DNA of 64,000 nt. Source: Microbacterium sp. EST19A. GTDB taxonomy: Bacteria > Actinomycetota > Actinomycetes > Actinomycetales > Microbacteriaceae. The notes beneath the pieces are model-generated. The model was not told the origin of the DNA. It saw only the letters and a program-made list of their open reading frames with translations, and did not search any database. Of the stretch, positions 1 to 64,000 are shown piece after piece. A program made the position numbers and the translations under genes. Location of the stretch: NCBI RefSeq assembly GCF_019969685.1, contig NZ_JAHXYZ010000001.1:1550001-1614000 (forward strand), read 5' to 3'. Every line of letters starts with the position of its first letter. Within the stretch, counting starts at the first letter, position 1.

Positions 1-1
1 T

Positions 2-358
2 GCTCTCAGCGGCGCGATGAACGTGACCGCCGGAGTCGGCGGACCACCGCTTGGCATTTACGGAGTGCTGACGAGATGGGACCATCGCTCGTTCGCCGCG
101 ACGATGCAGCCCGTTTTCGTGACGATCGGCAGCATGTCGCTCGCCGCCAAGCTCTGGCTGTCTCCCGGGGGAATTCCGAATCTCGAACCGTGGATGTGGC
201 TGGGCGTCGCGGCCGCGTGCCTCGTCGGCATGGCGATCGGAGAAGTGCTCACCCGCGTCGTCACTCCGCAGGTCGCCCGAGGTCTGCTGGTCGCGCTGGC
301 GCTCGTCGGTGCGGGAACGGTCCTGGTCCGCGGCATCCTCCTGCTCATCGCTCCGTGA
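2..358 (+). CDS. TauE/SafE-family membrane permease, C-terminal part (cut by window edge)
   Basis: The reading frame is open to the left edge, so only the last 118 codons are present. The visible part carries the small-residue motif SGAMNVTAGVGGPPLGIY, typical of the second half of TauE/SafE (DUF81) permeases, followed by three hydrophobic stretches and a short tail ending ...LLLIAP. The family exports sulfite or other small anions, or takes up sulfur compounds, across the cytoplasmic membrane; the substrate here cannot be inferred. The next gene starts 26 nt downstream, so the two may be co-transcribed. Confidence 0.75.
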   Translation, partial: ALSGAMNVTAGVGGPPLGIYGVLTRWDHRSFAATMQPVFVTIGSMSLAAKLWLSPGGIPNLEPWMWLGVAAACLVGMAIGEVLTRVVTPQVARGLLVALALVGAGTVLVRGILLLIAP

Positions 359-384
359 CGAAGGCCGTGACGAAAGGAAGCACC

Positions 385-1560
385 ATGTACGAGAACCCCG
401 CGGCGCGATCCGCCGCCCTCCCCGCCTCGATGCGCGCCGCCATCTGGGACGGCGTCGGATCCCCACTCGTCGTCGAAGACGTCCCGGTGCCGAGACCCCG
501 GGCGGGTGAGGTGCTGATCAAGGTCGCCGCCTGCGGTGTCTGCCACACCGACCTGCATCTCCTGAAGGGCGAGGTGCCGTTCCCGGCGCCTGCGGTTCTC
601 GGGCACGAGGTCAGCGGAGTCGTCGTGGAGCTCGGAGACGATCTCGGCGACAGTGGCATCGAGGTCGGGATGCCGGTCGTCGGGGCGTTCATCATGCCGT
701 GTGGATCGTGTCGCCAGTGCCTGCGCGGACGCGATGACCTCTGCCCCGTCTTCTTCGAGCAGAACCGGGTCCACGGAAACCTCCTGGACGGCACGTCCCG
801 GTTGCGTCGCGGCACCGGAGAGCGCATCTCGATGTATTCGATGTCCGGTCTCGCGGAGTATGCCGTTGTGCCCGTGTCGGCCGTCGCGGTCCTGCCGCCG
901 GAAGTGCCGCTGCAGGAGGCCGCGATCCTCGGATGCGCGGTCTTCACCGCATTCGGGGCGACGGCTCGAGGCGGTCTCACGAGCGGCGATTCCGTCGTCG
1001 TGGTCGCTGTCGGAGGCGTGGGCTCGAGCATCATCCAGGTCGCATCCGGCCTGGGAGCATCACCCATCATCGCGGTCGACGTCGACGACGACAAACTCGA
1101 CGCGGCTCGCGCGCTCGGCGCTGACGTGGTCGTGAATTCGACCACGCAGGACGCCCTCGCCGCGATTCGAGCCGTCGTGCCCGGTGGTGTCGATGTGGCG
1201 TTCGAGGCGCTCGGCCGTCCGGAGACGTTCGAACTCGCCATCGCCGCGCTCGCCGAGGGCGGGCGAATGGTCGCCGTGGGGATCGCGGCGGGCGCCGCGA
1301 CGGCCGCGGTGCCGATCACCACCCTGGTGCGGCGCGGACAGAGCATCGTCGGATCCTTCGGGGCGCGGACGCGCGAGGAGCTGCCGAAGGTCGTGGCGCT
1401 GGCGGCGGAGGGCGGTGTCGATCTGCAGGGTCTGGTGACCCGACGATTCTCGCTCGAGTCCGCGCAGGAGGCGTTCGACACCCTCGCCGCCGGCCGCGTC
1501 TCCGGCCGCGCCATCATCACGATGGACGGTGCACCCGGAGAGCCCCTTCGGCTAGCCTGA
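385..1560 (+). CDS. Zinc-dependent medium-chain alcohol dehydrogenase
   Basis: A 391-residue MDR-superfamily oxidoreductase. The catalytic zinc site is indicated by Cys53 in CGVCHTDLH and by the GHE motif (His74-Glu75). The structural zinc lobe has four cysteines at 106, 109, 112 and 120. The Rossmann fold follows, with a glycine-rich VGGVGSS turn near residue 210 and an acidic VDVDDD segment, which suggests NAD preference. The start at 385 is preferred because GAAAGGAAG lies 5 nt upstream; the frame is open further upstream but runs through the TauE-like gene. Substrate is unknown; primary or aryl alcohols are typical for this subgroup. The following esterase gene begins 5 nt after the stop. 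Confidence 0.88.
   Translation: MYENPAARSAALPASMRAAIWDGVGSPLVVEDVPVPRPRAGEVLIKVAACGVCHTDLHLLKGEVPFPAPAVLGHEVSGVVVELGDDLGDSGIEVGMPVVGAFIMPCGSCRQCLRGRDDLCPVFFEQNRVHGNLLDGTSRLRRGTGERISMYSMSGLAEYAVVPVSAVAVLPPEVPLQEAAILGCAVFTAFGATARGGLTSGDSVVVVAVGGVGSSIIQVASGLGASPIIAVDVDDDKLDAARALGADVVVNSTTQDALAAIRAVVPGGVDVAFEALGRPETFELAIAALAEGGRMVAVGIAAGAATAAVPITTLVRRGQSIVGSFGARTREELPKVVALAAEGGVDLQGLVTRRFSLESAQEAFDTLAAGRVSGRAIITMDGAPGEPLRLA
1553..1558 (+). promoter_or_regulatory. -10 box (TAGCCT) of a probable leaderless transcript
   Basis: TAGCCT overlaps the end of the dehydrogenase gene and is followed by 7 nt before the ATG of the esterase at 1566. No Shine-Dalgarno sequence lies in front of that ATG. The spacing fits actinobacterial leaderless promoters, where transcription starts at or beside the start codon. 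Confidence 0.45.
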
Positions 1561-1565
1561 CGCGG

Positions 1566-2531
1566 ATGGCTCTCACCGATCTCCCCCTCGACCAGCTCCG
1601 CTCCTTCCGGCCCGACGTGGCGGAGCCCGCGGATTTCGATGACTTCTGGGCGCGGACACTCGCCGAATCGCGGGCGCTCGCCGCACCGCCGAAGGTCGAG
1701 CCGGCCGCCACCCCGATCACGCAGCTGATCGTCGAGGATCTGACCTTCAGCGGGTTCGGCGGCGAGCCGATCCGCGCCTGGATCACCCGTCCCCGGGTCG
1801 ACGGACCGCTTCCGACGGTGGTGGAGTACATCGGGTACGGCGGCGGGCGCGGCCTGCCGGGCGAACGGCTCCAGTGGGCGGCCGCGGGGTATGTTCACGT
1901 CCTGATGGACACCCGCGGTCAGGGTGGCGGCTGGGGATCGGGCGGCGACACCCCCGACCCGCACGGCTCCGACGGCGCGACCCCGGGCTTCATGACCCGC
2001 GGCATCCGGCATCCGGACACGTACTACTACCGCCGCGTCTTCACCGACGCCGTCCTGCTGATCGACTCCGTGCGTCAACTGGATGCCGTCGACGGCGACC
2101 GCATCAGTGTGACCGGCGGCAGCCAGGGCGGTGGGATCAGCCTGGCGGCCGCGGCGCTGCATCCGGCCGTCTCCGCCGTGATGCCCGACGTTCCGTTCCT
2201 GTGCCACTTCCGCCGCTCGGTGCCGCTCACCCCCGACAACCCGTTCGTCGAGATCGGCCGCTACCTGTCGGTGCATCGTGGGCGCGTCGACGAGACCTTC
2301 GAAACGCTCTCGTACTTCGACGGCGTGAACTTCGCCCGGCGGATCGCGGCCCCCGTGCTGTTCTCCGTGGCGCTGATGGACCCCATCGTGCTGCCCTCCA
2401 GCGTCTTCGCGGCGTTCAACCTCTGCGGCTCTTCGGATGCCGAGATCGAGGTCTACGAGTTCAACGGGCACGAGGGCGGGCAGACCGTGCAGTGGCTGCG
2501 TCAGACCGAGTGGCTGGCCGCGCGCCTGTAG
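1566..2531 (+). CDS. AXE1-family acetyl esterase (acetylxylan esterase / cephalosporin-C deacetylase type)
   Basis: A 321-residue alpha/beta hydrolase with the full AXE1 layout: N-terminal LRSFRPDVAEPADFDDFW, RGQGGGWG oxyanion region, nucleophile Ser186 in GGSQGGG, acid Asp272 in ALMDPIVLPS and base His302 in NGHEGG. The family removes acetyl groups from sugars (xylo-oligosaccharides) or acetylated antibiotics. There is no signal peptide, so it acts in the cytoplasm on imported or endogenous acetylated substrates. Its length is normal for the family. Several other carbohydrate esterases and transporters in the window fit a saccharide role, but no specific operon partner is visible. Confidence 0.9.
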   Translation: MALTDLPLDQLRSFRPDVAEPADFDDFWARTLAESRALAAPPKVEPAATPITQLIVEDLTFSGFGGEPIRAWITRPRVDGPLPTVVEYIGYGGGRGLPGERLQWAAAGYVHVLMDTRGQGGGWGSGGDTPDPHGSDGATPGFMTRGIRHPDTYYYRRVFTDAVLLIDSVRQLDAVDGDRISVTGGSQGGGISLAAAALHPAVSAVMPDVPFLCHFRRSVPLTPDNPFVEIGRYLSVHRGRVDETFETLSYFDGVNFARRIAAPVLFSVALMDPIVLPSSVFAAFNLCGSSDAEIEVYEFNGHEGGQTVQWLRQTEWLAARL

Positions 2532-2590
2532 TCCACTGCTCCGACGGGCGTGTTCCGGCGAGCGTCCGAGGTTGCTGACACGATCGTCGG

Positions 2591-3040
2591 GTGAGCGACG
2601 ATCAGAAGCAGAAGTGGGCGAACCCCGAATTGCCCGTCCATCACGCCATCGCGGAGTGGGCGGTCGCCTGCGCCGATCGCTCCCTGCCCGTCTTCGAAGA
2701 GCTGCGACCCGGCGACGACAGGCCGCGCGCCGCGATCGCAGCCCTGCGCGCGTGGATGCGCGGCGAGATCCCGATGACGGAATGCCGCACCGCCGCGTTC
2801 GCCGCGCACGCCGCCGCACGGGATGCGGCGGATGCGCCGGCAGCGGTCGCCGCAGCACGCGCCGCGGGTCAGGCGGTCGCGGTGGCCCACATGTTCGACC
2901 ACTCCCCGCACGCCGCGACCTACGCGGCGAAGGCGGTCGGCCTCCATCGCGGCGACGCGGCGAGAGCTGCCGAACGGCAGTGGCAGTGGGAGCAGTTGGC
3001 TCCCGAGCTGCGCGCGATCGGCTTCCCGCGAGGCCGGTGA
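2591..3040 (+). CDS. Putative immunity-type protein (Imm-5-like)
   Basis: A 149-residue, alanine-rich, predicted all-helical protein starting with GTG. The opening KWANPELPVHHAIAEWAVAC, the central AAHAAARDA and the AHMFDHSPHAATYAAKAV segment resemble a widespread family annotated as putative immunity protein (Imm-5-like). Members are often orphan genes with no toxin nearby, as here: the neighbours are an esterase and a VOC protein. The assignment rests on recognition of the overall pattern, and no catalytic residues are evident. The biological function is unproven. Confidence 0.6.
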   Translation: MSDDQKQKWANPELPVHHAIAEWAVACADRSLPVFEELRPGDDRPRAAIAALRAWMRGEIPMTECRTAAFAAHAAARDAADAPAAVAAARAAGQAVAVAHMFDHSPHAATYAAKAVGLHRGDAARAAERQWQWEQLAPELRAIGFPRGR

Positions 3041-3050
3041 TCCCGCGGGG

Positions 3051-3076
3051 CAGCCGTCAGCCGTCAGCCGTCAGCC
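3051..3076. repeat. Tandem 7-bp repeat (CAGCCGT x 3.7)
   Basis: Three full copies and one partial copy of CAGCCGT lie in the 30-bp gap between two convergent genes. The last copy overlaps the stop codon of the minus-strand VOC gene. The 7-bp unit is not a multiple of three, so slippage would shift the end of that gene. Confidence 0.85.
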
Positions 3077-3463
3077 GGCGAGAACCGCGAGCACGTTGCC
3101 GGCGGGGTCCTTGAACCAGGCGATGTCCGGGCCCTTGTCGGGTTCGCCGTGCGAGATGCCCTTCTCGTCGGTGCCCATGTCGGGGTCGGAGTAGATCTTG
3201 GTCACGACACCCTTCGCGTTGAGCTCATCGACCGCTGCCTCGACGTCGTCGACCGGGAAGTTCAGGATCGTGTAGCTCGCCGGCGTGTGGTCGGGCTTGG
3301 AATAGATGAAGATCGTCCCGCCGTCGGACAGGGCGATCTGGAGGAAGCCCATGGCGTTGTCGGAGACGTCCATGCCGAGGGTCTCGCCGTAGAAGGAGCG
3401 GGCCGCGTCGATCGAGTCGACGCTGAATCCGCTGAACGCGTGGGTGGTCTGGAATGCGGTCAT
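3071..3463 (-). CDS. VOC-superfamily protein (glyoxalase/bleomycin-resistance fold)
   Basis: A 130-residue single-domain protein with two beta-alpha-beta-beta-beta units: FSVDSIDAARSFYGETLGM at the start and FPVDDVEAAVDELNAKGV in the second half, ending DIAWFKDPAGNVLAVL, the usual VOC C-terminal strand with its metal-ligand-like region. Proteins of this size usually dimerise and bind a divalent metal or sequester small molecules. No substrate can be inferred. It is convergent with the immunity-like gene and lies 38 nt downstream of the SGNH esterase gene on the same strand. Confidence 0.82.
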   Translation of the reverse strand: MTAFQTTHAFSGFSVDSIDAARSFYGETLGMDVSDNAMGFLQIALSDGGTIFIYSKPDHTPASYTILNFPVDDVEAAVDELNAKGVVTKIYSDPDMGTDEKGISHGEPDKGPDIAWFKDPAGNVLAVLAG

Positions 3464-3501
3464 GGGTTCAGCATGCGCCCGTCTCGCCGAGCTGTCCAGA
3501 T

Positions 3502-4233
3502 CTACGGGTTCAGTCGGCCCGTCGCGACGTGCGCCGCCAGCACGGTGAGGGTGCGTGATCCCGGGGGATGGATGCCGAGCGCGTTCGCGAGTTCGAGGCC
3601 GAGGGCGGCATGGCCGGCGGCGTTCGGGTGGAAGGCGTCGCCCATCAGGCCCCAGGGAACTCCGCCGTTGCCGAGCTCGGTGAAGCGGGCGAGCTGGTCG
3701 ACGAGGATCACGTCTTCGCTCGCCGCGACCGCGCGGACGGCGTCGGCGAACTCGCCGAGGCGAGACCGCTCCGGTGCGTGCACGACGTCGACCGACGGCG
3801 GCGTCTGCAGCACAGGAATGGCCCCGAGCGCACGGACGCGACGCACGAACTCCCGCAGCGATTCGGCATACTCGTCAGGTTCCACGTGCACCCGGCCGTC
3901 GCCCGTCGCCGAGTCGTTGGTGCCGATCATGAGAGTCACCACATCCGGATGCCATGATGCGACGCGTCGCTCCCAATCGCCGAGGATGTCGGTGATCCGA
4001 TGCCCGCTGATCGCCGAGTTGATGACGATGTCGCGGGTGCGCCCCAGCTCACCGCGGATCAGCTCGTGCAGGTGCTCGGGGTAGCTGCGAGCGCCCTGGG
4101 TGTGCACGAGGCCGTGGGTGATCGAGTCGCCCGTGATCACCCAGTTCAGTGGTTCGGCGCCGGTGAGTGCGCCGGCGAGGCGGAGCAGATCGGAGGCGGC
4201 GGATGCGGATGCGGAGGGTTCGGCGTTCGGCAC
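3502..4233 (-). CDS. SGNH/GDSL-family hydrolase (carbohydrate-esterase-like), paralogue 1
   Basis: A 243-residue GDSL hydrolase: block I GDSITH (Ser37), block III GTND (residues 104-107) and block V DAFHPNAAGH near residue 200, giving the Ser-Asp-His triad and oxyanion Gly/Asn. No signal peptide is present, so it should be cytoplasmic; similar proteins deacetylate sugars. A close paralogue lies at 43728-44456 (shared stretches such as LHELIRG, RRVRALGAIPVLQTPP/RRVRAVGAIPVLQTPP and EDVILVDQ). Translation starts at a GTG with no Shine-Dalgarno, and a TAGGCT box sits 6 nt upstream, so a leaderless mRNA is likely. Confidence 0.88.
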   Translation of the reverse strand: MPNAEPSASASAASDLLRLAGALTGAEPLNWVITGDSITHGLVHTQGARSYPEHLHELIRGELGRTRDIVINSAISGHRITDILGDWERRVASWHPDVVTLMIGTNDSATGDGRVHVEPDEYAESLREFVRRVRALGAIPVLQTPPSVDVVHAPERSRLGEFADAVRAVAASEDVILVDQLARFTELGNGGVPWGLMGDAFHPNAAGHAALGLELANALGIHPPGSRTLTVLAAHVATGRLNP

Positions 4234-4239
4234 GCGTCG

Positions 4240-4245
4240 AGCCTA
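4240..4245 (-). promoter_or_regulatory. -10 box (TAGGCT) of a probable leaderless transcript
   Basis: On the minus strand TAGGCT is followed by 6 nt and then the GTG start of the SGNH hydrolase gene. There is no ribosome-binding site in the gap. The divergent gene at 4287 starts 54 bp away, so the two promoters share this short region. Confidence 0.45.
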
Positions 4246-4286
4246 TCGGCCACCCGCGACGCGGCCGGATGCGAAAGACTGGACTC

Positions 4287-4766
4287 ATGACCCAGCCCCT
4301 GCTCGACGCCCTCCTCGCTCGCATCGTCGACAGCGGACTCCTCGATGAACCGGTCGCCGAGAACGGATTGATCTACGGGCGGGCGAGCATCGACGCCGCC
4401 GGCACGGTCGTCACCGTCAACGTCGACCCCGAGCTCGAAGACGACGACGCGCTCGATGAGGACGCGCTCGTCGCCACGATCACCCGCATCCTCTCGATCG
4501 GGGAGTCCCGCTGGCGGGCCGTGATCGATGAGATCGCCGACGACATCGACGAGGCGGTCGACGACGAGCCCGTGGTCGAGCAGATCGACCTGCGCGACGA
4601 TCTGGAGGCCACCTCGGTCGTCGTCTTCGCGGATGCCGTGCTGCTCGCCTTCGACGCCCCGAAGCAGTTCCCCGACTCCCGCATCCTGGTACAGCTCGAC
4701 GACGAGCTCGAGGTCGCCAACATCGAGGTCAGGGATCGCGACGCCCTCGATGACGCGGCGCGCTGA
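4287..4766 (+). CDS. Acidic hypothetical protein
   Basis: A 159-residue soluble protein, very rich in Asp and Glu (a central run of acidic residues around DPELEDDDALDEDAL). It alternates helices with short hydrophobic strands (VVTVNV, VVVFADAVLLAFDA, RILVQLDDELEV), suggesting a small alpha/beta fold. I recognise no catalytic motif. The start is placed at MTQPLLDALL because upstream in-frame codons are Arg-rich and overlap the divergent promoter region. Homologues of this kind are usually left as uncharacterised proteins in Microbacteriaceae; the function is unknown. Confidence 0.7.
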   Translation: MTQPLLDALLARIVDSGLLDEPVAENGLIYGRASIDAAGTVVTVNVDPELEDDDALDEDALVATITRILSIGESRWRAVIDEIADDIDEAVDDEPVVEQIDLRDDLEATSVVVFADAVLLAFDAPKQFPDSRILVQLDDELEVANIEVRDRDALDDAAR

Positions 4767-4773
4767 GCCACAG

Positions 4774-4824
4774 CATCCGCCTCATCCGGCATCCGCATCC
4801 CGGCATCCGCTCACCGGGCATCCG
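4774..4824. repeat. Cluster of CATCCG hexamers
   Basis: Five copies of CATCCG and one CATCCC occur in 51 bp just after the stop of the acidic protein. The word GCATCC/GGATGC is unusually frequent throughout the window, and this is its densest non-coding cluster. Confidence 0.7.
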
Positions 4825-4847
4825 CAGGTGCACCCGCAGGACGACAC

Positions 4848-4890
4848 GCCAGATGTCGGACCGATTGTCCCGTATGGTCCGACATCTGGC
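4848..4890. repeat. Element A: perfect 15-bp inverted repeat between convergent genes
   Basis: Arms at 4848-4862 (GCCAGATGTCGGACC) and 4876-4890 are perfect reverse complements around a 13-nt loop. A further partial dyad, ATGTCGCCCGACAT, follows at 4891-4904, reusing the same word. The element sits between the end of the plus-strand acidic gene and the end of the minus-strand corA-like gene. It could act as a bidirectional terminator, although there is no T tract on either side. Confidence 0.8.
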
Positions 4891-4923
4891 ATGTCGCCCG
4901 ACATCTGTACCGGCCCCCGCCCG

Positions 4924-5925
4924 TCAGAGCCAGCGCTTGTACTTGAACACCCCGTAGAGGGCGACCGCGAACGCCGCCATCGCGCCGATCGCCATCGGGT
5001 AGCCGAAGGCCCAGTGCAGCTCGGGCATGACCTCGAAGTTCATGCCGTAGACCGTGCCGACGAGCGTGGGAGCGAAGATGATCGCCGCCCACGAGGAGAT
5101 CTTCTTGATCTCGTCGTTCTGCGCCAGGCCGGCATCCGTCTGGCGGCGGGCGACGAGCGCGGAGTGCACGGTCAGCGCGTTCTCGAGGATCGCGCGGAAC
5201 GAGTCGACCCGCTCGTTCACCCGGATCACGTGGTCGAGCACGTCGCGCAGCGACCGCTGCAGCTCTTCGTCGATCCGGTACTTCTCCGAGCCGCGACGCA
5301 GCCATTCCAGCATTCCGCTCAGGGGGTGCACCGCCCGCTGGAAGTTGATGACCTCCCGCGAGAGCTCGTAGATACGCCGGGAGAGCGCGTCGTCGTCGCT
5401 GTCGCCGAAGAGCTGGTCCTCGATCTCGTCGATGTCGTTCAGCAGACCCGCGACGATCGGCTCATACCCGTCGACGACCTCGTCGAGGATCGCGTAGAGC
5501 ACGGCCTCCGGTCCCATCGCGAGCAGGTCGGGGTTCGCCTCCATCCGCCGGCGCACGGCCGCGAGGTCGGGAGACTCCGCGTGCCGGATCGTGACGACGA
5601 AGTCGGGACCGACGAACAGGTGCAGCTCGCCGAACTCGATCGACTCCTCCTTGTCGCGGTAGCGGGCGGGGCGCAGCACGGCGAACAGCGTGTCGCCGTA
5701 GCGCTCCACCTTGGAACGCTGGTGGCCCGAGAGGGCGTCTTCGACGGCGAGCGGATGCAGGTCGAACTCGCGCGCCACCGATGTGAGCTCCTCCGGACTC
5801 GGACGGTACAGGCCGATCCAGGCGGTGCCGCCCGCGGCATCCATCATCCGGTAGGTCTCGTCCAGGTTCTTCGGGGTCTCCACGCGACGTCCGTGGACGT
5901 ACACGCCGTTGTCGATGAGCGCCAT
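4924..5925 (-). CDS. corA: CorA-family divalent cation transporter
   Basis: A 333-residue CorA/MIT protein. It has a large cytoplasmic N-terminal domain, a long helix region (residues about 170-270), then two C-terminal membrane segments with the signature YGMNFEVMPELHW between them. The GMN motif is the Mg2+ selectivity filter in homopentamers. Family members carry Mg2+, Co2+, Ni2+ and in some cases Zn2+ efflux. The start at MALIDNG is preferred to in-frame upstream starts at 5934 and 5952 (GTG) because the conserved fold begins there, but no start has an ideal Shine-Dalgarno. A structured region with riboswitch-like features lies about 125-250 nt upstream. Confidence 0.88.
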   Translation of the reverse strand: MALIDNGVYVHGRRVETPKNLDETYRMMDAAGGTAWIGLYRPSPEELTSVAREFDLHPLAVEDALSGHQRSKVERYGDTLFAVLRPARYRDKEESIEFGELHLFVGPDFVVTIRHAESPDLAAVRRRMEANPDLLAMGPEAVLYAILDEVVDGYEPIVAGLLNDIDEIEDQLFGDSDDDALSRRIYELSREVINFQRAVHPLSGMLEWLRRGSEKYRIDEELQRSLRDVLDHVIRVNERVDSFRAILENALTVHSALVARRQTDAGLAQNDEIKKISSWAAIIFAPTLVGTVYGMNFEVMPELHWAFGYPMAIGAMAAFAVALYGVFKYKRWL

Positions 5926-6049
5926 GATGCGCATCCGTTCTCGCAGGCGCACGAGAGCAGAAGGCTCCGTGCGCAGATCAGTCAGAGGGCGGGAGACGCC
6001 GCCGACGCTGCGGAAGGACGTGCGATTTCGTGGAGCGGATGCTCAACGC

Positions 6050-6175
6050 GAAAGCGCAGGGAGTCTCGACGCAGCGGTGGCGGCGTCGTAACTATCACCG
6101 GACATCGCCATCACCGCCTTTCGGACTCTCGAGGGTCACGCGACCCGAGGGGCCATGTTACTCCCCTTCTCTCCG
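6050..6175 (-). promoter_or_regulatory. Candidate structured leader RNA of the corA-like gene (possibly yybP-ykoY-like)
   Basis: Read on the minus strand, AGGGGAGU (6160-6167) can pair with ACUCCCU (6058-6064), closing a domain. Inside it GAGUC (6124-6128) may compete for the same 3' strand, GCGGUG (6112-6117) pairs with CACCGC (6074-6079), and GGCG (6106-6109) pairs with CGCC (6082-6085). The 5' GGGGAGUAA and the 3' CGAGACUCCC resemble the conserved ends of the manganese-sensing yybP-ykoY riboswitch, but I could not match its central conserved loop. The 317-bp region upstream of the corA-like start contains no gene that I can support. Assignment to a known class is tentative; strand is inferred from these end motifs. 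Confidence 0.35.
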
Positions 6176-6229
6176 CGCTTCCTCTCCGCGTTCCTCGGCG
6201 ACGGCCGCGAAGCTCGCCCCCGGGCGCGG

Positions 6230-6235
6230 TACCCT
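6230..6235 (+). promoter_or_regulatory. -10 box (TACCCT) of a probable leaderless transcript
   Basis: TACCCT is followed by 7 nt and the GTG start at 6243. No ribosome-binding site precedes the GTG, so the transcript probably begins at the start codon. Confidence 0.5.
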
Positions 6236-6242
6236 GACCAGC

Positions 6243-6575
6243 GTGAGCAGCCCTGAGATCGCAGACTTCCTCGAGCGATTGTCGGCGCGGGATGCTGACG
6301 CTGCTCGGCTGGCGGGCCGAATGCTCGAAGCCGGATGGTCGGTGCGCCGGCTCGACGGCCCGATGCAGATGGACGTCTGGCAGCTCCTGCTCGACCGCGG
6401 AGCGTGCAGCGTCCGCTTCGGAATGGAGCGAGGGCGCTCGGACGGCGTGCACGTCGCGGATCGCGCGGGCGCCTATCGGCCACTCGCCGAAGTGATGGCA
6501 GGGAGCGCGACGCCGGCGGACGACCCGACAATCCTCGACTGGTTGAACCAGCAGTCGGGTCACTCGGCTCCCTGA
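6243..6575 (+). CDS. Hypothetical small protein
   Basis: A 110-residue soluble protein beginning with GTG. It has an N-terminal helix region (EIADFLERLSARDADAARLAGRMLEAG), a strand-rich middle (WQLLLDRGACSVRFGMERG) and a short helical end. No known motif was recognised. It is convergent with the SDR gene that ends 5 nt downstream. The start was chosen because a TACCCT box lies at the right distance for leaderless initiation and upstream in-frame sequence is unlike the coding part. Confidence 0.65.
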   Translation: MSSPEIADFLERLSARDADAARLAGRMLEAGWSVRRLDGPMQMDVWQLLLDRGACSVRFGMERGRSDGVHVADRAGAYRPLAEVMAGSATPADDPTILDWLNQQSGHSAP

Positions 6576-6579
6576 GCGG

Positions 6580-7374
6580 CTACGGCACGATCGAGTCGAT
6601 GTAGCCGCCGTCGACGCGCACCGCGGCCCCGGTCGTCGCCGAGGCGAGCGGCGAGGACAGGTACGCGACCATGTTCGCGATCTCCTCGGGCTCGATGAGC
6701 CGCTGCAGCAGCGACTGCGGCCGGTGCAGCTTCATGAACTCGCGCTGCGCCTCGTCCCACGGCAGCGCCCTGTCGACCAGCTCGTAGACGAAGTCCTCGA
6801 CGCCGCCGGTGTGGGTCGGGCCGGCGAGCACCGAGTTGACGGTCACGCCGGTGCCGGCGGCATCCTTCGCGAACCCGCGCGAGACGGCCAGGAGCGCGGT
6901 CTTCGACATGCCGTAGTGGATCATCTCGGCCGGGATCACGACCGCCGAGTCGCTCGCGATGTTGAGCACCCGACCCCAGCCGCGCTCCTTCATGCCGGGC
7001 AGCGTCGCGCGGATCAGGCGCACCGCCGCGAGCACGTTCACGTCGAAGTAGCGGCGCCATTCCTCGTCGGTGATGTCGAGGGCGGGCGTCGCGCCGAAGA
7101 TGCCCAGGTTGTTGACGAGGATGTCGACGTCGCCGGTTGCGGCGAGCACGGCATCCGCACCGGTCGGATCGGTGACGTCGCCGGGCGCCGGGACGAGGTC
7201 GCGCTCAGACCGCTCGGCCTGCAGTTCGGAGATGACGGATGCCACGGTGTCGGCGCTGCGTCCGTTGACGGCGACGCGGGCTCCGGCATCCGCCAGTGCC
7301 GTGGCGATCGCCCGTCCGATGCCCTGGGTCGAGCCGGTCACGAGCGCGGTCTTGCCGGTGAGGTCGATGAGCAT
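6580..7374 (-). CDS. Short-chain dehydrogenase/reductase (classical SDR)
   Basis: A 264-residue classical SDR. The cofactor motif TGSTQGIG spans residues 13-20, NNLGI follows near 88, and the catalytic residues are Ser141/143, Tyr154 and Lys158 (YGMSK). Arg39 after the second strand (NGRS) suggests NADP(H). It reduces or oxidises a keto/hydroxy substrate that cannot be specified. Translation starts after a clear GGAGGGAA site. A second SDR gene lies 30 nt upstream on the same strand, and together with the membrane-anchored protein further upstream they form one minus-strand run. Confidence 0.9.
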   Translation of the reverse strand: MLIDLTGKTALVTGSTQGIGRAIATALADAGARVAVNGRSADTVASVISELQAERSERDLVPAPGDVTDPTGADAVLAATGDVDILVNNLGIFGATPALDITDEEWRRYFDVNVLAAVRLIRATLPGMKERGWGRVLNIASDSAVVIPAEMIHYGMSKTALLAVSRGFAKDAAGTGVTVNSVLAGPTHTGGVEDFVYELVDRALPWDEAQREFMKLHRPQSLLQRLIEPEEIANMVAYLSSPLASATTGAAVRVDGGYIDSIVP

Positions 7375-7404
7375 GGTGTTCCCTCCGTGGATGGATGCTG
7401 GGGG

Positions 7405-8265
7405 TCAGACGTCGATACCGGTGAGCTCCGCGCTCTTCTGCCACAGCGCCTCGGCGAGAGCCTCGTCGTCGACCTGCGGATTCACCCGGGTGCTCAGCAC
7501 GCGCTCGTCGTAGTAGGCACCCGAGAACCAGGTCTCGTCGGGGGTGCCCTCGATGAACCATCGCAGCGTCTCGCCGCCCTTGTCGGTGCTGATCGTCAGC
7601 AGGCGCCGCAGCGGGGTGCGATAGATCAGGCGCATGACGCTCGACGAACCGGCCGCGAAGTTCGTGCGCACGACCCCGGGATGGAACGCGACCGCGCTCA
7701 GACCCTCCGGATGGAACTTCGCGTGCAGGCTCTTCGTGAACAGGACGTTCGCCAGCTTCGCGTCGCCGTACGCCTTGTTGGCGCTGAACTTGCGGCGGTT
7801 GTCGAGGTCGTCGACGTCGATGTGCCCGAAGAGGCGATGCCCGACGCTCGAGGTGTTGATGATCGCGGCATCCGCCTGCCGCAGCTGCGGCAACAGCAGG
7901 TTGGTCAACAGGAACGGTGCGAGGTGATTGACCTGGATCGTCTTCTCGAAGCCGTCGACGGTCGGCGTCTGGTCTCCGAAGATGCCACCGGCATTGTTCG
8001 CCAGCACGTCGATGCCGTCGTCGCCTACGGCGTCGGCGAGCTTCGCGGCGAGCTCGCGCACATCGTCGAGCCGGGCGAAGTCAGCGGTGAAGAACTCGGC
8101 GCCCGTCTCGTTCGCGACGGCCGCGGTCTTCTCCGGCGATCGGCCGACGAGGATCAGACGATTGCCGGATGCCGCGAGCTGACGGGCGGCAGCGGCGCCG
8201 ATCCCGTCGGAGGCTCCGGTGATGACGATCGTCTTGCGACGACCGGTCGTGCTCTCGGGGGTCAC
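7405..8265 (-). CDS. Short-chain dehydrogenase/reductase (retinol-dehydrogenase-like)
   Basis: A 286-residue SDR with TGASDGIG at residues 16-23, NNAGG near 90, active-site Ser139/140 region (INTSSVGH) and Tyr166-x3-Lys170 (YGDAK). The long insert after the first NAG and the C-terminal extension (DETWFSGAYYDERV) are typical of the retinol dehydrogenase/WW-domain oxidoreductase-like group. The substrate is unknown. The GTG start overlaps the stop of the upstream gene by 4 nt (GTGA), so translation is probably coupled. Confidence 0.88.
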   Translation of the reverse strand: MTPESTTGRRKTIVITGASDGIGAAAARQLAASGNRLILVGRSPEKTAAVANETGAEFFTADFARLDDVRELAAKLADAVGDDGIDVLANNAGGIFGDQTPTVDGFEKTIQVNHLAPFLLTNLLLPQLRQADAAIINTSSVGHRLFGHIDVDDLDNRRKFSANKAYGDAKLANVLFTKSLHAKFHPEGLSAVAFHPGVVRTNFAAGSSSVMRLIYRTPLRRLLTISTDKGGETLRWFIEGTPDETWFSGAYYDERVLSTRVNPQVDDEALAEALWQKSAELTGIDV

Positions 8266-9104
8266 GCGCCCTCGCGCTGCGGAGGGGCGGGGCGCAGCGG
8301 CTCGGCGATCGGCATCCGCTCGGGTTCCGGCATCCGCTCGGGTTCCGGCGCGGGGGCCGGCTCGGTCGCGGGGGCGGGTGCCGCCGCGATCTCGCGCGCG
8401 ACCTGCTTCTCGAGCACGGTGACCGCGTCGTCGGAGAGCAGGATGAGTCCGTCGAGCTCTTCGCGCACCCGCTTGTACGCGACGTTCCGCTCGGCCTGCG
8501 TGGCCGACTCGTCGACCGCGACCTTGAGCAGCTGCTGCGCGCGGTCGAGGCGCTTGCGCTCGGGCTCGGTGAAGGTCGAGTCGCGCAGGCGCCGGGCGTC
8601 CTTCTCGGCGATCTCGAACGCGACGGCGTAGTCGCCCACGGCCTGCAGGTACTCGGCGACCTGGTGCTCGCTGACCTTGGCCTCGGCGGATGCCGGGCGC
8701 AGAGCATCCGCCGTCTTCTTGGCCCGCAGGAACGCGGCGGTCAGCGGCTGGCGTCCGTCGCTCATCGCCGGGAACGCGATGAGCTTCGCGACATCGAGTT
8801 CGTAGTCGAGCCAGCGTGCGGTGACTTCGTCGTGCTCGGCGAACAGCCGCACGAGCAGGTCGTTCGGAGCGACGGATGCCGTGGTGTCGACGATCGACGG
8901 GCCGCGGCGCCGGCCCTGCTGGGTGAGTGCCCGCGCCTCGATCTCGGCGGTCTTCAGCTGGGCCTTCATCCTCAAGGTCTCGAGGCGGCGCTCATGACGG
9001 CGCCTCGAGTTGCGCTCCCACGCCTTCGCGGCACCGCCGGCCATCCCCATGATCGGGAAGATGAGCCACCAGAAGTTGCCCGCCCATTGCCAGAACTCTT
9101 GCAT
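8262..9104 (-). CDS. Membrane-anchored helical protein with proline-rich tail, function unknown
   Basis: A 280-residue protein. Residues 8-28 (FWWLIFPIMGMAGGAAKAW) form one hydrophobic anchor, followed by a strongly basic linker, a long charged helical region (to about 225) likely to form coiled coils, and an Ala/Pro-rich tail with the duplicated unit PEPERM. No enzyme motif is visible. Many Microbacteriaceae carry similar uncharacterised proteins. It overlaps the downstream SDR gene by 4 nt. A TAGGCT box lies 9 nt upstream of the ATG and overlaps the stop of the gluconokinase gene, suggesting a short-leader or leaderless mRNA. Confidence 0.68.
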   Translation of the reverse strand: MQEFWQWAGNFWWLIFPIMGMAGGAAKAWERNSRRRHERRLETLRMKAQLKTAEIEARALTQQGRRRGPSIVDTTASVAPNDLLVRLFAEHDEVTARWLDYELDVAKLIAFPAMSDGRQPLTAAFLRAKKTADALRPASAEAKVSEHQVAEYLQAVGDYAVAFEIAEKDARRLRDSTFTEPERKRLDRAQQLLKVAVDESATQAERNVAYKRVREELDGLILLSDDAVTVLEKQVAREIAAAPAPATEPAPAPEPERMPEPERMPIAEPLRPAPPQREGA

Positions 9105-9116
9105 GATGGGTTCAGC

Positions 9117-9632
9117 CTACTTCTCGGAACGCTCCGGCTCACCTGCCAGAAGGGCGAGGATCCGGTCCACGAGCGCGTCGGGCGCAGCATCCACGATCAC
9201 GGTGATGCCGAGCTCGTCGGGCTCCAGCGGTTCGAGCGTGGCGATCTGCGACCGCAGCAGTGCCGGCGGCATGAAATGGCCCTCGCGCGCCTCGGCCTGT
9301 GCGGCCACCCGCGCGGGCGCCGCGGCGAGGTGCACGAACAGAGTCTCGGGTGCCGTCGCGCGCAGCCGGTCGCGGTAGATCCGCCGCAGGGCCGAGCAGG
9401 CGACGACGACGCCCGGCTCGGCGAGGAGGGCCTCGCCGACGAGATCGAGCCACGGCCAGCGATCGGCGTCGACGAGCGGGATGCCCGCGCTCATCTTCGC
9501 GATGTTCGCCGCGTTGTGGAGGTCGTCGGCATCGATGAACGCGGTGCCGCGCCGGCGGGCGAGCTCCTGGCCGATGGTCGTCTTGCCCACACCGCTGACC
9601 CCCATGACGACGATCGGCCGGTCGGTGGTCAT
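9117..9632 (-). CDS. gntK: Gluconokinase
   Basis: A 171-residue P-loop kinase of the gluconokinase/shikimate-kinase-like group. The Walker A motif GVSGVGKT lies at residues 11-18, followed by the family signatures FIDADDLH and GIPLVDADRWPWLD, then CSALRRIYRD. These fit GntK, which phosphorylates D-gluconate to 6-phosphogluconate, feeding the pentose phosphate or Entner-Doudoroff routes. The length matches the family. An AAGGAG site precedes the ATG by 7 nt. No gluconate permease or regulator is adjacent; a 6-phosphogluconate dehydrogenase gene lies far away at 55.3 kb. Confidence 0.92.
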   Translation of the reverse strand: MTTDRPIVVMGVSGVGKTTIGQELARRRGTAFIDADDLHNAANIAKMSAGIPLVDADRWPWLDLVGEALLAEPGVVVACSALRRIYRDRLRATAPETLFVHLAAAPARVAAQAEAREGHFMPPALLRSQIATLEPLEPDELGITVIVDAAPDALVDRILALLAGEPERSEK

Positions 9633-9733
9633 CGGATGCTCCTTGAATGCGGCGCGTCGGTGACTTCGCGCGACGAATGGTCCCTCTTATCGAACCACGA
9701 GCGGAGCGGTGCGCGATGCCGCGGTGGGCTTGG

Positions 9734-9739
9734 TACCGT
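9734..9739 (+). promoter_or_regulatory. -10 box (TACCGT) of a probable leaderless transcript
   Basis: TACCGT is followed by 6 nt and the ATG at 9746. The GGAGG between them directly touches the ATG, too close to serve as a normal Shine-Dalgarno. Confidence 0.4.
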
Positions 9740-9745
9740 CGGAGG

Positions 9746-10261
9746 ATGATCCCCGCCTTCGTGCTGAAGATCGTCCTTCTCGCGGTGGCGCTGGTGGTCG
9801 TGGTGGTGTTCGTGCGCTCGCTGTTCGCGCGGCCGAGTCAGGCGAAGGCCCGGGATGCGCGCATCCGGCTGCCGCGATATGTCGCGATCACGGCCGCGGC
9901 GCTGGTCGGCCTGGGACTCTTCGCGTCGGTGCTCGGATTCGGCAGCGGCGACATGCGCGACCCGGTGCCGTTCCGCATCGCGTCGGTCGTGCTGGTGGCC
10001 GCGGGTCTGGTGACGCTGCTGGTGTATCGCAACTGGTACGTGGCGCCCGGGGTCGATGCGGTCGCCTTCCGGACAGTCTTCGGGGCGGAGCGGGTGATCC
10101 GCTACCGCGACATCGTCTCGCACCGCACGAGCGGCAAGGGCCGGCGGCGGATGCTGGTCGTGAAGTCCTCGACCGGCACGACGCTGCGCGTGAACACCTC
10201 GGCTTACGACATGGCGCCGCTGCTCGCCGTGGTCGAGGCCCTCACCCCACGACCGCGGTGA
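9746..10261 (+). CDS. Small membrane protein with C-terminal PH-like domain
   Basis: A 171-residue protein with three predicted membrane helices (about residues 4-24, 44-64 and 78-95). A C-terminal beta-rich domain follows (YVAPGVDAVAFRTVFGAERVIRYRDIVSHRT... and RRMLVVKSSTGTTLRVN), which looks like a small bacterial PH domain. Function is unknown. Its last 20 nt overlap the end of the convergent DUF1772-like gene, so the tail of each gene is antisense to the other. Confidence 0.72.
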   Translation: MIPAFVLKIVLLAVALVVVVVFVRSLFARPSQAKARDARIRLPRYVAITAAALVGLGLFASVLGFGSGDMRDPVPFRIASVVLVAAGLVTLLVYRNWYVAPGVDAVAFRTVFGAERVIRYRDIVSHRTSGKGRRRMLVVKSSTGTTLRVNTSAYDMAPLLAVVEALTPRPR

Positions 10262-10709
10262 GGAAAGCCGCGGAGCTCGCTGCCCCCGCGATCCACCGCA
10301 CGTGGTTCCACCGGCCCCACCCCGTCAGGTAGCGGCGCCAGACGGCATCCGCGTGCGGGGCGTCGCGGTCGACTCCGGCCAGGGCGTTGTTGCGCGGCAC
10401 GTGCGCGGCGATCGTGACGCCGATGACGCCGACCAGGTACAGGGCGGCGCCGATCACGAGGCGTGGATCGCCGAGGCCCGCGATGCCGACGGCCGCCGTG
10501 AGCGCCGCCGTGCCGAACAGCAGGCTCATGAACGCCGGCCGCACGGCCGTGACATTGATCGACTGCATCGCGGCGATGCCGTCGCGGGATGCCTGCCGTG
10601 CGAGCGCCGGCATCACGAAGGAGGAGAACGCGAAGAACACTCCGCTCACCACGGCGGTGGCGACGACGGCGATGAGCGCTCCGGAGGCGACGAGATCTGC
10701 GATGTTCAT
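10242..10709 (-). CDS. DUF1772 / anthrone-oxygenase-family membrane protein
   Basis: A 155-residue protein with four predicted membrane helices. The start ASGALIAVVATAVVSGVFFAFSSFVMPAL, the middle MQSINVTAVRPAFM and the end YLTGWGRWNHVRWIAGAASS are characteristic of the DUF1772 (anthrone oxygenase-like) family, which keeps a conserved Asn and Trp-Asn-His. The family contains an anthrone oxygenase, but most bacterial members are uncharacterised. The start is placed at MNIADLVASG because upstream in-frame codons are not conserved-looking and overlap the divergent AraC promoter. Confidence 0.8.
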   Translation of the reverse strand: MNIADLVASGALIAVVATAVVSGVFFAFSSFVMPALARQASRDGIAAMQSINVTAVRPAFMSLLFGTAALTAAVGIAGLGDPRLVIGAALYLVGVIGVTIAAHVPRNNALAGVDRDAPHADAVWRRYLTGWGRWNHVRWIAGAASSAAFLTAVVG

Positions 10710-10777
10710 GGCTCCAGTGAAGCGCTCGGCGGTGAGACGTGGAATCTTCAGAATGCGCGGGAACATACGTGATCGTC

Positions 10778-10783
10778 TAGATT
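10778..10783 (+). promoter_or_regulatory. -10 box (TAGATT) of a probable leaderless transcript
   Basis: TAGATT is followed by 7 nt and the ATG of the AraC-family gene at 10791, with no ribosome-binding site between. Confidence 0.5.
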
Positions 10784-10790
10784 CTCGGGT

Positions 10791-11732
10791 ATGGACAGCA
10801 TGACCGCGCTCCTCGATCGTTCTCGCGCCGCCGGAGCGTTCATCCTGCGTTCGGTGCTCTCACCGCCCTGGGCGATGCGCATCGAGGATGACGCGCCCCT
10901 CACCCTCCTGGTCCTCACGCAGGGGCAGGCATGGATCGTGCCCGACGACGGCGACGCGGTCGAGGTCGCCCCCGGCGACATGGTGCTGCTGCGCGGACCG
11001 GGCCACCGCTACACCGTCGCCGACGACCCGCGGAGCCCGGTGGATGTCGTGATCGACGCGGCGCAGAACCCCACGCTCCGCCCCGGGGTCGACTGGCACT
11101 ACCTCACGGAGGTCGGCGTGCGCACCTGGGGGAACGACGCCGGGGGCTCGACCGTGATGCTGACGGGCACGTACCAGGTGCGCGGCGAGGTGAGCGACAC
11201 CCTGCTCCGGATGCTGCCGCCGGTGGCGCTCGTGCCGTCGGACGGTGCGAGCTCCTCGCTCGTCCGCGTGCTGTCCGACGAGATCTCGCGCGATCTCCCC
11301 GGACAGGAGGTCGTGCTCGATCGGCTGCTCGACCTGCTGCTGATCGGCGCGATCCGCTCGTGGTTCGCCGATCCGGAGCACCAGAACGGATGGTCCCGCG
11401 CCCAGGCCGACTCCGTCGTCGGGCCCGCGCTGCGACTGCTCCAGACCGACCCTGCCCGCGCGTGGACCCTCGCCACCCTGGCCGAGGCCGTGAACGTCTC
11501 GCGGGCGACCTTCGCACGCCGTTTCGCCGAGCTCGTGGGGCAGCCGCCGATGACGTACCTCACCGAGTGGCGCCTGAAGATGGCCGCCGACCTGTTGCGA
11601 GACCCGTCGCGCACGCTCGCCTCGATCGCGGATGCCGTCGGATACAGCACCCCGTTCGCCCTCAGCGCCGCGTTCCGCCGCGAGCGCGGGGAGAGCCCCC
11701 GCGACTACCGGGCGAGGGTCGCGGGGGCGTGA
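10791..11732 (+). CDS. AraC-family transcriptional regulator with cupin sensor domain
   Basis: A 313-residue regulator. Residues 1-190 form a cupin-type ligand domain (LTLLVLTQGQAWIVPDDGDAV, then APGDMVLLRGPGHRYTV), of the type found in AraC regulators controlling oxidoreductase genes. Residues about 205-310 carry two helix-turn-helix motifs: TLATLAEAVNVSRATFARRF and SIADAVGYSTPFALSAAFRR, ending with the AraC signature GESPRDYR. It is divergent from the DUF1772 gene (81 bp between start codons), a common arrangement in which the regulator controls its neighbour. This pairing is inferred from position only. Confidence 0.9.
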   Translation: MDSMTALLDRSRAAGAFILRSVLSPPWAMRIEDDAPLTLLVLTQGQAWIVPDDGDAVEVAPGDMVLLRGPGHRYTVADDPRSPVDVVIDAAQNPTLRPGVDWHYLTEVGVRTWGNDAGGSTVMLTGTYQVRGEVSDTLLRMLPPVALVPSDGASSSLVRVLSDEISRDLPGQEVVLDRLLDLLLIGAIRSWFADPEHQNGWSRAQADSVVGPALRLLQTDPARAWTLATLAEAVNVSRATFARRFAELVGQPPMTYLTEWRLKMAADLLRDPSRTLASIADAVGYSTPFALSAAFRRERGESPRDYRARVAGA

Positions 11733-11806
11733 GCCCCGGCATCCGAAGCTCCTGCTGTTCTGCGCGTTTCGTGCCCGGCCGCCGGGGGCGGAACGACCGG
11801 CACGGA

Positions 11807-11812
11807 TACCCT
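11807..11812 (+). promoter_or_regulatory. -10 box (TACCCT) of a probable leaderless transcript
   Basis: TACCCT is followed by 7 nt and the ATG at 11820, without a Shine-Dalgarno; nearly identical in layout to the box at 6230. Confidence 0.5.
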
Positions 11813-11819
11813 GGGGCGC

Positions 11820-12368
11820 ATGATCATCACCGAGTTCCCGCGCGACCTGCTGATGACCGGCGCGATCTTCGGGGTGGCCTCCTTCGTATGGGCGGGGTGG
11901 GGCCAGGAGCGGCCGCCGAAGCACTGGATCTGGCGGGTCGTGCTCGGTGTGCTGAGCCTCGGGGGCGCGGCGCTCGCCGGGATCAGCATCCCGGCGGCGA
12001 TCCGCAACTGGACCTCGCCGACCGCGATCGTCATCGGCGGACCGGCGTTCGCCTGGTACATCGCGATCTTCTGGCTCGAGGTGGTCGCGATCGTCGTGCT
12101 GGCGATTTGGGCGACGAAGCGCAAGCGGCAGGACCTCATCGCTCCGCTGGTGCTCGCCGTCGTCGGCATCCATTTCCTGCCGCTCGCGTGGGTGTTCGCG
12201 CAGCCGATCTTCGCCGTCGCGGGCGTGCTGGTGACCGCGGCCGCGGTAGTCGCTGCGCTCGTGTCCGACAAGGTGGCGGCGCGCAGCTTCTGGTGCGGCA
12301 TCCTCGGGGCGCCCGTGCTGCTCGGTGTCGGGACGATCTGCGCGATCGTCGCCTTCGGCGCGCTCTGA
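11820..12368 (+). CDS. Multi-pass membrane protein, function unknown
   Basis: A 182-residue, very hydrophobic protein with five or six predicted membrane helices (first at about residues 10-28, last ending VGTICAIVAFGAL). Loops are short and basic (ATKRKRQDL), consistent with an inner-membrane protein. No family signature was recognised. It ends 13 nt before the convergent HAD gene. Function cannot be assigned. Confidence 0.7.
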   Translation: MIITEFPRDLLMTGAIFGVASFVWAGWGQERPPKHWIWRVVLGVLSLGGAALAGISIPAAIRNWTSPTAIVIGGPAFAWYIAIFWLEVVAIVVLAIWATKRKRQDLIAPLVLAVVGIHFLPLAWVFAQPIFAVAGVLVTAAAVVAALVSDKVAARSFWCGILGAPVLLGVGTICAIVAFGAL

Positions 12369-12381
12369 GGCGACCGCTGCC

Positions 12382-13020
12382 TCAGCCGAGCACGTCACCC
12401 GGCAGGGAGTCAAGGGTGGGTCGCTCGGCCAGCGGCTCCGGCAGATCGCCGCGATCCATGCCGATGCGGTTGTGCCACCACACCGGCATCCCCACTCCCC
12501 CCGCACCCGGGATGTCGAACTTCGAGCCGGCGACGAACAGCGTCCGCGCGGGGTCGGTCCCGAGTTCGGCGAGGGCGAGGCGGTACGGCTCGGGGCGCGG
12601 CTTGTAGAAGCCGGCGCGCTCCGAGGTCACGAACACGTCGAACCCGTGGTGGAGCGAGTTCGCGGCGCGCGGTCCGAGTTCTTCCGAGCAGTTGGTGACG
12701 ACGGCGGTCCTCACCTTCCCGTCGAGCTGAGCGAGCACACCGGCGGCCTCGGGCCATCCCTGCAGGGAGTCCCATCGGGTGACGAGGTCTTCGACCTTCT
12801 TCGGGGAGACGCCCTCGAGGGCGGCGGCCTCGGCGACGAGGTCTTCGTAGGGCCGGTACCGGTCGGCGCCGTAGGTCAGCTGCAGGTAGCGCCCGCGCCA
12901 CCGGCGTCCTTCCTCTTCGCTGCCGGCGACGCCGTCCCACAGCGTCCAGGAGTCGACCAGTGCGGTCAGCAGATCGAAGACGACGGCGTCGTATCGCGGA
13001 GACATGGCGGGTCCGTTCAT
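12382..13020 (-). CDS. HAD-superfamily hydrolase (2-haloacid-dehalogenase-like)
   Basis: A 212-residue HAD protein. Motif I is degenerate, VVFDLLTALVD instead of DxDxT, motif II is VTNCSEE, motif III Lys is in GFYKPRPEPY and the motif IV region reads LFVAGSKFDIPGAGGVGM. The pattern FDLLTALVDSWTLWD recalls the haloacid dehalogenase type II group, and such proteins often accompany D-amino-acid/RidA cassettes. It is divergent from the YheO-like regulator gene, with 86 bp between start codons. An alternative start lies five codons downstream (13005). The substrate is unknown. Confidence 0.8.
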   Translation of the reverse strand: MNGPAMSPRYDAVVFDLLTALVDSWTLWDGVAGSEEEGRRWRGRYLQLTYGADRYRPYEDLVAEAAALEGVSPKKVEDLVTRWDSLQGWPEAAGVLAQLDGKVRTAVVTNCSEELGPRAANSLHHGFDVFVTSERAGFYKPRPEPYRLALAELGTDPARTLFVAGSKFDIPGAGGVGMPVWWHNRIGMDRGDLPEPLAERPTLDSLPGDVLG

Positions 13021-13106
13021 TCAGATGTCGGAGAGGTCTGGATCTAGCTATACCATACTGTCTAAACTCAGACTATTGGGTCCAAGACAACTCCCGGAGG
13101 TCCACG
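13021..13106. promoter_or_regulatory. Divergent promoter region with GTCT-N6-AGAC dyad
   Basis: The 86 bp between the HAD gene and the YheO-like regulator is AT-rich compared with its surroundings (GCTATACCATACTG). It contains the dyad GTCTAAACTCAGAC (13061-13074), a plausible operator for the adjacent regulator. A CCGGAGG ribosome-binding site precedes the regulator start by 6 nt. Confidence 0.4.
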
Positions 13107-13796
13107 ATGACAGATGCGGTCGATTCTCGAGCGGATGCCGACGCGCGCAGCGACAGCGATGTCGACGAGCACCTCGTCACCGAGCTCGTCAAGGTCGCCG
13201 AGGCGCTCGGTCGAATGTTCCCCGGTATGTGCGAGGTGGTCCTGCACGACCTGCGCGACCCCGACCACGCGATCCGAGCGATCGAGAACAACCTCTCCGG
13301 CCGGGAGGTCGGCGACTCGGCGACGGAACTGGGCCTGCGACGCATCCAGGACCCCGACTATCCCGATGTCGTGCAGAACTACGCCAACCAGTTCCCCGAC
13401 GGGCGGGCGGCGAAGAGCACCTCGATCGGCATCCGCAATCAGGAAGGCGACTTCATCGCGGCGCTGTGCCTCAACGTCGACGTCTCGGTGCTCGCCCCGC
13501 TCTCGCACACGCTGTCGCGCCTGGTCGCGACCGAGGACTTCCGGCCGCCGACGCAGCGCCTCGAGACCCTGCTCGACCGCAACGGCATCGCGCTGCGCGC
13601 GGCCATCACCGAGTTCGCGGCCGAGCGGGGATCCACGCCTCGCGGCCTGCCGCGCGACGTGAAGCGCGAGCTGGTGCGGCAGCTGCGCGAGGCCGAGTAC
13701 TTCGCCTCGCACAACGCGGGCCGCATCATCGCCGATGAGCTGGGCGTCTCGCGCGCGACGGTGTACAACTACGCGAACAGCGAGGGCAAGTCATGA
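13107..13796 (+). CDS. YheO/DauR-like transcriptional regulator (PAS_6 + HTH_22)
   Basis: A 229-residue protein. Residues about 25-140 form a YheO-like PAS domain (GRMFPGMCEVVLHDLRDPDHAIRAIENN, ... KSTSIGIRNQEGDFIAALCLNVD). The C-terminus carries an HTH_22 motif (ADELGVSRATVYNY). In Pseudomonas the relative DauR regulates D-arginine catabolism. Here it heads an operon with a RidA protein and a PLP enzyme of D-amino-acid type, so a similar role as substrate-responsive regulator is likely. The stop overlaps the next start (ATGA). Confidence 0.87.
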   Translation: MTDAVDSRADADARSDSDVDEHLVTELVKVAEALGRMFPGMCEVVLHDLRDPDHAIRAIENNLSGREVGDSATELGLRRIQDPDYPDVVQNYANQFPDGRAAKSTSIGIRNQEGDFIAALCLNVDVSVLAPLSHTLSRLVATEDFRPPTQRLETLLDRNGIALRAAITEFAAERGSTPRGLPRDVKRELVRQLREAEYFASHNAGRIIADELGVSRATVYNYANSEGKS

Positions 13797-14239
13797 CCGC
13801 AGCAGAGTCGCCGTCGATCGCGCTGATCGACAGCCCCGAGCTGATGCCGCCGGCAGGCCACTATTCGCATGTCGCCCGGCACGGCGGCCTACTCTTCCTC
13901 TCGGGCCAGCTGCCGATCACGCCGAGCGGCGACACGCTCGCATCCGAGCCGTTCGAGGCGCAGGCGCGCCAGGTACTCGCGAATGTCGACGCGTGTCTGC
14001 GTGCGGCCCAGGCGCGTCGGGAGGACCTGATCTCGGTGACGGTGTCGGTGACCGACATCGCCGACTGGCCCACCTTCGACGCGCTCTACCGCCGATGGCT
14101 CGGCGACCACCGACCCGCGAGGGCGGTGGCGCAGGTCGCCGGCCTGCACTACGGATCCGCGCTCGAGGTGCAGGCGACCGCCGTCGCCGCGATCGTCGAG
14201 TCGAGAGAGGCCCGCGGGCCGAGAGAGGAAGACCGATGA
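13793..14239 (+). CDS. RidA-family protein (reactive enamine/imine deaminase)
   Basis: A 148-residue YjgF/YER057c/UK114-family protein: GHYSHVARHGGLLFLSGQLPI near the start, FEAQARQVLANVDACLRAA in the middle and the C-terminal PARAVAQVAGLHYGSALEVQATAVA. The family hydrolyses 2-aminoacrylate and related imines released by PLP enzymes. The usual catalytic Arg near RPARAV appears present. It lies between the regulator (4-nt overlap) and the PLP enzyme (4-nt overlap), so it probably clears the imine made by its neighbour. Confidence 0.9.
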   Translation: MTAAESPSIALIDSPELMPPAGHYSHVARHGGLLFLSGQLPITPSGDTLASEPFEAQARQVLANVDACLRAAQARREDLISVTVSVTDIADWPTFDALYRRWLGDHRPARAVAQVAGLHYGSALEVQATAVAAIVESREARGPREEDR

Positions 14240-15387
14240 CCGACGCAGCCCCGACGCTCGCCGACCCGTCGACGCCGTTCGCGGTGCTCGACATCGAGAA
14301 GGCGCGACGCAATGCGCAGCGGCTGACCGCGAGGCTGGCCGGCCAGGGAGTGCTCCTGCGCCCGCACGTCAAGACCGCCAAGAGCGTTCCCGTCGCTCGG
14401 CTGATGCTCGACGGGGCGACCGGGCCCATCACGGTCTCGACACTGCACGAAGCCGAGGCCTTCGCCGACGCCGGGTACCACGACATCCTCTACGCCGTCG
14501 GCATCGATCCGCACAAGCTGCCCCGGGTCGTGGAACTCGCGCGACGCGGTGTGGTGATGCAGGTGCTGCTCGACACGCTCGCGCAGGCGCGAGCCGTGAC
14601 CGAGGCATCGACCCGCGCAGGCGTGACGATCCCGGCGCTGATCGAGGTCGATTGCGACGGGCACCGCGGCGGGGTGGATGCCGACGGCGCGGCTCTGCTC
14701 GAGATCGGTGCTGAGCTCGCGCGCGGCGGCGACCTCGGCGGCGTGCTGACGCACGCGGGGGAGTCGTACTTCGCGGCGACGCCGGAGGCGCGGAGGGATG
14801 CCGCGCATCACGAGCGCGACGTCGCCGTGCATGCCGCCGACCGCCTGCGCGCGGCCGGGCACGACGTGGCGACGGTGAGCTTCGGATCGACGCCCACCGC
14901 TCACGCCGCCGACGATCTCTCCGGGGTGACCGAGGTTCGCGCCGGCAACTACGTCTTCTTCGATCTCGTCATGGCCGGCATCGGTGTGTGCGACGTCGAC
15001 GACATCGCGCTGTCGGTCGTGGTGACGATCATCGGGCGCACGCCCTCGGGCGACCTGATGACGGATGGCGGATGGATGGCGCTGTCGCGTGATCGCGGGA
15101 CCGCCGTGCAGGAGCGTGACCAGGGATACGGCCTGGTGGCCGACCTCGACGGGCGGATGCGCGAGGGATTGCTGGTGACGGGCGTGAGCCAGGAGCACGG
15201 CATCATCGGCGCACGGGATGGAGCGGAGGTTCCCGACCTGCCCGTGGGCGCGCGGCTGCGCATCCTTCCGAACCACGCCTGCGCGACCGCGTCGCAGCAC
15301 GACGGGTACCACGTGATCGAGGGCGGGACGGACGTCGAGGGGGCGATCGCGGTAGGCGATCATTGGGAGCGCCTGCGCGGCTGGTGA
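14236..15387 (+). CDS. DSD1-type PLP enzyme (D-threonine aldolase / D-serine dehydratase family)
   Basis: A 383-residue fold-type III PLP enzyme. The N-terminal alanine-racemase-like barrel has the Schiff-base lysine in RPHVKTAK (Lys46). The C-terminal D-ser_dehydrat domain has the metal-site pair His347 and Cys349 in LPNHACATAS. Family members cleave D-threonine or dehydrate D-serine and need PLP plus a divalent metal. Together with the YheO-like regulator and RidA this indicates use of a D-amino acid or beta-hydroxy amino acid. The start is set at MTDAAPTLAD after GAGAGGAAG, overlapping the RidA stop. Confidence 0.88.
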   Translation: MTDAAPTLADPSTPFAVLDIEKARRNAQRLTARLAGQGVLLRPHVKTAKSVPVARLMLDGATGPITVSTLHEAEAFADAGYHDILYAVGIDPHKLPRVVELARRGVVMQVLLDTLAQARAVTEASTRAGVTIPALIEVDCDGHRGGVDADGAALLEIGAELARGGDLGGVLTHAGESYFAATPEARRDAAHHERDVAVHAADRLRAAGHDVATVSFGSTPTAHAADDLSGVTEVRAGNYVFFDLVMAGIGVCDVDDIALSVVVTIIGRTPSGDLMTDGGWMALSRDRGTAVQERDQGYGLVADLDGRMREGLLVTGVSQEHGIIGARDGAEVPDLPVGARLRILPNHACATASQHDGYHVIEGGTDVEGAIAVGDHWERLRGW

Positions 15388-15407
15388 TCCGTCGTCCTGT
15401 CGGCGCT

Positions 15408-15448
15408 CTGGTCACACGGGGATTGTCATTGCTATAGTCAACGTGACT
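15408..15448 (+). promoter_or_regulatory. TetR-type promoter/operator, site 1
   Basis: CTGGTC (15408) is followed, after 17 nt, by GCTATAGTCAACG; TATAGT (15433-15438) is the probable -10 box. The overlapping dyad AGTCAACGTGACT (15436-15448) has perfect 5-bp arms. The same CTGGTC-N17-GCTATAGTCAACG arrangement recurs at 18270, on the other side of the TetR gene. Confidence 0.6.
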
Positions 15449-15479
15449 GACTTACGGTTCCGAGATCGAGAGACGGGCA

Positions 15480-16361
15480 ATGATGACCTCTTCGCACGAG
15501 CAGCGATCGCTCATGATCGACTGCGACGGGACAAGGATCGCCGCCGAAGTGCGCGGCGACGGCGACCCTGTGCTGCTGCTGCACGGCTACCCCGAGACGA
15601 AGGCGATGTGGCGCGATGTGGCCGAGGCTCTCGCGAGCGATCACAGCGTGGTCGCGGCGGACCTGCGCGGCTACGGCGACTCGGCCAAGCCGCGCGGCGA
15701 TCACTACGCCAAGCGCGACATGGCGCGCGACCAGGTCGCCCTGATGAGGGAGCTCGGCTTCGAGCGCTTCGCCGTGGTCGGACACGACCGGGGCGGACGC
15801 GTCGGGCATCGCATGGCGCTGGATCATCCGGATGCCGTGACGAGGCTGGCCGTGCTCGACATCGTGCCCACCCTGCACATGTTCGAGAACGTCGATCGGG
15901 AGATGGCGACGGCGTACTTCCACTGGTTCTTCCTGGCCCGCACCGACGGCTTGCCCGAGACCCTCATCGACGGCGACCGCGAGACCTGGCTGCGCAGCCG
16001 CTTCACCGGCCGTCGTCACGACGGAGAGGCGCTGCCCGACGCGTTCGACGACTACCTGCGCTGCTTCGACAGCGACACCGTGCACGCCTCGGGCGCCGAC
16101 TACAGGGCCGCGGCGACGGTCGACCTCGATCATGACCGCGCCGACCGAGACGCGGGACGCGTGGTCGGCTGCCCCACCCTCGCGCTCTGGGGGTCGCACA
16201 GCTACGTCGGCCGCAACTTCGACGTGCCGGCGGTGTGGGAGCAGTACGCGCCGGGGGTCACCGGCGCAGCGATCGACGCCGATCACTACCTGGCCGAAGA
16301 GGCGCCGCTGGCGACGGCATCCGCTCTGCAGTCCTTCCTCGCGATCGGGGTCGCGGCATGA
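15480..16361 (+). CDS. Alpha/beta hydrolase of the haloacetate (fluoroacetate) dehalogenase group
   Basis: A 293-residue alpha/beta hydrolase. It has Asp103 as nucleophile in GHDRGGR, with Arg104 and Arg107 matching the two arginines that bind the carboxylate in fluoroacetate dehalogenase. YFHWFFLA provides His148 and Trp149, matching the halide-site pair. DYRAAATVDLDHD and the C-terminal ADHYLAEEAP (catalytic His) are also conserved. Family members hydrolyse haloacetates, but many relatives are uncharacterised, so defluorination is not proven. The stop overlaps the start of the M20 peptidase gene (ATGA), pointing to a shared substrate pathway. Confidence 0.85.
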   Translation: MMTSSHEQRSLMIDCDGTRIAAEVRGDGDPVLLLHGYPETKAMWRDVAEALASDHSVVAADLRGYGDSAKPRGDHYAKRDMARDQVALMRELGFERFAVVGHDRGGRVGHRMALDHPDAVTRLAVLDIVPTLHMFENVDREMATAYFHWFFLARTDGLPETLIDGDRETWLRSRFTGRRHDGEALPDAFDDYLRCFDSDTVHASGADYRAAATVDLDHDRADRDAGRVVGCPTLALWGSHSYVGRNFDVPAVWEQYAPGVTGAAIDADHYLAEEAPLATASALQSFLAIGVAA

Positions 16362-17446
16362 ACGCGCGGGATCGTGCTGTCGCGCGGCTCGACGAGCTCG
16401 TGTCGATCGAGACGCCGACCGGAGATGCCGAGGGCCTCGCAGCCGCGCAGGCCGTGGTGCGCTCGTGGCTCGACCCGGTGATCGGAGAGCCCGGTGTCGT
16501 CGAGGTCGTCGACGGAGTCCGGCACCTGCTCTGGCGCGGAGGCGATGCGCCGAAGGTGCTGCTGCTCGGGCATCTCGACACGGTGTTCCCGAAGGGGACG
16601 ACGGCCGACCGCCCATTCCGGCTCGACGAGGACCGCGCGACCGGCCCCGGCGTCTTCGACATGAAGGCCGGCGTCGTGATCATCGCGGATGCGCTCGAAC
16701 GCATCGCGCGACCCGGAGAGGTCGCCGTGCTGCTCACCAGCGATGAGGAGACCGGTTCGCTGACGTCGCGCGCGCTCATCGAGAGAGAGGCCCGGCGCAC
16801 CGGCAACGTGCTGGTGCTCGAGCCCAGCCTCGACGGGGCGCTCAAGATCGCCCGCCGCGGCGGCAGCATCTACCGCATCGCCTTCACGGGCCGCGCGGCG
16901 CACGCCGGGCTCGAACCGTGGAAGGGTCGGAGCGCGCTGGCCGAGCTCGCCCATCACGTGCTGGCTCTGCCCGACCTCGCAGACGACGAGGCCGGCACGA
17001 CCGTGAGTCCGACGGTCGCGCAGGCGGGGACCGTGACCAACGTCATCCCCGAGCACGCGGAGGTGCGCGTCGACGTGCGCGCCTGGACGCTCGGCGAGCT
17101 CGAACGCGTCGACGAGCGGATGCAGGGGCTGGGCGCCCACACCGAGGGCGTGACCGTCGACGTCACCGGCGGGATCAACCGCCCCCCGATGGAGGAGCGC
17201 GTCTCCGCCGAGCTGCTCGAGTGCGCCCGTCGCGCGGCCGCGCGCCTTCAGCATCCGGCGATCGAAGCGGTCTCCGCCGGGGGAGCCTCGGACGGCAACT
17301 TCACTGCCGCGGTCGGAGCCCGCACGCTCGACGGCCTGGGACCGCGCGGCGCGGGGGCGCACGCCGATCACGAGTGGGTGTCTGTCGATTCGATGATGGA
17401 GCGGATCGAACTGCTGGCCGGCATGCTCGACGAGCTCACCCGGTGA
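16358..17446 (+). CDS. M20-family metallopeptidase (glutamate-carboxypeptidase-like)
   Basis: A 362-residue zinc peptidase: LLLGHLDTVFP gives the first zinc His and its Asp, GPGVFDMKAG the bridging Asp, TSDEETGS the catalytic Glu and next ligand. The dimerisation domain (about residues 170-280) contains GRAAHAGLEPWKGRSALAEL. The size and motifs fit the CPG2/ArgE/M20A group, which removes a C-terminal residue or deacylates N-acyl amino acids in the cytoplasm. It overlaps the hydrolase gene by 4 nt and ends 1 nt before the convergent TetR gene. Confidence 0.9.
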   Translation: MNARDRAVARLDELVSIETPTGDAEGLAAAQAVVRSWLDPVIGEPGVVEVVDGVRHLLWRGGDAPKVLLLGHLDTVFPKGTTADRPFRLDEDRATGPGVFDMKAGVVIIADALERIARPGEVAVLLTSDEETGSLTSRALIEREARRTGNVLVLEPSLDGALKIARRGGSIYRIAFTGRAAHAGLEPWKGRSALAELAHHVLALPDLADDEAGTTVSPTVAQAGTVTNVIPEHAEVRVDVRAWTLGELERVDERMQGLGAHTEGVTVDVTGGINRPPMEERVSAELLECARRAAARLQHPAIEAVSAGGASDGNFTAAVGARTLDGLGPRGAGAHADHEWVSVDSMMERIELLAGMLDELTR

Positions 17447-17447
17447 G

Positions 17448-18164
17448 TCAGGCGCCGGGCGCGTGACGCTCGATGCTCTCCAGCAGCAGGTCGAGCGCGG
17501 TCTCCCAGGCGCGCGGGTCGCGGATGCCCGGCAGGGCCTCGCCGACCCATGCGATCTCGGGGTACTCGGCAGGATCGAGGCGTCGCTGATCCATCTGCCA
17601 GGTGAGCTCGTCGGCGTCCTGCACCTCGCTCGGAAGTGCGGAGAGAGCCGCCTGGATGCTGGACGCTGAACGGATCAACTGCCCCAGCGCTCGGGCGTAC
17701 AGGGCGGCCTGCTCGCGGTCGTAGCCGCCGCGGCGCAGGGCCCCGATCGAGTACTCCATCGACCCGAAGTCGGTCGGACGACGCAGCGCCATCTGCAGTG
17801 CGAACTCCGGGTAGCGCATGTAGTGGTCATGGATCAGGTGGGCTTGCGAGCGCAGGTCGGCGAGCCAGTCGTCGGTCGCGACCATGCCGCCGCTGTACGA
17901 GCGATGGCGCAGCGAGTCGATGAGCGCGAGCAGCAGCTCCTCTTTGTCGCGGAAGTGCCGGTAGATCGAGGTCGGGTGTGCACCGAGTTCCTCGCCGATC
18001 GCCTGGAACGTCAGACGATCGAGTCCCTCGCGCTCGACGACGCGATCGGCGGCGGCGACGATGATGTCGCGGCTGAGTGAGTCGCGTGCGCGGCGAGGGC
18101 GTGCGGGGGTGCCGGTCTGACGGGCCGGCGCCTTCGCCTGACCTGCGGCTTTCCGAGTCGCCAT
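17448..18164 (-). CDS. TetR-family transcriptional regulator
   Basis: A 238-residue regulator with a basic, Ala/Pro-rich N-terminal tail (residues 1-28) and a TetR helix-turn-helix (LTFQAIGEELGAHPTSIYRHFRDKEELL, residues about 50-80). The ligand domain includes HDHYMRYPEFALQMALRRPT. Both forward transcription units flanking it have nearly the same promoter and the AGTCAACG word, so it is the best candidate for their repressor. A GGAG site precedes the ATG. The promoter side carries GGTACCGTGAGTC but no copy of the shared operator was seen for autoregulation. Confidence 0.88.
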   Translation of the reverse strand: MATRKAAGQAKAPARQTGTPARPRRARDSLSRDIIVAAADRVVEREGLDRLTFQAIGEELGAHPTSIYRHFRDKEELLLALIDSLRHRSYSGGMVATDDWLADLRSQAHLIHDHYMRYPEFALQMALRRPTDFGSMEYSIGALRRGGYDREQAALYARALGQLIRSASSIQAALSALPSEVQDADELTWQMDQRRLDPAEYPEIAWVGEALPGIRDPRAWETALDLLLESIERHAPGA

Positions 18165-18269
18165 CGAGTTGCTCCGTTTCGCTGTCCTACCGTGCGTCGA
18201 TCACGCAGACTCACGGTACCCCACCGTCGTCACGGCTCCTGTCATGCCCGTCGACAATGACGCGGGACC

Positions 18270-18309
18270 TGGTCGCCAGAGGCTAGCCAATGCTATAGTC
18301 AACGACACT
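18270..18309 (+). promoter_or_regulatory. TetR-type promoter/operator, site 2
   Basis: CTGGTC at 18270 and GCTATAGTCAACG 17 nt later repeat the layout of site 1 at 15408. TATAGT (18294-18299) is the probable -10 box, overlapped by AGTCAACGACACT (18297-18309), a one-sided version of the site 1 dyad. Confidence 0.6.
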
Positions 18310-18332
18310 GGCGATGACGAGGAGAAGCAAGG

Positions 18333-20192
18333 ATGCTGCACACCCCGGAAGACTCGACGATGAAGGCCCTCGACGAGCGCTTCACCGTTCCGTACCTCAT
18401 GACCGTGCGCCCGGCGGCGGGTTCCGCCGACCTCGCCCTCGTGATCGAGAACCATGTCGAGGGTGCGCGCGGACGCGTCTGGCGTGCGCCGGACGCCCCG
18501 GGTGAGCTGCTGCCGTTCGACGTCAGCACGGGCGCGATCATCACGCCAGACGGCCGCTGGATCGTCGACCTCGACGATGGCGGCGGCTCTGAGGTGGGCG
18601 CCCTCGTCGCCATCTCCCCCGACGGCTCCGAGCGCGTCGAGCTCACTCCCGGACGTGAGCCCTACGTGCTGCGCGGGCTCGCGATGTCCTTCGACGGCTC
18701 CACTCTCGTCGCCACGATCGTCGACGAGGAGGGGTTCCACGTCCTCACGATTCCCGCCGCACCCTGGGGCGAGCCGAAGATCGTCTACTCGAACCCGGTC
18801 GAGGCCTGGTTCGGCCTTCCTTCCTCCGATGCCTCGGTCGTGTCGATCGACACGACCGATCACAATCCCGGCATCCGTCGTCCACTGCTGACCGTGGTGG
18901 ATGCCGCGACCGGTGCGACCGTCGCCACACTCGACGACCTTCCGGACGGGCCCGTCCGCGGCGTGCGCTTCTCCTCCGTCGCCGGCGACGAGCGACTGCT
19001 CCTCAACACCGAGCGGAGCGGCTTCTCGCGTCCGGCGATCTGGCATCCTCGCACGGGCGAGCGCCGCGACTTCGACCTTCCGGAGCTCGCCGGAGAGGTG
19101 CTCGCCCTCGACTGGCACGCCCCGAGCGGTCGCATCCTCGCACTGCACGTCGACGCCGGCCTCCATCGGCTCATCGAGATCGACGACGCGGATGCCGCGG
19201 TGCGCACCGTGCTCGACGGCGGCAGCTTCGCCGAGCCCGACATCGCGAACCTGCATCCGTACTACTGGACCTCGTACTACGCGCCGAGCGGCGCCGTCCG
19301 GGCGATGCGCTCGAGCTGGGCGGTCCCGCTGCGCGTCACAGAGGTCGTGGCCGACGGCACCGAGACGACTCTGATCGCGCCGGCATCCGTGCCGAAGGGA
19401 CAGCCGCTCACTTCGACCCTCGTCACGAGCGCCGACGGCACGCCGGTGCAGCTGTGGTCGGCGCGGCCTGCCGATCGGGAGCCGCTCGGCACGATCCTCG
19501 AGATCCACGGCGGGCCGATGCTCGTGACGGTCGACCGCTACGACCCCTCCGCCCAGGCATGGCTCGAGGCCGGCTACGCGTACGCATCCCTGAACTACCG
19601 AGGCTCGGTGACCTTCGGGCGGGCGTTCCGCGAGGGCTTCTGGAACGTGGGCGGCGACCGCGAGATCGAAGACGTCGCCGCGGCGATCGGCTGGCTCCGC
19701 GGGCAGGGGCTCGCCGATCCGGCATCCACGTTCGTCACCGGTGCCTCGTACGGCGGGCACATGACGCTGCTGAGCGTAGGTCGGCTCCCGGAGCTGTTCG
19801 CCGGGGGGCTCGCTCACGTCGCGGTCGCCGACTGGTCGGTGACCATCGAGGCCATGAACCCCGCGGTGCGCACGGTGTGGAGCTCGTGGGTGCCGCCCGA
19901 GCTCGTCTCCCGCTTCTCGGCGATCACGTACCTCGACGATGTCACGGCATCCGTGTGGATCAATCAGGGCTCGATCGACACCCGCACACCCGTCGTGGGG
20001 GTGCAGGGCTACGTCGACCGGCTGCGCGCCCGGGGCGGCGACATCGTGCTCGACATCTTCGAGGGCGGGCACGAGCCCACGGGCCTCGAAGGGGCCGCGA
20101 TCAGCCAGCACCGCATGCAGGAGATGGCGCGCCGGACCCTCGCCGGAGAGCGCTGGGACGGCACCGGCCTCGCCCCTAGTCAGGAACATTGA
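18333..20192 (+). CDS. S9-family prolyl-oligopeptidase-like serine peptidase
   Basis: A 619-residue protein with an N-terminal beta-propeller (to about residue 360) and a C-terminal alpha/beta hydrolase domain. The nucleophile is Ser472 in TGASYGGHMTL. The oxyanion region LEIHGGPM and the catalytic His in FEGGHEPTG complete the site. S9C-type enzymes act on short peptides in the cytoplasm. Without a signal peptide it would cleave peptides delivered by the transporter encoded just downstream. The first ATG follows GAGGAGAAG; a second in-frame ATG lies nine codons later. Confidence 0.9.
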   Translation: MLHTPEDSTMKALDERFTVPYLMTVRPAAGSADLALVIENHVEGARGRVWRAPDAPGELLPFDVSTGAIITPDGRWIVDLDDGGGSEVGALVAISPDGSERVELTPGREPYVLRGLAMSFDGSTLVATIVDEEGFHVLTIPAAPWGEPKIVYSNPVEAWFGLPSSDASVVSIDTTDHNPGIRRPLLTVVDAATGATVATLDDLPDGPVRGVRFSSVAGDERLLLNTERSGFSRPAIWHPRTGERRDFDLPELAGEVLALDWHAPSGRILALHVDAGLHRLIEIDDADAAVRTVLDGGSFAEPDIANLHPYYWTSYYAPSGAVRAMRSSWAVPLRVTEVVADGTETTLIAPASVPKGQPLTSTLVTSADGTPVQLWSARPADREPLGTILEIHGGPMLVTVDRYDPSAQAWLEAGYAYASLNYRGSVTFGRAFREGFWNVGGDREIEDVAAAIGWLRGQGLADPASTFVTGASYGGHMTLLSVGRLPELFAGGLAHVAVADWSVTIEAMNPAVRTVWSSWVPPELVSRFSAITYLDDVTASVWINQGSIDTRTPVVGVQGYVDRLRARGGDIVLDIFEGGHEPTGLEGAAISQHRMQEMARRTLAGERWDGTGLAPSQEH

Positions 20193-20195
20193 CTA
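20177..20195 (+). promoter_or_regulatory. Possible operator, site 3 (TAGTCA-N7-TGACTA)
   Basis: The perfect 6-bp dyad TAGTCAGGAACATTGACTA overlaps the stop codon of the S9 peptidase gene. TTGCTATC, similar to the TTGCTATA of site 1, follows at 20203. This suggests that the transporter operon has its own regulated promoter linked to the same regulator. The half-site TAGTCA is shared with sites 1 and 2, but the spacing differs. Confidence 0.4.
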
Positions 20196-20298
20196 AAAGG
20201 CTTGCTATCTTTTCCGGTCAGCTCTAGAGTCAGACCACCACCCGCACCACAGCACTTCTGCACTGTTCCTTCGTCGCACGCTCACTGGAGATCCGTCC

Positions 20299-22011
20299 AT
20301 GTCGAAATCATTGCTTCGCACCGCTGTACCCTCTTCCCGACCTTCCCGTCGTGGCGTCCTCGCGGCTCTGACCGTCGCCGCGCTCATCGGCTCGCTCGCC
20401 GCCTGCACCTCGACGCCCACCCCGGCGGAGACGAACGAGGAGGTCGCCGTCGTCGACGGCGGCGAGCTCGTCATCGGCGCCGAGCAGGAGCCCGACTGCG
20501 CCGACTGGATCGCCACGTGCGGCGGCTCGATCTGGGGCACCTACGTCATGCAGATCCCGACCATGCCGGCCGTGTTCGAGACCCGTCTCGTCGACGACGA
20601 GTGGGTGCCGGTGCCGTCGGATCTCGTCACGGGCGAGCCGATCGCCGAGGTCGCCGATGACGGCACGCAGACCGTCACCTACGACATCAACCCGGAGGCC
20701 GTGTGGTCCGACGGTGAGCCCATCACCTCGGCCGACTTCGAGTACACCGCGCTGCAGATCCGCGACGGCGACGACATCTTCGACAAGACCGGCTACGACC
20801 GGATCACGGCCGTCGACGTCAGTGACCCGAAGAAGGCGGTCGTCACGCTCGACTCCGCCTACGCCGGATGGCGCACGCTGTTCAGCGTCTACGGCATCAT
20901 GCCCGCGCACATCCTCGAGGGCCAGGACCGCGGCGCGATGATGGCCGACGGCTACGACTTCAGCGGGGGACCGTGGAAGATCGAGAAGTGGACCCGCGGC
21001 ACGTCGGTCACGCTCGTGCCGAACGAGAACTACTGGGGCGAGAAGCCGCACCTCGACAAGGTGACCTTCCTCTTCCTCCCCGACACCACGGCCGCGTTCC
21101 AGGCGCTCAAGAGCGGACAGGTCAGCGTGCTCGCCCCGACCCCGCAGCTCGACGCGCTCACCCAGATCGAGGCCGGACTCCCCGGCATCAAGTCGCAGGT
21201 CGACGCTCGCAGCGGCAACCTCGAGGCGATCTGGCTGAACAACTCCGCAGCTCCCTTCGACTCGGTCGCCGTGCGTCAGGCGCTCGCCTACTCGATCGAC
21301 CGCGACGCCATCGTGAAGCGTCTCTTCGGCAGCCTCGGCGTCGACAAGGCGCAGCAGAGCTTCAACTCGCCCATGGTCGCGCCGTTCGCGTCGGACGACT
21401 TCTCGCAGTACACGCTCGACCTCGACAAGGTGGACGAGCTGATGGAGGGCGACGGCTGGAAGAAGAACGGCGATGACGTCTGGTCCAAGGGTGGCGAGAC
21501 GGCGACGTTCTCGATCAAGACCCTCGCCGGCAACAAGCGCCGCGACCTCACGGTGCAGGTGCTGCAGTCGCAGCTGGCGGATGCAGGGTTCGAGATGACG
21601 ATCGATCAGGTGACCCCGGCCGACCTGTTCGGCACGATCGCGCCGGAGGGCGACTTCCAGGCCGGCATCTGGGCGCTCGTCGACACGTTCCCGGACCCCA
21701 CGCTCAGCGCGACGTTCGCGTCGACGAACATCCCGAGCGACGCGAACGGATTCTCCGGCATCAACTTCTACCGCGCCGACATCCCCGGACTCGATGACCT
21801 GCTCACCCAGGTCGACAGCGAGATCGACGCGGATGCCCGGATCGCCGCCTCGAAGGAGGGCGACGCGCTGATCGCCGAGAACGTGCCGTCCCTGCCGCTT
21901 GACGCCGTGCCGAACGTGCTGCTGTGGAGCGAGAAGGTCGGCGGCCCGCTGCAGATCAACCCGATCGAGGGCCCGTTCTGGAACCTCGCCGAGTGGGGCC
22001 TCGCGGGCTGA
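20299..22011 (+). CDS. Peptide ABC transporter substrate-binding lipoprotein (SBP family 5)
   Basis: A 570-residue DppA/OppA-type binding protein. It starts with a basic stretch, a hydrophobic signal segment and a lipobox SLAAC (lipidated Cys36), followed by a Thr/Pro/Glu linker. The mature part has the family pattern WSDGEPITSADFEYT, FSGGPWKIEKW and VRQALAYSIDRDAIV. It captures oligopeptides or similar compounds outside the membrane for the permeases encoded next. A GGAG site precedes the ATG. It is the first gene of a five-gene dpp/opp-type operon. Confidence 0.92.
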   Translation: MSKSLLRTAVPSSRPSRRGVLAALTVAALIGSLAACTSTPTPAETNEEVAVVDGGELVIGAEQEPDCADWIATCGGSIWGTYVMQIPTMPAVFETRLVDDEWVPVPSDLVTGEPIAEVADDGTQTVTYDINPEAVWSDGEPITSADFEYTALQIRDGDDIFDKTGYDRITAVDVSDPKKAVVTLDSAYAGWRTLFSVYGIMPAHILEGQDRGAMMADGYDFSGGPWKIEKWTRGTSVTLVPNENYWGEKPHLDKVTFLFLPDTTAAFQALKSGQVSVLAPTPQLDALTQIEAGLPGIKSQVDARSGNLEAIWLNNSAAPFDSVAVRQALAYSIDRDAIVKRLFGSLGVDKAQQSFNSPMVAPFASDDFSQYTLDLDKVDELMEGDGWKKNGDDVWSKGGETATFSIKTLAGNKRRDLTVQVLQSQLADAGFEMTIDQVTPADLFGTIAPEGDFQAGIWALVDTFPDPTLSATFASTNIPSDANGFSGINFYRADIPGLDDLLTQVDSEIDADARIAASKEGDALIAENVPSLPLDAVPNVLLWSEKVGGPLQINPIEGPFWNLAEWGLAG

Positions 22012-22059
22012 CCCCGCGATCCGCACGACCGCGTATTCGGAGAGGAAGGAGGCGACGAC

Positions 22060-23025
22060 ATGATCACGTTCATCACACGACGGGTGCTGTACTCGATCCC
22101 GGTGATCCTCATCGCCTCCTTCGTGCTCTTCTGGGCGGTGCGGGCGACGTTCGATCCGCTCGCGAAGCTCCGCCTGGCCCAGGACCCGACGGCGCTCGCC
22201 CGCGAGGTCGAGCGGCTGGGGCTCGATCGCTCGATCCCCGAGCAGTACTTCCTCTGGCTGCGGTCGATGATCGTCGGCGACTGGGGCACGAGCACGCGCA
22301 CCGGCACCCCGGTGCTCCCGTTGATCGGGGAGGCGCTGTGGCCCACGCTCCAGCTGGCGTTCTGGGGGCTGCTCATCGCGATCCTCATCGCCGGCGGAAT
22401 CAGCGTCTACTCGGCCGTGCGGCAGTACTCGCTCGGCGACAACCTGCTCACCGGGGCCTCGTACCTCGGCATCGCGATGCCGGCGTTCTGGTTCGGCCTC
22501 ATCCTGATCCAGACCTTCGCCGTCTGGCCGAAGGAGGCGTTCGGGCTCAGCGAGCCTCCGCTGTTCTTCATCGGGCTGAACTCCCCGGGCCAGACCGGCG
22601 TGCTCGACTACATCCGTCATCTGATCCTGCCCGTGGCCGCCCTCATGATCGCGCTCGTCGCCTCGTGGAGCCGCTTCGGACGCGCCGCGATGCTCGACGC
22701 GCTGTCGAGCGACTACGTGCGCACCGCCCGCGCGAAGGGCGTGCCGCGGCGCCAGGTCATCTGGCGGCATGCGGTGCGCAACTCGCTCGCCCCGTTCGTC
22801 ACGGTCGTCGCGCTCGACGCCGCGATCCTCATCGGCGGGCTCGTGGTCACCGAGCAGATCTTCGCCATCCCCGGCATGGGACGCCTGTTCCTGCAGTCGC
22901 TGGTCGCCGGAGACGTGTTCGTGCTGCTGCCCTGGATGATCGTGGTCGCCGTCGCGGTCGTGATCTGCAACCTGATCGCCGACATCGCCTACGCGGTGCT
23001 CGATCCGAGAGTGAGACTGTCATGA
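22060..23025 (+). CDS. Peptide ABC transporter permease (DppB/OppB type)
   Basis: A 321-residue membrane protein with six predicted helices. It begins MITFITRRVLYSIPVILIAS, as usual for DppB-type permeases, and the cytoplasmic EAA loop includes DYVRTARAKGVPRRQVIWRH. It forms the translocation pore with the next gene product, whose start overlaps this stop by 4 nt (ATGA). A GGAAGGAGG site lies upstream of the ATG. Confidence 0.93.
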   Translation: MITFITRRVLYSIPVILIASFVLFWAVRATFDPLAKLRLAQDPTALAREVERLGLDRSIPEQYFLWLRSMIVGDWGTSTRTGTPVLPLIGEALWPTLQLAFWGLLIAILIAGGISVYSAVRQYSLGDNLLTGASYLGIAMPAFWFGLILIQTFAVWPKEAFGLSEPPLFFIGLNSPGQTGVLDYIRHLILPVAALMIALVASWSRFGRAAMLDALSSDYVRTARAKGVPRRQVIWRHAVRNSLAPFVTVVALDAAILIGGLVVTEQIFAIPGMGRLFLQSLVAGDVFVLLPWMIVVAVAVVICNLIADIAYAVLDPRVRLS

Positions 23026-23924
23026 GCGGCGCCGGAATCGCGGGGAGCGAGGAGCTGCTCGCCGAGCAGGATCCGCAGAAGGCTCCGACCAGGCAGCTCC
23101 TGAAGGGGTTCCTGCGGCACCGACTGGGCGTGGTGAGTCTGATCGTGCTGGTGATCCTGCTGATCGCATGCTTCGGCGCCGGCTGGATCGCACCGTATCC
23201 GCAGGGCCAGCAGGACCTGCTCACCGGGCCCACCCCGCCATCGGGAGCCCACTGGCTCGGCACCGACGAGCTCGGCCGCGACTACCTCAGCGAGATCCTC
23301 TTCTCCGGGCAGATCTCGCTCGCGATCGGCCTCGCCGTCGCCCTGCTCGCCACCGTCGTCGGCACCGCGCTCGGGGCGATCTCGGGCTACGTCGGCGGAT
23401 GGATCGGCGAGCTCATCATGCGCATCACCGACCTGTTCCTCATCGTTCCCGCGATCGCGCTGCTGGCCGTCATCCTGCAGGGACTCGGACCGTCGCCCAC
23501 CACGATCGTGCTGGCCCTCACCGCCCTCGGGTGGACCTACATCGCCCGCGTCGTGCGCTCGCAGGTGCTGTCGCTGCGGGAGAAGGACTTCATCGACGCG
23601 GCACGGGGCATCGGAGCATCCGGGTTCCGGATCGTCGTCTCGCACCTGCTGCCGAACCTCGCCGGAGTGATCGTGGTCGCGATGAGTCTCGCCGTGGCAT
23701 CCTCGATCATCGCGGAGTCGACGCTGAGCTTCCTCGGGTTCGGCGTGCAGCCGCCGCAGACCAGCTGGGGCTCGATGCTCAGCCAGGCGGCGGGCTACGT
23801 CGGCACCCCGCAGGTGTACCTGCTGTACTTCCCCGGCCTGTTCATCCTCGTGACGGTGCTGTGCGTGAACTTCATCGGCGACGGACTGCGCGATGCGCTC
23901 GACCCGCAGGGGAAGAACCTGTGA
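23022..23924 (+). CDS. Peptide ABC transporter permease (DppC/OppC type)
   Basis: A 300-residue DppC-type permease. It has a cytoplasmic N-terminal extension, a first helix (about residues 45-65), the periplasmic signature HWLGTDELGRDYLSEILF, and the EAA loop DFIDAARGIGASGFRIVVSH. The C-terminal STLSFLGFGVQPPQTSWGSM is diagnostic for this subunit. It pairs with the preceding permease. The stop overlaps the GTG start of the ATPase gene. Confidence 0.93.
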   Translation: MSGAGIAGSEELLAEQDPQKAPTRQLLKGFLRHRLGVVSLIVLVILLIACFGAGWIAPYPQGQQDLLTGPTPPSGAHWLGTDELGRDYLSEILFSGQISLAIGLAVALLATVVGTALGAISGYVGGWIGELIMRITDLFLIVPAIALLAVILQGLGPSPTTIVLALTALGWTYIARVVRSQVLSLREKDFIDAARGIGASGFRIVVSHLLPNLAGVIVVAMSLAVASSIIAESTLSFLGFGVQPPQTSWGSMLSQAAGYVGTPQVYLLYFPGLFILVTVLCVNFIGDGLRDALDPQGKNL

Positions 23925-24943
23925 GCGCCCGGAACACCGTGGGCGGCGAGGTGCTGCTCGAGGTCGAGGATCTGTCGGTCAGCTTCCCGACGGATGCCGG
24001 GCTCGCCCGTGCCATCGAAGGCGTGTCCTTCGTGCTCGGAGAGGGCGAGACGGTCGGGATCGTCGGGGAGTCGGGATCCGGCAAGTCGATGACCGCGATG
24101 GCGATCATGGGGCTTCTGCCGAAGAAGGCGGTGGTGACGGGGTCGATCCGGTTCCGTGGCCAGGAGCTGGTGGGGATGTCGGATGCCGCGCTGCGCGAGA
24201 TCCGCGGCAAGGACATCGCCGTCGTGTTCCAGGACGCGCTCACCGCCCTCAACCCGGTCATGCGGGTCGGCGAGCAGCTGGTCGAGGCCGTGCGCGTGCA
24301 CCGGCCCGATACCACCACGGCCGAGCGCCGGGCGCGGGCGATCGAGCTGCTCGACATCGTCGGCATCCCCTCGCCCGAATTGCGGGTCGACCGCTACCCG
24401 CACGAGTTCTCCGGAGGCATGCGGCAGCGCGTGATGATCGCGATGAGCATCGCCAACGAGCCCGACCTGCTGATCGCCGACGAGCCGACCACCGCGCTCG
24501 ATGTGACCGTGCAGGCGCAGGTGCTCGAGGTGCTGCGCGAGGTGCAGCGCCGCACCGGCACGACCGTGCTGCTCATCACCCACGACCTCGGCGTCGTCGC
24601 CGGCACCGCCGACCGGGTCCTGGTCATGTACGCGGGCGGGCTGGTCGAGACGGCCGACGTCGATCCGCTCTTCTACGAGACCGCGCACCCGTACACGGCA
24701 GGGCTGCTGGCGTCGCTGCCGCGGATCGACCGGCGGGCCTCGCGCGACGAGCGGCTGTACCAGATCGCGGGTCAGCCGCCGGTGGCGACGGCCTGGCCCG
24801 ACGGATGCCGCTTCGCTCCGCGCTGCGCGCACGCGGTCGCCGGGCTGTGCGACGCGGTCGTGCCGCCGCCCGTCGTGGTGAGCTCCGGGCACACCGCGGC
24901 GTGCGTGCGGGTCGGCGAATGGCAGAAGGAGGTGGTGTCATGA
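23921..24943 (+). CDS. Peptide ABC transporter ATPase (DppD/OppD type)
   Basis: A 340-residue ATPase starting with GTG at a 4-nt overlap with the permease gene. Walker A is GESGSGKS, the signature is [13 protein letters not shown] and Walker [13 protein letters not shown]. The C-terminal oligopeptide_ABC extension includes [13 protein letters not shown], with the cysteines that hold an iron-sulfur cluster in some relatives. It energises the transporter together with the following ATPase. Confidence 0.93.
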
Positions 24944-25923
24944 GCACCGGATTGACCGTGCAGAACCTCGTCAAGGAGTACAAGGTCGGCGGTGGCCTGT
25001 TCGGCCGCACGCGCGATGTGGTGCAGGCGGTCTCCGATGTCAGCCTCTCGATCGAGGGCGGCCACACGTTCGGCCTCGTCGGGGAGAGCGGCTGCGGCAA
25101 GTCGTCTCTCGGGCGCAGCGTCGCCCGCCTGCAGTCCAGCGACGGCGGCTCGATCCGGCTCGGCGACGACGACGTCACGAGTATCGAGGGCTCGCGGCTG
25201 CGGTCGCTGCGGCGTCGCGTGCAGTTTGTGTTCCAGGATCCGTACGCCTCGCTCAACCCGCGCAAGTCCGTGCGGGCGACCCTCACCGAACCGCTCGTGA
25301 TCCACGGGCTGCACCGGGGTCAGCACGAGCGCAGGGTCGAGGAGCTGTTGACGCAGGTCGGGCTGAACCCCGCACACGCCGATCGGTTCCCGCACGAGTT
25401 CTCCGGCGGACAGCGGCAGCGACTCGGTATCGCGCGGGCGCTCGCCGTGGAGCCCGAGGTGATCGTGCTCGACGAGCCGGTCAGTGCCCTCGACGTGAGC
25501 GTGCAGGCCGGAGTGCTGAACCTGCTCGACGACCTGCAGCGCGACCTCGGTCTCACGTATCTGTTCATCGCGCACGACCTCTCGGTGGTGCGGCACCTCA
25601 GCGACCGCGTCGGGGTCATGTACCTCGGCAAGCTCGTGGAGGAAGGCCCCGTCGACGAACTGTACGAGCGGCCTCGGCATCCGTACACGCAGGCGCTGCT
25701 GTCGGCGATCCCGGTGCCCGACCCGCGTGCCGAGCGGGCGCGGGAGCGGATCGTGCTGACCGGCGACGTGCCGAGTCCCGTCTCGCCGCCGAGCGGATGC
25801 CGTTTCCGCACCCGCTGCTGGAAGGCCACCGAGGTGTGCGCCGAGGAGGTTCCCGCCCTGATCGACCACGGCGGCACCCACCGCGTCGCCTGCCACCACC
25901 CCGACGAGCTCGACGTGCTCTAG
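24940..25923 (+). CDS. Peptide ABC transporter ATPase (DppF/OppF type)
   Basis: A 327-residue ATPase: Walker A GESGCGKS, signature FSGGQRQRLGIAR, Walker B VIVLDEPVSALD and the C-terminal PPSGCRFRTRCWKATEVC cysteine motif. It overlaps the previous ATPase by 4 nt and is the last gene of the transporter operon. A complex inverted repeat (element B) separates it from the dehydrogenase gene. Confidence 0.93.
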   Translation: MSTGLTVQNLVKEYKVGGGLFGRTRDVVQAVSDVSLSIEGGHTFGLVGESGCGKSSLGRSVARLQSSDGGSIRLGDDDVTSIEGSRLRSLRRRVQFVFQDPYASLNPRKSVRATLTEPLVIHGLHRGQHERRVEELLTQVGLNPAHADRFPHEFSGGQRQRLGIARALAVEPEVIVLDEPVSALDVSVQAGVLNLLDDLQRDLGLTYLFIAHDLSVVRHLSDRVGVMYLGKLVEEGPVDELYERPRHPYTQALLSAIPVPDPRAERARERIVLTGDVPSPVSPPSGCRFRTRCWKATEVCAEEVPALIDHGGTHRVACHHPDELDVL

Positions 25924-25948
25924 CTCGCCGCGCCGCGTCCGCCACCCG

Positions 25949-26042
25949 CGTTCCGGTCGCACTTCCTGCCGCTCGAACGCGAGACAACCGGCACGAACTG
26001 CGACCGGAGCATCGTGCGCCGGCAGAAACTGCGACCGGAACG
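25949..26042. repeat. Element B: three-copy inverted/direct repeat in front of the dehydrogenase gene
   Basis: A 23-nt arm (25949-25971) beginning CGTTCCGGTCGCA reappears in reverse at 26020-26042 with two mismatches. A third copy in the same reverse orientation lies at 25989-26010. The right copy ends 22 nt before the dehydrogenase ATG. The word GTTCCGGTCGC is shared with element G at 60.8 kb. Confidence 0.85.
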
Positions 26043-26064
26043 ACCCGCAACCGGAAGGAACCCC

Positions 26065-27150
26065 ATGACAACCACCCACCGCATCGCCGTGATCGCCGGC
26101 GACGGCATCGGCACCGAGGTCATGCCCGAGGGGCTCCGTGTGCTGAAGGCCGCGGCATCCCGTTTCGACATCGCCCTCGAATTCACCGAGTTCGATTTCG
26201 CCAGCGCGAAGTACTGGCAAGAGCACGGGCAGATGCTGCCCGACGACTGGTTCGAGACGCTGCGCGGGTTCGACGCGATCTACTTCGGTGCGGTCGGCTG
26301 GCCCGAGGTCGTACCGGATCACGTGAGCCTGTGGGGGAGCCTGATCCAGTTCCGGCGCGCGTTCGACCAGTACGTGAACCTGCGGCCGGTCAGGCTCATG
26401 CCCGGTGTGGTGTCGCCGCTCGCCGGACGGTCACCGGGAGACATCGACTTCTGGGTCGTGCGCGAGAACACCGAGGGAGAGTACTCCTCGATCGGCGGCC
26501 GCATGTTCGAGGGCACCGACCGCGAGTTCGTGCTGCAGGAGACCGTGATGACCCGCACCGGCGTCGACCGGGTGCTGCGGTACGCCTACGACCTGGCCCA
26601 GCGCCGCGAGGCGAAGCACCTCACCTCGGCGACCAAGAGCAACGGCATCTCGATCTCGATGCCCTACTGGGACGAGCGCGTCGCCGCGGTCGGTGCCGAC
26701 TACCCCGACGTGCGGCGCGACCAGTTCCACATCGACATCCTCACCGCGAACTTCGTGCTGCACCCCGACTGGTTCGACGTGGTCGTGGCGAGCAACCTGT
26801 TCGGCGACATCCTGTCCGATCTCGGTCCCGCCTGCACCGGCACGATCGGCATCGCCCCGAGCGCCAACATCAACCCGGAGGGCGACTTCCCGAGTCTGTT
26901 CGAGCCCGTGCACGGCTCGGCGCCCGACATCGCCGGCCGCGGCATCGCGAACCCGATCGGACAGATCTGGTGCGGCGCCATGATGCTCGACCACCTCGGG
27001 CACGCGGATGCCGGTGCCGCCGTGCTCGCCGCGATCGAGTCGGTGCTCGCGCGGGGAGCGGATGCTGCGCCCTTCACCCCCGACCTCGGCGGCACGGCCA
27101 CGACGGTCGAGCTCGGTGCCGCGATCGCGGAGGCCGTCTCGGGGGTGTGA
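26065..27150 (+). CDS. Tartrate / D-malate dehydrogenase-like enzyme (isopropylmalate dehydrogenase family)
   Basis: A 361-residue beta-decarboxylating dehydrogenase. The sequence IAVIAGDGIGTEV opens the fold. FGAVGWPEVVPDHVSLWG and NLRPVRLMPGVVSPL are typical of the tartrate dehydrogenase/TtuC-DmlA subgroup rather than LeuB. Metal and substrate residues are present in ENTEGEYS, TKSNGISISMPYWDE (catalytic Lys) and SNLFGDILSDLGP. The likely reaction is NAD-dependent oxidation of D-malate, tartrate or a 3-alkylmalate. The start at MTTTHRIAV follows GGAAGGAA. Its link to the peptide transporter is positional only. Confidence 0.87.
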   Translation: MTTTHRIAVIAGDGIGTEVMPEGLRVLKAAASRFDIALEFTEFDFASAKYWQEHGQMLPDDWFETLRGFDAIYFGAVGWPEVVPDHVSLWGSLIQFRRAFDQYVNLRPVRLMPGVVSPLAGRSPGDIDFWVVRENTEGEYSSIGGRMFEGTDREFVLQETVMTRTGVDRVLRYAYDLAQRREAKHLTSATKSNGISISMPYWDERVAAVGADYPDVRRDQFHIDILTANFVLHPDWFDVVVASNLFGDILSDLGPACTGTIGIAPSANINPEGDFPSLFEPVHGSAPDIAGRGIANPIGQIWCGAMMLDHLGHADAGAAVLAAIESVLARGADAAPFTPDLGGTATTVELGAAIAEAVSGV

Positions 27151-27181
27151 TCGCGCGCGGGAGTCGAGGAGAGTCCCGCGC

Positions 27182-27257
27182 GAACTTCGCAGAACGACGC
27201 GAACTTCGCAGGAATTCCGGGGTACGTCTGCGAAGTTCGTGCTGTTCTGCGAAGTTC
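27182..27257. repeat. Element C: nested double inverted repeat between convergent genes
   Basis: Outer arms GAACTTCGCAGAAC (27182-27195) and its complement (27244-27257) enclose inner arms CGAACTTCGCAG (27200-27211) and its complement (27228-27239). Together they can form a hairpin of about 30 bp with a small internal loop. A direct repeat CCGCGGCTCAGG occurs twice in the following 45 bp. The left half is 26/30 identical to element D at 32.9 kb. Confidence 0.85.
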
Positions 27258-27302
27258 CGGCCGCGGCTCAGGAAGCCCGACCGCGGCTCAGGCTCGGCGG
27301 TG

Positions 27303-27740
27303 TCAGCTCTTCGTGAGGTCTTGCGCGAACATCACGAGGATGCCGCTGGGCCCGCGGAGGTACGTGAGCTTGTAGACGTCCTGATAGTTCGCGACACCGC
27401 GGAGCGGATGGCAACCGTGCCGCGCGGCGATCGCGAGAGACTCGTCGATGTCGTCGACCGCGAAGGCGATGCGGTGCATGCCGATCTCGTTCGGCAGCGT
27501 CGGCTCGGTCTCGATCGCGTCGGGATGGATGTACTCGAAGAGCTCGATCTGCCCCTGTCCGTCGGGCGTCTGCAGCACGGCGATCTTCGCGTGGTTGCCA
27601 TCGAGCCCGACCGCCGTGTCGGCCCACTCACCGCTGACCTCGTCGCGTCCGAGAACGGTGAGACCGAGGTCGGAGAAGAACGAGATGGTCGCTTCGAGGT
27701 CACGGACGGCGATGCCGACGTTCTCCAGTCTGATGGTCAT
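27303..27740 (-). CDS. VOC-superfamily protein (methylmalonyl-CoA epimerase-like)
   Basis: A 145-residue VOC protein. VGIAVRDLEATISFFSDLGL opens the first module and HRIAFAVDDIDESLAIAARHG the second, with the closing LTYLRGPSGILVMFAQDL containing a typical metal-ligand Glu/Gln position that is altered here. It resembles lactoylglutathione-lyase/epimerase relatives of unknown substrate. A TAGCAT box lies 7 nt before the ATG, so the mRNA may be leaderless. Confidence 0.8.
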   Translation of the reverse strand: MTIRLENVGIAVRDLEATISFFSDLGLTVLGRDEVSGEWADTAVGLDGNHAKIAVLQTPDGQGQIELFEYIHPDAIETEPTLPNEIGMHRIAFAVDDIDESLAIAARHGCHPLRGVANYQDVYKLTYLRGPSGILVMFAQDLTKS

Positions 27741-27747
27741 GGAGGGG

Positions 27748-27753
27748 ATGCTA
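27748..27753 (-). promoter_or_regulatory. -10 box (TAGCAT) of a probable leaderless transcript
   Basis: On the minus strand TAGCAT is followed by 7 nt and the ATG of the VOC gene. The 7 nt (CCCCTCC) contain no Shine-Dalgarno. Confidence 0.45.
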
Positions 27754-27758
27754 CTCGC

Positions 27759-28109
27759 CTAACCCGACGTCGGGTGAGGCCGATCCTCCTCGAGCCACTC
27801 GGTGATGAAGCGGTCGCTCGCGTGCACGTGCGTGGCTTCGTACGTGCCGCCGTCGAGCACCTCGAAGCGGTGCGAGACGAGTGAGGGCACGACGAGGATC
27901 TGACCCCCGACGCCGATGACCTGCTCGTCGCCGACGGTGAACAGCGCCCGGCCGTGATGGATCACGAAGGTCTCGGCGTACGGATGCCGGTGCAGTCGAG
28001 GCCCTCTGCCGGGGGTCGTGATGTACTCGCGCATGATGCTCACCGGAGAGCCGAGCAGATACCCCTCGATGTCTTCGTCGCGGCGGACGTCTCGCGGTTG
28101 GATGGTCAT
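27759..28109 (-). CDS. Cupin-domain protein
   Basis: A 116-residue single cupin. Motif 1 reads LHRHPYAETFVIHHGRALF, with the His-x-His and Glu metal ligands, and motif 2 is LVVPSLVSHRFEVL. Small cupins of this sort bind a metal and either catalyse a simple reaction or sense a ligand; which applies here is unknown. The start is chosen after a clear CGGAGG site 6 nt upstream. It lies 18 nt upstream of the VOC gene on the same strand. Confidence 0.85.
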   Translation of the reverse strand: MTIQPRDVRRDEDIEGYLLGSPVSIMREYITTPGRGPRLHRHPYAETFVIHHGRALFTVGDEQVIGVGGQILVVPSLVSHRFEVLDGGTYEATHVHASDRFITEWLEEDRPHPTSG

Positions 28110-28177
28110 GATGCCTCCGATTCTCGCCACCAGGGTACGCCGCCCGCGTTTATCGACAGGCCATCCACGACCGAGCG

Positions 28178-28528
28178 TCAGCGTCCGAGCTTCTCCGCGC
28201 AGGCGACGCAGTGCACGGCGAACGGACGCACCTCGAGGCGCTCCGAGGGGATGGGTCGACCGCAGTTCGCGCAGACGCCGTAGGTGCCGGCATCCATTCG
28301 CACCAATGCGTCGTCGACCTGCCCGAGTTCGGATGCCGCGGCATCGGCGAGACCGGTCAGCCGCGACCACTCCGACGACAGGGTGACGCCTTCGGGGTCG
28401 TGCTCGTCGTCGTCGTTCGAGCCCTCGCGGTCGTGCGTGAGCTCTGCCAGCGCCGCAGAGGTGGATGCGACGCGTGCCGTCGCCTGCGTGCGCAGCTCTT
28501 CCAAGAGGGAGCGCAGGTCGGTGGTCAT
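28178..28528 (-). CDS. DksA/TraR-family C4 zinc-finger protein
   Basis: A 116-residue protein with an N-terminal coiled-coil-prone region and the C-terminal zinc finger CANCGRPIPSERLEVRPFAVHCVACAEK. It has four cysteines in the C-x2-C...C-x2-C arrangement. DksA-like proteins bind RNA polymerase through its secondary channel and modulate transcription. The acidic tip residues of E. coli DksA cannot be matched with confidence. A TAGAGT box lies 6 nt before the ATG. Confidence 0.87.
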   Translation of the reverse strand: MTTDLRSLLEELRTQATARVASTSAALAELTHDREGSNDDDEHDPEGVTLSSEWSRLTGLADAAASELGQVDDALVRMDAGTYGVCANCGRPIPSERLEVRPFAVHCVACAEKLGR

Positions 28529-28534
28529 TCGCCC

Positions 28535-28540
28535 ACTCTA
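28535..28540 (-). promoter_or_regulatory. -10 box (TAGAGT) of a probable leaderless transcript
   Basis: On the minus strand TAGAGT is followed by 6 nt and the ATG of the DksA-like gene, with no ribosome-binding site. Confidence 0.45.
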
Positions 28541-28580
28541 GGCAGGGGCGCCGACAGGCCTGCGCCGGAGCCCGCCTGCC

Positions 28581-31220
28581 TCAGTGCTTGAGGTCTCGGC
28601 GCAGCAGCGGGCGGTCTCCGGGTGCGGCATCCGAAGCCGACGGCGCCTCGTCGCCAGGCGCGTGGCCGGACGGGACGTGGCCGGCCGGCGTGTGGCCGGC
28701 AGGGGTGTCGCCGGTCGGGATCGCGACGGCCTGCATGCCCGGGTGATCGCGCTCGAGCGCAGCACCCTCCATGTCGACGTTCGGCAGGAGGCGGTCGAGC
28801 CAGCGGGGCAGCCACCAGGCCGAGCGTCCGAGCAGGTGCATGAGCGCCGGCATCAGCAGCATCCGCACCACGAACGCGTCGAGCAGTACGCCGAACGCCA
28901 GCCCGAAGCCGATCGAGCGGATGATCGTCGACTCCGAGAAGATGAACCCGCCGAAGACCGAGACCATGATGAGCGCGGCGGCGATGACGACCGAGCGCCC
29001 GGCGCGGAAGCCCTGCGCGACGGCATCCCTCGCCGAGGCGCCGTGCACGTACGCCTCGCGCATCCCGGACGCGAGGAACAGCTGATAGTCCATCGCCAGC
29101 CCGAACAGGATGCCGACGAGGATCACCGGCAGGAAGCTCAGGATGGGCCCGGTACTGTGCAGCCCGATGAGGTCGGCGCCCCAGCCGAACTGGAACACCG
29201 CGACGATCAGGCCGTACGTCGCGAACAGGGAGAGGACGAACCCTCCGGTGGCGATCAGCGGCACCAGCAGCGAGCGGAACACGACGATCATGATCAGCAG
29301 CGACAGGCCGACCACGACGGTCAGGTAGAGGGGCAGGACCCCGGCCAGGGCCTCGGAGATGTCGATGTTGGTCGCCGCCTGGCCGGCGACGCCCACCACG
29401 ATCCCGTCGCCGATCGCGGGCATCGAGCGGAGGTCCTGCACGAGCCGCTCGGTGGATGCGCTGTTGGGTCCTTCCGCGGGGAGCACCTGGAATGCGAGGA
29501 GCGTGTTGTCGTCGGATGCCGCGATCGGCGCGACCGCCACGACGTCGTCCTGATCGGCGATCGCCTGCGCGACGGTGGCCTGCGTCGACAGCAGGTCGTC
29601 GTCGCTGATGGCCTCGTCGAGGGTCGCGGTCACGAGGAGCGGACCGTTCGCACCCTCGCCGAACTGCTCGTCGACGGACTGGAACGCGCGGTAGCTGGTG
29701 GAGTCGCTCGGCTCGCTCGAACCGTCGGGCAGCCCGAGGCGCATCGACATCGAGGGGACCGCGATGATCAGGAGGGCGGCGACGCTGACGAGCGCCGTGA
29801 CGACGGCGCGGAGCGTCGACATCCGCTTCACGGGCTTGCCGGCGGCGTGCTCCGCACCGATGGTCGCGCGGGTCTTGCGCCGCAGCAGACGTGTGCCGAC
29901 GAGCCCGAGGATCGCAGGGGCGAGGGTGATCGCCACGAGGACGGCGACCGCGACGCAGACCGCGCCGACGGTTCCCATCAGGCCGAGGAACGGCACACCG
30001 GTCACGTTGAGGGCGAACAGCGCGACGATGACCGTGGTTCCGGCGAACACGACGGCCGTGCCGGAGGTGCCCGTGGCCAGGCCGATCGACTCCCGCACCG
30101 GCACCCCGGCGAGCAGCTGCTTTCGATGGCGGTTGACGATGAACAGCGAGTAGTCGATGCCGACGGCGAGCCCGAGCATCACTCCGAGCACGGGCGTGAC
30201 CGAGGCCATGTCGACGACGCCGGAGAATGCGAGGGATGCCGTGACGCCCACCCCCACGCCGACGATCGCCGTGACGATCGGCAGGGCTGCCGCGATCAGC
30301 GAGCCGAGCATGACGATGAGGACGATCGCGGCGAAGGCGAGACCGACGGCCTCTCCGATGCCGAAGATCTCGGGCACGCCCTGGGCGATGTCGGTGCCGA
30401 AGTCGACCTCGAGGCCGTCGATGGGCTCGGACGCGAAGTGGTCGATCGCACCCTGCTTGACCTCTTCGGAGAGCTCGAGTCGCGGGTCGACGAACGAGAC
30501 GTTGACGATCGCGGTCGAGCCGTCGTCCGAGACGACCCCGATGCCGTCGGCCAGGTCGAGGAGCGTGGAGCCGAGTTCGACCTGCCGGCTGTTGTCGTCG
30601 AGCTCGAGCCGGGAGGAGTCGATCGTCGCCTGCTGCGCCTCGAGCTCGGCCAGCTGCGCGTTCAGCGCGGCGAGCTGTGCATCGAGTGCGGCGAGCTGCT
30701 CGGCACCGGCTCCGCCCTGCTCGGCCTGGGTGCGAGCCGCGGTGAGCTGGGCGAGTCCCGCGTCGAGCTGTGCCCGCCCTTCGTCGAGCTGCGTCTGGCC
30801 GGCGTCGAGCTGCGTGCGACCGTCGGTGATCTTCGCTTCGCCGTCGGCGAGTTCCTGCGCCTGATCGGCCTGCTGCTGCTGGGCGTCGAACGGGTCGATC
30901 ACGGATGCCACGCCGTCGAGGTCTTCGGCGCTGACGGCGAGTTCGGAGATGGCCTTCTTCTGCTCATCGGTGAAAGCCGAGCCGTCTTCGGTGCGGTACA
31001 CCACGGTTCCCGTGCCGCCGGCGGTGTCAGGAAGCTTCTCGGCGAGCTCGTCGGTCACGGCTCCGGACGCGGTCCCGGGGATGTCGAAGCTGTTGCTCAG
31101 GGTGCCGCCGAGAGTGAAGAATGCGCCGACGCCGAGCCCGAGGATCAGGATCCACGAGACGATCACGGTCCAGGCCCTGCGCGCGGCCAACGAACCCAGA
31201 CGGTACAGCAGCGAAGCCAA
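28581..31220 (-). CDS. MMPL-family RND exporter
   Basis: An 879-residue membrane protein with the MMPL layout: helix 1 (about residues 15-35), a large extracellular loop, helices 2-6, a cytoplasmic loop, helix 7, a second large loop and helices 8-12. LGLAVGIDYSLFIVNRHR and FGLAMDYQLFLASGMREA are the paired proton-relay motifs. The first loop contains tandem seven-residue units (such as LDAGQTQ, LDEGRAQ, LDAGLAQ), predicted to form a helical coiled coil. The C-terminal tail repeats (T/V)PAGH. The start is TTG behind GAGGGAG. Substrates may be lipids or drugs; the divergent TetR gene is the likely regulator. Confidence 0.9.
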   Translation of the reverse strand: MASLLYRLGSLAARRAWTVIVSWILILGLGVGAFFTLGGTLSNSFDIPGTASGAVTDELAEKLPDTAGGTGTVVYRTEDGSAFTDEQKKAISELAVSAEDLDGVASVIDPFDAQQQQADQAQELADGEAKITDGRTQLDAGQTQLDEGRAQLDAGLAQLTAARTQAEQGGAGAEQLAALDAQLAALNAQLAELEAQQATIDSSRLELDDNSRQVELGSTLLDLADGIGVVSDDGSTAIVNVSFVDPRLELSEEVKQGAIDHFASEPIDGLEVDFGTDIAQGVPEIFGIGEAVGLAFAAIVLIVMLGSLIAAALPIVTAIVGVGVGVTASLAFSGVVDMASVTPVLGVMLGLAVGIDYSLFIVNRHRKQLLAGVPVRESIGLATGTSGTAVVFAGTTVIVALFALNVTGVPFLGLMGTVGAVCVAVAVLVAITLAPAILGLVGTRLLRRKTRATIGAEHAAGKPVKRMSTLRAVVTALVSVAALLIIAVPSMSMRLGLPDGSSEPSDSTSYRAFQSVDEQFGEGANGPLLVTATLDEAISDDDLLSTQATVAQAIADQDDVVAVAPIAASDDNTLLAFQVLPAEGPNSASTERLVQDLRSMPAIGDGIVVGVAGQAATNIDISEALAGVLPLYLTVVVGLSLLIMIVVFRSLLVPLIATGGFVLSLFATYGLIVAVFQFGWGADLIGLHSTGPILSFLPVILVGILFGLAMDYQLFLASGMREAYVHGASARDAVAQGFRAGRSVVIAAALIMVSVFGGFIFSESTIIRSIGFGLAFGVLLDAFVVRMLLMPALMHLLGRSAWWLPRWLDRLLPNVDMEGAALERDHPGMQAVAIPTGDTPAGHTPAGHVPSGHAPGDEAPSASDAAPGDRPLLRRDLKH

Positions 31221-31277
31221 TGTGTTCTCCCTCGGTCGAAGTGATCATACGGTACGTCTCGTCTAGAGAACTGTGGC

Positions 31278-31283
31278 TATCCT
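31278..31283 (+). promoter_or_regulatory. -10 box (TATCCT) of the tetR-like gene, probable leaderless transcript
   Basis: TATCCT is followed by 6 nt and the GTG start at 31290. The 69-bp region between the exporter and regulator starts also contains ATACGGTACGTCTCGTCTAGAG, a plausible place for the regulator to bind, but no clean dyad was found. Confidence 0.45.
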
Positions 31284-31289
31284 GAGAGG

Positions 31290-31856
31290 GTGAACGAGCA
31301 TCGGAGCGGACCCGTTCGCAGCACCGCTGCCCGCGAGGCGATCCTCGACGCGACCGCACGCCTGTTCCACAACCAGGGATACGACCGCCTGACGATCGAG
31401 GGCATCGCGAAAGAGGCCGGCGTCGGCAAGCAGACCATCTACCGCTGGTGGCCTTCTCGGGGTGCGCTGATCGGCGAGTGCCTCGCCGAGGGCCGCCTCA
31501 TCCCCGTGGACCTCGTGGTGCCCGACACCGGCGATCTGGTCGCCGATGTCGCTGCCTGGCTGCGCACGGTCATGTCGTTGGTCGATGCGCCGGAGGGCGG
31601 CGCGCTTCTGCGCTCTCTGGTCTCCGCTGCCACCGAGGACGCCGGTGTCGGGACGCACCTCACCGAGAGCCTCGGCGTCGAAGAGCATCTGTCCGAGCGC
31701 CTTCGCGCCGGCATCCGCGACGGTCAGCTGCCCGCGGATGCACCGGTCGACCAGATCGGCGCCGCCATCCTGGGCGCCATCATCGTGCAGTCCCTCGGCC
31801 GGAGATCCGGTGAGACGGGATCGCTGGAGCAGCTCGTCCGGTTCCTCTTCGCCTAG
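31290..31856 (+). CDS. TetR-family transcriptional regulator
   Basis: A 188-residue TetR regulator. The helix-turn-helix is LTIEGIAKEAGVGKQTIYRWWPSRGALIGE (residues about 30-60), followed by a helical ligand domain of the TetR_C type. It is divergent from the MMPL exporter gene with 69 bp between the start codons, the usual arrangement for a repressor of an exporter. It begins with GTG without a ribosome-binding site. Confidence 0.9.
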   Translation: MNEHRSGPVRSTAAREAILDATARLFHNQGYDRLTIEGIAKEAGVGKQTIYRWWPSRGALIGECLAEGRLIPVDLVVPDTGDLVADVAAWLRTVMSLVDAPEGGALLRSLVSAATEDAGVGTHLTESLGVEEHLSERLRAGIRDGQLPADAPVDQIGAAILGAIIVQSLGRRSGETGSLEQLVRFLFA

Positions 31857-32083
31857 AGAACCGAGGATGTTCGCGGAGGTGGGCAGTTCTCCCCATGGAG
31901 GATTCGCCACGCGCGGGTTACCGTCGTGCCGGCGACGCTGGGGAGGGTCGCTCCATCCCACCCCCGGTCGTCGAGCGAGAAGTGTGGCCGCGAGACGCCT
32001 CAGGCTGGGATGGGGCGCGTCGCGTCGCCATGTTCCCTCGACGGCCGGGGTTCCTCTTCTGCGCGCGGCTCCGCCGGCCCGGT

Positions 32084-32800
32084 TCACCGGGGAGCCCCGC
32101 CCACGGCCGCGGCGCGAGAGCCGGTCTGCGCCTGACTGCCCGAGCGATGGCCGTGCATGAACGCCCCGGCATCCGCCCCGCGACGGGCGCGCCCGCGTCG
32201 CGTCGTCATCCGGTCGACCGCGTCCTCCACCCGCTCGCGGCGGGAAGCGAGCACGAGCGCCGTGCCGGTGCCGGCCTCGTCGACGATCGTCTGTCGGCTG
32301 TCGCGGATACGACCGGCGGCACCGGCGGCGAAACCGCGGATGAAGCCACTGCGCGCACGGCGCCGGTCGCCCTCGGTGAACGGGCCGTAGGCGTCGCGAT
32401 GGAGCGCCCACCACGCGCGCATCGCCACCATCGCCTGGACTTCGAGGCTCGCGGTGAGCGTGCGGGCCTGCTGCACGTCGGACGCGTGGCCGACGAAGTA
32501 CAGAAGGGAACCCGCCCCTTCGGCGTGCAGCGGGCACACCGTGTCGAGCGCCAGGGCGATGCTGGCGCCGAGCTCTCGCAAGTCGCGAGCGTACGTGCCC
32601 GTGAAGACGATGCGTTCCTGGACGATCTCCTCACGCTCCTGCCCCAGGCGCCCGCGGCGCTCATCGATGCGCGCCTGTTCGATGCCGTACTTCACCATCA
32701 GGCGCTCGGCGTGCTCGGTGAGAGCCTCGGCCTCCTCCGGTGTGGTGCTCTCGGCCTTCGCCAGCAGCTTGGCGATCAGATCGAGTTTCGCGTCGGTCAT
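32084..32800 (-). CDS. DUF2786-domain protein
   Basis: A 238-residue protein. Residues 5-45 (IAKLLAKAESTTPEEAEALTEHAERLMVKYGI) are the DUF2786 helical domain. The middle part (residues 55-150) contains a conserved strand/helix section with LLYFVGHASDVQQARTL and MRAWWALHRDAYG. The C-terminal 70 residues are Arg/Ala-rich and probably disordered. Function is unknown; related phage and actinobacterial proteins may bind nucleic acid. The start at MTDAKLDL follows AGGGGACGG; an upstream in-frame ATG at 32848 lacks such a site. The 227 bp between this gene's end and the tetR-like gene's end hold nothing I can support. Confidence 0.75.
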   Translation of the reverse strand: MTDAKLDLIAKLLAKAESTTPEEAEALTEHAERLMVKYGIEQARIDERRGRLGQEREEIVQERIVFTGTYARDLRELGASIALALDTVCPLHAEGAGSLLYFVGHASDVQQARTLTASLEVQAMVAMRAWWALHRDAYGPFTEGDRRRARSGFIRGFAAGAAGRIRDSRQTIVDEAGTGTALVLASRRERVEDAVDRMTTRRGRARRGADAGAFMHGHRSGSQAQTGSRAAAVGGAPR

Positions 32801-32930
32801 GCCGTCCCCTTTGTTCGTGGTGATCGCATCCTGCGCGGGGGTACTCACATTCGAGGGGTGTTTTTCAGGGGCTGTGGGGAAGTCTGTTCTTGCGCGTGCT
32901 GTGGAGGAGGGGTCGCGCGTGAGAAAACCC

Positions 32931-32993
32931 CGCAGAACGACAGAGACTTCGCAGGAATTCAGCTGATTCCTGCGAAGTCTCTGTCGTTCTGCG
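32931..32993. repeat. Element D: perfect 28-bp inverted repeat
   Basis: Arms at 32931-32958 and 32966-32993 are perfect reverse complements separated by 7 nt (TCAGCTG). The arm contains CGCAGAACGAC and ACTTCGCAGGAAT. The left half is 26/30 identical to the left half of element C, with the differing central four bases changed on both arms so that pairing is kept. It lies between two minus-strand genes. Confidence 0.95.
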
Positions 32994-33020
32994 AGATTCG
33001 TGTCGTCCCCGCGCGAACCC

Positions 33021-33167
33021 TCAGCCGGGGAGGAGGGTGAACAGGGTCGCGCCGCCGCCGCCGAGGATCAGCGCGATGATGACCGTCCACGCGATGATCC
33101 GGATGCGGCGGTTGCGGGGCTCGCCCAGGTCGCCGTAGTCGTCGTCGGGCTTGCTCAGGTCACTCAT
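33021..33167 (-). CDS. Small single-pass membrane protein (48 residues)
   Basis: A short gene starting with ATG behind a good AGAGGAAA site 6 nt upstream. The product MSDLSKPDDDYGDLGEPRNR has an acidic N-terminus, a basic stop-transfer cluster (RNRRIR), then one membrane helix (IIAWTVIIALILGGGGATLF). It lies 55 nt upstream of purL on the opposite side of its stop, on the same strand after purL in the direction of transcription. Similar short proteins follow purL in related actinobacteria only by my impression; function is unknown. Confidence 0.7.
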   Translation of the reverse strand: MSDLSKPDDDYGDLGEPRNRRIRIIAWTVIIALILGGGGATLFTLLPG

Positions 33168-33222
33168 GCGTTTCCTCTCGTGGAGACCCGCACTGAGCGA
33201 GCCTGGCGAGTCGAAGTGTCGC

Positions 33223-35559
33223 TCAACGACCGGGAGTCGCGGGCTCCGTGACGGTGGGTCCGAAGTATGACGGCAACGTGGCGTTCGAGCGCTCGCGCAG
33301 CTCGGCGACCGACACCGTGAAGACGTCCTGCACCTCGAGCTGCGGCTCGCTGTCGGTCACGCCGATGCGGATGACCGGATAGTTGCGGCCCTCGCACAGG
33401 CCGCGGAACTTCACGTCGTCCTCGCGCGGCACGGTCACGATGACGCGACCGGTCGACTCCGAGAACAGAGCGGATGCCGCGTCGACGCCGTCGCGTTCGA
33501 TGATCTCGTTCAGCCACACGCGGGCGCCGACGCCGAAGCGGGAGACGCCCTCGGCGAGGGCCTGGCCGAGGCCGCCCTCGGAGAGGTCGTGCGCCGAGGA
33601 GATCAGCCACTCGTCGCGGGCGGCCGAGAGCAGGCCGGCAAGGCGCTTCTCGCCTGCCAGGTCCACGACAGGGGGGCGTCCGCCGAGGTGCTGGTGCACG
33701 ACCTCGGCCCACGCCGAACCCGAGAGCTCGGTCGAGGTGGTGCCGAGCAGGTAGATGTTCTGACCGATGTCCTGCCACCCCGACGGGATGCGGCGCGAGA
33801 CGTCGTCGATGATGCCGAGCACGCCCACGAGGGGGGTCGGGTGGATCGGCACGTCGCCGGTCTGGTTGTAGAACGAGACGTTGCCGCCGGTGACCGGGGT
33901 GCCCAGTTCGTAGCATCCGTCGGCCAGGCCGTCGACCGTCTGCCCGAACTGCCACATGACCTCGGGGTTCTCTGGCGAGCCGAAGTTCAGGCAGTCGGTG
34001 ATCGCGGTCGGCACGGCGCCCGTGACGGCGACGTTGCGGTACGCCTCGGCCAGGGCGATCTGCGCACCGGCGTACGGGTCGAGCTGGCTGTAGCGGCCGT
34101 TGGCATCGGTCGAGATCGCGAAGCCGAGACCGGACTCCTCGTCGACGCGGATCATGCCGGCGTCGTCGGGGAAGCTCAGTGCGGTGTTGCCGAGCACGTA
34201 GTAGTCGTACTGGTTCGTGATCCAGCTCGTGTCGGCCAGGTTCGGCGATGCGACCAGATCGAGGAACTGCTCGCGCAGAACGTCGGGCTCCGAAGAGCGG
34301 GGCAGGTTCTCCGCAGCATCCGCCTGGAGTGCGTCGATCCACGTCGGGTACGCGACCGGGCGGTCGTAGACCGGGCCGTCGACCGCGACGGTCGAGGGGT
34401 CGACGTCGACGATGCGCTCACCCTGCCAGTCGATGATGAGGCGTCCGTCGCCGGTGACCTCGCCGAGCACGGAGGTCTCGACCTCCCACTTGTTCACGAC
34501 GTCCATGAAGGCGTCGAGCTTCTCGGGCGCGACGATGGCCATCATGCGCTCCTGCGACTCCGACATGAGGATCTCCTCGGCCGTGAGCGTGGGGTCGCGC
34601 AGCAGCACGTTGTCGAGCGAGACCTTCATGCCGCTGTTGCCGTTGGCCGCGAGCTCGCTGGTCGCGCAGGAGATGCCCGCGGCACCGAGGTCCTGGATCG
34701 CCTCGACGAGCTCGCCGCGGTACAGCTCGAGGCAGCACTCGATGAGCACCTTCTCGGCGAAGGGGTCGCCGACCTGCACCGCGGGGCGCTTGGTCGGGCC
34801 GGTGGAATCGAAGGAATCGGATGCCAGGATGCTCGCGCCGCCGATGCCGTCGCCACCGGTGCGGGCACCGAAGAGCACGACCTTGTTGCCGACGCCGGTC
34901 GCATTCGCGAGCTTGAGGTCTTCGTGGCGCAGCACGCCCACCGCGAGCGCGTTGACCAGCGGGTTCGCCTGGTAGACGGCGTCGAACACGGTCTCGCCGC
35001 CGATGTTCGGAAGCCCCAGGCAGTTTCCGTAGAAGCTGATGCCGCTCGTCACGCCGTGCACGACGCGGGCGGTGTCGGGGTGGTCGATCGCGCCGAAGCG
35101 CAGGGCGTCCATGACCGCGACCGGGCGGGCGCCCATCGAGATGATGTCGCGGACGATGCCGCCGACGCCGGTGGCCGCGCCCTGGAACGGCTCGATGAAC
35201 GACGGGTGGTTGTGCGACTCGGCCTTGAAGGTGACGGCCCAGCCCTCGCCGACGTCGATGACGCCCGCGTTCTGGCCCATGCCGACCATCAGGCGTTCCT
35301 TCATCTCGTCGGAGACCTTCTGGCTGAAGCGGCGCAGGTAGTTCTTCGACGACTTGTAGGAGCAGTGCTCCGACCACATGACGGAGTACATGGCCAGCTC
35401 GCCCGAGGTGGGGCGGCGGCCGAGGATCTCCTTGATGCGCGCGTACTCGTCGTCCTTCAGGCCGAGGGCGCCGTACGGCTGCTCCTTCTCCGGCGTCGCG
35501 ATCGCGTTGTCGACGGAGTCGGGGACGTGCTTGTGGACAGGTGCAGGGGCGGTGGTCAC
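33223..35559 (-). CDS. purL: Phosphoribosylformylglycinamidine synthase, large subunit PurL
   Basis: A 778-residue FGAM synthase II of the small-PurL type, which works with PurQ and PurS (not in the window). It converts FGAR and glutamine-derived ammonia to FGAM in purine synthesis, using ATP. Recognisable parts include [39 protein letters not shown] and [16 protein letters not shown] in the first half, then the second AIR-synthase-like half with GKPPVVDL-type and [16 protein letters not shown] motifs. The start at 35559 (GTG) is preferred to 35565 because GGAG then lies 5 nt upstream. Confidence 0.95.
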
Positions 35560-35654
35560 GCGCACTCCAAAGAAAGGGGCCGGCGGGGCCCTTTCAGTCT
35601 ACCGGCGGTGGCGGGACGTCGTTCCCGTGGCAGCTGTGGCGGGTGCGACGGCGA

Positions 35655-36623
35655 TCAACCCGCCGCTTCTGCGACGGGAGCGCCGGATGCCGCGGCGAAG
35701 CGCCCCGCCAACACCCCCGCTGCCGCCCGCAGCTCCTCCGGCCCCACCACCTCGAACGGCGCATCGAACCGCGCGACCGAGGCGATCACCCCGACCCACG
35801 ACCAGGCTCCCACCGTGATGCGGCACGAGTCCTCGTCGATCTCCTCGAGCGCGCCGTCGCCGATGAAGGGCGCGACCTCGCGCGCCGGCATCCGGATGAT
35901 CACCTCTCCCACGCACGGCCAGCGGTCCTCCGACACCGAGCCCTTCGATCGCGCGGCCAGATAGGTGGCAGCATCCTTCGCCGGCAGCTCGCGCGGCGTG
36001 AACGTCGGCCCGGTCGGGATGCGGGGACTCAGTCGGTCGAGCCGGAAGATGCGCCAGTCCTCGGCCTCCACATCCCAGGCGATCAAGTACCACTTCCCCT
36101 CGCGCGCCACGATCGCGTGCGGCTCGGTCCGTCGGGCCGGCCGATCGGAGGCGGATCCGTAGTCGAAGCGCAGCATCCGCTTCTCCCGTACCGCAGCGCT
36201 CACCGCCTCGAGCACGGCCGGATCGACCCTGGTCGCGTTCTCCGTGCCCGAGAAGCGGATGCCGTCCACGCGGTGCCGCAGCCGCGACGGCATCACCTGC
36301 CGCACGGTGGCGAGGGCGCGGCTCGCGGCTTCCTCGAGGTCGACGCCGCTCGACGGCACGCTCTGCAGCGCGACCGCGATCGCGACGGCCTGGTCGTCGT
36401 CGAACAGCAGCGGCGGAAGCTCCGACCCCGCGGCGAGCCGGTAGCCGCCATCCGGTCCCTTGATCGCGCCGATCCGGTACCCGAGCTCGCGCAGGCGGTC
36501 GACGTCGCGGCGCACCGTGCGCGGGCTCACCTCCAGTCGCTCGGCGAGCACCTGGCCGGGCCAGTCGCGCTGCGTCTGCAGCAGCGACAGCAGCGCGAGC
36601 ATGCGGGCGGAGCTTCCGGTCAT
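35655..36623 (-). CDS. WYL-domain transcriptional regulator (YafY type)
   Basis: A 322-residue regulator. The N-terminal helix-turn-helix is LLSLLQTQRDWPGQVLAERLEVSPRTVRRDVDRL. The WYL region (about residues 140-215) includes LRFDYGS and HAIVAREGKWYLIAWDVEAEDWRIFRLDRL, and a WCX extension follows. WYL proteins sense nucleic-acid-like or small ligands and regulate stress or defence genes. The epoxide hydrolase gene lies 39 nt downstream of its start on the same strand, upstream in transcription. Confidence 0.9.
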   Translation of the reverse strand: MTGSSARMLALLSLLQTQRDWPGQVLAERLEVSPRTVRRDVDRLRELGYRIGAIKGPDGGYRLAAGSELPPLLFDDDQAVAIAVALQSVPSSGVDLEEAASRALATVRQVMPSRLRHRVDGIRFSGTENATRVDPAVLEAVSAAVREKRMLRFDYGSASDRPARRTEPHAIVAREGKWYLIAWDVEAEDWRIFRLDRLSPRIPTGPTFTPRELPAKDAATYLAARSKGSVSEDRWPCVGEVIIRMPAREVAPFIGDGALEEIDEDSCRITVGAWSWVGVIASVARFDAPFEVVGPEELRAAAGVLAGRFAAASGAPVAEAAG

Positions 36624-36662
36624 GACCCCATTGTGCCCGGAGAAGAGGACGGGAACTGGCCT

Positions 36663-37784
36663 CTATGCGAGCGAGCGGAGGAAGGCCTCGATGTCGGCGG
36701 CGAGCAGCTCCGTCTCCTCGTGCGCAGCGAAATGCCCGCCGCGCGGCATGACCGAGTAGCGCACCACGTTGTACGTGCGTTCCGCCCAACTCCGCGGGGG
36801 GTGGGTCAGGTCGGCGGGGAAGACCGCAACCGCTGTCGGCACCTCGACGCGGCTCACCCGCGGGGTCAGTCCCGTCGCGTACTCCCAGTACGGGCGGAAG
36901 GACGTGGATATCGAGTTCGTGAACCAGTACAGCGAGGCGAGGGTGAGGAGGTAGCCGTCGGAGAACCTCCGCGACACGTCACCTCCGCAGTCGCTCCACG
37001 CGCGATGCTTCTCGAGGATCCACGACAGGAGTCCGACCGGAGAGTCGGAGAGGGCGGGCGAGAGGGTGAGTGGCCGGGTCTGCTGCTGGTGCTGATACGC
37101 CCCCTCCGTCGCCGTCCAGGATGCGACGTCGTCGAGGTAGGCCCGCTCCTCGGCGGTGACGGTCTTCTCGTCGAACTCCTGCGGTGCGGCGACGGCGAGG
37201 AGGTGCACGCCGACGACCGCTTCGGGATGCGCTTCCGCGAGCCGTGAGGTGATGCCGGCGCCGAGGTCGCCTCCGTGCGCGGCGTAGCGCGCGAATCCCA
37301 GCTCGTCCGTCATCAGGCGGTGCCACAGCTCGTGCGTGTGCTCCTGCACGGTGGGCCGCTGCGGCGAGAACGGGAATCCGGGAAGTGCGGGGACGATGAC
37401 GGTCGCGACCACCGGGATGCCTCCGTCGGGCGGTGTCGCGACGAGGCGCCGGGCGAGGTCGACGAGTTCGAGCGCGGAGCTGGGCCAGCCGTTCGTGAGA
37501 ACGATCGGCAGACCGCCCGGCTGCTCGGCGTCGAAGCGGAGATAGCTGAGGGGCGTTCCGTCGATCGTGGCGCTCGCCCAGGGCAGAGCACGGATGCTGC
37601 GCCCGCTCGCCTCCCAATCGAAACCGTCGGCCCAGTAGGCGGCCAGGCGTTGCAACTCCGACGCACTCGTGCCCGCCTGCCAGTCTTCCACCGGCCAATC
37701 GGGCGCCCAGCGCGTCTGCCGCACCCGGTCGCGGAGCGCTTCGACGTCGCGCGGAGAATCGGAGAGTTCGAACGGCACGGTCAT
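36663..37784 (-). CDS. Epoxide hydrolase (EHN-domain alpha/beta hydrolase)
   Basis: A 373-residue protein. The EHN domain at the N-terminus (FELSDSPRDVEALRDRVRQTRWAPDWPVEDWQAGTS) precedes an alpha/beta hydrolase fold. The nucleophile Asp lies in AHGGDLGAGI, the HGWP-like oxyanion motif appears as TNGWPSSALE, and the C-terminal His is in PRGGHFAAHEE. It would open epoxides to diols in the cytoplasm. Start codon choice: the ATG at 37784 follows GGAGG with 6-nt spacing, so upstream in-frame starts are rejected. Confidence 0.88.
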   Translation of the reverse strand: MTVPFELSDSPRDVEALRDRVRQTRWAPDWPVEDWQAGTSASELQRLAAYWADGFDWEASGRSIRALPWASATIDGTPLSYLRFDAEQPGGLPIVLTNGWPSSALELVDLARRLVATPPDGGIPVVATVIVPALPGFPFSPQRPTVQEHTHELWHRLMTDELGFARYAAHGGDLGAGITSRLAEAHPEAVVGVHLLAVAAPQEFDEKTVTAEERAYLDDVASWTATEGAYQHQQQTRPLTLSPALSDSPVGLLSWILEKHRAWSDCGGDVSRRFSDGYLLTLASLYWFTNSISTSFRPYWEYATGLTPRVSRVEVPTAVAVFPADLTHPPRSWAERTYNVVRYSVMPRGGHFAAHEETELLAADIEAFLRSLA

Positions 37785-37890
37785 GCTCGCCCTCCGGCAG
37801 GCGGGTCCATTCGAGGCGAGATGCACGATGCTGTCATGTGAGCCTCCCGGACCCGATCCGGGGTCGAGCCTAGTCAACGCCGAGGACATC

Positions 37891-38157
37891 ATGGACCGGA
37901 CAACCCCGACGGAGAGCCTGTCGACCCTGGTCGAGCGCGTGCCCGAAGGGTGGACGCGCGTGACCTATGACGGACGACCGTACGGGCTGTCTCGCACCAC
38001 GCGCATCGGCGGGCGAGTCATCACGATCACTGCCGAAGAGTTGGGCGGCACCGACCTCGTCAGCGCGAATGTGTACCGCACCACGGCCGCCGACCACCTG
38101 CGCGCCTGCGAGATGCCCGACGAGAAAGTGATCGCGTTCCTCCGCGGATGGAAGTAG
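37891..38157 (+). CDS. Small conserved hypothetical protein
   Basis: An 88-residue soluble protein: LVERVPEGWTRVTYDGRPYGLSRTTRIGG, then AEELGGTDLVSANVYRT and CEMPDEKVIAFLRGW. This pattern is common in actinobacteria, where it is sometimes labelled peptide methionine sulfoxide reductase without clear reason; I see no MsrA or MsrB catalytic motif. The fold looks like a small alpha/beta domain. It is divergent from the epoxide hydrolase gene. Confidence 0.7.
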   Translation: MDRTTPTESLSTLVERVPEGWTRVTYDGRPYGLSRTTRIGGRVITITAEELGGTDLVSANVYRTTAADHLRACEMPDEKVIAFLRGWK

Positions 38158-38235
38158 AGGACCGAATCTGACCTCTACCCCTGTGATCGTTGATTCCGGC
38201 GGCGCTTCCAGCCGTCAGGAATCAGGGAGAACAGC

Positions 38236-38691
38236 ATGACCACCACGACCACGCACCTCAACTTCCGCGGCACCGCTCGGCAGGCGCTCGCCTTCTACCA
38301 GTCCGTCTTCGGCGGCGAGGTCACGCTCGCCACCTACGGCGACTTCGGCATGCCCGCCGGCGTCCCGGGCGCCGACAAGGTCGTCTTCGGGCAGATCGCG
38401 AGTCCCGCCGGCATCCGTCTGATGGCGTACGACATCCCCGGAACGGACGAGTCAGATGCCGCCGCCACCGCCGGCACGACCCGACGCGAGAACGGCACGA
38501 CGATCACGGATCGCACGTTCTTCCAGTCGCTGCAGGCGGAGTCGCTGGACGAGCTCACCGGATACTGGACCGGCCTCGCGGAGGGTGCCGAGATCGTCGA
38601 GCCGCTCGCGGCCTCGGCCTGGTCCGCCGGCTTCGGCATGCTGACCGACCGCTTCGGCGTGACCTGGGTCGTCGACGTGCAGGCCGCCTGA
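38236..38691 (+). CDS. PhnB/YjdN-type VOC protein
   Basis: A 151-residue glyoxalase-fold protein of the PhnB-like (3-demethylubiquinone methyltransferase-like) group. HLNFRGTARQALAFYQSVFGG opens it, followed by FGQIASPAGIRLMAYDIP and the end WSAGFGMLTDRFGVTWVVDV. The family lacks an assigned reaction despite names referring to phosphonates. A CAGGGAGAA site precedes the ATG. It stands alone 79 nt after the small hypothetical gene. Confidence 0.87.
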   Translation: MTTTTTHLNFRGTARQALAFYQSVFGGEVTLATYGDFGMPAGVPGADKVVFGQIASPAGIRLMAYDIPGTDESDAAATAGTTRRENGTTITDRTFFQSLQAESLDELTGYWTGLAEGAEIVEPLAASAWSAGFGMLTDRFGVTWVVDVQAA

Positions 38692-38766
38692 GCGCGGCGC
38701 TCCCGTGGCAGTTGTGGTGAGTCCGTGGCCGGATCACCCGCCACGACTGCCATCGGAGTATGCTAG

Positions 38767-38784
38767 TGCAATCTGTGGGTTGCA
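38767..38784 (+). promoter_or_regulatory. Operator-like dyad O1 upstream of the MFS exporter
   Basis: TGCAATCTGTGGGTTGCA has outer 5-bp arms TGCAA/TTGCA and an imperfect centre. It resembles the perfect palindrome O2 located 14 bp downstream, so the two look like a pair of binding sites for one dimeric repressor. Confidence 0.55.
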
Positions 38785-38797
38785 TAACCCTCTGCCT

Positions 38798-38819
38798 TGT
38801 GCAACTCTGGAGTTGCACA
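38798..38819 (+). promoter_or_regulatory. Operator-like perfect palindrome O2 upstream of the MFS exporter
   Basis: TGTGCAACTC and its exact reverse complement are separated by TG, giving a 22-bp palindrome. It lies 16 bp before the exporter start. Such palindromes are typical TetR- or MarR-family operators. No such regulator is encoded next to this gene, so the regulator must act in trans. Confidence 0.65.
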
Positions 38820-38835
38820 TAACGGAGGAGAGACC

Positions 38836-40017
38836 ATGACCACCATGACCCGCACCCGCGTCCGCCCCACCGCCGTGCTGGCGGTGCTGTTCGCCGGAGC
38901 CTTCGTGATGGGCTGCGCCGAGATGCTCGTCGTCGGGATGATCGACCTCATCGCCGACGACCTGTCCGTGTCGATCGCAGCGGCCGGCGCGCTCGTGACG
39001 GCGAACGCGCTCGGCCTCGCGATCGGCGGGCCGCTGCTCACCTTCGCGACCACGCGCTTGGACCGTCGGCACGTGCTGCTGGCCACGGCATCCGTCTTCC
39101 TGGTCGCGAACCTGCTGCCCGCGCTCGTCGCCGACTACCCCGTGTTCCTCGTGGCCCGCGTCGTCATCGGCGCCGCGCAGGGACTGTTCATCGCCGCGGC
39201 CATGGTCACGGCGACGTCGATCGTGCCGCCCGAGCGCACCGGGCGTGCGATGTCGGTCGTGATCTCCGGCTTCGCGACCTCGAGCGCGCTCGGCCTTCCG
39301 CTGGGGACGCTGCTCGGTCAGGCCGTCGGCTGGCGCGGATCATTCGTCGCGGTGGTCATCGTCGCGGCGATCGTGCTGGTGCTGCTCGTCTTCGTGTTGC
39401 CGTCGGTGCCCACCGACGCCGGCAGCGGCGCCCTCGGCCAGGCGCGACATGCCTTCGCCCCGCGAGTGCTGGCGGTGCTGAGCGTGAGCTTCCTCACCTT
39501 CGCGGGCATGCTCGCCGCCATCACCTATCTGGTGCCGTTCCTCGACGAGGTGACCGGCCTGAGCGGACCGCTCGTCACCGTCTACCTGCTCGTCTACGGC
39601 GTCTCGACGACGGTCGGCTCCGCGCTCGGCGGGCGCTTCGCCGACGCCAACGCCTCGCGCATGCTGATCATCGGCGCGATCGGCGTGCTGCTCTCGCTCA
39701 GCGTCCTGCTCGCGTTCGGTGGGAATGCCTGGATCGCCGGTCTCGCCGTGCTCGGGATCGGGATGCTGGGCATGGGCACGGCTCCGTCGATCCAACACCG
39801 GGTCGTCAGCCTCGCCGGTCCCGGGGCTCCGCTCGCCGCGTCGCTGCCGGCATCCGCCGTGAACGTCGGCATCGCCTTCGGATCGTTCGCCGGGGGTCTC
39901 GCGCTCGACCGGAGCGGCCCTGGATTCGCGGTCTTCACCGGCATGGGCATCGCGGTCATCGCGATCGTCGTGGCGTGGGCCACGAGCTTCCTGAAGGCGC
40001 CCGCCCCGCGGGAGTGA
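38836..40017 (+). CDS. MFS efflux transporter (DHA1, chloramphenicol/arabinose-efflux type)
   Basis: A 393-residue protein with 12 predicted helices. VLFAGAFVMGCAEMLVVGMIDLIADDL at helix 1 and the loop 2-3 motif GGPLLTFATTRLDRR fit the AraJ/Cmx-like DHA1 group of drug-proton antiporters. The substrate is unknown. The ATG at 38836 follows GGAGGAG. Two dyads in the promoter suggest drug- or metabolite-responsive repression. The gene is convergent with the membrane-protease operon. Confidence 0.88.
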   Translation: MTTMTRTRVRPTAVLAVLFAGAFVMGCAEMLVVGMIDLIADDLSVSIAAAGALVTANALGLAIGGPLLTFATTRLDRRHVLLATASVFLVANLLPALVADYPVFLVARVVIGAAQGLFIAAAMVTATSIVPPERTGRAMSVVISGFATSSALGLPLGTLLGQAVGWRGSFVAVVIVAAIVLVLLVFVLPSVPTDAGSGALGQARHAFAPRVLAVLSVSFLTFAGMLAAITYLVPFLDEVTGLSGPLVTVYLLVYGVSTTVGSALGGRFADANASRMLIIGAIGVLLSLSVLLAFGGNAWIAGLAVLGIGMLGMGTAPSIQHRVVSLAGPGAPLAASLPASAVNVGIAFGSFAGGLALDRSGPGFAVFTGMGIAVIAIVVAWATSFLKAPAPRE

Positions 40018-40027
40018 TCACGCCGGG
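40011..40027 (+). repeat. 17-bp direct repeat, left copy
   Basis: GGAGTGATCACGCCGGG overlaps the stop codon of the MFS gene. The identical 17 bp recur at 43721-43737, beyond the membrane-protease operon and the MerR gene, so the two copies bracket that four-gene segment. Confidence 0.7.
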
Positions 40028-40048
40028 CACCGAAGGGCAGCAGACGAA

Positions 40049-40141
40049 GGCGTGCACAACTCCGCAGAAGCACTGCGTATCCGGCCCGAATCAGGGTGTT
40101 TCGGACCCTCCGGCGCATGTTCTTGCGGAGTCGTGCACGCC
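40049..40141. repeat. Element H: complex inverted repeat between convergent genes
   Basis: Arms GGCGTGCACAACTCCGCA (40049-40066) and its complement with one G:T-type mismatch (40124-40141) enclose a second, weaker dyad (GGCCCGAA / TTCGGACC). The word AACTCCGCAGAA resembles AACTTCGCAGAA of element C. It separates the ends of the MFS gene and the membrane-protein gene. Confidence 0.75.
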
Positions 40142-40151
40142 CCAGCCGCGA

Positions 40152-40769
40152 TCAGGCCAGGATCACCAGGAACTCGATGGCCTCGTAGACCGCTCCCGCG
40201 ACCAGCACGACGAGAGCCGGCACGTACAGCCATGCGCTCTCGACGAGGCCGCGGATGTATCCCGCCCGCCGGGTCGCGAGGCCGTGCGCGCGGGGGTGAA
40301 GCCAGTACCGGGCGAGCAGCACGGACCCGAGCAGCACGAGGATGTAGCCCTGCAGCTCGAGCAGGAGGGTCGGGAGATGGGCCCCGAACACCACCCATCC
40401 GTCGGCATCCTGTGGTGCGTAGGTCAGGCCGAGCAGGAAGGCGAAAGCGATGTGCACGATGACACCCGCGCAGGGGATCAGCAGCGACGGGATGGTCGCC
40501 ATGCCCAGCGCACCGAACACGAGCGTCGAGATCAGGATGACGCCCGCCAACACCGGGATGCTGCTCTCCGGAGCGCTTTCGACCTGGCCGCCCAGCGGAC
40601 TCGTCGAGGCGAACGCCGTCATCGCGCCGAGACCCGCGTCGGCAAGGCGGGGGAAGGCCGCCCCCAGGACGAACGCCAGGAAGAGCGACCCGTAGATCAC
40701 GACGTTCACCGCCGCGTAGGTGCGGACGTTCGCCCTGATGATCTCCCACGGACGGCGGATGACGATCAT
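40152..40769 (-). CDS. Multi-pass membrane protein (SpoIIM-like)
   Basis: A 205-residue protein with five or six predicted helices. It starts with IRANVRTYAAVNVVIYGSLF, followed by a polar loop and the segments FGALGMATIPSLLIPCAGVIVHIAFAF and SAWLYVPALVVLVAGAVYEAIEF, a pattern seen in stage II sporulation protein M-like membrane proteins. It is the last gene of a three-gene operon. Its ATG overlaps the CPBP stop (TGATG), so it is probably translated with and functionally tied to the two proteases. Confidence 0.68.
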   Translation of the reverse strand: MIVIRRPWEIIRANVRTYAAVNVVIYGSLFLAFVLGAAFPRLADAGLGAMTAFASTSPLGGQVESAPESSIPVLAGVILISTLVFGALGMATIPSLLIPCAGVIVHIAFAFLLGLTYAPQDADGWVVFGAHLPTLLLELQGYILVLLGSVLLARYWLHPRAHGLATRRAGYIRGLVESAWLYVPALVVLVAGAVYEAIEFLVILA

Positions 40770-41710
40770 CAGGGCTGTCGCCCTTCAACCGCCGCTGCCG
40801 GCGTCAGGGCAGGCCCACGGCGTCGAGTGACGATCCACACCACGGCCCCCACGGCCAGCGTCACGACCGTCGGCAGGAGCATGACCGGGCCGGTGGAGCC
40901 GGCCGATCGGTCGAAGCTCGCACCGAAGTCATCGTGCAGAACGATGAGATAAATGAACGCGATCGTGTTGTTCACGGCGTGCGCGACGATCGAGACCTCG
41001 AGACCGCCGGTACGCCACGTGATCACGGCCCAGCTCACCCCGAGCGCGAGGTAGTACTGGATCAACCAGACATCCCCCGCGCCGTGCACCGCGGCGAAGG
41101 CGATGGCTGACACCACGATTCCGATGATCAAACGCATCACCGGGCCTCGACCCCAGGTCGCCGCGGCGCGGAAGACTACGCCGCGGAAGCCGAACTCCTC
41201 GGCGGCCGATTGCAGCGGCGCGACCACGATGGTGATCGCGACCATCAGCAGCAGGTCGACCCGCGACCATGTGCCCGTCGCGCGGTCGAGCGTGACGAAG
41301 ACGAGGAGCACGGCGTAGATCGGGGCGAGGATCACCAGGGCGCGGCCGAGCACATCCATGCGGAGTCGGCCGACGACCGAGAAGAGCGAACGCATCGAGA
41401 CTCCGAAGACCCAGCGCTGCACGAGCATGCTCCACGGGATGAGGAGCGCGACCCCTACCAGCCCGGACAGGTGCGAGATGGGGGTGAAGCCGACCTCGCC
41501 GGCTTTCAGGAGTCCGAGCGCATCGTTCGCGATCGCCCCGATCGTCTGCAGGACGATCCCGATGCCGAAGAGGCCGATGAGGATCAGGACGATGGCAAGG
41601 ACGCCGCGCCACCAGGCCGGACGCGTCGCCGCGAGCACCTGCTGGTACTCGAGGCCGGCGGGGATCGCGGCCATCGATCCGCGGCGGGGAGGCTGTGTCG
41701 ACGTGGCCAT
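40769..41710 (-). CDS. CPBP-family intramembrane metalloprotease (CAAX-protease-like)
   Basis: A 313-residue membrane protein with about eight helices. The three CPBP (Abi) motifs are present: EEFGFRGVVFR with the Glu-Glu-x3-Arg catalytic group, FAAVHGAGD with His, and VAHAVNNTIAF with His-x3-Asn. Family members cleave membrane proteins or act in bacteriocin immunity and prenyl-protein processing. It lies 1 nt from the PrsW-like gene upstream and overlaps the SpoIIM-like gene downstream. Confidence 0.87.
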   Translation of the reverse strand: MATSTQPPRRGSMAAIPAGLEYQQVLAATRPAWWRGVLAIVLILIGLFGIGIVLQTIGAIANDALGLLKAGEVGFTPISHLSGLVGVALLIPWSMLVQRWVFGVSMRSLFSVVGRLRMDVLGRALVILAPIYAVLLVFVTLDRATGTWSRVDLLLMVAITIVVAPLQSAAEEFGFRGVVFRAAATWGRGPVMRLIIGIVVSAIAFAAVHGAGDVWLIQYYLALGVSWAVITWRTGGLEVSIVAHAVNNTIAFIYLIVLHDDFGASFDRSAGSTGPVMLLPTVVTLAVGAVVWIVTRRRGPALTPAAAVEGRQP

Positions 41711-41711
41711 G

Positions 41712-42845
41712 TCACACTCCTCGTTCTGCGGCGATCAGCATCCGCTGCCGGACGATCTCGAGCTCGCTGCGCTGGGACTCCACGTCGCTCGGATCATCGT
41801 TCCGCTCCTGCATCAGCGCGAGAGCGCTGACCTCGGCCTGGTAGCGGCCGAGCAGTTTCGCGGCCGCCCTGCCTCGAGAGCGACGAAGATCGGCGCGCCA
41901 TCGGCGACGTCGGCGCAGACTGTCCAGGCTCGATACCTCTTCGTGGGCGATCCGTCCTTCGTCGGCGAGCATCGGCAGTCGGCGTTCGATCGCCCGGCCT
42001 TCCCGGCGACGCAGCACGATCGCGAGTACGGTCATCGCGATCATCAGCGGCAGGATCGCGACACCGAAGAACTTGAAGACCGCGAATCCGTCGGAGGTGC
42101 TTCCGACGATGGCGGCCCAGTCGTAGACACCGTGCAGGACGAGTGCGACGACGAGCCCAGACGAGCCCACGAGCACGCGGGCGACGCCGGGCGGTCGACG
42201 GGTGGCGAGTGCGAGGGTGAGTCCGAAGAGCGCGACCCAGAACGGATGCAGGAACGGGGCCATGAAGCCGCGGACGGCGAAGGTGCCGATGAAGTTGATC
42301 ATCACCTCGGGGTCGGTCGGAGCAGCCATGAACTTCACGAAGGCCTCTCCGAAGTAGTAGATGTTCTCGGAGAACGCGAAGCCCGCGCCGGCGAGTCCTC
42401 CGAACACGATGCCGTTCAGCAATCCGCGGATGCGGTGGCGGTGCACGCGGAACAGCCAGATCAGGAACAGCCCCTTCAGCACCTCTTCGGTGATCGGCGT
42501 CACGATGAGCGCGCTGGCCCACTTCTGGAAGGCCGGTCCGGCGAGAGCGGTCGCCACATTCTCGAACGTCGCCTGGAGGACGATCGCTCCGAGTCCGGCG
42601 AAGGATGCGCCCCAGACGAAGGCGGAGAACAACAAGGGGGGTCGTTCGCGTTCCCAGCGGTCGAGCCACAGGAAGGTGCCCCCGGTGAGGATGCCGAGGA
42701 CAACCGCGGGTCCGAGGCCGAAGACGAAGCCCACGGGTCCGGTCTGCGAGAGGCTCCACGTGTTCGTCAGGATGAGGGCGAACAGGGCGGCCGGGGGCCA
42801 GACCCGGTTCCACGGAATCCTGCGCGGTGAATGAGGGGTGGTCAT
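41712..42845 (-). CDS. PrsW-family intramembrane metalloprotease
   Basis: A 377-residue membrane protein. The active-site motifs are VTPITEEVLKGLFLIW (Glu-Glu), GFAFSENIYYFGEA (Glu), APFLHPFWVALFG (His) and ALVLHGVYDW (His). In Bacillus PrsW cleaves the anti-sigma factor RsiW. A basic, helical cytoplasmic tail of about 110 residues (REGRAIERRLPM... to the end) is an extension that could sense or bind partners. The ATG follows GGAAGGAAG. It is divergent from the MerR gene. Confidence 0.88.
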   Translation of the reverse strand: MTTPHSPRRIPWNRVWPPAALFALILTNTWSLSQTGPVGFVFGLGPAVVLGILTGGTFLWLDRWERERPPLLFSAFVWGASFAGLGAIVLQATFENVATALAGPAFQKWASALIVTPITEEVLKGLFLIWLFRVHRHRIRGLLNGIVFGGLAGAGFAFSENIYYFGEAFVKFMAAPTDPEVMINFIGTFAVRGFMAPFLHPFWVALFGLTLALATRRPPGVARVLVGSSGLVVALVLHGVYDWAAIVGSTSDGFAVFKFFGVAILPLMIAMTVLAIVLRRREGRAIERRLPMLADEGRIAHEEVSSLDSLRRRRRWRADLRRSRGRAAAKLLGRYQAEVSALALMQERNDDPSDVESQRSELEIVRQRMLIAAERGV

Positions 42846-42960
42846 GTCTTCCTTCCGGCTCGCGCCAGCGGCAACGATGCGTCATAGAGTGTGTGCGACC
42901 AGCAGACACTGTGCCGCCGCGGCATACTCAAATCGGCTGCATCGGGAGGGGACGGCGATC

Positions 42961-43689
42961 ATGGCCTGGAGCACGCGAGAACTCGCGGAACTCGGTGGCA
43001 CGAGCCTGCGCGCGGTGCGCCACTATCACGAGCAGGGTCTGCTCGACGAGCCGGAGCGGCTGGCCAACGGGTACAAGGTCTACCGCACCCAACACCTCGT
43101 CCGGCTCGTACAGATCCGTCGGCTCAGCGCGCTGGGCCTCGCGCTCAAACAGATCGCCGCGATCAACGACGGGCCCCCGGAAGAGAACGAAGCGGCACTC
43201 GACATGGCCGATGGCGAACTCCGGGCGGCGATCGCGAGACTCGAGAAGGCTCGGGCTGAGCTTGCCGAATTCCGACGCCTGCTGGTGCCGGCCGACATGC
43301 CGCCGCGGCTGTCAGCGGCGGCGAACGCGGCCAAGATCTCTCCGCAGGATCGTGCGCTGTACGCCGTGCTCGCCCAGCTCTACGGCGAGGAGAGTGCGGA
43401 GTACTGGCAGCAGATCATGGAGGCGTCGGCGCGCGACGCGGTCGCGCACGAGTTCGACACGCTCACGGACGATGCGAGTGAGGCGACCCGCGAGCGGATC
43501 GCCGCGCACTTCGCCGAGCAGGCGTCGATGCTCGACGTCGAACTCGAGCACCCCGAATCGATGTCATCACCCGGACAGCGCCGATCGGCCGCGGCCGTCA
43601 TCGATGTGCTCGTCGACGTCTACACGCCGGTCCAGCTCGATGTGCTGGAGCGCATGTGGCGGCAGCTCGGCGCCACACCCGCCGAGTAG
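42961..43689 (+). CDS. MerR-family transcriptional regulator
   Basis: A 242-residue regulator. The MerR winged helix-turn-helix at the start reads TRELAELGGTSLRAVRHYHEQGLLDEPERLANGYKVY, followed by a coiled coil (residues 75-115) and a helical C-terminal domain of about 120 residues with no cysteine metal site. It therefore probably senses an organic ligand or protein. The ATG follows GGGAGGGG. It is divergent from the membrane-protease operon (115 bp between starts), which it may control. Confidence 0.88.
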   Translation: MAWSTRELAELGGTSLRAVRHYHEQGLLDEPERLANGYKVYRTQHLVRLVQIRRLSALGLALKQIAAINDGPPEENEAALDMADGELRAAIARLEKARAELAEFRRLLVPADMPPRLSAAANAAKISPQDRALYAVLAQLYGEESAEYWQQIMEASARDAVAHEFDTLTDDASEATRERIAAHFAEQASMLDVELEHPESMSSPGQRRSAAAVIDVLVDVYTPVQLDVLERMWRQLGATPAE

Positions 43690-43720
43690 ATCATGCGGGG
43701 TGGTGGTTCACGGGAGTGAT

Positions 43721-43737
43721 GGAGTGATCACGCCGGG
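43721..43737 (+). repeat. 17-bp direct repeat, right copy
   Basis: GGAGTGATCACGCCGGG, identical to 40011-40027 and in the same orientation. It overlaps the end of the minus-strand SGNH gene. Confidence 0.7.
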
Positions 43738-44456
43738 GGCCAGGACGGATGCCGCGCCACCGCGACCTGCGCGGCCAAAGCCGTGAGCACCCGGGACCCG
43801 GGGGCGTCGAGACCCAGCCCCTCGGCCAGGCCGAGTGCCAGCAGCGCGTGACCTGCGGCACTCGGGTGAAAGGCATCATCGAGCAGGCCCCACGGCATCC
43901 GCTCGTTCCCCGGTCCGGTCCCGACCGAGAACTCCTCGAAGCGCGCGTGCTGATCGACCAGGATCACGTCCTCCCGCTCGGCCACCTCGCGGATCGCCTG
44001 CGCGAACTCGCCGATCCGGGCTCGATCCGGCGCGTGCAGCAGGTCGACGGTCGGCGGGGTCTGCAGCACGGGGATCGCCCCGACTGCTCGCACGCGCCGC
44101 ACGAAGTCCGCGATCGACGCGGCGAACGCCGCCACCTCGATCGGAGGGTCGAGCCACTCGGTCGTGCAGTCGTTCGTGCCGATCATGAGAGTGACGACGT
44201 CCGGCCGCCAGGCGCCCACCCGACGCTCGAAGTCGCCCAGGATCAGATCGGCCCGCCAGCCCGTGACGGCCGTGTTGATCACGGCGTCTTGCACGCGCCC
44301 CAGGTCGCCGCGGATCAGCTCGTGCAGGTGGTCGACGTGGTTCCGGGCGCCGCGGGTGTGGATGAGTCCGTGCGTGATCGAGTCGCCCGTCAGCACCCAC
44401 GTGACGGGCGCGCCGGAGGCCAGCAGGCCGTGCAACCGTGCGCGGTCGTCGGTCAC
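43728..44456 (-). CDS. SGNH/GDSL-family hydrolase, paralogue 2
   Basis: A 242-residue GDSL hydrolase with GDSITHG, GTND and DAFHPSAAGH blocks. It is closely similar to the gene at 3502-4233 along its length. It is the last gene of the LacI-controlled sugar operon, and its GTG start overlaps the preceding stop by 4 nt (GTGA). Lacking a signal peptide, it probably removes acyl groups (acetyl) from imported oligosaccharides before or during glycosidase action. Confidence 0.88.
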   Translation of the reverse strand: MTDDRARLHGLLASGAPVTWVLTGDSITHGLIHTRGARNHVDHLHELIRGDLGRVQDAVINTAVTGWRADLILGDFERRVGAWRPDVVTLMIGTNDCTTEWLDPPIEVAAFAASIADFVRRVRAVGAIPVLQTPPTVDLLHAPDRARIGEFAQAIREVAEREDVILVDQHARFEEFSVGTGPGNERMPWGLLDDAFHPSAAGHALLALGLAEGLGLDAPGSRVLTALAAQVAVARHPSWPPA

Positions 44457-45628
44457 CGCCCCACCGTCAGCTGCACGTCGATGAACCGCGGACGGTAGAT
44501 CGACGCGTCGTCGTAGACATCGCCGACGTTGTCGAAGGTGTTCACGTTGTACGACAGCACGATCCGGTTGCCCTGACGCAGATTCGGGTGCTCGTGGGCG
44601 TTGTACGTGAAGACATCCGCATCGCCGTACGAGCCCGCGGCACCCGTCTCAGGTGTGCGGTACAGCTCGACCGGGTCGGTGAACGGACCCGTCGGCGAGC
44701 ACGAGGTGCGCGCGACGATGCGGGTGCTGAACAACTCCGAGGTGTCCTGCGTCACCAGCAGATAGCCGTCCTTGAATTCGGAGACGCTGAACTCGTTCGC
44801 GACGTACGGCACGACGGGCACGGCATCCGCTTCCGCCGCCGACCATCCGGAGCCGTTCCAGAACGTCCAGGCACCGGCGATCCCGTCGCGTCCCTCGGCC
44901 TTCGCGACATATCCGGAGCGCACGCCGCCCGGGTCGGCGACGCCGTAGATGTAGGTCGTGCGGCCTTCCTCGAGCGTCCACGAGCCCCAGTTGATGCCGG
45001 TCGCCGAGGGCGAATCGGTGATGGACTCGAGCTGGAGGGTGTCGCCGTCGAGAGTGGCGAGGCGGTTCGCCACCCACTGGAAGTCGAAGCTGCCCGTGCC
45101 GGTGCGCTCGAACTGCAGCAGCGGCACCTGCACGTCGCCGTGCTTCGCGGGCGTCGGGTCGCCGATCCAGTACCAGGAGCCGTCGGCCTCGGGCGGGATG
45201 ATGCCGGCCGGAGCCTCGGGCGTGCCGCCGGTGATCGTCGTCAGTCCACCGCGGCGATCCTGCACGACCACGGAGTTGTTCACGAACGGCGAGTCGGTCG
45301 GACGCGATCCGTCGGGGTTGACCGTGCCGAGGAACGTGTCCGAGAAGAACCAACCGGTCTTCCCCGTGCCGAGCGGCAGCGAGTAGGTGCTGTCGCCGCC
45401 CGTCCACGCGCCGCCCGTGTTGCCGTAGGTGGTGAACGTGTCGGTCAGGCCCTGATCGACGGATGCCGTCGCCGTGAGCGTCTTGTCGACGAGCGAGCAT
45501 TGTCCGGGGCCGTGCCCGCCGCCGTGTCCGCCGCCCATGGGGACGGATGCTGTCGCCGGCGCGGCAGCGAGGAGGGCGGCAGCCACTCCGGCGGCGCCCA
45601 GCCCTGCGGTGATTGTCCTTCTTCTCAT
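44453..45628 (-). CDS. Secreted beta-propeller-like protein (DUF5005/DUF4185-type), possible glycan-binding or glycosidase-related
   Basis: A 391-residue exported protein. The signal peptide begins MRRRTITAGLGAAG, with a twin-arginine-like start and a cleavage site after APATA. The mature part has repeated strands with Trp/Asp motifs (GWFFSDTFLGTV, FVNNSVVVQD, SWYWIGDPTP, INWGSWTLEE) that look like a five-bladed propeller as in GH43-like proteins. I see no certain catalytic triad. The start at 45628 is chosen over the GTG at 45637 because AAGGAG then lies 8 nt upstream. It is the only clearly secreted enzyme-like protein in the operon. Confidence 0.65.
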   Translation of the reverse strand: MRRRTITAGLGAAGVAAALLAAAPATASVPMGGGHGGGHGPGQCSLVDKTLTATASVDQGLTDTFTTYGNTGGAWTGGDSTYSLPLGTGKTGWFFSDTFLGTVNPDGSRPTDSPFVNNSVVVQDRRGGLTTITGGTPEAPAGIIPPEADGSWYWIGDPTPAKHGDVQVPLLQFERTGTGSFDFQWVANRLATLDGDTLQLESITDSPSATGINWGSWTLEEGRTTYIYGVADPGGVRSGYVAKAEGRDGIAGAWTFWNGSGWSAAEADAVPVVPYVANEFSVSEFKDGYLLVTQDTSELFSTRIVARTSCSPTGPFTDPVELYRTPETGAAGSYGDADVFTYNAHEHPNLRQGNRIVLSYNVNTFDNVGDVYDDASIYRPRFIDVQLTVGR

Positions 45629-45669
45629 GTCGATCACTCCTTCGTGTTCGTGTGTCGGGCGTCTCGTCT

Positions 45670-47790
45670 TCAGTGGCCGGGGGTCGGGGAGACCCTTCCG
45701 GATGCGTCGATGTCGTACATCCCCTCGCCGACGCGCAGGCCGCGCAGGCGGGCGTGGGGGTCGATCGCCGCGACGCAGCCGGCCGCGCGGATCTCACCGT
45801 CGGCCGCGACGTGGACACCGAACAGCGCCTCGATCACGAGCTCGACCCAGGCACCAGACGACGAGCACGACCAGTCGATGATGTACGGCAGCTGCGGCGG
45901 GGCCTTGCGCGCGCCGCCGTTGATACCGGGCACGGCCTCCTCGACGAAGTGCGCCTGCCCCATCGGGCCCTGATTGGCGGTGCGGGAGAGGCCCTCGATC
46001 CAGTTCGTGAGCACCTCCGGGGCGCCGAGGGCGGCCAGCGCCCGCCCGGCATCCGCGGGCCAGGCGGGGTAGGCGCCGTTCCACTGGTGGTCGGGACGCG
46101 GACTGTAGCTGGCGTCGGGATCCCACGGCGAGAGCGCCCGCATCCAGTTCTCGGTCTGCAGTTCGCGTTGGAAGAAGTCGACCATCTCGGCGCGGATGCC
46201 GGGGGCGAGGTCGTCGGCGATCGTCGTGCCGACGACGCTGAAGTCGTAGCAGTGCCGCACCGGCAGCAGCGTGCCGTCGGGCTGCCCCGCCGCGAAGATC
46301 CCCTGGCCGGGAAGGTAGCGCTCGATGACCGCGGGGAGCAGCGCATCGGCCTCGGCGCGCAGTGCCGCGCCCGCATCCGCGTCGCCCTGCAGTTCGGCGA
46401 GCGATGCGACCGTGCGCATGCTCCACACGTTCGCGGCGTTCAGGCTCGCCACCTCGTGCGTGTAGGAGCTCACGCACTCGAGCAGGTTGTCGATCTCGCC
46501 GTAGTCCGCGAGGGTGGTGCCTCGGCTTAACTTCTTCCAGGCCAGCGCCCACTGCCGCACCGATTCGGCGACAGTGTGATCGCCGACGATCTCGTCGAGG
46601 AACGCGGTGTCTCCGGTGAAGCGCACATAGTCGTGCACGAGCCGCGTCATCGCGTAGTCGTTGACCGAGTACCAGCGGCCGACCGGGCCGCCGGTGAGCG
46701 ACGACGTGCCGAAGTGCGAGTGGATGTCGAGGGAGATCCAGTGCCGTACCTGGTTGCGCATCTCGGCCGGGTCGAGCAGGGCGTGGCTGACCGAGCTGAG
46801 GCTGTAGTCCCAGATGAACGTGGTCGTGCCCCAGTAGTTCGGCATGAGGGTGTCGTAGGACCGGCCGAGCACGTTCCCGGCGAAGTCGCGACGGAACCAG
46901 ATCACGCCGAGCACCGCCCACCAGTACAGGCGACGCAACGGCGCGGATGCCGTCTCGAGGACAGGCAGCGACCCGGAGAACTCGCCGTCGTCGGGGTCGA
47001 AGGCGGCACGCAGCTGACGGTTCCAGAACTCCTCCGCCGCAGCGACGGCACCCGACACGTCGCCGGTCACGAGGTCGTAGGTGCGCGTCGCGTCGTCGGA
47101 GGAGATCCCGACGGCCTGCACATACGCGGTCCGTGCGGTCCCACCGGCCGGCACTGCCAGCGTGACGCTCAGTTCACCGCCGCGGCCGTTCCCGCCGATC
47201 CCGGTCTCGAACTCCTCGGGAAGCGATGCCACTCCGCTCAGCACCGCCGAGCCGCCGATCATCCCCTGCACGCTCCACGCCCCGGCATCCGCCGACGAGA
47301 ACACGAGGCGCTCGCCGTCGACGGTCGCGGTGTCGCTCTCCGACGGCGACTCGGCGTCGAGCCAGGACTCCTTCGAGCGTGTGACACGCGCCGCTGCCGA
47401 CAGCGAGAGCCGCACGTCCCGATCCGACGTCCCGGTGTTGCGGACGGCGATGTCGATCGCCACCGCGGTCTTCCCCGGCACGCACACCGTGGTGCTCTCG
47501 ATCTCCAGGTCGCCCACGGTCGCGCGACGCACCACCCGGTCGGCACGCCATTCGTGGGTGACGGGCACGCCGTACGACGCGAACAGCCTCCCGTCGACGA
47601 ACAGCACCGCGGTCTGGGTGAGCCCCTGCGACACCGGCGGGAACTGCACGGCGCTCACCGCGGTCAGGTCGTGGTCGACCCGCACGGTCCCGAACATGTT
47701 GGTGAGGCCGGTGGGCGCGATCATGTCGTCGTAGTGGTGGGTCACCGCATCGGCGGCGAGGTCATCGACGGTGGGGATGAGGGGATGCAT
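45670..47790 (-). CDS. Large glycoside hydrolase, probable (alpha/alpha)6-barrel
   Basis: A 706-residue protein without signal peptide. Residues 1-270 form a beta-sandwich domain (GLTNMFGTVRVDHDLTAV..., TVCVPGKTAVAIDIAVRNTG). Residues about 290-690 are helical with aromatic/acidic motifs typical of alpha/alpha-toroid glycosidases: LMPNYWGTTTFIWDYSLSS, GRWYSVNDYAMTRLVHDYVR, WALAWKKL and PDHQWNGAYPAWPADAG. This layout recalls GH63/GH78-like families but I cannot name one. In an operon with an isomerase and a ROK kinase it probably hydrolyses an imported oligosaccharide. Confidence 0.65.
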   Translation of the reverse strand: MHPLIPTVDDLAADAVTHHYDDMIAPTGLTNMFGTVRVDHDLTAVSAVQFPPVSQGLTQTAVLFVDGRLFASYGVPVTHEWRADRVVRRATVGDLEIESTTVCVPGKTAVAIDIAVRNTGTSDRDVRLSLSAAARVTRSKESWLDAESPSESDTATVDGERLVFSSADAGAWSVQGMIGGSAVLSGVASLPEEFETGIGGNGRGGELSVTLAVPAGGTARTAYVQAVGISSDDATRTYDLVTGDVSGAVAAAEEFWNRQLRAAFDPDDGEFSGSLPVLETASAPLRRLYWWAVLGVIWFRRDFAGNVLGRSYDTLMPNYWGTTTFIWDYSLSSVSHALLDPAEMRNQVRHWISLDIHSHFGTSSLTGGPVGRWYSVNDYAMTRLVHDYVRFTGDTAFLDEIVGDHTVAESVRQWALAWKKLSRGTTLADYGEIDNLLECVSSYTHEVASLNAANVWSMRTVASLAELQGDADAGAALRAEADALLPAVIERYLPGQGIFAAGQPDGTLLPVRHCYDFSVVGTTIADDLAPGIRAEMVDFFQRELQTENWMRALSPWDPDASYSPRPDHQWNGAYPAWPADAGRALAALGAPEVLTNWIEGLSRTANQGPMGQAHFVEEAVPGINGGARKAPPQLPYIIDWSCSSSGAWVELVIEALFGVHVAADGEIRAAGCVAAIDPHARLRGLRVGEGMYDIDASGRVSPTPGH

Positions 47791-47812
47791 GATGCCTTCC
47801 AGAGCGAGAGAG

Positions 47813-48625
47813 TCAGTACTGTCCGAGCGCGAGGCCCTTGGCGAAGAACCGCTGGGTGCAGAGGAACAGGATCACGGTGGGCAGCGAGACGAGCACGGCC
47901 GCCGCGAGCACGACCGACATCTGCGCGCCGCCGTAGGTGCTCTGCGTGCCCGACAGCGTCGTGATGATCGGGCGGATGTCGTCGGACTGGCTGAGCGTGA
48001 GGCCGAGCAGCAGGTCGTTCCACACGAACGTGGCCTGCAGGATGAAGATCGCGACCAGCGCGCTCGACGCCATCGGCAGGTACAGGCGCGTGAAGATGCG
48101 CCAGGTGGTCGCGCCGTCGAGCACCGCCGCCTCGAACACGTTGTGCGCGACCCCGGTGAAGAAGTTGCGCATCACGAACGCCGAGAAGGGGATCGAGATC
48201 ACGGTGTAGATGATCACCATGCCGACACGGGTGTCGAACAGTCCGATGCGCGAGTAGGCGTCGAACAGCGGCAGCAGCACCATCTGCAGGGGGAACACCG
48301 TGCCGCCGAAGATGACGACGAACCACAGGAACCCGCGCTTCAGCCGCAGGGCGACGATCGCGAAGCCGGCGGCCGCGCCCACGAGCACGGCGATGATCGG
48401 CGAGACGATCGAGTAGATCAGGGTGCTGAGGATGCTGTTGCCGAGGCCCGACAGCGTGAAGGCGTCGGCGAAGTTCTCGAACAGGTGGAAGTCGGTGGGG
48501 ATCCACGACTCCTTCGACGTGAACGTCGTCGGGTCCTTCATCGCGTTGACGACGAGGAGGTACGCGGGCAGCAGCCAGATGAGGCCGAGGACGACGAGGA
48601 CGGCCGTCCTGATGGCTTTCGACAT
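47813..48625 (-). CDS. Carbohydrate ABC transporter permease (MalG type)
   Basis: A 270-residue permease with six predicted helices and the MalG-type EAA loop VFEAAVLDGATTWRIFTRLYLP. The end GLALGQY is typical for sugar permeases of this class. It pairs with the MalF-type gene whose stop lies 2 nt upstream. AAGGAG precedes the ATG by 8 nt. No ATPase gene occurs in the operon, so a shared MsiK-like ATPase encoded elsewhere is likely. Confidence 0.92.
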   Translation of the reverse strand: MSKAIRTAVLVVLGLIWLLPAYLLVVNAMKDPTTFTSKESWIPTDFHLFENFADAFTLSGLGNSILSTLIYSIVSPIIAVLVGAAAGFAIVALRLKRGFLWFVVIFGGTVFPLQMVLLPLFDAYSRIGLFDTRVGMVIIYTVISIPFSAFVMRNFFTGVAHNVFEAAVLDGATTWRIFTRLYLPMASSALVAIFILQATFVWNDLLLGLTLSQSDDIRPIITTLSGTQSTYGGAQMSVVLAAAVLVSLPTVILFLCTQRFFAKGLALGQY

Positions 48626-48627
48626 GC

Positions 48628-49503
48628 TCACATCTCCTTCTTCGGCGAGAGCTGCTGGCGCAGATACAGGACCGAGGCGACGAGGGTGATGACGGTGAGG
48701 AACACCGCGATCGCCGAACCGAGACCGTAGTCGCTGTTCACGAAGGTCTCCTTGTACATGGTCAGCGCGAGGGTCTCCGAGACGGTGCCGGGGCCGCCCT
48801 TCGTCATGCCCCAGACGATGTCGAAGGTCTTCAGGCTCGCGACGATCGAGAGGCCGACGACGACCGCGGTGAGCGGACGCAGCATCGGCCACAGGATGCT
48901 GGTGAAGAGGCGGATGCCGCCGGCGCCGTCGATGCGCGCGGCCTCGAGCGGCTCCTTCGGGATCGCCTGCAGGCCGATCGTGAACAGCAGCGCGTTCACG
49001 CCGACGCCCTGCCACGACGAGGCGATGATCATGACGATCGTGTTGAGCGGAGCATCCAGCAGCCACCGCGGCGGATCGACGACGCCGAACACCGCGAGCG
49101 CCTGGTCGAGCGCACCGCCGGACGACAGGATGAACGACCACACCACGCCCACGCCGATGCCGGACAGGGCGTAGGGGATGAGGAAGGGAAGGCGCAGCCA
49201 GATGCCGCCGCGGAGGTTCCAGGTCAGGAGCGCGATCGTGAGACCGATGCCCACCGGGATGATCAGCGTGCCGACGACCCACAGCACGGTGTTCAGCGCG
49301 GACCCGACGAAGTCGCCGTCGGTGAACATCTCGACGTAGTTGTCGAGGCCGATCCAATCGGGGCTTCCCAGACCGTTGTATTCCGTGAAGCTGAGGAACA
49401 CCGTCCACAGCAGCGGCAGGTAGAGCAGGATCGCGACCAGGAACACGCCCGGGGCGATGAAGCCCCGGGCGGACCACTGGTACGGCGTCTTCTGGTGCGC
49501 CAT
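48628..49503 (-). CDS. Carbohydrate ABC transporter permease (MalF type)
   Basis: A 291-residue permease. It has six helices starting at ARGFIAPGVFLVAILLYLPLL, and the EAA loop EPLEAARIDGAGGIRLFTSILWP. It is translated just after the binding-protein gene (8 nt between) and just before the MalG-type gene. Confidence 0.92.
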   Translation of the reverse strand: MAHQKTPYQWSARGFIAPGVFLVAILLYLPLLWTVFLSFTEYNGLGSPDWIGLDNYVEMFTDGDFVGSALNTVLWVVGTLIIPVGIGLTIALLTWNLRGGIWLRLPFLIPYALSGIGVGVVWSFILSSGGALDQALAVFGVVDPPRWLLDAPLNTIVMIIASSWQGVGVNALLFTIGLQAIPKEPLEAARIDGAGGIRLFTSILWPMLRPLTAVVVGLSIVASLKTFDIVWGMTKGGPGTVSETLALTMYKETFVNSDYGLGSAIAVFLTVITLVASVLYLRQQLSPKKEM

Positions 49504-49511
49504 CGGCGTGA

Positions 49512-50780
49512 CTACTCCTGCTCTGCCCAGTACTTGTCAGCCGTGGCCTGGATCTTCTCGAGGTACGGCATCGGGTCGCCGGGGTTGGCGTTGAAGGCAC
49601 CGAACTGCTCGATCGCGGTGGTCACGATCTCGGTCGGCATGGCCTCGAAGAACCGGTCGTAGAGCGAGTATCCGTCGCCCGCGATCTGCTCGCCGATCTC
49701 GGCCAGTGCCGGGTCGGACACCGTGGCCTTCGGGTTGAACGCGACGTCGCCGTGCGCATCGTTCCAGGCGGTCTGCGCGTCGGGCGACATCCACCACTCG
49801 GCGTAGGCGAGACCGAGGTCGCGCTGCTTCGAGTTCTCGGCGGTGCAGAGCGGACCCGATTCGACGGCCACCGGGGTGGTCTCGAGGTCGCTGTTCACCG
49901 CGGGGATCGCGAACATGCCGTAGTCGTCGGTGGTCATCCCGGCGCCCGCGAGGTTGCCCGCGAAGAACGTGCCGAAGTTGATCATCGCGTAGTCGCCCTG
50001 CTTCAGGCCGACCGCGGGGTCGGTCGTGCTGCCCGCGTCGCTGAACCAGCCGTCCTCGTGCTCGTCGCGCCAGACGTTCATGATGTCGACGATCTCGGGG
50101 TCGGTGTACTTCACCTCGCCGGTGGTGAGGCCCTCGTAGAGGTCGGGGTCGGTCGAGGCGACCAGGTGCTCGAACCACTGGAAGGTGAACAGCACGCTGG
50201 TCTGGTAGTACGGCGTGACTCCGGCGCCCTTGAGCGTCTCGGCCGCGGTGTTCAGCTCATCCCAGGTGGTCGGGACCTCGACGCCGTTGTCGGCGAAGGC
50301 GGCCTTGTTGTAGAACATGATCCAGTAGGCGATGTTCATCGGCACGCAGTACTGCTTGTCGTCGTACGTGTAGCTGTCGCGCAGGTCCTCGCTCACCCAG
50401 CCCTCGTCGACGGCCTTCTTCCAGATGTCGGTGGTCTCGGCGACCAGGCCCTCGTCGACGAGCTCCTTGAGCGATTCGCCGGTGTGCCAGGTGAAGAGGC
50501 CGGGAGACTTGGCCGTGCGGAACGACTGCTTGATGAAGGCGTCGTACTGGTTGGCGTCCGAATAGCCGGTCGTCTTCAGCGTGATGTCGGCCGCCTCGCC
50601 GCTCGTGTCGTTGAGCGACTCGAAGTCAGGCTTCCACGCCGCTTTGTCGGTGTAGAAGTCGAGGGTGCCGGTGACCTCGCCGGAACCGGCATCCCCTCCC
50701 CCTCCCGAGCAGCCGGCGAGAGCGAGCCCGCCGATGATCAGGCCGGCCACGCTGGCGGCGATCTTGCTTCGCGCGTTCAT
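49512..50780 (-). CDS. Sugar ABC transporter substrate-binding lipoprotein (SBP family 1)
   Basis: A 422-residue binding protein with signal peptide and lipobox LALAGC (lipidated Cys24), then a Gly/Ser linker. The mature domain contains the family-1 pattern YDAFIKQSFRTAKSPGLFTWHTG, then YYQTSVLFTFQWFEHL and the C-terminal WNDAHGDVAFNPKATV. It delivers a sugar or oligosaccharide to the two permeases encoded downstream. A GAAGGAG site precedes the ATG. Confidence 0.92.
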   Translation of the reverse strand: MNARSKIAASVAGLIIGGLALAGCSGGGGDAGSGEVTGTLDFYTDKAAWKPDFESLNDTSGEAADITLKTTGYSDANQYDAFIKQSFRTAKSPGLFTWHTGESLKELVDEGLVAETTDIWKKAVDEGWVSEDLRDSYTYDDKQYCVPMNIAYWIMFYNKAAFADNGVEVPTTWDELNTAAETLKGAGVTPYYQTSVLFTFQWFEHLVASTDPDLYEGLTTGEVKYTDPEIVDIMNVWRDEHEDGWFSDAGSTTDPAVGLKQGDYAMINFGTFFAGNLAGAGMTTDDYGMFAIPAVNSDLETTPVAVESGPLCTAENSKQRDLGLAYAEWWMSPDAQTAWNDAHGDVAFNPKATVSDPALAEIGEQIAGDGYSLYDRFFEAMPTEIVTTAIEQFGAFNANPGDPMPYLEKIQATADKYWAEQE

Positions 50781-50817
50781 GCAGAACTCCTTCGTTCGTT
50801 CGGTTGCTGTGTGCTGT

Positions 50818-52656
50818 TCAGTTGTCGCTCGTGCGCGAGCCGCGCACGTACGCCTTGACGGTCGCGAAGCGGGCGCTGCGCGAGTACTCGGTGCGCTCGA
50901 TCCGGTATGCGCCCACGGCGGCCGGCACGATGAACGTCTCGGCGTAGTGGACGATGAACGGGTCGAAAGCGCCGGTCGGGCTGATCACGCGCACCTCGTC
51001 GCCCTCGACCAGGTTGAGCACGTTGACCGTGCCATCGGTGTCGTGGTCGGCGCCCTGCGCGAACCAGTGGCGGCGCACCTCGATGAACTCGAGCTCGTGC
51101 AGCCCGGTGCTCTCCTCGGTCACGTCGTCGTGGGTGGCGATGGTCTCGACCTGGCCGACGAGGTTGTCGGTGACCCAGGCGGTGTCGCGGTCCCACTGGA
51201 TGTTGCGCGTGCCGTGGTCGAGGTGCACCGGACGCGGGATGCCGTCGAGGCCGACGCGGCCCCAGTCCCAGAGCTTGAAGGTGAAGATGAACGGCGTCGC
51301 CGAGATCTCCAGCACCATCGAGTTCGCGCCCGAGCAGTGCACGGTGCCGGCGGGGATCGCGAAGTGGTCGTGCTTCTTCGCGGGGAACGCGTTCACGTAC
51401 TTCTCGGCGGGGAACGGATGCTCGCCGTCCTGCGCCGTCGCCAGATCCTGCAGCATCTCGGAGCGGTCGATGCCCTCCTTGGTGCCGAGGTACACGACCG
51501 CGTCATCGCCGACGTCGAGCATGTAGTAGCTCTCGTCCTGGGTGTAATGCATGCCGAACGTGTTCTGGATGTAGTCGGTCAGCGGGTGCACCTGCAGGCT
51601 GAGGTTGCCGCCATCCATCGTGTCGAGGAAGTCGAAGCGGATCGGGAACTCGGCCCCGAACCGCGCGAAGGTCTTCGCGCCGAGCAGGTCGACCGGGCGG
51701 CTGAACACGAGGTCGAGCGCCGGGATCTCGATGACCCCGCCGTCGCCCTCGAGCAGGAGCGAGTTCTCCTCGGGCACGCAGTCGAAGCACCAGGCGTAGT
51801 TGTCCTTCGACGGGTCGAGGCCGATGAGATTCTTCATCCACTGGCCGCCCCACACGCCGGGGTCGAAGAACGGCACGACCCTCAGGGGCCGGGTCGCGGC
51901 ATCCTTCAGCGTCTGGCGGAACGCGGTGCCCGAGATCATGCCGGCATCCGGAGAGTCGGCGTGCGGTTCGGCGGGCGCGATGGCGTTGCCGTCGAGCACG
52001 AAGTCGAGGGTGTCGAAGAGGCCGCGCTTGTGGCGGTCGGCGACACGCCACTCGACGAAGAAGCCCCGCTTGTACTTGCGGAGGTTGTCTTCGCCGGGGT
52101 TCGCGGCACGCCAGTTGGTGGCGCCCTTGCGCTGGCGCAGCTGGATCTCCCAGCGCGCCATGTCGACCAGGACGGATGCCGCGGGCCCGTCGAGCAGCGG
52201 CTCGAGCAGGGCGGCGCCCCAGCCGATCACGACGGTCGGCTCGGTGGTGATGTCGCGGGCGAGAGCCTCGAGCCTCTCGGCGTCGTAGAAGTCGGCGAGG
52301 GCGAAGTGGCTCATCACGCCGAAGACGCGATCGTCGGTGAGGTTCGGGGCGATCAGCTGCTCGACCTCGGCCTCCGGGCGGGCGGCCGTCTCGACGTCGA
52401 CGACGGTCCAGTCCGGCAGGGCGGCGCGCACCTTCGCGGTGAGAGCGGGGATGTCGACGCCCGGATACGTGTCGACGATCAGCACCGGTGCGGTGCCCGT
52501 GGCGCGAGCGCGCACCTCGGCGACCTCGGCGGCCTCGAGCCAGCCCTCGGCGCCGCGGAGGATCCGTTCGCCCTCGGGCAGGGCGATCGTGGGCTGCGTG
52601 TCGTAGCGACCTCGGGTGGTGTGCCCTTCGTGCATGTCGCTGATCGGGGTGGTCAC
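50818..52656 (-). CDS. Class I mannose-6-phosphate-isomerase-like enzyme with N-terminal kinase-like domain
   Basis: A 612-residue protein, about 200 residues longer than ordinary PMI. Residues 40-180 (PVLIVDTYPGVDIPAL..., FGVMSHFALADFYDAERLE) form an alpha/beta domain like nucleoside kinases but with no P-loop. Residues about 285-600 carry the cupin isomerase core: VPFFDPGVWGGQW, the zinc motifs LSLQVHPLTDY and ESYYMLDVG, and IPAGTVHCSGAN. It should interconvert mannose-6-P and fructose-6-P. The GTG start follows AGGAGG and overlaps the ROK stop by 4 nt. Confidence 0.85.
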   Translation of the reverse strand: MTTPISDMHEGHTTRGRYDTQPTIALPEGERILRGAEGWLEAAEVAEVRARATGTAPVLIVDTYPGVDIPALTAKVRAALPDWTVVDVETAARPEAEVEQLIAPNLTDDRVFGVMSHFALADFYDAERLEALARDITTEPTVVIGWGAALLEPLLDGPAASVLVDMARWEIQLRQRKGATNWRAANPGEDNLRKYKRGFFVEWRVADRHKRGLFDTLDFVLDGNAIAPAEPHADSPDAGMISGTAFRQTLKDAATRPLRVVPFFDPGVWGGQWMKNLIGLDPSKDNYAWCFDCVPEENSLLLEGDGGVIEIPALDLVFSRPVDLLGAKTFARFGAEFPIRFDFLDTMDGGNLSLQVHPLTDYIQNTFGMHYTQDESYYMLDVGDDAVVYLGTKEGIDRSEMLQDLATAQDGEHPFPAEKYVNAFPAKKHDHFAIPAGTVHCSGANSMVLEISATPFIFTFKLWDWGRVGLDGIPRPVHLDHGTRNIQWDRDTAWVTDNLVGQVETIATHDDVTEESTGLHELEFIEVRRHWFAQGADHDTDGTVNVLNLVEGDEVRVISPTGAFDPFIVHYAETFIVPAAVGAYRIERTEYSRSARFATVKAYVRGSRTSDN

Positions 52657-53540
52657 TGATCCTCCTGGGAGTGAGTGGCGGGGGACGGAGTCGTGCGGGC
52701 CAGGACGCTCAGGCCGCGGGCGACGGCGAGCTCGGGCTCGGGCGGGACGACGAAGCGCGGTGCCGTCATCGACGGCCACAGGTGCGCGCCGACGTAGGTC
52801 TCGATCGGCTCGCGGACCGCGGCTCCCGCGCGCAGGATGCCGCCCGAGAGGATCACGACCGCCGGATCGTAGGAGTGCACGAGGGTGGTGACGACGGCGC
52901 CCCACACGTGCAGGAAGCCGTCCCGGACGTCGGCGTGCGCGTCGCTCGCGAAGATGTCGCTCATCTTCACGTCGCCCGCTTCGCGGAGGGTGCGGCTGCT
53001 CGCGAGGGCCTCGCCGCATCCGATGTTCCCGCACGGGCACACCGGCCCGTCGATGTCGATGGTCACGTGTCCGCCGAGGATGCCGGCGTGCCCGGTGCGT
53101 CCGCGCAGCGGGATGCCGTTGATCAAGGCGGCCGTGCCGATGCCGGTGCCGAGGGTGACGAGCACGGCGTCGCGCTCCCCGGCGGCGCTTCCGGTCGAGG
53201 TCTCGCCGACGAGGGCGGCGCGGGCGTCGTTCTCGACGACGGCCGAGAGTTCGAACTCTCGGAGCGACCAGCCGTTCAGGTCGAAGTCGCGCAGGAAGTC
53301 GTACTTGGCGTTGGCGTGCAGCATCCGTCCGGTGGCGGGATCGACGACTCCGGGGACCGCGATGCCGACGGCATCCGCTCCTCTGGCGGTCTCGGCGAGA
53401 AGCCGACGGGCTTCGACGGCAGCGGCGGCCAGATCGGCCGCGCCGCCCTCAACCGGGATCCTGCCCGAGGCGAGGACGCGCGCATCGTCGATGACGGCGA
53501 GCTTGATCTCGGTGCCCCCGAAATCGATGCACAGCTCCAT
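52653..53540 (-). CDS. ROK-family sugar kinase
   Basis: A 295-residue ROK protein. The phosphate-binding start is DFGGTEIK (residues 6-13), followed by GIAVPGVVD, VENDARAAL (catalytic Asp), LGTGIGTAALING and GHAGILGGHVTID. The zinc motif CPCGNIGCGEALAS shows the CxCGxxGC pattern of true ROK kinases. It has no DNA-binding domain, so it is a kinase for glucose, mannose or fructose rather than a repressor. It is the first gene of the operon, preceded by a LacI-type operator. Confidence 0.9.
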   Translation of the reverse strand: MELCIDFGGTEIKLAVIDDARVLASGRIPVEGGAADLAAAAVEARRLLAETARGADAVGIAVPGVVDPATGRMLHANAKYDFLRDFDLNGWSLREFELSAVVENDARAALVGETSTGSAAGERDAVLVTLGTGIGTAALINGIPLRGRTGHAGILGGHVTIDIDGPVCPCGNIGCGEALASSRTLREAGDVKMSDIFASDAHADVRDGFLHVWGAVVTTLVHSYDPAVVILSGGILRAGAAVREPIETYVGAHLWPSMTAPRFVVPPEPELAVARGLSVLARTTPSPATHSQEDQ

Positions 53541-53561
53541 CGGTGTCCTCCTCGTTGAATG

Positions 53562-53577
53562 TTGGTAACGTTATCAA
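53562..53577. promoter_or_regulatory. LacI-type operator in the sugar operon promoter
   Basis: TTGGTAACGTTATCAA is an almost perfect 16-bp palindrome with central AACGTT, the usual look of LacI/CcpA-class operators. It lies 21 bp upstream of the ROK start on the minus-strand operon. A second copy of TGGTAACGTT is found upstream of the lacI-like gene at 54841. Confidence 0.8.
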
Positions 53578-53758
53578 TGAGGTCGCGCGAGTGTCAACAC
53601 CCTTCTCGGGGCGAGTCCCGTCGCGGGTTCCGGGCGCTTCGCGAGGGGATGCGCGCTTCCAGAGGACGGATGCTGCGACGCCATCCTCTGCAGGTGCACA
53701 AGTCCTTCCGAGGCGCACGCCGCACGGGCCGACCAGGCGGCTGAGCGGCGCTGGAGCC

Positions 53759-54781
53759 TCAGCGCACGCCGCGCAACGCGACCGGCAGCTCGATCTCGCG
53801 CACCGGGGCGTCGCGCTCGCCGCCGTCGAGCCGATCGAGCAGCAGCCGCGCGGCCGTGCGTCCGAGCTCGCGCGGGTCGTGGTCGATCACGCTGATGGGC
53901 ACGGGGGAGAGCTCGGCGAGCTCGAAGTCGTCGAAGCTCATCAGCTCGGGGAACTCCGCGGCCGCGCGCAGCCCGGTGCCGATCTGGTGGCTGATCTCCT
54001 TGAGCGCGCCGATCGCGTTGCGGTTGTTGGCGCAGAAGATCGCGGTGGGCGGGTTCTTGACGCGCAGCAGGGCACGCGTGGCCTCGCGGGCCTGGTCGAC
54101 GGTCTGCTGGTTCGCCGAGACGAGGCGCGGGTCCTCGGTCAGGCCGCGCCCCTCGAGCGCCCGCACGTACCCCGCGTGACGACGGGCGCCGGTGAAGATC
54201 GAGAGCGTGTTGCCGAGGTAGCCGATGCGGGTGTGGCCGCGGTCGATCAAGGCGGTCGTGCCGCGGAAGGCGCCGTCGATGTCGTCGAGCACCACGCTGT
54301 CGGCCTCGAGTCCGTCGATGCGGCGCGAGGCGAGAACGACGGGAACGCCCTGGCTCTGCGAACTCGCGAGATGAGCGGATGCCGAGCCGGCCGGCACCAC
54401 GATCAGCCCGTCGACCCGCCGGCCGAGGAAGTCGCCGACGAGGTCGGCTTCGCGCGTGACGTCTTCCGACGTGTTGCCGAGCAGGATGCGGCGGCCGGTG
54501 AGCGCGGCCTCCTCCTCGACGCCGAGCGCGAAGGTGCTGTAGTACGGGTTGGCGATGTTGGTGATCGCGACGCCGATGAGTCCGCTGCTGTGACCCGGAC
54601 GGATGCTGCGCGCGTTCTCGTTGCGGTGGTAGCCGAGCTCGGCCACGGCGTCGAGCACGCGCTGCTGCACGTCGGGCTTGACGTTGAGGCCGCCCGAGAG
54701 CGTGCGCGACACGGTCATGGGGCTGACGCCGGCGCGCAGTGCGACCTCTTTGACGGTGGGGCGGCGTGTGCGTTCGCCCAT
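53759..54781 (-). CDS. LacI-family transcriptional repressor
   Basis: A 340-residue LacI protein. The N-terminal helix-turn-helix is TVKEVALRAGVSPMTVSRTLSGG and the hinge region RNENARSIRPG is followed by a periplasmic-binding-type effector domain (GLIGVAITNIANPYYSTFA...). It lies directly upstream of the sugar operon on the same strand, with two TGGTAACGTT operators: one before the operon and one before its own start. The probable inducer is a sugar or sugar phosphate from the transported oligosaccharide. Confidence 0.92.
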   Translation of the reverse strand: MGERTRRPTVKEVALRAGVSPMTVSRTLSGGLNVKPDVQQRVLDAVAELGYHRNENARSIRPGHSSGLIGVAITNIANPYYSTFALGVEEEAALTGRRILLGNTSEDVTREADLVGDFLGRRVDGLIVVPAGSASAHLASSQSQGVPVVLASRRIDGLEADSVVLDDIDGAFRGTTALIDRGHTRIGYLGNTLSIFTGARRHAGYVRALEGRGLTEDPRLVSANQQTVDQAREATRALLRVKNPPTAIFCANNRNAIGALKEISHQIGTGLRAAAEFPELMSFDDFELAELSPVPISVIDHDPRELGRTAARLLLDRLDGGERDAPVREIELPVALRGVR

Positions 54782-54840
54782 GCCCTGCCCTCCGCCCTGT
54801 GCTGCCGCAGTCCCGCCTGCCTGGTCCTGCGTGCGATCCA

Positions 54841-54855
54841 AGGGAACGTTACCAG
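54841..54855. promoter_or_regulatory. LacI-type operator upstream of the lacI-like gene
   Basis: AGGGAACGTTACCAG contains, on the minus strand, TGGTAACGTT as in the operator at 53562. It lies 60 bp before the lacI-like start, indicating autoregulation. Confidence 0.6.
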
Positions 54856-55000
54856 CGCCCCGCAGAATACTGGAGGTGTGGACGGTTCGAGCGTCACGTC
54901 GCCGCCGGCGCCCGCCGCCGCCGCCATGACGTGTCAAGGGCCTCCTCCCTCCTCGTCCGCCTCGCCTAGAAAGGGGCGCAGACAGGAAGGGATCACCCGC

Positions 55001-55228
55001 ATGGCTGCAGGCGACATCGAGACATTCCACCGCGACGGCATCTGGTTCAACCGCATCGAAGGCGAATCGCACACGCTCGGCGACGGCTTCGAGAGCGAGG
55101 CGGAAGCCGTGAAGGTCGGGCGCGGGGCTGCCGTCGCACGGCAGGTGCAGCACACCGTGCGATCGGAGGAGGGGCCGTCCGCGGATGCGCCGGGCGAAGA
55201 ACCGCACCCTCGCGACCTGTACCAGTGA
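55001..55228 (+). CDS. Small DUF2188-like protein
   Basis: A 75-residue soluble protein: IETFHRDGIWFNRIEGESHT, then SEAEAVKVGRGAAVARQVQHTV and a disordered acidic tail. The strand-strand-helix layout with a conserved Trp resembles DUF2188 proteins. The function is unknown. The ATG is preceded by AGGAAGGGA. The 219 bp to its left hold the promoter of the lacI-like gene and nothing else I can support. Confidence 0.65.
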   Translation: MAAGDIETFHRDGIWFNRIEGESHTLGDGFESEAEAVKVGRGAAVARQVQHTVRSEEGPSADAPGEEPHPRDLYQ

Positions 55229-55312
55229 GGAACGAGACACCTCGGAGGCGTAGCATCGGCCCCAGGTGCGCGCATCACGCGCATCGTCGCGAACACTTCC
55301 GGAGGGAATGCA

Positions 55313-56377
55313 ATGCAACTGGCGATGGTCGGACTCGGACGAATGGGTGCGAACATCGTTCGCCGGTTGATGCGCGCAGGTCACGAGTGCGTGGTCTATG
55401 ACGTGAACGCGGATGCCGTGCAGGCACTGGTCGCCGAGGGCGCCGTGGGCGCGGACAGCATCCTGGATCTGGTGTCGAAGCTCGAGGTGCCGCGCGCCGT
55501 CTGGATGATGGTGCCCGCATCGCTCACCGGACAGGTCGCCGACGAGGTCGCCGCGGCTCTCGAATCCGGCGACGCGCTCATCGACGGCGGCAACTCGAAC
55601 TACCGCGACGACGTGCGCCGCGCAGCGGTGTTCCGCGAGAAGGGCATCGACTACCTCGATGTGGGCACGAGCGGCGGCGTCTTCGGCCTCGAGCGCGGGT
55701 ACTGCCTCATGGTGGGTGGACCGGATGCCGCGGTGCAGCGCCTCGAGCCGATCTTCCGCACCATCGCTCCCGGTGCCGGCGAGATCGAGCGGACCCCGGG
55801 CCGCACCGGGGATTTCGCGCCGGAGGAGCTGGGCTTCCTGCACTGCGGTCCCTCGGGTGCCGGTCACTTCGTCAAGATGGTCCACAACGGCATCGAGTAC
55901 GGCATCATGGCCGCGCTCGCCGAGGGCCTCAACCTGCTCGACAATGCGGACGCCGGGATCCGCGAGGCTGAGCATTCCGCCGAGATCGCGCCGCTCGAAG
56001 AGCCGGAGTTCTACCAGTTCCCGATCGACACCGCGAAGGTCACCGAGCTGTGGCGCCGCGGCTCCGTGGTCTCGTCGTGGCTCCTCGACCTCACGGCCGC
56101 GGCCCTGAACGAGAACCCGAAACTCGACGGCCTGGCCGGCCGCGTCTCCGACTCGGGCGAGGGACGCTGGACGGTGAAGGCCGCGGTCGATGTCGGCGTT
56201 CCGGTGCCCGTGCTCGCGGCATCCCTCTTCGAACGCTTCGCGTCGCGCGGTGAGGACCACTTCGCGAACCAGGTGCTGTCGGCCATGCGGCTGCAGTTCG
56301 GCGGGCACCAGGAGCTTCCGGCCGGCGACGTGCTCGAGGCGGGAAGCCGACGCGCGGAGTCGGGTTCCGGCAGCTGA
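55313..56377 (+). CDS. gnd: 6-phosphogluconate dehydrogenase (decarboxylating, short type)
   Basis: A 354-residue enzyme. [20 protein letters not shown] starts the Rossmann domain, [10 protein letters not shown] and [20 protein letters not shown] mark the substrate region, and [21 protein letters not shown] contains the catalytic Lys. The length and the end ([17 protein letters not shown]) are typical of the short GndA/YqeC group, often NAD-dependent, rather than the 470-residue type. It oxidises 6-phosphogluconate to ribulose-5-phosphate. The BKACE-like gene starts 8 nt downstream. Confidence 0.93.
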
Positions 56378-56385
56378 CGAAGCGC

Positions 56386-57126
56386 GTGACGAACGTGCTG
56401 CTGCAGGTGTGCGTCAACGGCGCCAGGGACATCGCGGAGCATCCGTGGCTGGTCGCCGATCCGGCCGTCGTCGCGGAGGACGCGGCGAGGTCTGTCGCCG
56501 CCGGAGCGCAGGCGATCCACGTCCACCCGAAGGATGCCGCGGGCAAGGACAGCCTCGACGGCGATGACGTCGCGCGATGGCTGCGTGCGGTGCGAGCCGC
56601 ATGCCCCGACGTGCCGGTCGGCGTGACGACCGGGGCCTGGGCCGAGCCCGATGTCGAACAGCGTCTCGCGGCGATCGCGGGGTGGACGGAGCTTCCGGAC
56701 TTCGCCTCGGTGAACTGGCACGAGGCGGGAGCCGACGCGGTCGCCGCCCTGCTGCAGGGCCGGGGCATCGGCGTCGAGGCGGGGATCTGGGATCCCGGCG
56801 GCCTCGAGGTCTGGCGGGTTTCCCCGGTGCGGGGCGACTGCCTGCGCGTGCTGGTCGAGCTGCCCGACGAGGCGGCGGAGGTCGTGCGCGACCACGCCGA
56901 GGGCCTCATCGCGCACGTGCTGCTCGAGGAGCCGGGCATGCCGATCCTGCTGCACGGCGAGGAGGGTTCGGCCTGGCCCGCGTTCGACCTCGCCGTCGAA
57001 CTCGGGCATGACACCCGGATCGGCCTCGAGGATGTGCTGACCCTGCCCGACGGGATGCCGGCCTCGACGAACGCGGCGATGGTGCGCGTCGCGGTGGGAC
57101 GGATGCAGGGGCACGACGTCGGATAG
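56386..57126 (+). CDS. BKACE-family protein (3-keto-5-aminohexanoate cleavage enzyme type)
   Basis: A 246-residue DUF849/BKACE TIM-barrel protein. The zinc motif appears as IHVHPKD (residues 44-50), followed by VGVTTGAWAE and FASVNWHEAGAD. BKACE enzymes cleave beta-keto acids with acetyl-CoA. This protein is shorter than the 290-residue reference enzyme and ends ASTNAAMVRVAV, so its substrate is uncertain. It begins with GTG and follows gnd closely in the same operon. Confidence 0.8.
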   Translation: MTNVLLQVCVNGARDIAEHPWLVADPAVVAEDAARSVAAGAQAIHVHPKDAAGKDSLDGDDVARWLRAVRAACPDVPVGVTTGAWAEPDVEQRLAAIAGWTELPDFASVNWHEAGADAVAALLQGRGIGVEAGIWDPGGLEVWRVSPVRGDCLRVLVELPDEAAEVVRDHAEGLIAHVLLEEPGMPILLHGEEGSAWPAFDLAVELGHDTRIGLEDVLTLPDGMPASTNAAMVRVAVGRMQGHDVG

Positions 57127-57141
57127 ACCGCCCGGTTCGCG

Positions 57142-57227
57142 GTGACGAATCACGGAGGTCGTGACGAATCGCGGAGACTTTTCCACGAATGTGTCCGTGA
57201 TTCGTCATCGTCTCCGCGAATCGTCAC
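57142..57227. repeat. Element E: four-copy alternating repeat between convergent genes
   Basis: Word a, GTGACGAATCACGGAG (57142-57157), and word b, GTGACGAATCGCGGAGAC (57161-57178), are followed by the reverse copies a' (57194-57207) and b' (57210-57227, one mismatch). Words a and b differ mainly by A/G at one site, and a' and b' show the matching difference. The element separates the ends of the BKACE gene and the broken reductase gene. Confidence 0.85.
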
Positions 57228-57243
57228 GGGTTCTGACTCGGAA

Positions 57244-58163
57244 TTACGCGTCCTCCGCGACTCCGACGATCATCCTGCCCTTGCCGTTCCCGCGGCGGGT
57301 GAAGGCCGTGGCGGCATCCTCCAGTGACACGACGCCGCCGATCTGCGGGGTGAGACGGCCGTCGCGCACGAGGCGGGCGAGCTCCGCCAGCTGATACCGG
57401 TCGGGCTCGACGACGAAGAACACGGCGCGCACGCCGGACGGTGCTTCGGCGAGCGGCTCGGCGATCGTCACGAGGGTGCCGCCGGGGCGGACGAGCGCCA
57501 CCGAATCGGTCAGCACCTGGCCGCCGAGGACGTCGAACACCAGGTCCGCCTGGTTCTCGTCGCCGCGCCACTCGGACTCGAGGTCGACGAACCGGTGCGC
57601 GCCGAGACGGAGCACGTCGTCGCGGTGGTGCGACCGACCGGTCCCGATCACGACGGCACCGGCATCCCTCGCGATCTGCACCGCGAAAGCGCCGACCCCG
57701 CCCGCCGCGCCGTGGATCATGACCGTCTGGCCCGCGCGGACTCCGCCGTGCTCGACCAGGCCCTGCCAGGCCGTCAGGCCCGAGATGGGCAGGCTGGCCG
57801 CGTCGAGGTGATGTCGGCGGGGAGCGGAGCGAGGTTGCGCGCCTCGACGGCGACGAACTCGGCGAGCGATCCGTCGCGGGCCCAGTCGGTCAGGCCGAAC
57901 ACCCGCTGGCCGATCGTGAGACCCGTCGTGCCGTACCCGAGGTCGACGACCACGCCGGAGACCTCGTGGCCGGGGATGCTGGGGGTGCGATCGCGTCCGG
58001 CGCGATCTGTCCAGGTCGCGGGCCAGTCGAGTTCGCCGGGTGTGAAGCCGGCCGCGTGCACACGCACGACGACGTCGTTCTCGGCCGCGTGCGGGTACGG
58101 GCGCTCGGCGAGTCGGAGTCCGCCGACCCCTGCTTCTCTGTCCTGGACGGTGATGGCGCGCAT
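57244..58163 (-). pseudogene. Medium-chain quinone-oxidoreductase-like gene disrupted by a frameshift
   Basis: The N-terminal half (MRAITVQDREAGVGGLRLAE..., IPGHEVSGVVVDLG, ...LAPLPADIT) and the C-terminal half (AASLPISGLTAWQGL..., MIHGAAGGVGAFAVQIARDAG, ...GRMIVGVAEDA) belong to one MDR enzyme but are in different frames. They join around 57805-57807. The total from ATG to stop is 920 nt, one short of a multiple of three, so a single-base deletion explains it. The start has a GAAGGAG site. It is either a recent pseudogene or a sequencing error; all other motifs look intact. Confidence 0.8.
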
Positions 58164-58287
58164 GTCGCTCCTTCGTAGGGTTTCCTCTCCTACGATCATC
58201 CGCTTCGACGCTCGATCGCGCAGCCGGATTCCCGCCACGAAACCGGAGATTCCGGACGTGCTGTGCTCGGGGCTTTGTCGCTGTAAG

Positions 58288-58316
58288 CCTGCCCCTGTAG
58301 ATTAAATATAACTATT
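58288..58316 (+). promoter_or_regulatory. AT-rich promoter/operator of the GntR/LacI-type gene
   Basis: The stretch TAGATTAAATATAACTATTC is the most AT-rich run noticed in the intergenic regions and lies about 18 bp before the GTG start at 58334. TATAAC is a good -10 candidate, and AATATAACTATT has 4-bp inverted arms. It may be the binding site of the regulator it precedes. Confidence 0.5.
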
Positions 58317-58333
58317 CACGGCGAGGGGACAGC

Positions 58334-59443
58334 GTGCTCTACAAGCGGGTCTATGAATCGTTGCGCGAGTCGATCACGCAGGGGACGTACGCCGTCGGCG
58401 AGAAGCTGCCGTCGGAGGCCGAGCTGTCGAAGCAGTTCGAGGTCAGCCCGATCACCGTCAAGCGTGCGCTGGAGCTGCTGCGCACCGACGGGATGATCAT
58501 GCGCCGGCCGCGTATCGGCACGGTCGTCACGAGCGCCACGCCGACCACGGCCACGGTGCGCGTGACCGCAGAGCCCCACCGGGACTCCACCCTCATCGGC
58601 TGCGTGCTGACCAGCTTCGACGACACGTTCGGCAACAAGATCATCGAGGGCATCCTCGCGGCGACGGGTGCCGGCACGCATGTCGCGATCAAGCGCTCCG
58701 GTGGCGACCTCGACGAAGAGGACGCCTGCATCCGGGCGCTGGTGGATGCCGGTGTCGACGGCCTCATCCTGCTGCCGAGCTCGTCGGAGTACATCCCGCC
58801 TGCGGCGCTCGAGCTCGTCGCGAAGAAGTTCCCCGTCGTGATCCTCGACCGCATCTTCGACGGCATCCCGGTGTCGGCCGTCTGCTCCGACAACGCCGCC
58901 GGCGGTCGCGCCGCCACCGAGCACCTGCTGGAGCTCGGACACCAGACGATCGGGTTCGTGAGCTCGACCAGCCACGTGTCATCGAGCGACGACCGGCGCA
59001 GCGGCTACATCCACGCCCACGCCATGAACCATCTTCCGCTCGAGAACCGGGCCGAGCTGCGGACCATCGGCTCCACCGTGCCCGGCAGCTCCGAGACCGC
59101 CGAAGACGACATCGCCCGGCTCGTCGAGTTCGTGGAGCAGCATCCCGACATCACCGGCTACGTCGCCGCGGAGTACAACATCGCCCTGATGCTGCGCGAG
59201 GCGTGCGACCGGCTCGGGCTCGACGTGCCGACCGACATCTCGATCGTCTGCTTCGACCACCCCGACGCGTTCTTCGACACCCGCATGTTCCGGTACACCC
59301 ACATCCGCCAGGCGCAGCACGAGCTGGGCGTCAAGGCGATCGAGTCGGTGCGCCGTCAGATCGACGCGTCGCACGCGATCGAGAAGGTCGTCCTGCCGGT
59401 CGAGCTCGTGGTGGGCGCCTCGTCGGCGGTGCCGCGGGGCTAG
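58334..59443 (+). CDS. Chimeric GntR-type DNA-binding / LacI-type effector regulator (AraR-like)
   Basis: A 369-residue regulator. Residues 1-65 are a GntR winged helix (LYKRVYESLRESITQGTYAVGEKLPSEAELSKQF, TVKRALELLRTDGMIMRR). The remainder is a periplasmic-binding-protein-like sugar sensor of the LacI/GalR type (LILLPSSSEYIPPAALEL, VVILDRIFDGIPVSAVCSDN, YIHAHAMNHLPLENR). The same domain pairing occurs in AraR. It faces the GH76 transporter operon and probably controls it in response to an oligosaccharide. The GTG start follows GAGGGGAC. Confidence 0.9.
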   Translation: MLYKRVYESLRESITQGTYAVGEKLPSEAELSKQFEVSPITVKRALELLRTDGMIMRRPRIGTVVTSATPTTATVRVTAEPHRDSTLIGCVLTSFDDTFGNKIIEGILAATGAGTHVAIKRSGGDLDEEDACIRALVDAGVDGLILLPSSSEYIPPAALELVAKKFPVVILDRIFDGIPVSAVCSDNAAGGRAATEHLLELGHQTIGFVSSTSHVSSSDDRRSGYIHAHAMNHLPLENRAELRTIGSTVPGSSETAEDDIARLVEFVEQHPDITGYVAAEYNIALMLREACDRLGLDVPTDISIVCFDHPDAFFDTRMFRYTHIRQAQHELGVKAIESVRRQIDASHAIEKVVLPVELVVGASSAVPRG

Positions 59444-59465
59444 AACCCGACGAATCCCTGAGACT

Positions 59466-59532
59466 GTGACGTTTCTCGGAGGGTTTCACGGGGATTCCTC
59501 CGAGAAAAGTCCTGTCCTCCGAAAAACGTCAC
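59466..59532. repeat. Element F: three-copy inverted repeat between convergent genes
   Basis: GTGACGTTTCTCGGAGG (59466-59482) pairs with CCTCCGAAAAACGTCAC (59516-59532) with one mismatch. A third partial copy, CCTCCGAGAAA, lies at 59497-59507. The word GTGACG-NN-TC-N-CGGAG is shared with element E. It sits between the ends of the regulator and GH76 genes. Confidence 0.85.
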
Positions 59533-59604
59533 CACCCCGGATACCGCAGACACAGAGATCCGCCCGCAGGCCGAAGCCCACGGGCGGATCCTTGTGCACG
59601 GCCC

Positions 59605-60747
59605 TCACCCCGCCGCGGGCACCCCCTCCGGCACCACCGTCTCGGCCCCGGCATCCCCTGCCGCAGCATCCCCCGCCTCAGCATCCCGCGCTTCCAGCCG
59701 CGCCCGCTGCTCGACCGCGAAGATCGCGCTGACCATGGTCGAGTACGGGATCCACTCGACCGGACCCTTCGACCAGTCGTTCCCCGGGCGCAGCCGTCCG
59801 CCGACGAGGCCGTTCGCCCACAGGGCATCCGTCCCGGCCCGAAGGAAAGCCTCCAGCTCGGCACGCTCGTCCGCGAACGAGTCCTCCGCGGCGAGAACCG
59901 CGAGCAGTTCCCCGAGATACCGGTAGTACACGCCCTTGAAGAGGCCCTCGTCGCCGCCGTCGCCCTCGTCGGGGAAGACGGTGCCGTCGCTCAGCGAACG
60001 CACCGCGGCCACCGCCGTCTGCACCGCCCGCTCCAGGTACGACCGGTCACCGGTCGCGCCGAACAGCTCGACCGCCGCGCCCACGTACAGGCCCTGGTTG
60101 TACGTGAACCGCCACTGGGTGTCGACCGCGCCGTCGCCCTCGCGGTTCACGCCGTCCTCGACGAAGCCGTCCGCGCCGACGAGGTTCGCCGTGAGCCAGT
60201 CGAAGGCCGTGCGCGCGCACCCGAGGTAGTCGCGCGAGTCGTCGTGCCGGCTCAGCCGCACCCCGAGGATCACGAGCGGACCGTTCGCCGGGGTGTTCTT
60301 GTAGGCGAGCTGCTGCTTGCGCCAGGCGAGACTCCAACCGAGGGTGTCGTTCCACCCCTCGGCGATGACGTGGTCCCAGATCGCGATGGCCTCGTCGAGG
60401 TACTGCTGCTCTCCGGTGGCCTCATGCACGCGCTCGAGGGCCAGGGCGAACCACAGCATGTCGTCGAAGTAGTCGTTGAAGAGCTGACCGCCGTTGCGCT
60501 CGACGATGTTGTCGCGGGCGACGATCGCGAGCGAACGCCACGCCGGGTCGCCGGAGCGCTCCCACGCGTCGGTGCGGGCGTCGATCACGTGGGCGAGCCA
60601 CCAGTAGTTGAACACCTCGGTGTTGCCGCGGTCGTGCGGGTGGCTGTTCGCCAGGTACTGGGAGCCGCCCACCCGGAAGAAGTGGTCGAGGCTCTGCTGG
60701 GCGATGTCGGCGTGGGCCGACCAGGTCTCAGCGGTCGTGCTGGTCAT
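59605..60747 (-). CDS. Glycoside hydrolase family 76 protein (alpha-1,6-mannanase family)
   Basis: A 380-residue (alpha/alpha)6-barrel enzyme. The GH76 signature is YFDDMLWFALAL with catalytic Asp95-Asp96, preceded by GNTEVFNYWWLAHVIDA. Further conserved parts are WSLAWRKQQLAYKNTPANGP and YNQGLYVGAAVELF. GH76 enzymes cut alpha-1,6-mannan backbones. There is no signal peptide, so this one works on oligosaccharides inside the cell. An Ala/Glu-rich 30-residue tail has no obvious role. It is the last gene of the permease-permease-binding protein-GH76 operon. Confidence 0.88.
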   Translation of the reverse strand: MTSTTAETWSAHADIAQQSLDHFFRVGGSQYLANSHPHDRGNTEVFNYWWLAHVIDARTDAWERSGDPAWRSLAIVARDNIVERNGGQLFNDYFDDMLWFALALERVHEATGEQQYLDEAIAIWDHVIAEGWNDTLGWSLAWRKQQLAYKNTPANGPLVILGVRLSRHDDSRDYLGCARTAFDWLTANLVGADGFVEDGVNREGDGAVDTQWRFTYNQGLYVGAAVELFGATGDRSYLERAVQTAVAAVRSLSDGTVFPDEGDGGDEGLFKGVYYRYLGELLAVLAAEDSFADERAELEAFLRAGTDALWANGLVGGRLRPGNDWSKGPVEWIPYSTMVSAIFAVEQRARLEARDAEAGDAAAGDAGAETVVPEGVPAAG

Positions 60748-60784
60748 GATTCCTTTTTCTGTCGCCGACGGCGACGTTCGAGTC

Positions 60785-60871
60785 GTTCCGGTCGCGAAAA
60801 CGGCTGCATCCGGGCCTGAGATGCGGCCGATTTCGCGACCGGAACCGGGGCAGGCGGCCGTTTTCGCGACC
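60785..60871. repeat. Element G: three-copy inverted repeat between operon genes
   Basis: A 23-nt arm starting GTTCCGGTCGCGAAAACGGC (60785-60807) reappears in reverse at 60823-60845 with two mismatches, and again in the same reverse orientation at 60854-60871. It lies between the binding-protein and GH76 genes of one operon. The word GTTCCGGTCGC is shared with element B. Confidence 0.85.
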
Positions 60872-60889
60872 TGAAGAGCGGATGCCGCG

Positions 60890-62143
60890 TCAGCGGTTCT
60901 GCTCGAGGATCTGGTCGCCCTGCTCCTGGGCTTCCTTGAGCGCCTGCTCGGCCGAGATCTCGCCCGACAGGAACCGCTCGAGTGCGGGAACGAGCGCCTT
61001 GCCGTCGACGTCGGAGTAGCCCTTCACGTTCGGCCGGGCCTGCGCGTAGTTCATCGTCTCGATGAAGGCGGAGTAGTGCTCGTTCTCGGTGAAGTACGGG
61101 TCGTTCGCGGCCTCGATGTTCGCGGGGATCCATCCGGCGATCTCGCCGAACGCGACGCCGTTCTCGGCCTCGGTCGTCCACCACTTCATGAACTCCCACG
61201 CACCCTCGGCGTTCTTCGCGCCCTCGGGGATGACGAGCCCGAAGCCGCCCATGTAGGCGCCGGTGTCGCCGTTCGGTCCGGCGGGCGGCGGCACGACGCC
61301 GTACTCGAGGCCGTCGACCTTGTCGAGCGTCGAGAGCGCCCACGGACCGTCGAGCTTCATGGCCGTCTTGCTCTCGGCGAAGGAGTCTCCGGTGTCGCCG
61401 AAGCCCTGCTCGTAGACGTCGGCGTCGAGCAGGCTCTTCCAGAACTCGAGGACCTCGATGCCCTCGGGGCTGTTGTACGCCGTCTTGGTCTGGTCGTCGT
61501 TGAGCAGCTGCCCGCCCGCCTGGGCGAGATACATGTTGAAGAGTCCCGGGTCGCTGAGGTCGATTCCCGCCTGGCTGAGCTTGCCGCCATCGGAGACCGC
61601 GAGGGCCTCGGCGGCGGTCTTGAGCTCGTCCCAGTTCGTGGGCGCCTCGACTCCGGCATCCGCCAGCAGGGTCTTGTTGTAGAGCAGCGAGCGGTTGTCG
61701 ACCAGCAGCGGCAGGCCGTAGAGCGTGTCGTCGACCGTCATCTCACCGAGCGCGGGCTCGTAGAACATGCTCGTGTCGATGTCATCCTTCTCGACGAATT
61801 CGTCGATCGGAGCGAGGGCGCCCTTCGGAGCGTAGAGCGACGTCTGGTACCTGTCCCACAGCACGACATCGGGAACCTGTCCGCCGGCGAGAGCGGTGAG
61901 CAGCTTCTCCTCGACGAGCTCCTGCGGCACGTACGAGACCTCGTACTCGTCCTGCGACTCGTTGAAGCGGGCGGCCTGCTCCTCGAGCTGGTCGACCTGG
62001 TCGCCCGACCACGAGCCCCACATGACGACGGGCTCGGGTCCGTCTCCGTCGCCGCCGCCGGAATCGCCGGAGGCGCATCCGGCCACGGTCACGGCGAGCG
62101 CCGCGGTGGCGACGACGCTCAGTACTCGCAGGTGTTTCTTCAT
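60890..62143 (-). CDS. Sugar ABC transporter substrate-binding lipoprotein (SBP family 1)
   Basis: A 417-residue binding protein with a lysine-rich start, signal segment and lipobox TVAGC (lipidated Cys23) followed by a Gly/Asp linker. The mature part has VVMWGSWSGDQVDQLEEQAARFNES, VPDVVLWDRYQTSLYAPKG and the C-terminal WWTTEAENGVAFGEIAGWIP. It captures the sugar or oligosaccharide used by GH76. AAGGAG precedes the ATG by 7 nt. Confidence 0.92.
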   Translation of the reverse strand: MKKHLRVLSVVATAALAVTVAGCASGDSGGGDGDGPEPVVMWGSWSGDQVDQLEEQAARFNESQDEYEVSYVPQELVEEKLLTALAGGQVPDVVLWDRYQTSLYAPKGALAPIDEFVEKDDIDTSMFYEPALGEMTVDDTLYGLPLLVDNRSLLYNKTLLADAGVEAPTNWDELKTAAEALAVSDGGKLSQAGIDLSDPGLFNMYLAQAGGQLLNDDQTKTAYNSPEGIEVLEFWKSLLDADVYEQGFGDTGDSFAESKTAMKLDGPWALSTLDKVDGLEYGVVPPPAGPNGDTGAYMGGFGLVIPEGAKNAEGAWEFMKWWTTEAENGVAFGEIAGWIPANIEAANDPYFTENEHYSAFIETMNYAQARPNVKGYSDVDGKALVPALERFLSGEISAEQALKEAQEQGDQILEQNR

Positions 62144-62178
62144 CGAACTCTCCTTGGTGGTGGGTGAAAGGGGAAAAG

Positions 62179-63075
62179 TCATTTCGAGCCGACGTGCGCG
62201 ACGCCCTCGATGATGTAGCGCTGGGCGAAGAGGAAGACGAGCAGGACGGGCAGGCTCGCGATCACGGTGCCGGCCATGAGCGGTCCGAACGCGGTCTCGT
62301 AGTTGTTGACGAACGAGGCGAGCCCGACCTGGACGGTCATCATGTCCTGGCTGTTGAGCACGATCAGCGGCCAGAGGAAGTTGTTCCATCCGGCCTGGAA
62401 GCTGATGATGCCGAGTACGGCGAGTCCGGCCTTCGCGAGCGGGAAGTAGATGATCGCGAAGATGCGGAACTCGCTCGCGCCGTCGATGCGGGCGGCCTCG
62501 CCGAGCTCGTCGGGCAGCGTCTCGAAGAACTGCTTCATGAAGAAGACGGCGAACGCTCCGGCGGCTCCCGGGATGATGACGGCCCAGTAGGTGTTGATCA
62601 GGCCGAGCCCGCCCTGTCCGAAGACGTCGTTGCCGCCCGCGAACGGGATGCCGCGCAGGATGAGGAACGACGGGATCATCGTGATGATGCCGGGGATCAT
62701 GAGCGACGACAGGAACACCGCGAACACCGCCGCCCGACCCTTGAACCGCAGCTTCGCGAGGGCGTAGCCGCCGAGGGCCCCGAAGAAGATGTTCGTCGCC
62801 GCGCCGCCGATGCCGAGCACGAGGGAGTTCACGAAGTAGCGTCCGAACGGCACTTCCTCGAACACCCGCAGGTAGTTCTCGATCGTCGGGTTCGCCGGGA
62901 TGAGGTTGAGTGCACCCGACAGGATCTCGCTCGCCGGCTTGAGCGAGGTCGAGATGGTCCAGACGAGCGGGGCGACCGTGATGATGCTGATCAGCACCAC
63001 GCCGATGTACCAGCCGGCGGTGCCGACCTTCTGCTTCGTCGTCTTCTTCCGCTGGGTGGGCAGGGCAATCGTCAT
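62179..63075 (-). CDS. Carbohydrate ABC transporter permease (MalG type)
   Basis: A 298-residue permease with six helices. The EAA loop is LPDELGEAARIDGASEFRIFAIIYFP and the end RYIIEGVAHVGSK is typical. The ATG overlaps the stop of the MalF-type gene by 1 nt (TGATG). Confidence 0.92.
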   Translation of the reverse strand: MTIALPTQRKKTTKQKVGTAGWYIGVVLISIITVAPLVWTISTSLKPASEILSGALNLIPANPTIENYLRVFEEVPFGRYFVNSLVLGIGGAATNIFFGALGGYALAKLRFKGRAAVFAVFLSSLMIPGIITMIPSFLILRGIPFAGGNDVFGQGGLGLINTYWAVIIPGAAGAFAVFFMKQFFETLPDELGEAARIDGASEFRIFAIIYFPLAKAGLAVLGIISFQAGWNNFLWPLIVLNSQDMMTVQVGLASFVNNYETAFGPLMAGTVIASLPVLLVFLFAQRYIIEGVAHVGSK

Positions 63076-64000
63076 CAGACGTTCCTCCTGTTCGTGAGCC
63101 GCGCATTGAGCAGGGAGAACACGAGGATGATGAGGAACAGCACGAACGACAGCGCCGACGCGTAGCCCATCTCGAGGGCGCCGAAGCCCTTGTTGTAGAT
63201 GTAGTAGACCATCGTGACGGTCGAGTTGCCCGGGCCGCCCTTGGTCAGCACGTAGGCCTGGTCGAACACCTGGAACGCGCCGATGATGAGCAGCGTCGAC
63301 ACGAGGAACGTCGTGCGGGTGAGCGACGGCAGGGTCACGTAGCGGAACTGCTGCCACGCGTTCGCTCCATCGAGGCGGGCGGCTTCGTAGAGGTCGTTCG
63401 GCACGCCCTGGAGTCCGCCGAGGAAGATGATCATGTTGGCGCCGAAGCCGGCCCAGACGCTCATCATGACGATGGCGATCATCGCCCACTGCGACTCGTA
63501 CAGCCACGCGGGTCCGTCGATGCCGAACCACCCGAGCACGACGTTGAGAAGGCCGTTCTGCGGGTTCAGCATCCAGAACCAGATGGTGGCCGTCGCGACG
63601 GTCGAGGCGACGACGGGGATGTAGAAGAGCGTCCGGAACAGCCGAACCGCGCGGTGACGGCGATTCAGCAGCAGGGCGGAGCCGAGGGCGACGATGAGTC
63701 CGGCGGGTACGTAGAGGATCGTGTAGTACGCGGTGTTGCGCAGCGCGATCCAGAAGAACGGGTCGACCGCGATCTGGAAGTAGTTGTCGAGTCCGAGCCA
63801 CTCGAAGTCTCCGACGATCGCGTAGTCGGTGAAGCTGATCACGAGCGCCATGACGATCGGCAGGGCCATGAAGACGACGAACAGCACGCCGGGCACGAGC
63901 AGGAACAGCCAGGCGTTCCAGGTCATCTGACGCGCGGACGGGTTGCGCGACTTCCGGGCGCGGGGCGGCTTTCCGGCGGCGGCGGTCGGTTCGATGTCGG
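63075..64000 (-). CDS. Carbohydrate ABC transporter permease (MalF type), 5' end outside the window
   Basis: The frame is open to the right edge, so the start codon lies beyond the window. The visible part begins with a basic N-terminal tail (EPTAAAGKPPRARKSRNP) before the first helix NAWLFLLVPGVLFVVFMAL; an internal ATG at 63926 is a less likely start. The EAA loop is VPNDLYEAARLDGANAWQQFRYVTLP. It is the first gene of the GH76 operon seen here; no ATPase gene is present. Confidence 0.9.
   Translation of the reverse strand, partial: DIEPTAAAGKPPRARKSRNPSARQMTWNAWLFLLVPGVLFVVFMALPIVMALVISFTDYAIVGDFEWLGLDNYFQIAVDPFFWIALRNTAYYTILYVPAGLIVALGSALLLNRRHRAVRLFRTLFYIPVVASTVATATIWFWMLNPQNGLLNVVLGWFGIDGPAWLYESQWAMIAIVMMSVWAGFGANMIIFLGGLQGVPNDLYEAARLDGANAWQQFRYVTLPSLTRTTFLVSTLLIIGAFQVFDQAYVLTKGGPGNSTVTMVYYIYNKGFGALEMGYASALSFVLFLIILVFSLLNARLTNRRNV

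Follow-up and report, generated by a model that had tools for sequence, protein, structure and literature searches.

A perfect palindrome behind purL in a Microbacterium genome is one of fifteen word-array elements that may end transcription from both sides

Results

Element D at the purL locus

Element D (32931..32993, with no strand assigned) lies near the middle of the window, the whole 64-kb stretch of Microbacterium sp. EST19A DNA that was analysed. On the sequence its two 28-nt arms, 32931-32958 and 32966-32993, pair perfectly across a 7-nt loop, as an earlier note on this DNA had described, and they extend to 33 nt at 94% pairing. Words start with CGCAG at 32931 and 32950 and, inverted, with CTGCG at 32970 and 32989, so that the register is 19 bp on both sides. 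A partial third inverted unit on the minus strand (32994..33008; AGATTCGTGTCGTCC against the unit CTGCGARGTTCGTGTCGTT, compared by eye and unscored) continues the 19-bp register. The same note had called D the best member of its palindrome set, rightly so: it is the top scorer among 40 palindromes with a score of at least 15 in 417 intergenic regions, drawn from an 854-kb sample of this genome, and one first-order Markov shuffle of the same 417 regions gave none.

The genes around D are read from the minus strand. PurL (33223..35559), with AIRS, AIRS_C and FGAR-AT linker domains, is 95% identical in its best segment to Microbacterium sp. 3J1. Next comes a 48-residue ORF (33021..33167) with a hydrophobic stretch in its C-terminal half and no Pfam match, whose stop lies 27 nt from D, and then a DUF2786/DUF7168 protein (32084..32848), the next gene downstream of D. 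Visual comparison showed ORFs resembling the 48-residue one downstream of purL at several Microbacterium loci. Upstream of this ORF, 33170-33240 holds a minus-strand stretch GTTGAGCGACACTTCGACTCGCC...CTCGCTCAGTGCG; related words (GCTCAACGAC in 9 intergenic regions, GCGAGACGAA in 10) form another repeat family of this genome. Long palindromes unrelated to D occur downstream of purL in other species at 13 of 80 loci, starting within about 400 nt of the end of the purL match. No target duplication was obvious by eye in the flanks of D.

On the minus strand D folds as a stable hairpin, at -89.3 kcal/mol for 123 nt (z -12.2). It is followed by GGGGTTTTCTC, including TTTT, and the site is terminator-like in a simple scan; the GGGGUUUUCUC after the hairpin is partly paired in the predicted fold. 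D itself could be an intrinsic terminator, with a T-rich tail that is arguable.

Other word palindromes in the window

The window contains seven word palindromes counting D, none assigned to a strand. At least eight elements of this style had been claimed, of which the eighth was not identified; the element letters other than C and D are our guess at the earlier naming. Between convergent genes lie element A (4842..4896), built on the word CCGACATCTG with a second inverted copy 19 bp on (to about 4908), element E (40049..40141), an inverted pair of GGCGTGCACAACTCCGCA outside the lag-19 and lag-31 set, and element G (57142..57227), with the word GTGACGAATC in a 19-bp register. Element B (25949..26042) carries the word TTCCGGTCGCASTTNNTGCC once forward and twice inverted, at spacings of 39 and 31 bp, and has orthologues in the genomes G229 and G005, and in G246 with the inner half switched. 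Element H (60785..60875) shares with B the outer half-word GTTCCGGTCGC, the 31-bp register and the 59-nt inner span, and carries the inner half GAAAACGGCTGC.

Element C (27182..27257), also between convergent genes, is of the D type: GAACTTCGCAG stands at 27182 and 27201 and inverted at 27228 and 27247, in a 19-bp register, and G246 has its orthologue. B and C flank an Iso_dh family gene on the plus strand (26065..27150), isopropylmalate dehydrogenase-like and presumably leuB. Counted by eye, the left half of D matches C at 26 of 30 positions (27188-27217 against 32931-32960), as had been stated. The further claim that the differing bases changed on both arms, with pairing preserved, is only partly right, because C itself is imperfectly paired there (left GACGCGAAC, right AGCACGAAC); D is therefore not simply C with compensated changes.

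Copy number and spread of the words

A genome-wide search, proposed in the earlier note, did find further copies. BLAST with D returned ten more sites, aligned over 45-66 nt at 70-81% identity, plus short chance-like matches. The 24-nt D word has 14 forward and 11 reverse matches at three or fewer mismatches (reversed control, 0 and 0), which we grouped into 15 D-type elements, 14 of them with an inverted partner. At the same threshold the B word has 27 forward and 33 reverse matches in 4.45 Mb (control, 2 and 0); they fall into 27 groups, 20 of which are arrays of two to four words, and 53 of the 60 matches lie within arrays. The D copies had seemed locally clustered by eye, but the clustering is not significant: along two contigs, adjacent gaps below 100 kb number 6 against 4.6 expected for D (p 0.26) and 12 against 10.4 for B (p 0.24).

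When this genome and 37 relatives were searched with the D element, matches with E no higher than 0.01 came from this genome and, weakly, from G013 alone; the shorter D word, with mismatches, is also found in the closer relatives G229 and G246. The exact core GGTCGCAGTTNNTGCC has 15 and 14 copies here and occurs once each in three others of the 150 family genomes, this one included. Counts of GGTCGCASTTNNTGCC are 22 in G229, 43 in G240, 11 in G005, 1 in G246 and 0 in G279, and those of the D word, in the same order, 19, 0, 0, 16 and 0. The words differ between related species and the layout recurs.

Three side observations concern repeats more broadly. Four D-type elements of G229 (contigs C31, C53, C65 and C102) are found no further than about 550 bases from the start of their contig, which may mean that the assembly breaks at the palindromes or at repeats close by. 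CGGATGCCGC is over-represented in intergenic DNA of this genome, in 23 regions against 1.4 expected (the window plus L019-L058 and L179-L198), and CCGGCATCCA in that of G013, in 21 regions against 0.3 (L139-L158).

A fixed register with unrelated words

The arrays consist of one word facing inward from both sides at a rigid spacing, 19 bp in the D type and 31 bp in the B type. In B arrays the words lie at 0 and 31 and, inverted, at 70 and 101. All 17 same-strand neighbour pairs are spaced 31 bp; of the 16 pairs in which a forward word is followed by an inverted one, 14 are spaced 39 bp, one 38 and one 70; and the inverted-then-forward order is absent among the 60 matches. The central linkers are randomised, with an identity of 0.308 against 0.286 when shuffled. 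In the relatives, where we counted spacings from a listing and a shorter core turns 39 into 35, G229 has 31 in 4/4 and 35 in 5/5 cases and G005 has 31 in 1/1 and 35 in 2/2. G240 has 31 bp between same-strand words in only 3 of 7 cases (the others 39, 40, 40 and 50) and, between inverted words, 35 in 7 of 11 and 36 in 4 of 11. At G240:C31:1768-1902 the B word occurs four times in direct orientation only, at spacings of 39-40 bp. In the D type the word repeats every 19 bp and inverted partners are 39 or 40 bp apart; the exceptions are a spacing of 42 (L005) and two of 59, the latter longer by roughly one register step.

The 19-bp register extends beyond the genus. An exact 8-nt direct repeat at lag 19 is present in 20 of 218 palindrome halves from 109 Micrococcales palindromes, a count that takes both halves of each palindrome and includes related elements of this genome; shuffles gave 0, and any other lag from 9 to 35 is seen in at most 3 halves. 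Lag-19 runs of at least 8 occur in 14 palindromes from Microbacterium, Cryobacterium, Leucobacter, Pseudoclavibacter, Rathayibacter, Brevibacterium and Sinomonas, and their words are unrelated. Arthrobacter ERGS1:01 has two lag-19 elements in 50 kb, one of them between the purL 3' end and a facing gene, and lags 17 and 34 exceed lag 19 there owing to one tandem repeat. We found one lag-19 element in 200 kb of G023, and no lag-19 excess in G013 (400 kb), G033 (200 kb) or Arthrobacter StoSoilB13 (350 kb), although long palindromes with shared words are present in the last. In coding sequence, lags divisible by three were set aside as protein repeats. The TCGAGCTTGTCGA-type palindromes of Arthrobacter ERGS1:01 (L389:16434-16483 and 20280-20382) look like a different intergenic repeat.

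We do not claim a motif common to the genera. A set of 45 hand-picked arms gave a cGAG..gtCgc motif above 8 mononucleotide shuffles. In a test on 69 palindromes, reduced to 62 after duplicate removal, the excess was modest at width 11 (48.1 against 32.6-43.2 in 12 dinucleotide shuffles) and nil at width 8 (33.4 against up to 35.2). The idea of variable words in a conserved architecture, put forward from the window, turns out to be real, genome-wide and valid beyond the genus, but it covers several word families and not one. What is kept is the word, its orientation and the register (19 or 31 bp), and the register is absent from the earlier description.

Position at gene ends and tails

For the B and D-type elements, gene context was taken from our own simple gene caller. 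The B elements lie in 11 convergent, 8 tandem and 0 divergent regions (n=19), each at most 55 nt from a stop codon, and the D-type elements in 5 convergent, 7 tandem and 3 divergent regions (n=15), 12 of the 15 within 45 nt of a stop. The background comprises 89 convergent, 414 tandem and 186 divergent regions (n=689). Two or more words are present in 13 of 88 convergent regions and in 8 of 567 others, in a test that used words we had chosen from this genome.

Compact hairpins were not found beside arrays, in 0 of 13 convergent regions against 18 of 75 without an array (p 0.04) and in 0 of 8 other regions against 50 of 559 (p 0.48); here hairpins that overlap words are omitted by design and an array leaves little room for a hairpin. 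Behind the inner word pair, the B tail holds 0.81 T per 10 (16 elements), compared with 2.84 for the compact hairpins. By its tail, B is not an ordinary intrinsic terminator. The D-type tail has 2.46 T of 10, largely letters of the next word.

Constraint on words and on pairing

Where flanking genes identify the site, changes fall on 14 of 180 word positions, 28 of 76 linker positions and 47 of 174 flank positions, in three comparisons at two sites. Element B shows 0/60, 8/30 and 13/57 changes in words, linkers and flanks against G229, and 11/60, 14/30 and 24/57 against G005; for element C against G246 they are 3/60, 6/16 and 10/60. We prefer this comparison to a larger, biased set that agrees with it (20/320, 33/120 and 133/640), in which the relatives' loci were found via one exact word and 4 of the 8 usable pairs have one scored word. 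In that set L199 and L223 appear twice, a ninth pair (L275/L312) has no scored word, and L210/L340, with 14 of the 20 word changes, aligned poorly.

The inner word pairs of B do not covary: they match at 322 of 400 positions, against 322.9 with shuffled partners, in 16 of the 19 aligned elements (L200, L222 and L223, with no clear inner pair, were omitted). Their NN positions mismatch freely, in 10 of 32 cases against 12.9 expected. In B, the word is constrained and the pairing is not.

The D-type elements behave in part differently. Their inner arm half, a split picked after looking, covaries here (p 0.0006), in G229 (p 0.0044) and in G246 (p 0.041), and their outer half behaves like B, with no covariation; over the whole arm, p is 0.11, 0.05 and 0.20, respectively. 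The samples were 14 of the 15 own elements (L241 is partnerless), 11 from G229 and 10 from G246, some with weak partners and some mutual orthologues. The proposal that structure is under selection is partly supported, by the inner half of the D-type arm in three genomes, though not by the whole arm or by B.

The D word usually reads ACACGAAC. The D site has an orthologue in G229 whose two arms read AGAAAC and ACGAAC; here both arms read AGAGAC. The comparison, which spans few genomes, suggests that one arm may have taken over the variant of the other by quasipalindrome template switching, a process that creates and mends hairpins according to PMC8794818.

The words may also change in halves. 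G229 and G005 have retained the B word at the site upstream of the Iso_dh gene, where G246 carries CGTTCCTGTCGCAATATGTCA, in which the outer half is kept, with one base different, and the inner half is changed in both arms. The pattern GTTCCNGTCGCRATATGTC (two or fewer mismatches) has 12 copies in G246, among them four inverted pairs spaced exactly 42 bp, and 0-2 copies per genome in the five others searched. Element H combines the B outer half with yet another inner half. In G279 the B site lacks an intact array, yet it is not a clean empty site.

Discussion

We tentatively favour, at somewhat short of an even chance, the reading that D is one of 15 word-array palindromes that would end transcription from both sides, through a predicted protein reading the words as DNA. 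The arrays occupy places at which terminators are expected. That the words are read as DNA is suggested by the B type, because it has no T-tail, no pairing constraint, and words and register kept over randomised linkers. The register would reflect adjacent protein protomers on the DNA, and the inward-facing word pairs could form a two-sided roadblock to RNA polymerase or recruit an activity that ends the transcript. D-type elements probably act as RNA hairpins too, because their inner arm half covaries, and D may have become perfect when one arm templated the other. Several points speak against this reading of the words as DNA: the D-type inner covariation fits a hairpin, D on its minus strand is terminator-like and folds with z -12, divergent regions hold 3 of the 15 D elements, the absence of compact hairpins beside arrays is partly by design, no motif common to the genera was established, the 31-bp register is often not kept in G240, and some genomes are without a lag-19 excess.

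The main alternative, to which we give serious weight while holding it below even, is that no DNA-binding factor is involved and the elements are RNA-hairpin terminators working in both directions. Pairing selection, or template switching from arm to arm, would keep the arms matched, and occasional copying of terminators to other gene ends would make the words recur. Their gene-end position, the fold of D (z -12) with its short T-run on one side, and the inner arm covariation of the D type all agree with this, as do the changes on both arms at the C/T/G position when orthologous D-type elements are compared and the presence of arrays where compact hairpins are absent (overlapping ones being omitted by design). 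Hairpins as such leave the B type unexplained, where the arms do not covary, NN positions mismatch in 10 of 32 cases against 12.9 expected, and T-tails, present in this genome's compact hairpins, are missing; a hairpin could also do without a fixed 31-bp register over randomised linkers and without additional outer words.

The elements could also be remnants or non-autonomous copies of mobile elements (MITE- or REP-like), with those behind stop codons the likeliest to survive. This would account for families that are clade-limited and patchy, as the GGTCGCASTTNNTGCC and D word counts in G229, G240, G005, G246 and G279 are, and harmful insertions would explain why divergent regions are avoided. 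We nevertheless consider it improbable: linkers are randomised while words and spacing are kept, words at orthologous sites change more slowly than linkers do, a search of 24 genomes found no Y1 transposase, and one D-type element has no convincing plasmid or phage match. Sites of a nucleoid-organising or segregation protein, placed where no promoter is disturbed, would share the word-level constraint, the rigid register and the inward-facing arrays; the lack of significant clustering along the two contigs (p 0.26 for D, 0.24 for B) and the proximity to stop codons, which points to transcript ends, make such sites very unlikely.

If the arrays are indeed read as DNA, transcripts would be ended at gene ends by a dedicated protein with a fast-changing dialect, and the co-evolution of such a factor with tens of genomic sites could be traced across close species. 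A wider claim, which we think rather unlikely, is that Micrococcales transcript ends are punctuated by arrays of long asymmetric words in a 19- or 31-bp register with a dedicated, predicted two-sided roadblock protein, and that its specificity, and the dialect with it, changes in halves, the outer GTTCCGGTCGC being kept and the inner half swapped at many sites together. Even if the elements are plain terminators, a register of 19 or 31 bp with unrelated words across genera is unaccounted for by the repeat families compared here.

Comparison with known systems

The earlier note had asked about known repeat families and ordinary terminators. The 64-kb window has no Rfam match at gathering score, and one D-type element compared with plasmids (best E 5) and phages (best E 0.5) gave no convincing match, so that a mobile origin by similarity was dropped after these weak matches. 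Our literature search, thin in its coverage of subscription papers, found no description of such arrays. No Y1 transposase was found either; the B tail is atypical of an intrinsic terminator, and D could itself be one.

REP/BIME elements are short palindromes between genes, specific to a species and combined in direct and inverted orientation close to gene ends, with a GTAG-type signature. The arrays described here are likewise short intergenic palindromes near gene ends. They differ in that no GTAG-type signature was noticed, copies, though dispersed, are few and number in the tens (15 D-type elements, 27 B sites), the 19/31-bp register is rigid, and the B arms do not covary. REP/BIME with RAYT was rejected, as the Y1_Tnp transposase (PF01797) is absent from all 24 genomes searched (this one and 23 others), with 5 of 14 control genomes positive. 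The RepRanger report gives 5,512 putative REPs in Arthrobacter livingstonensis, by its own definition (PMC12306157). That count may include some arrays of the kind described here.

Intrinsic terminators resemble the arrays in gene-end position and convergent enrichment, and D folds strongly with TTTT on one side; B departs from them in being T-poor behind the inner stem, with several spaced words in a fixed register and no covariation. DNA uptake sequences (DUS/USS), which are used as inverted-repeat terminators, are short species-dialect words, also found as inverted pairs at gene ends, in hundreds to thousands of copies. The B word is longer, stands two to four per array, and has 60 matches (three or fewer mismatches) in 4.45 Mb; DUS/USS was rejected by this copy number.

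Tus-Ter, TTF-I, Reb1 and mTERF are polar roadblocks, with long asymmetric words at transcript or fork ends. The present arrays differ from these in having several words in fixed register per site and a factor that is only predicted. What marks a protein-roadblock array, word-level constraint together with a fixed register, is found here, and that bound proteins impede RNA polymerase is stated in PMC13082048.
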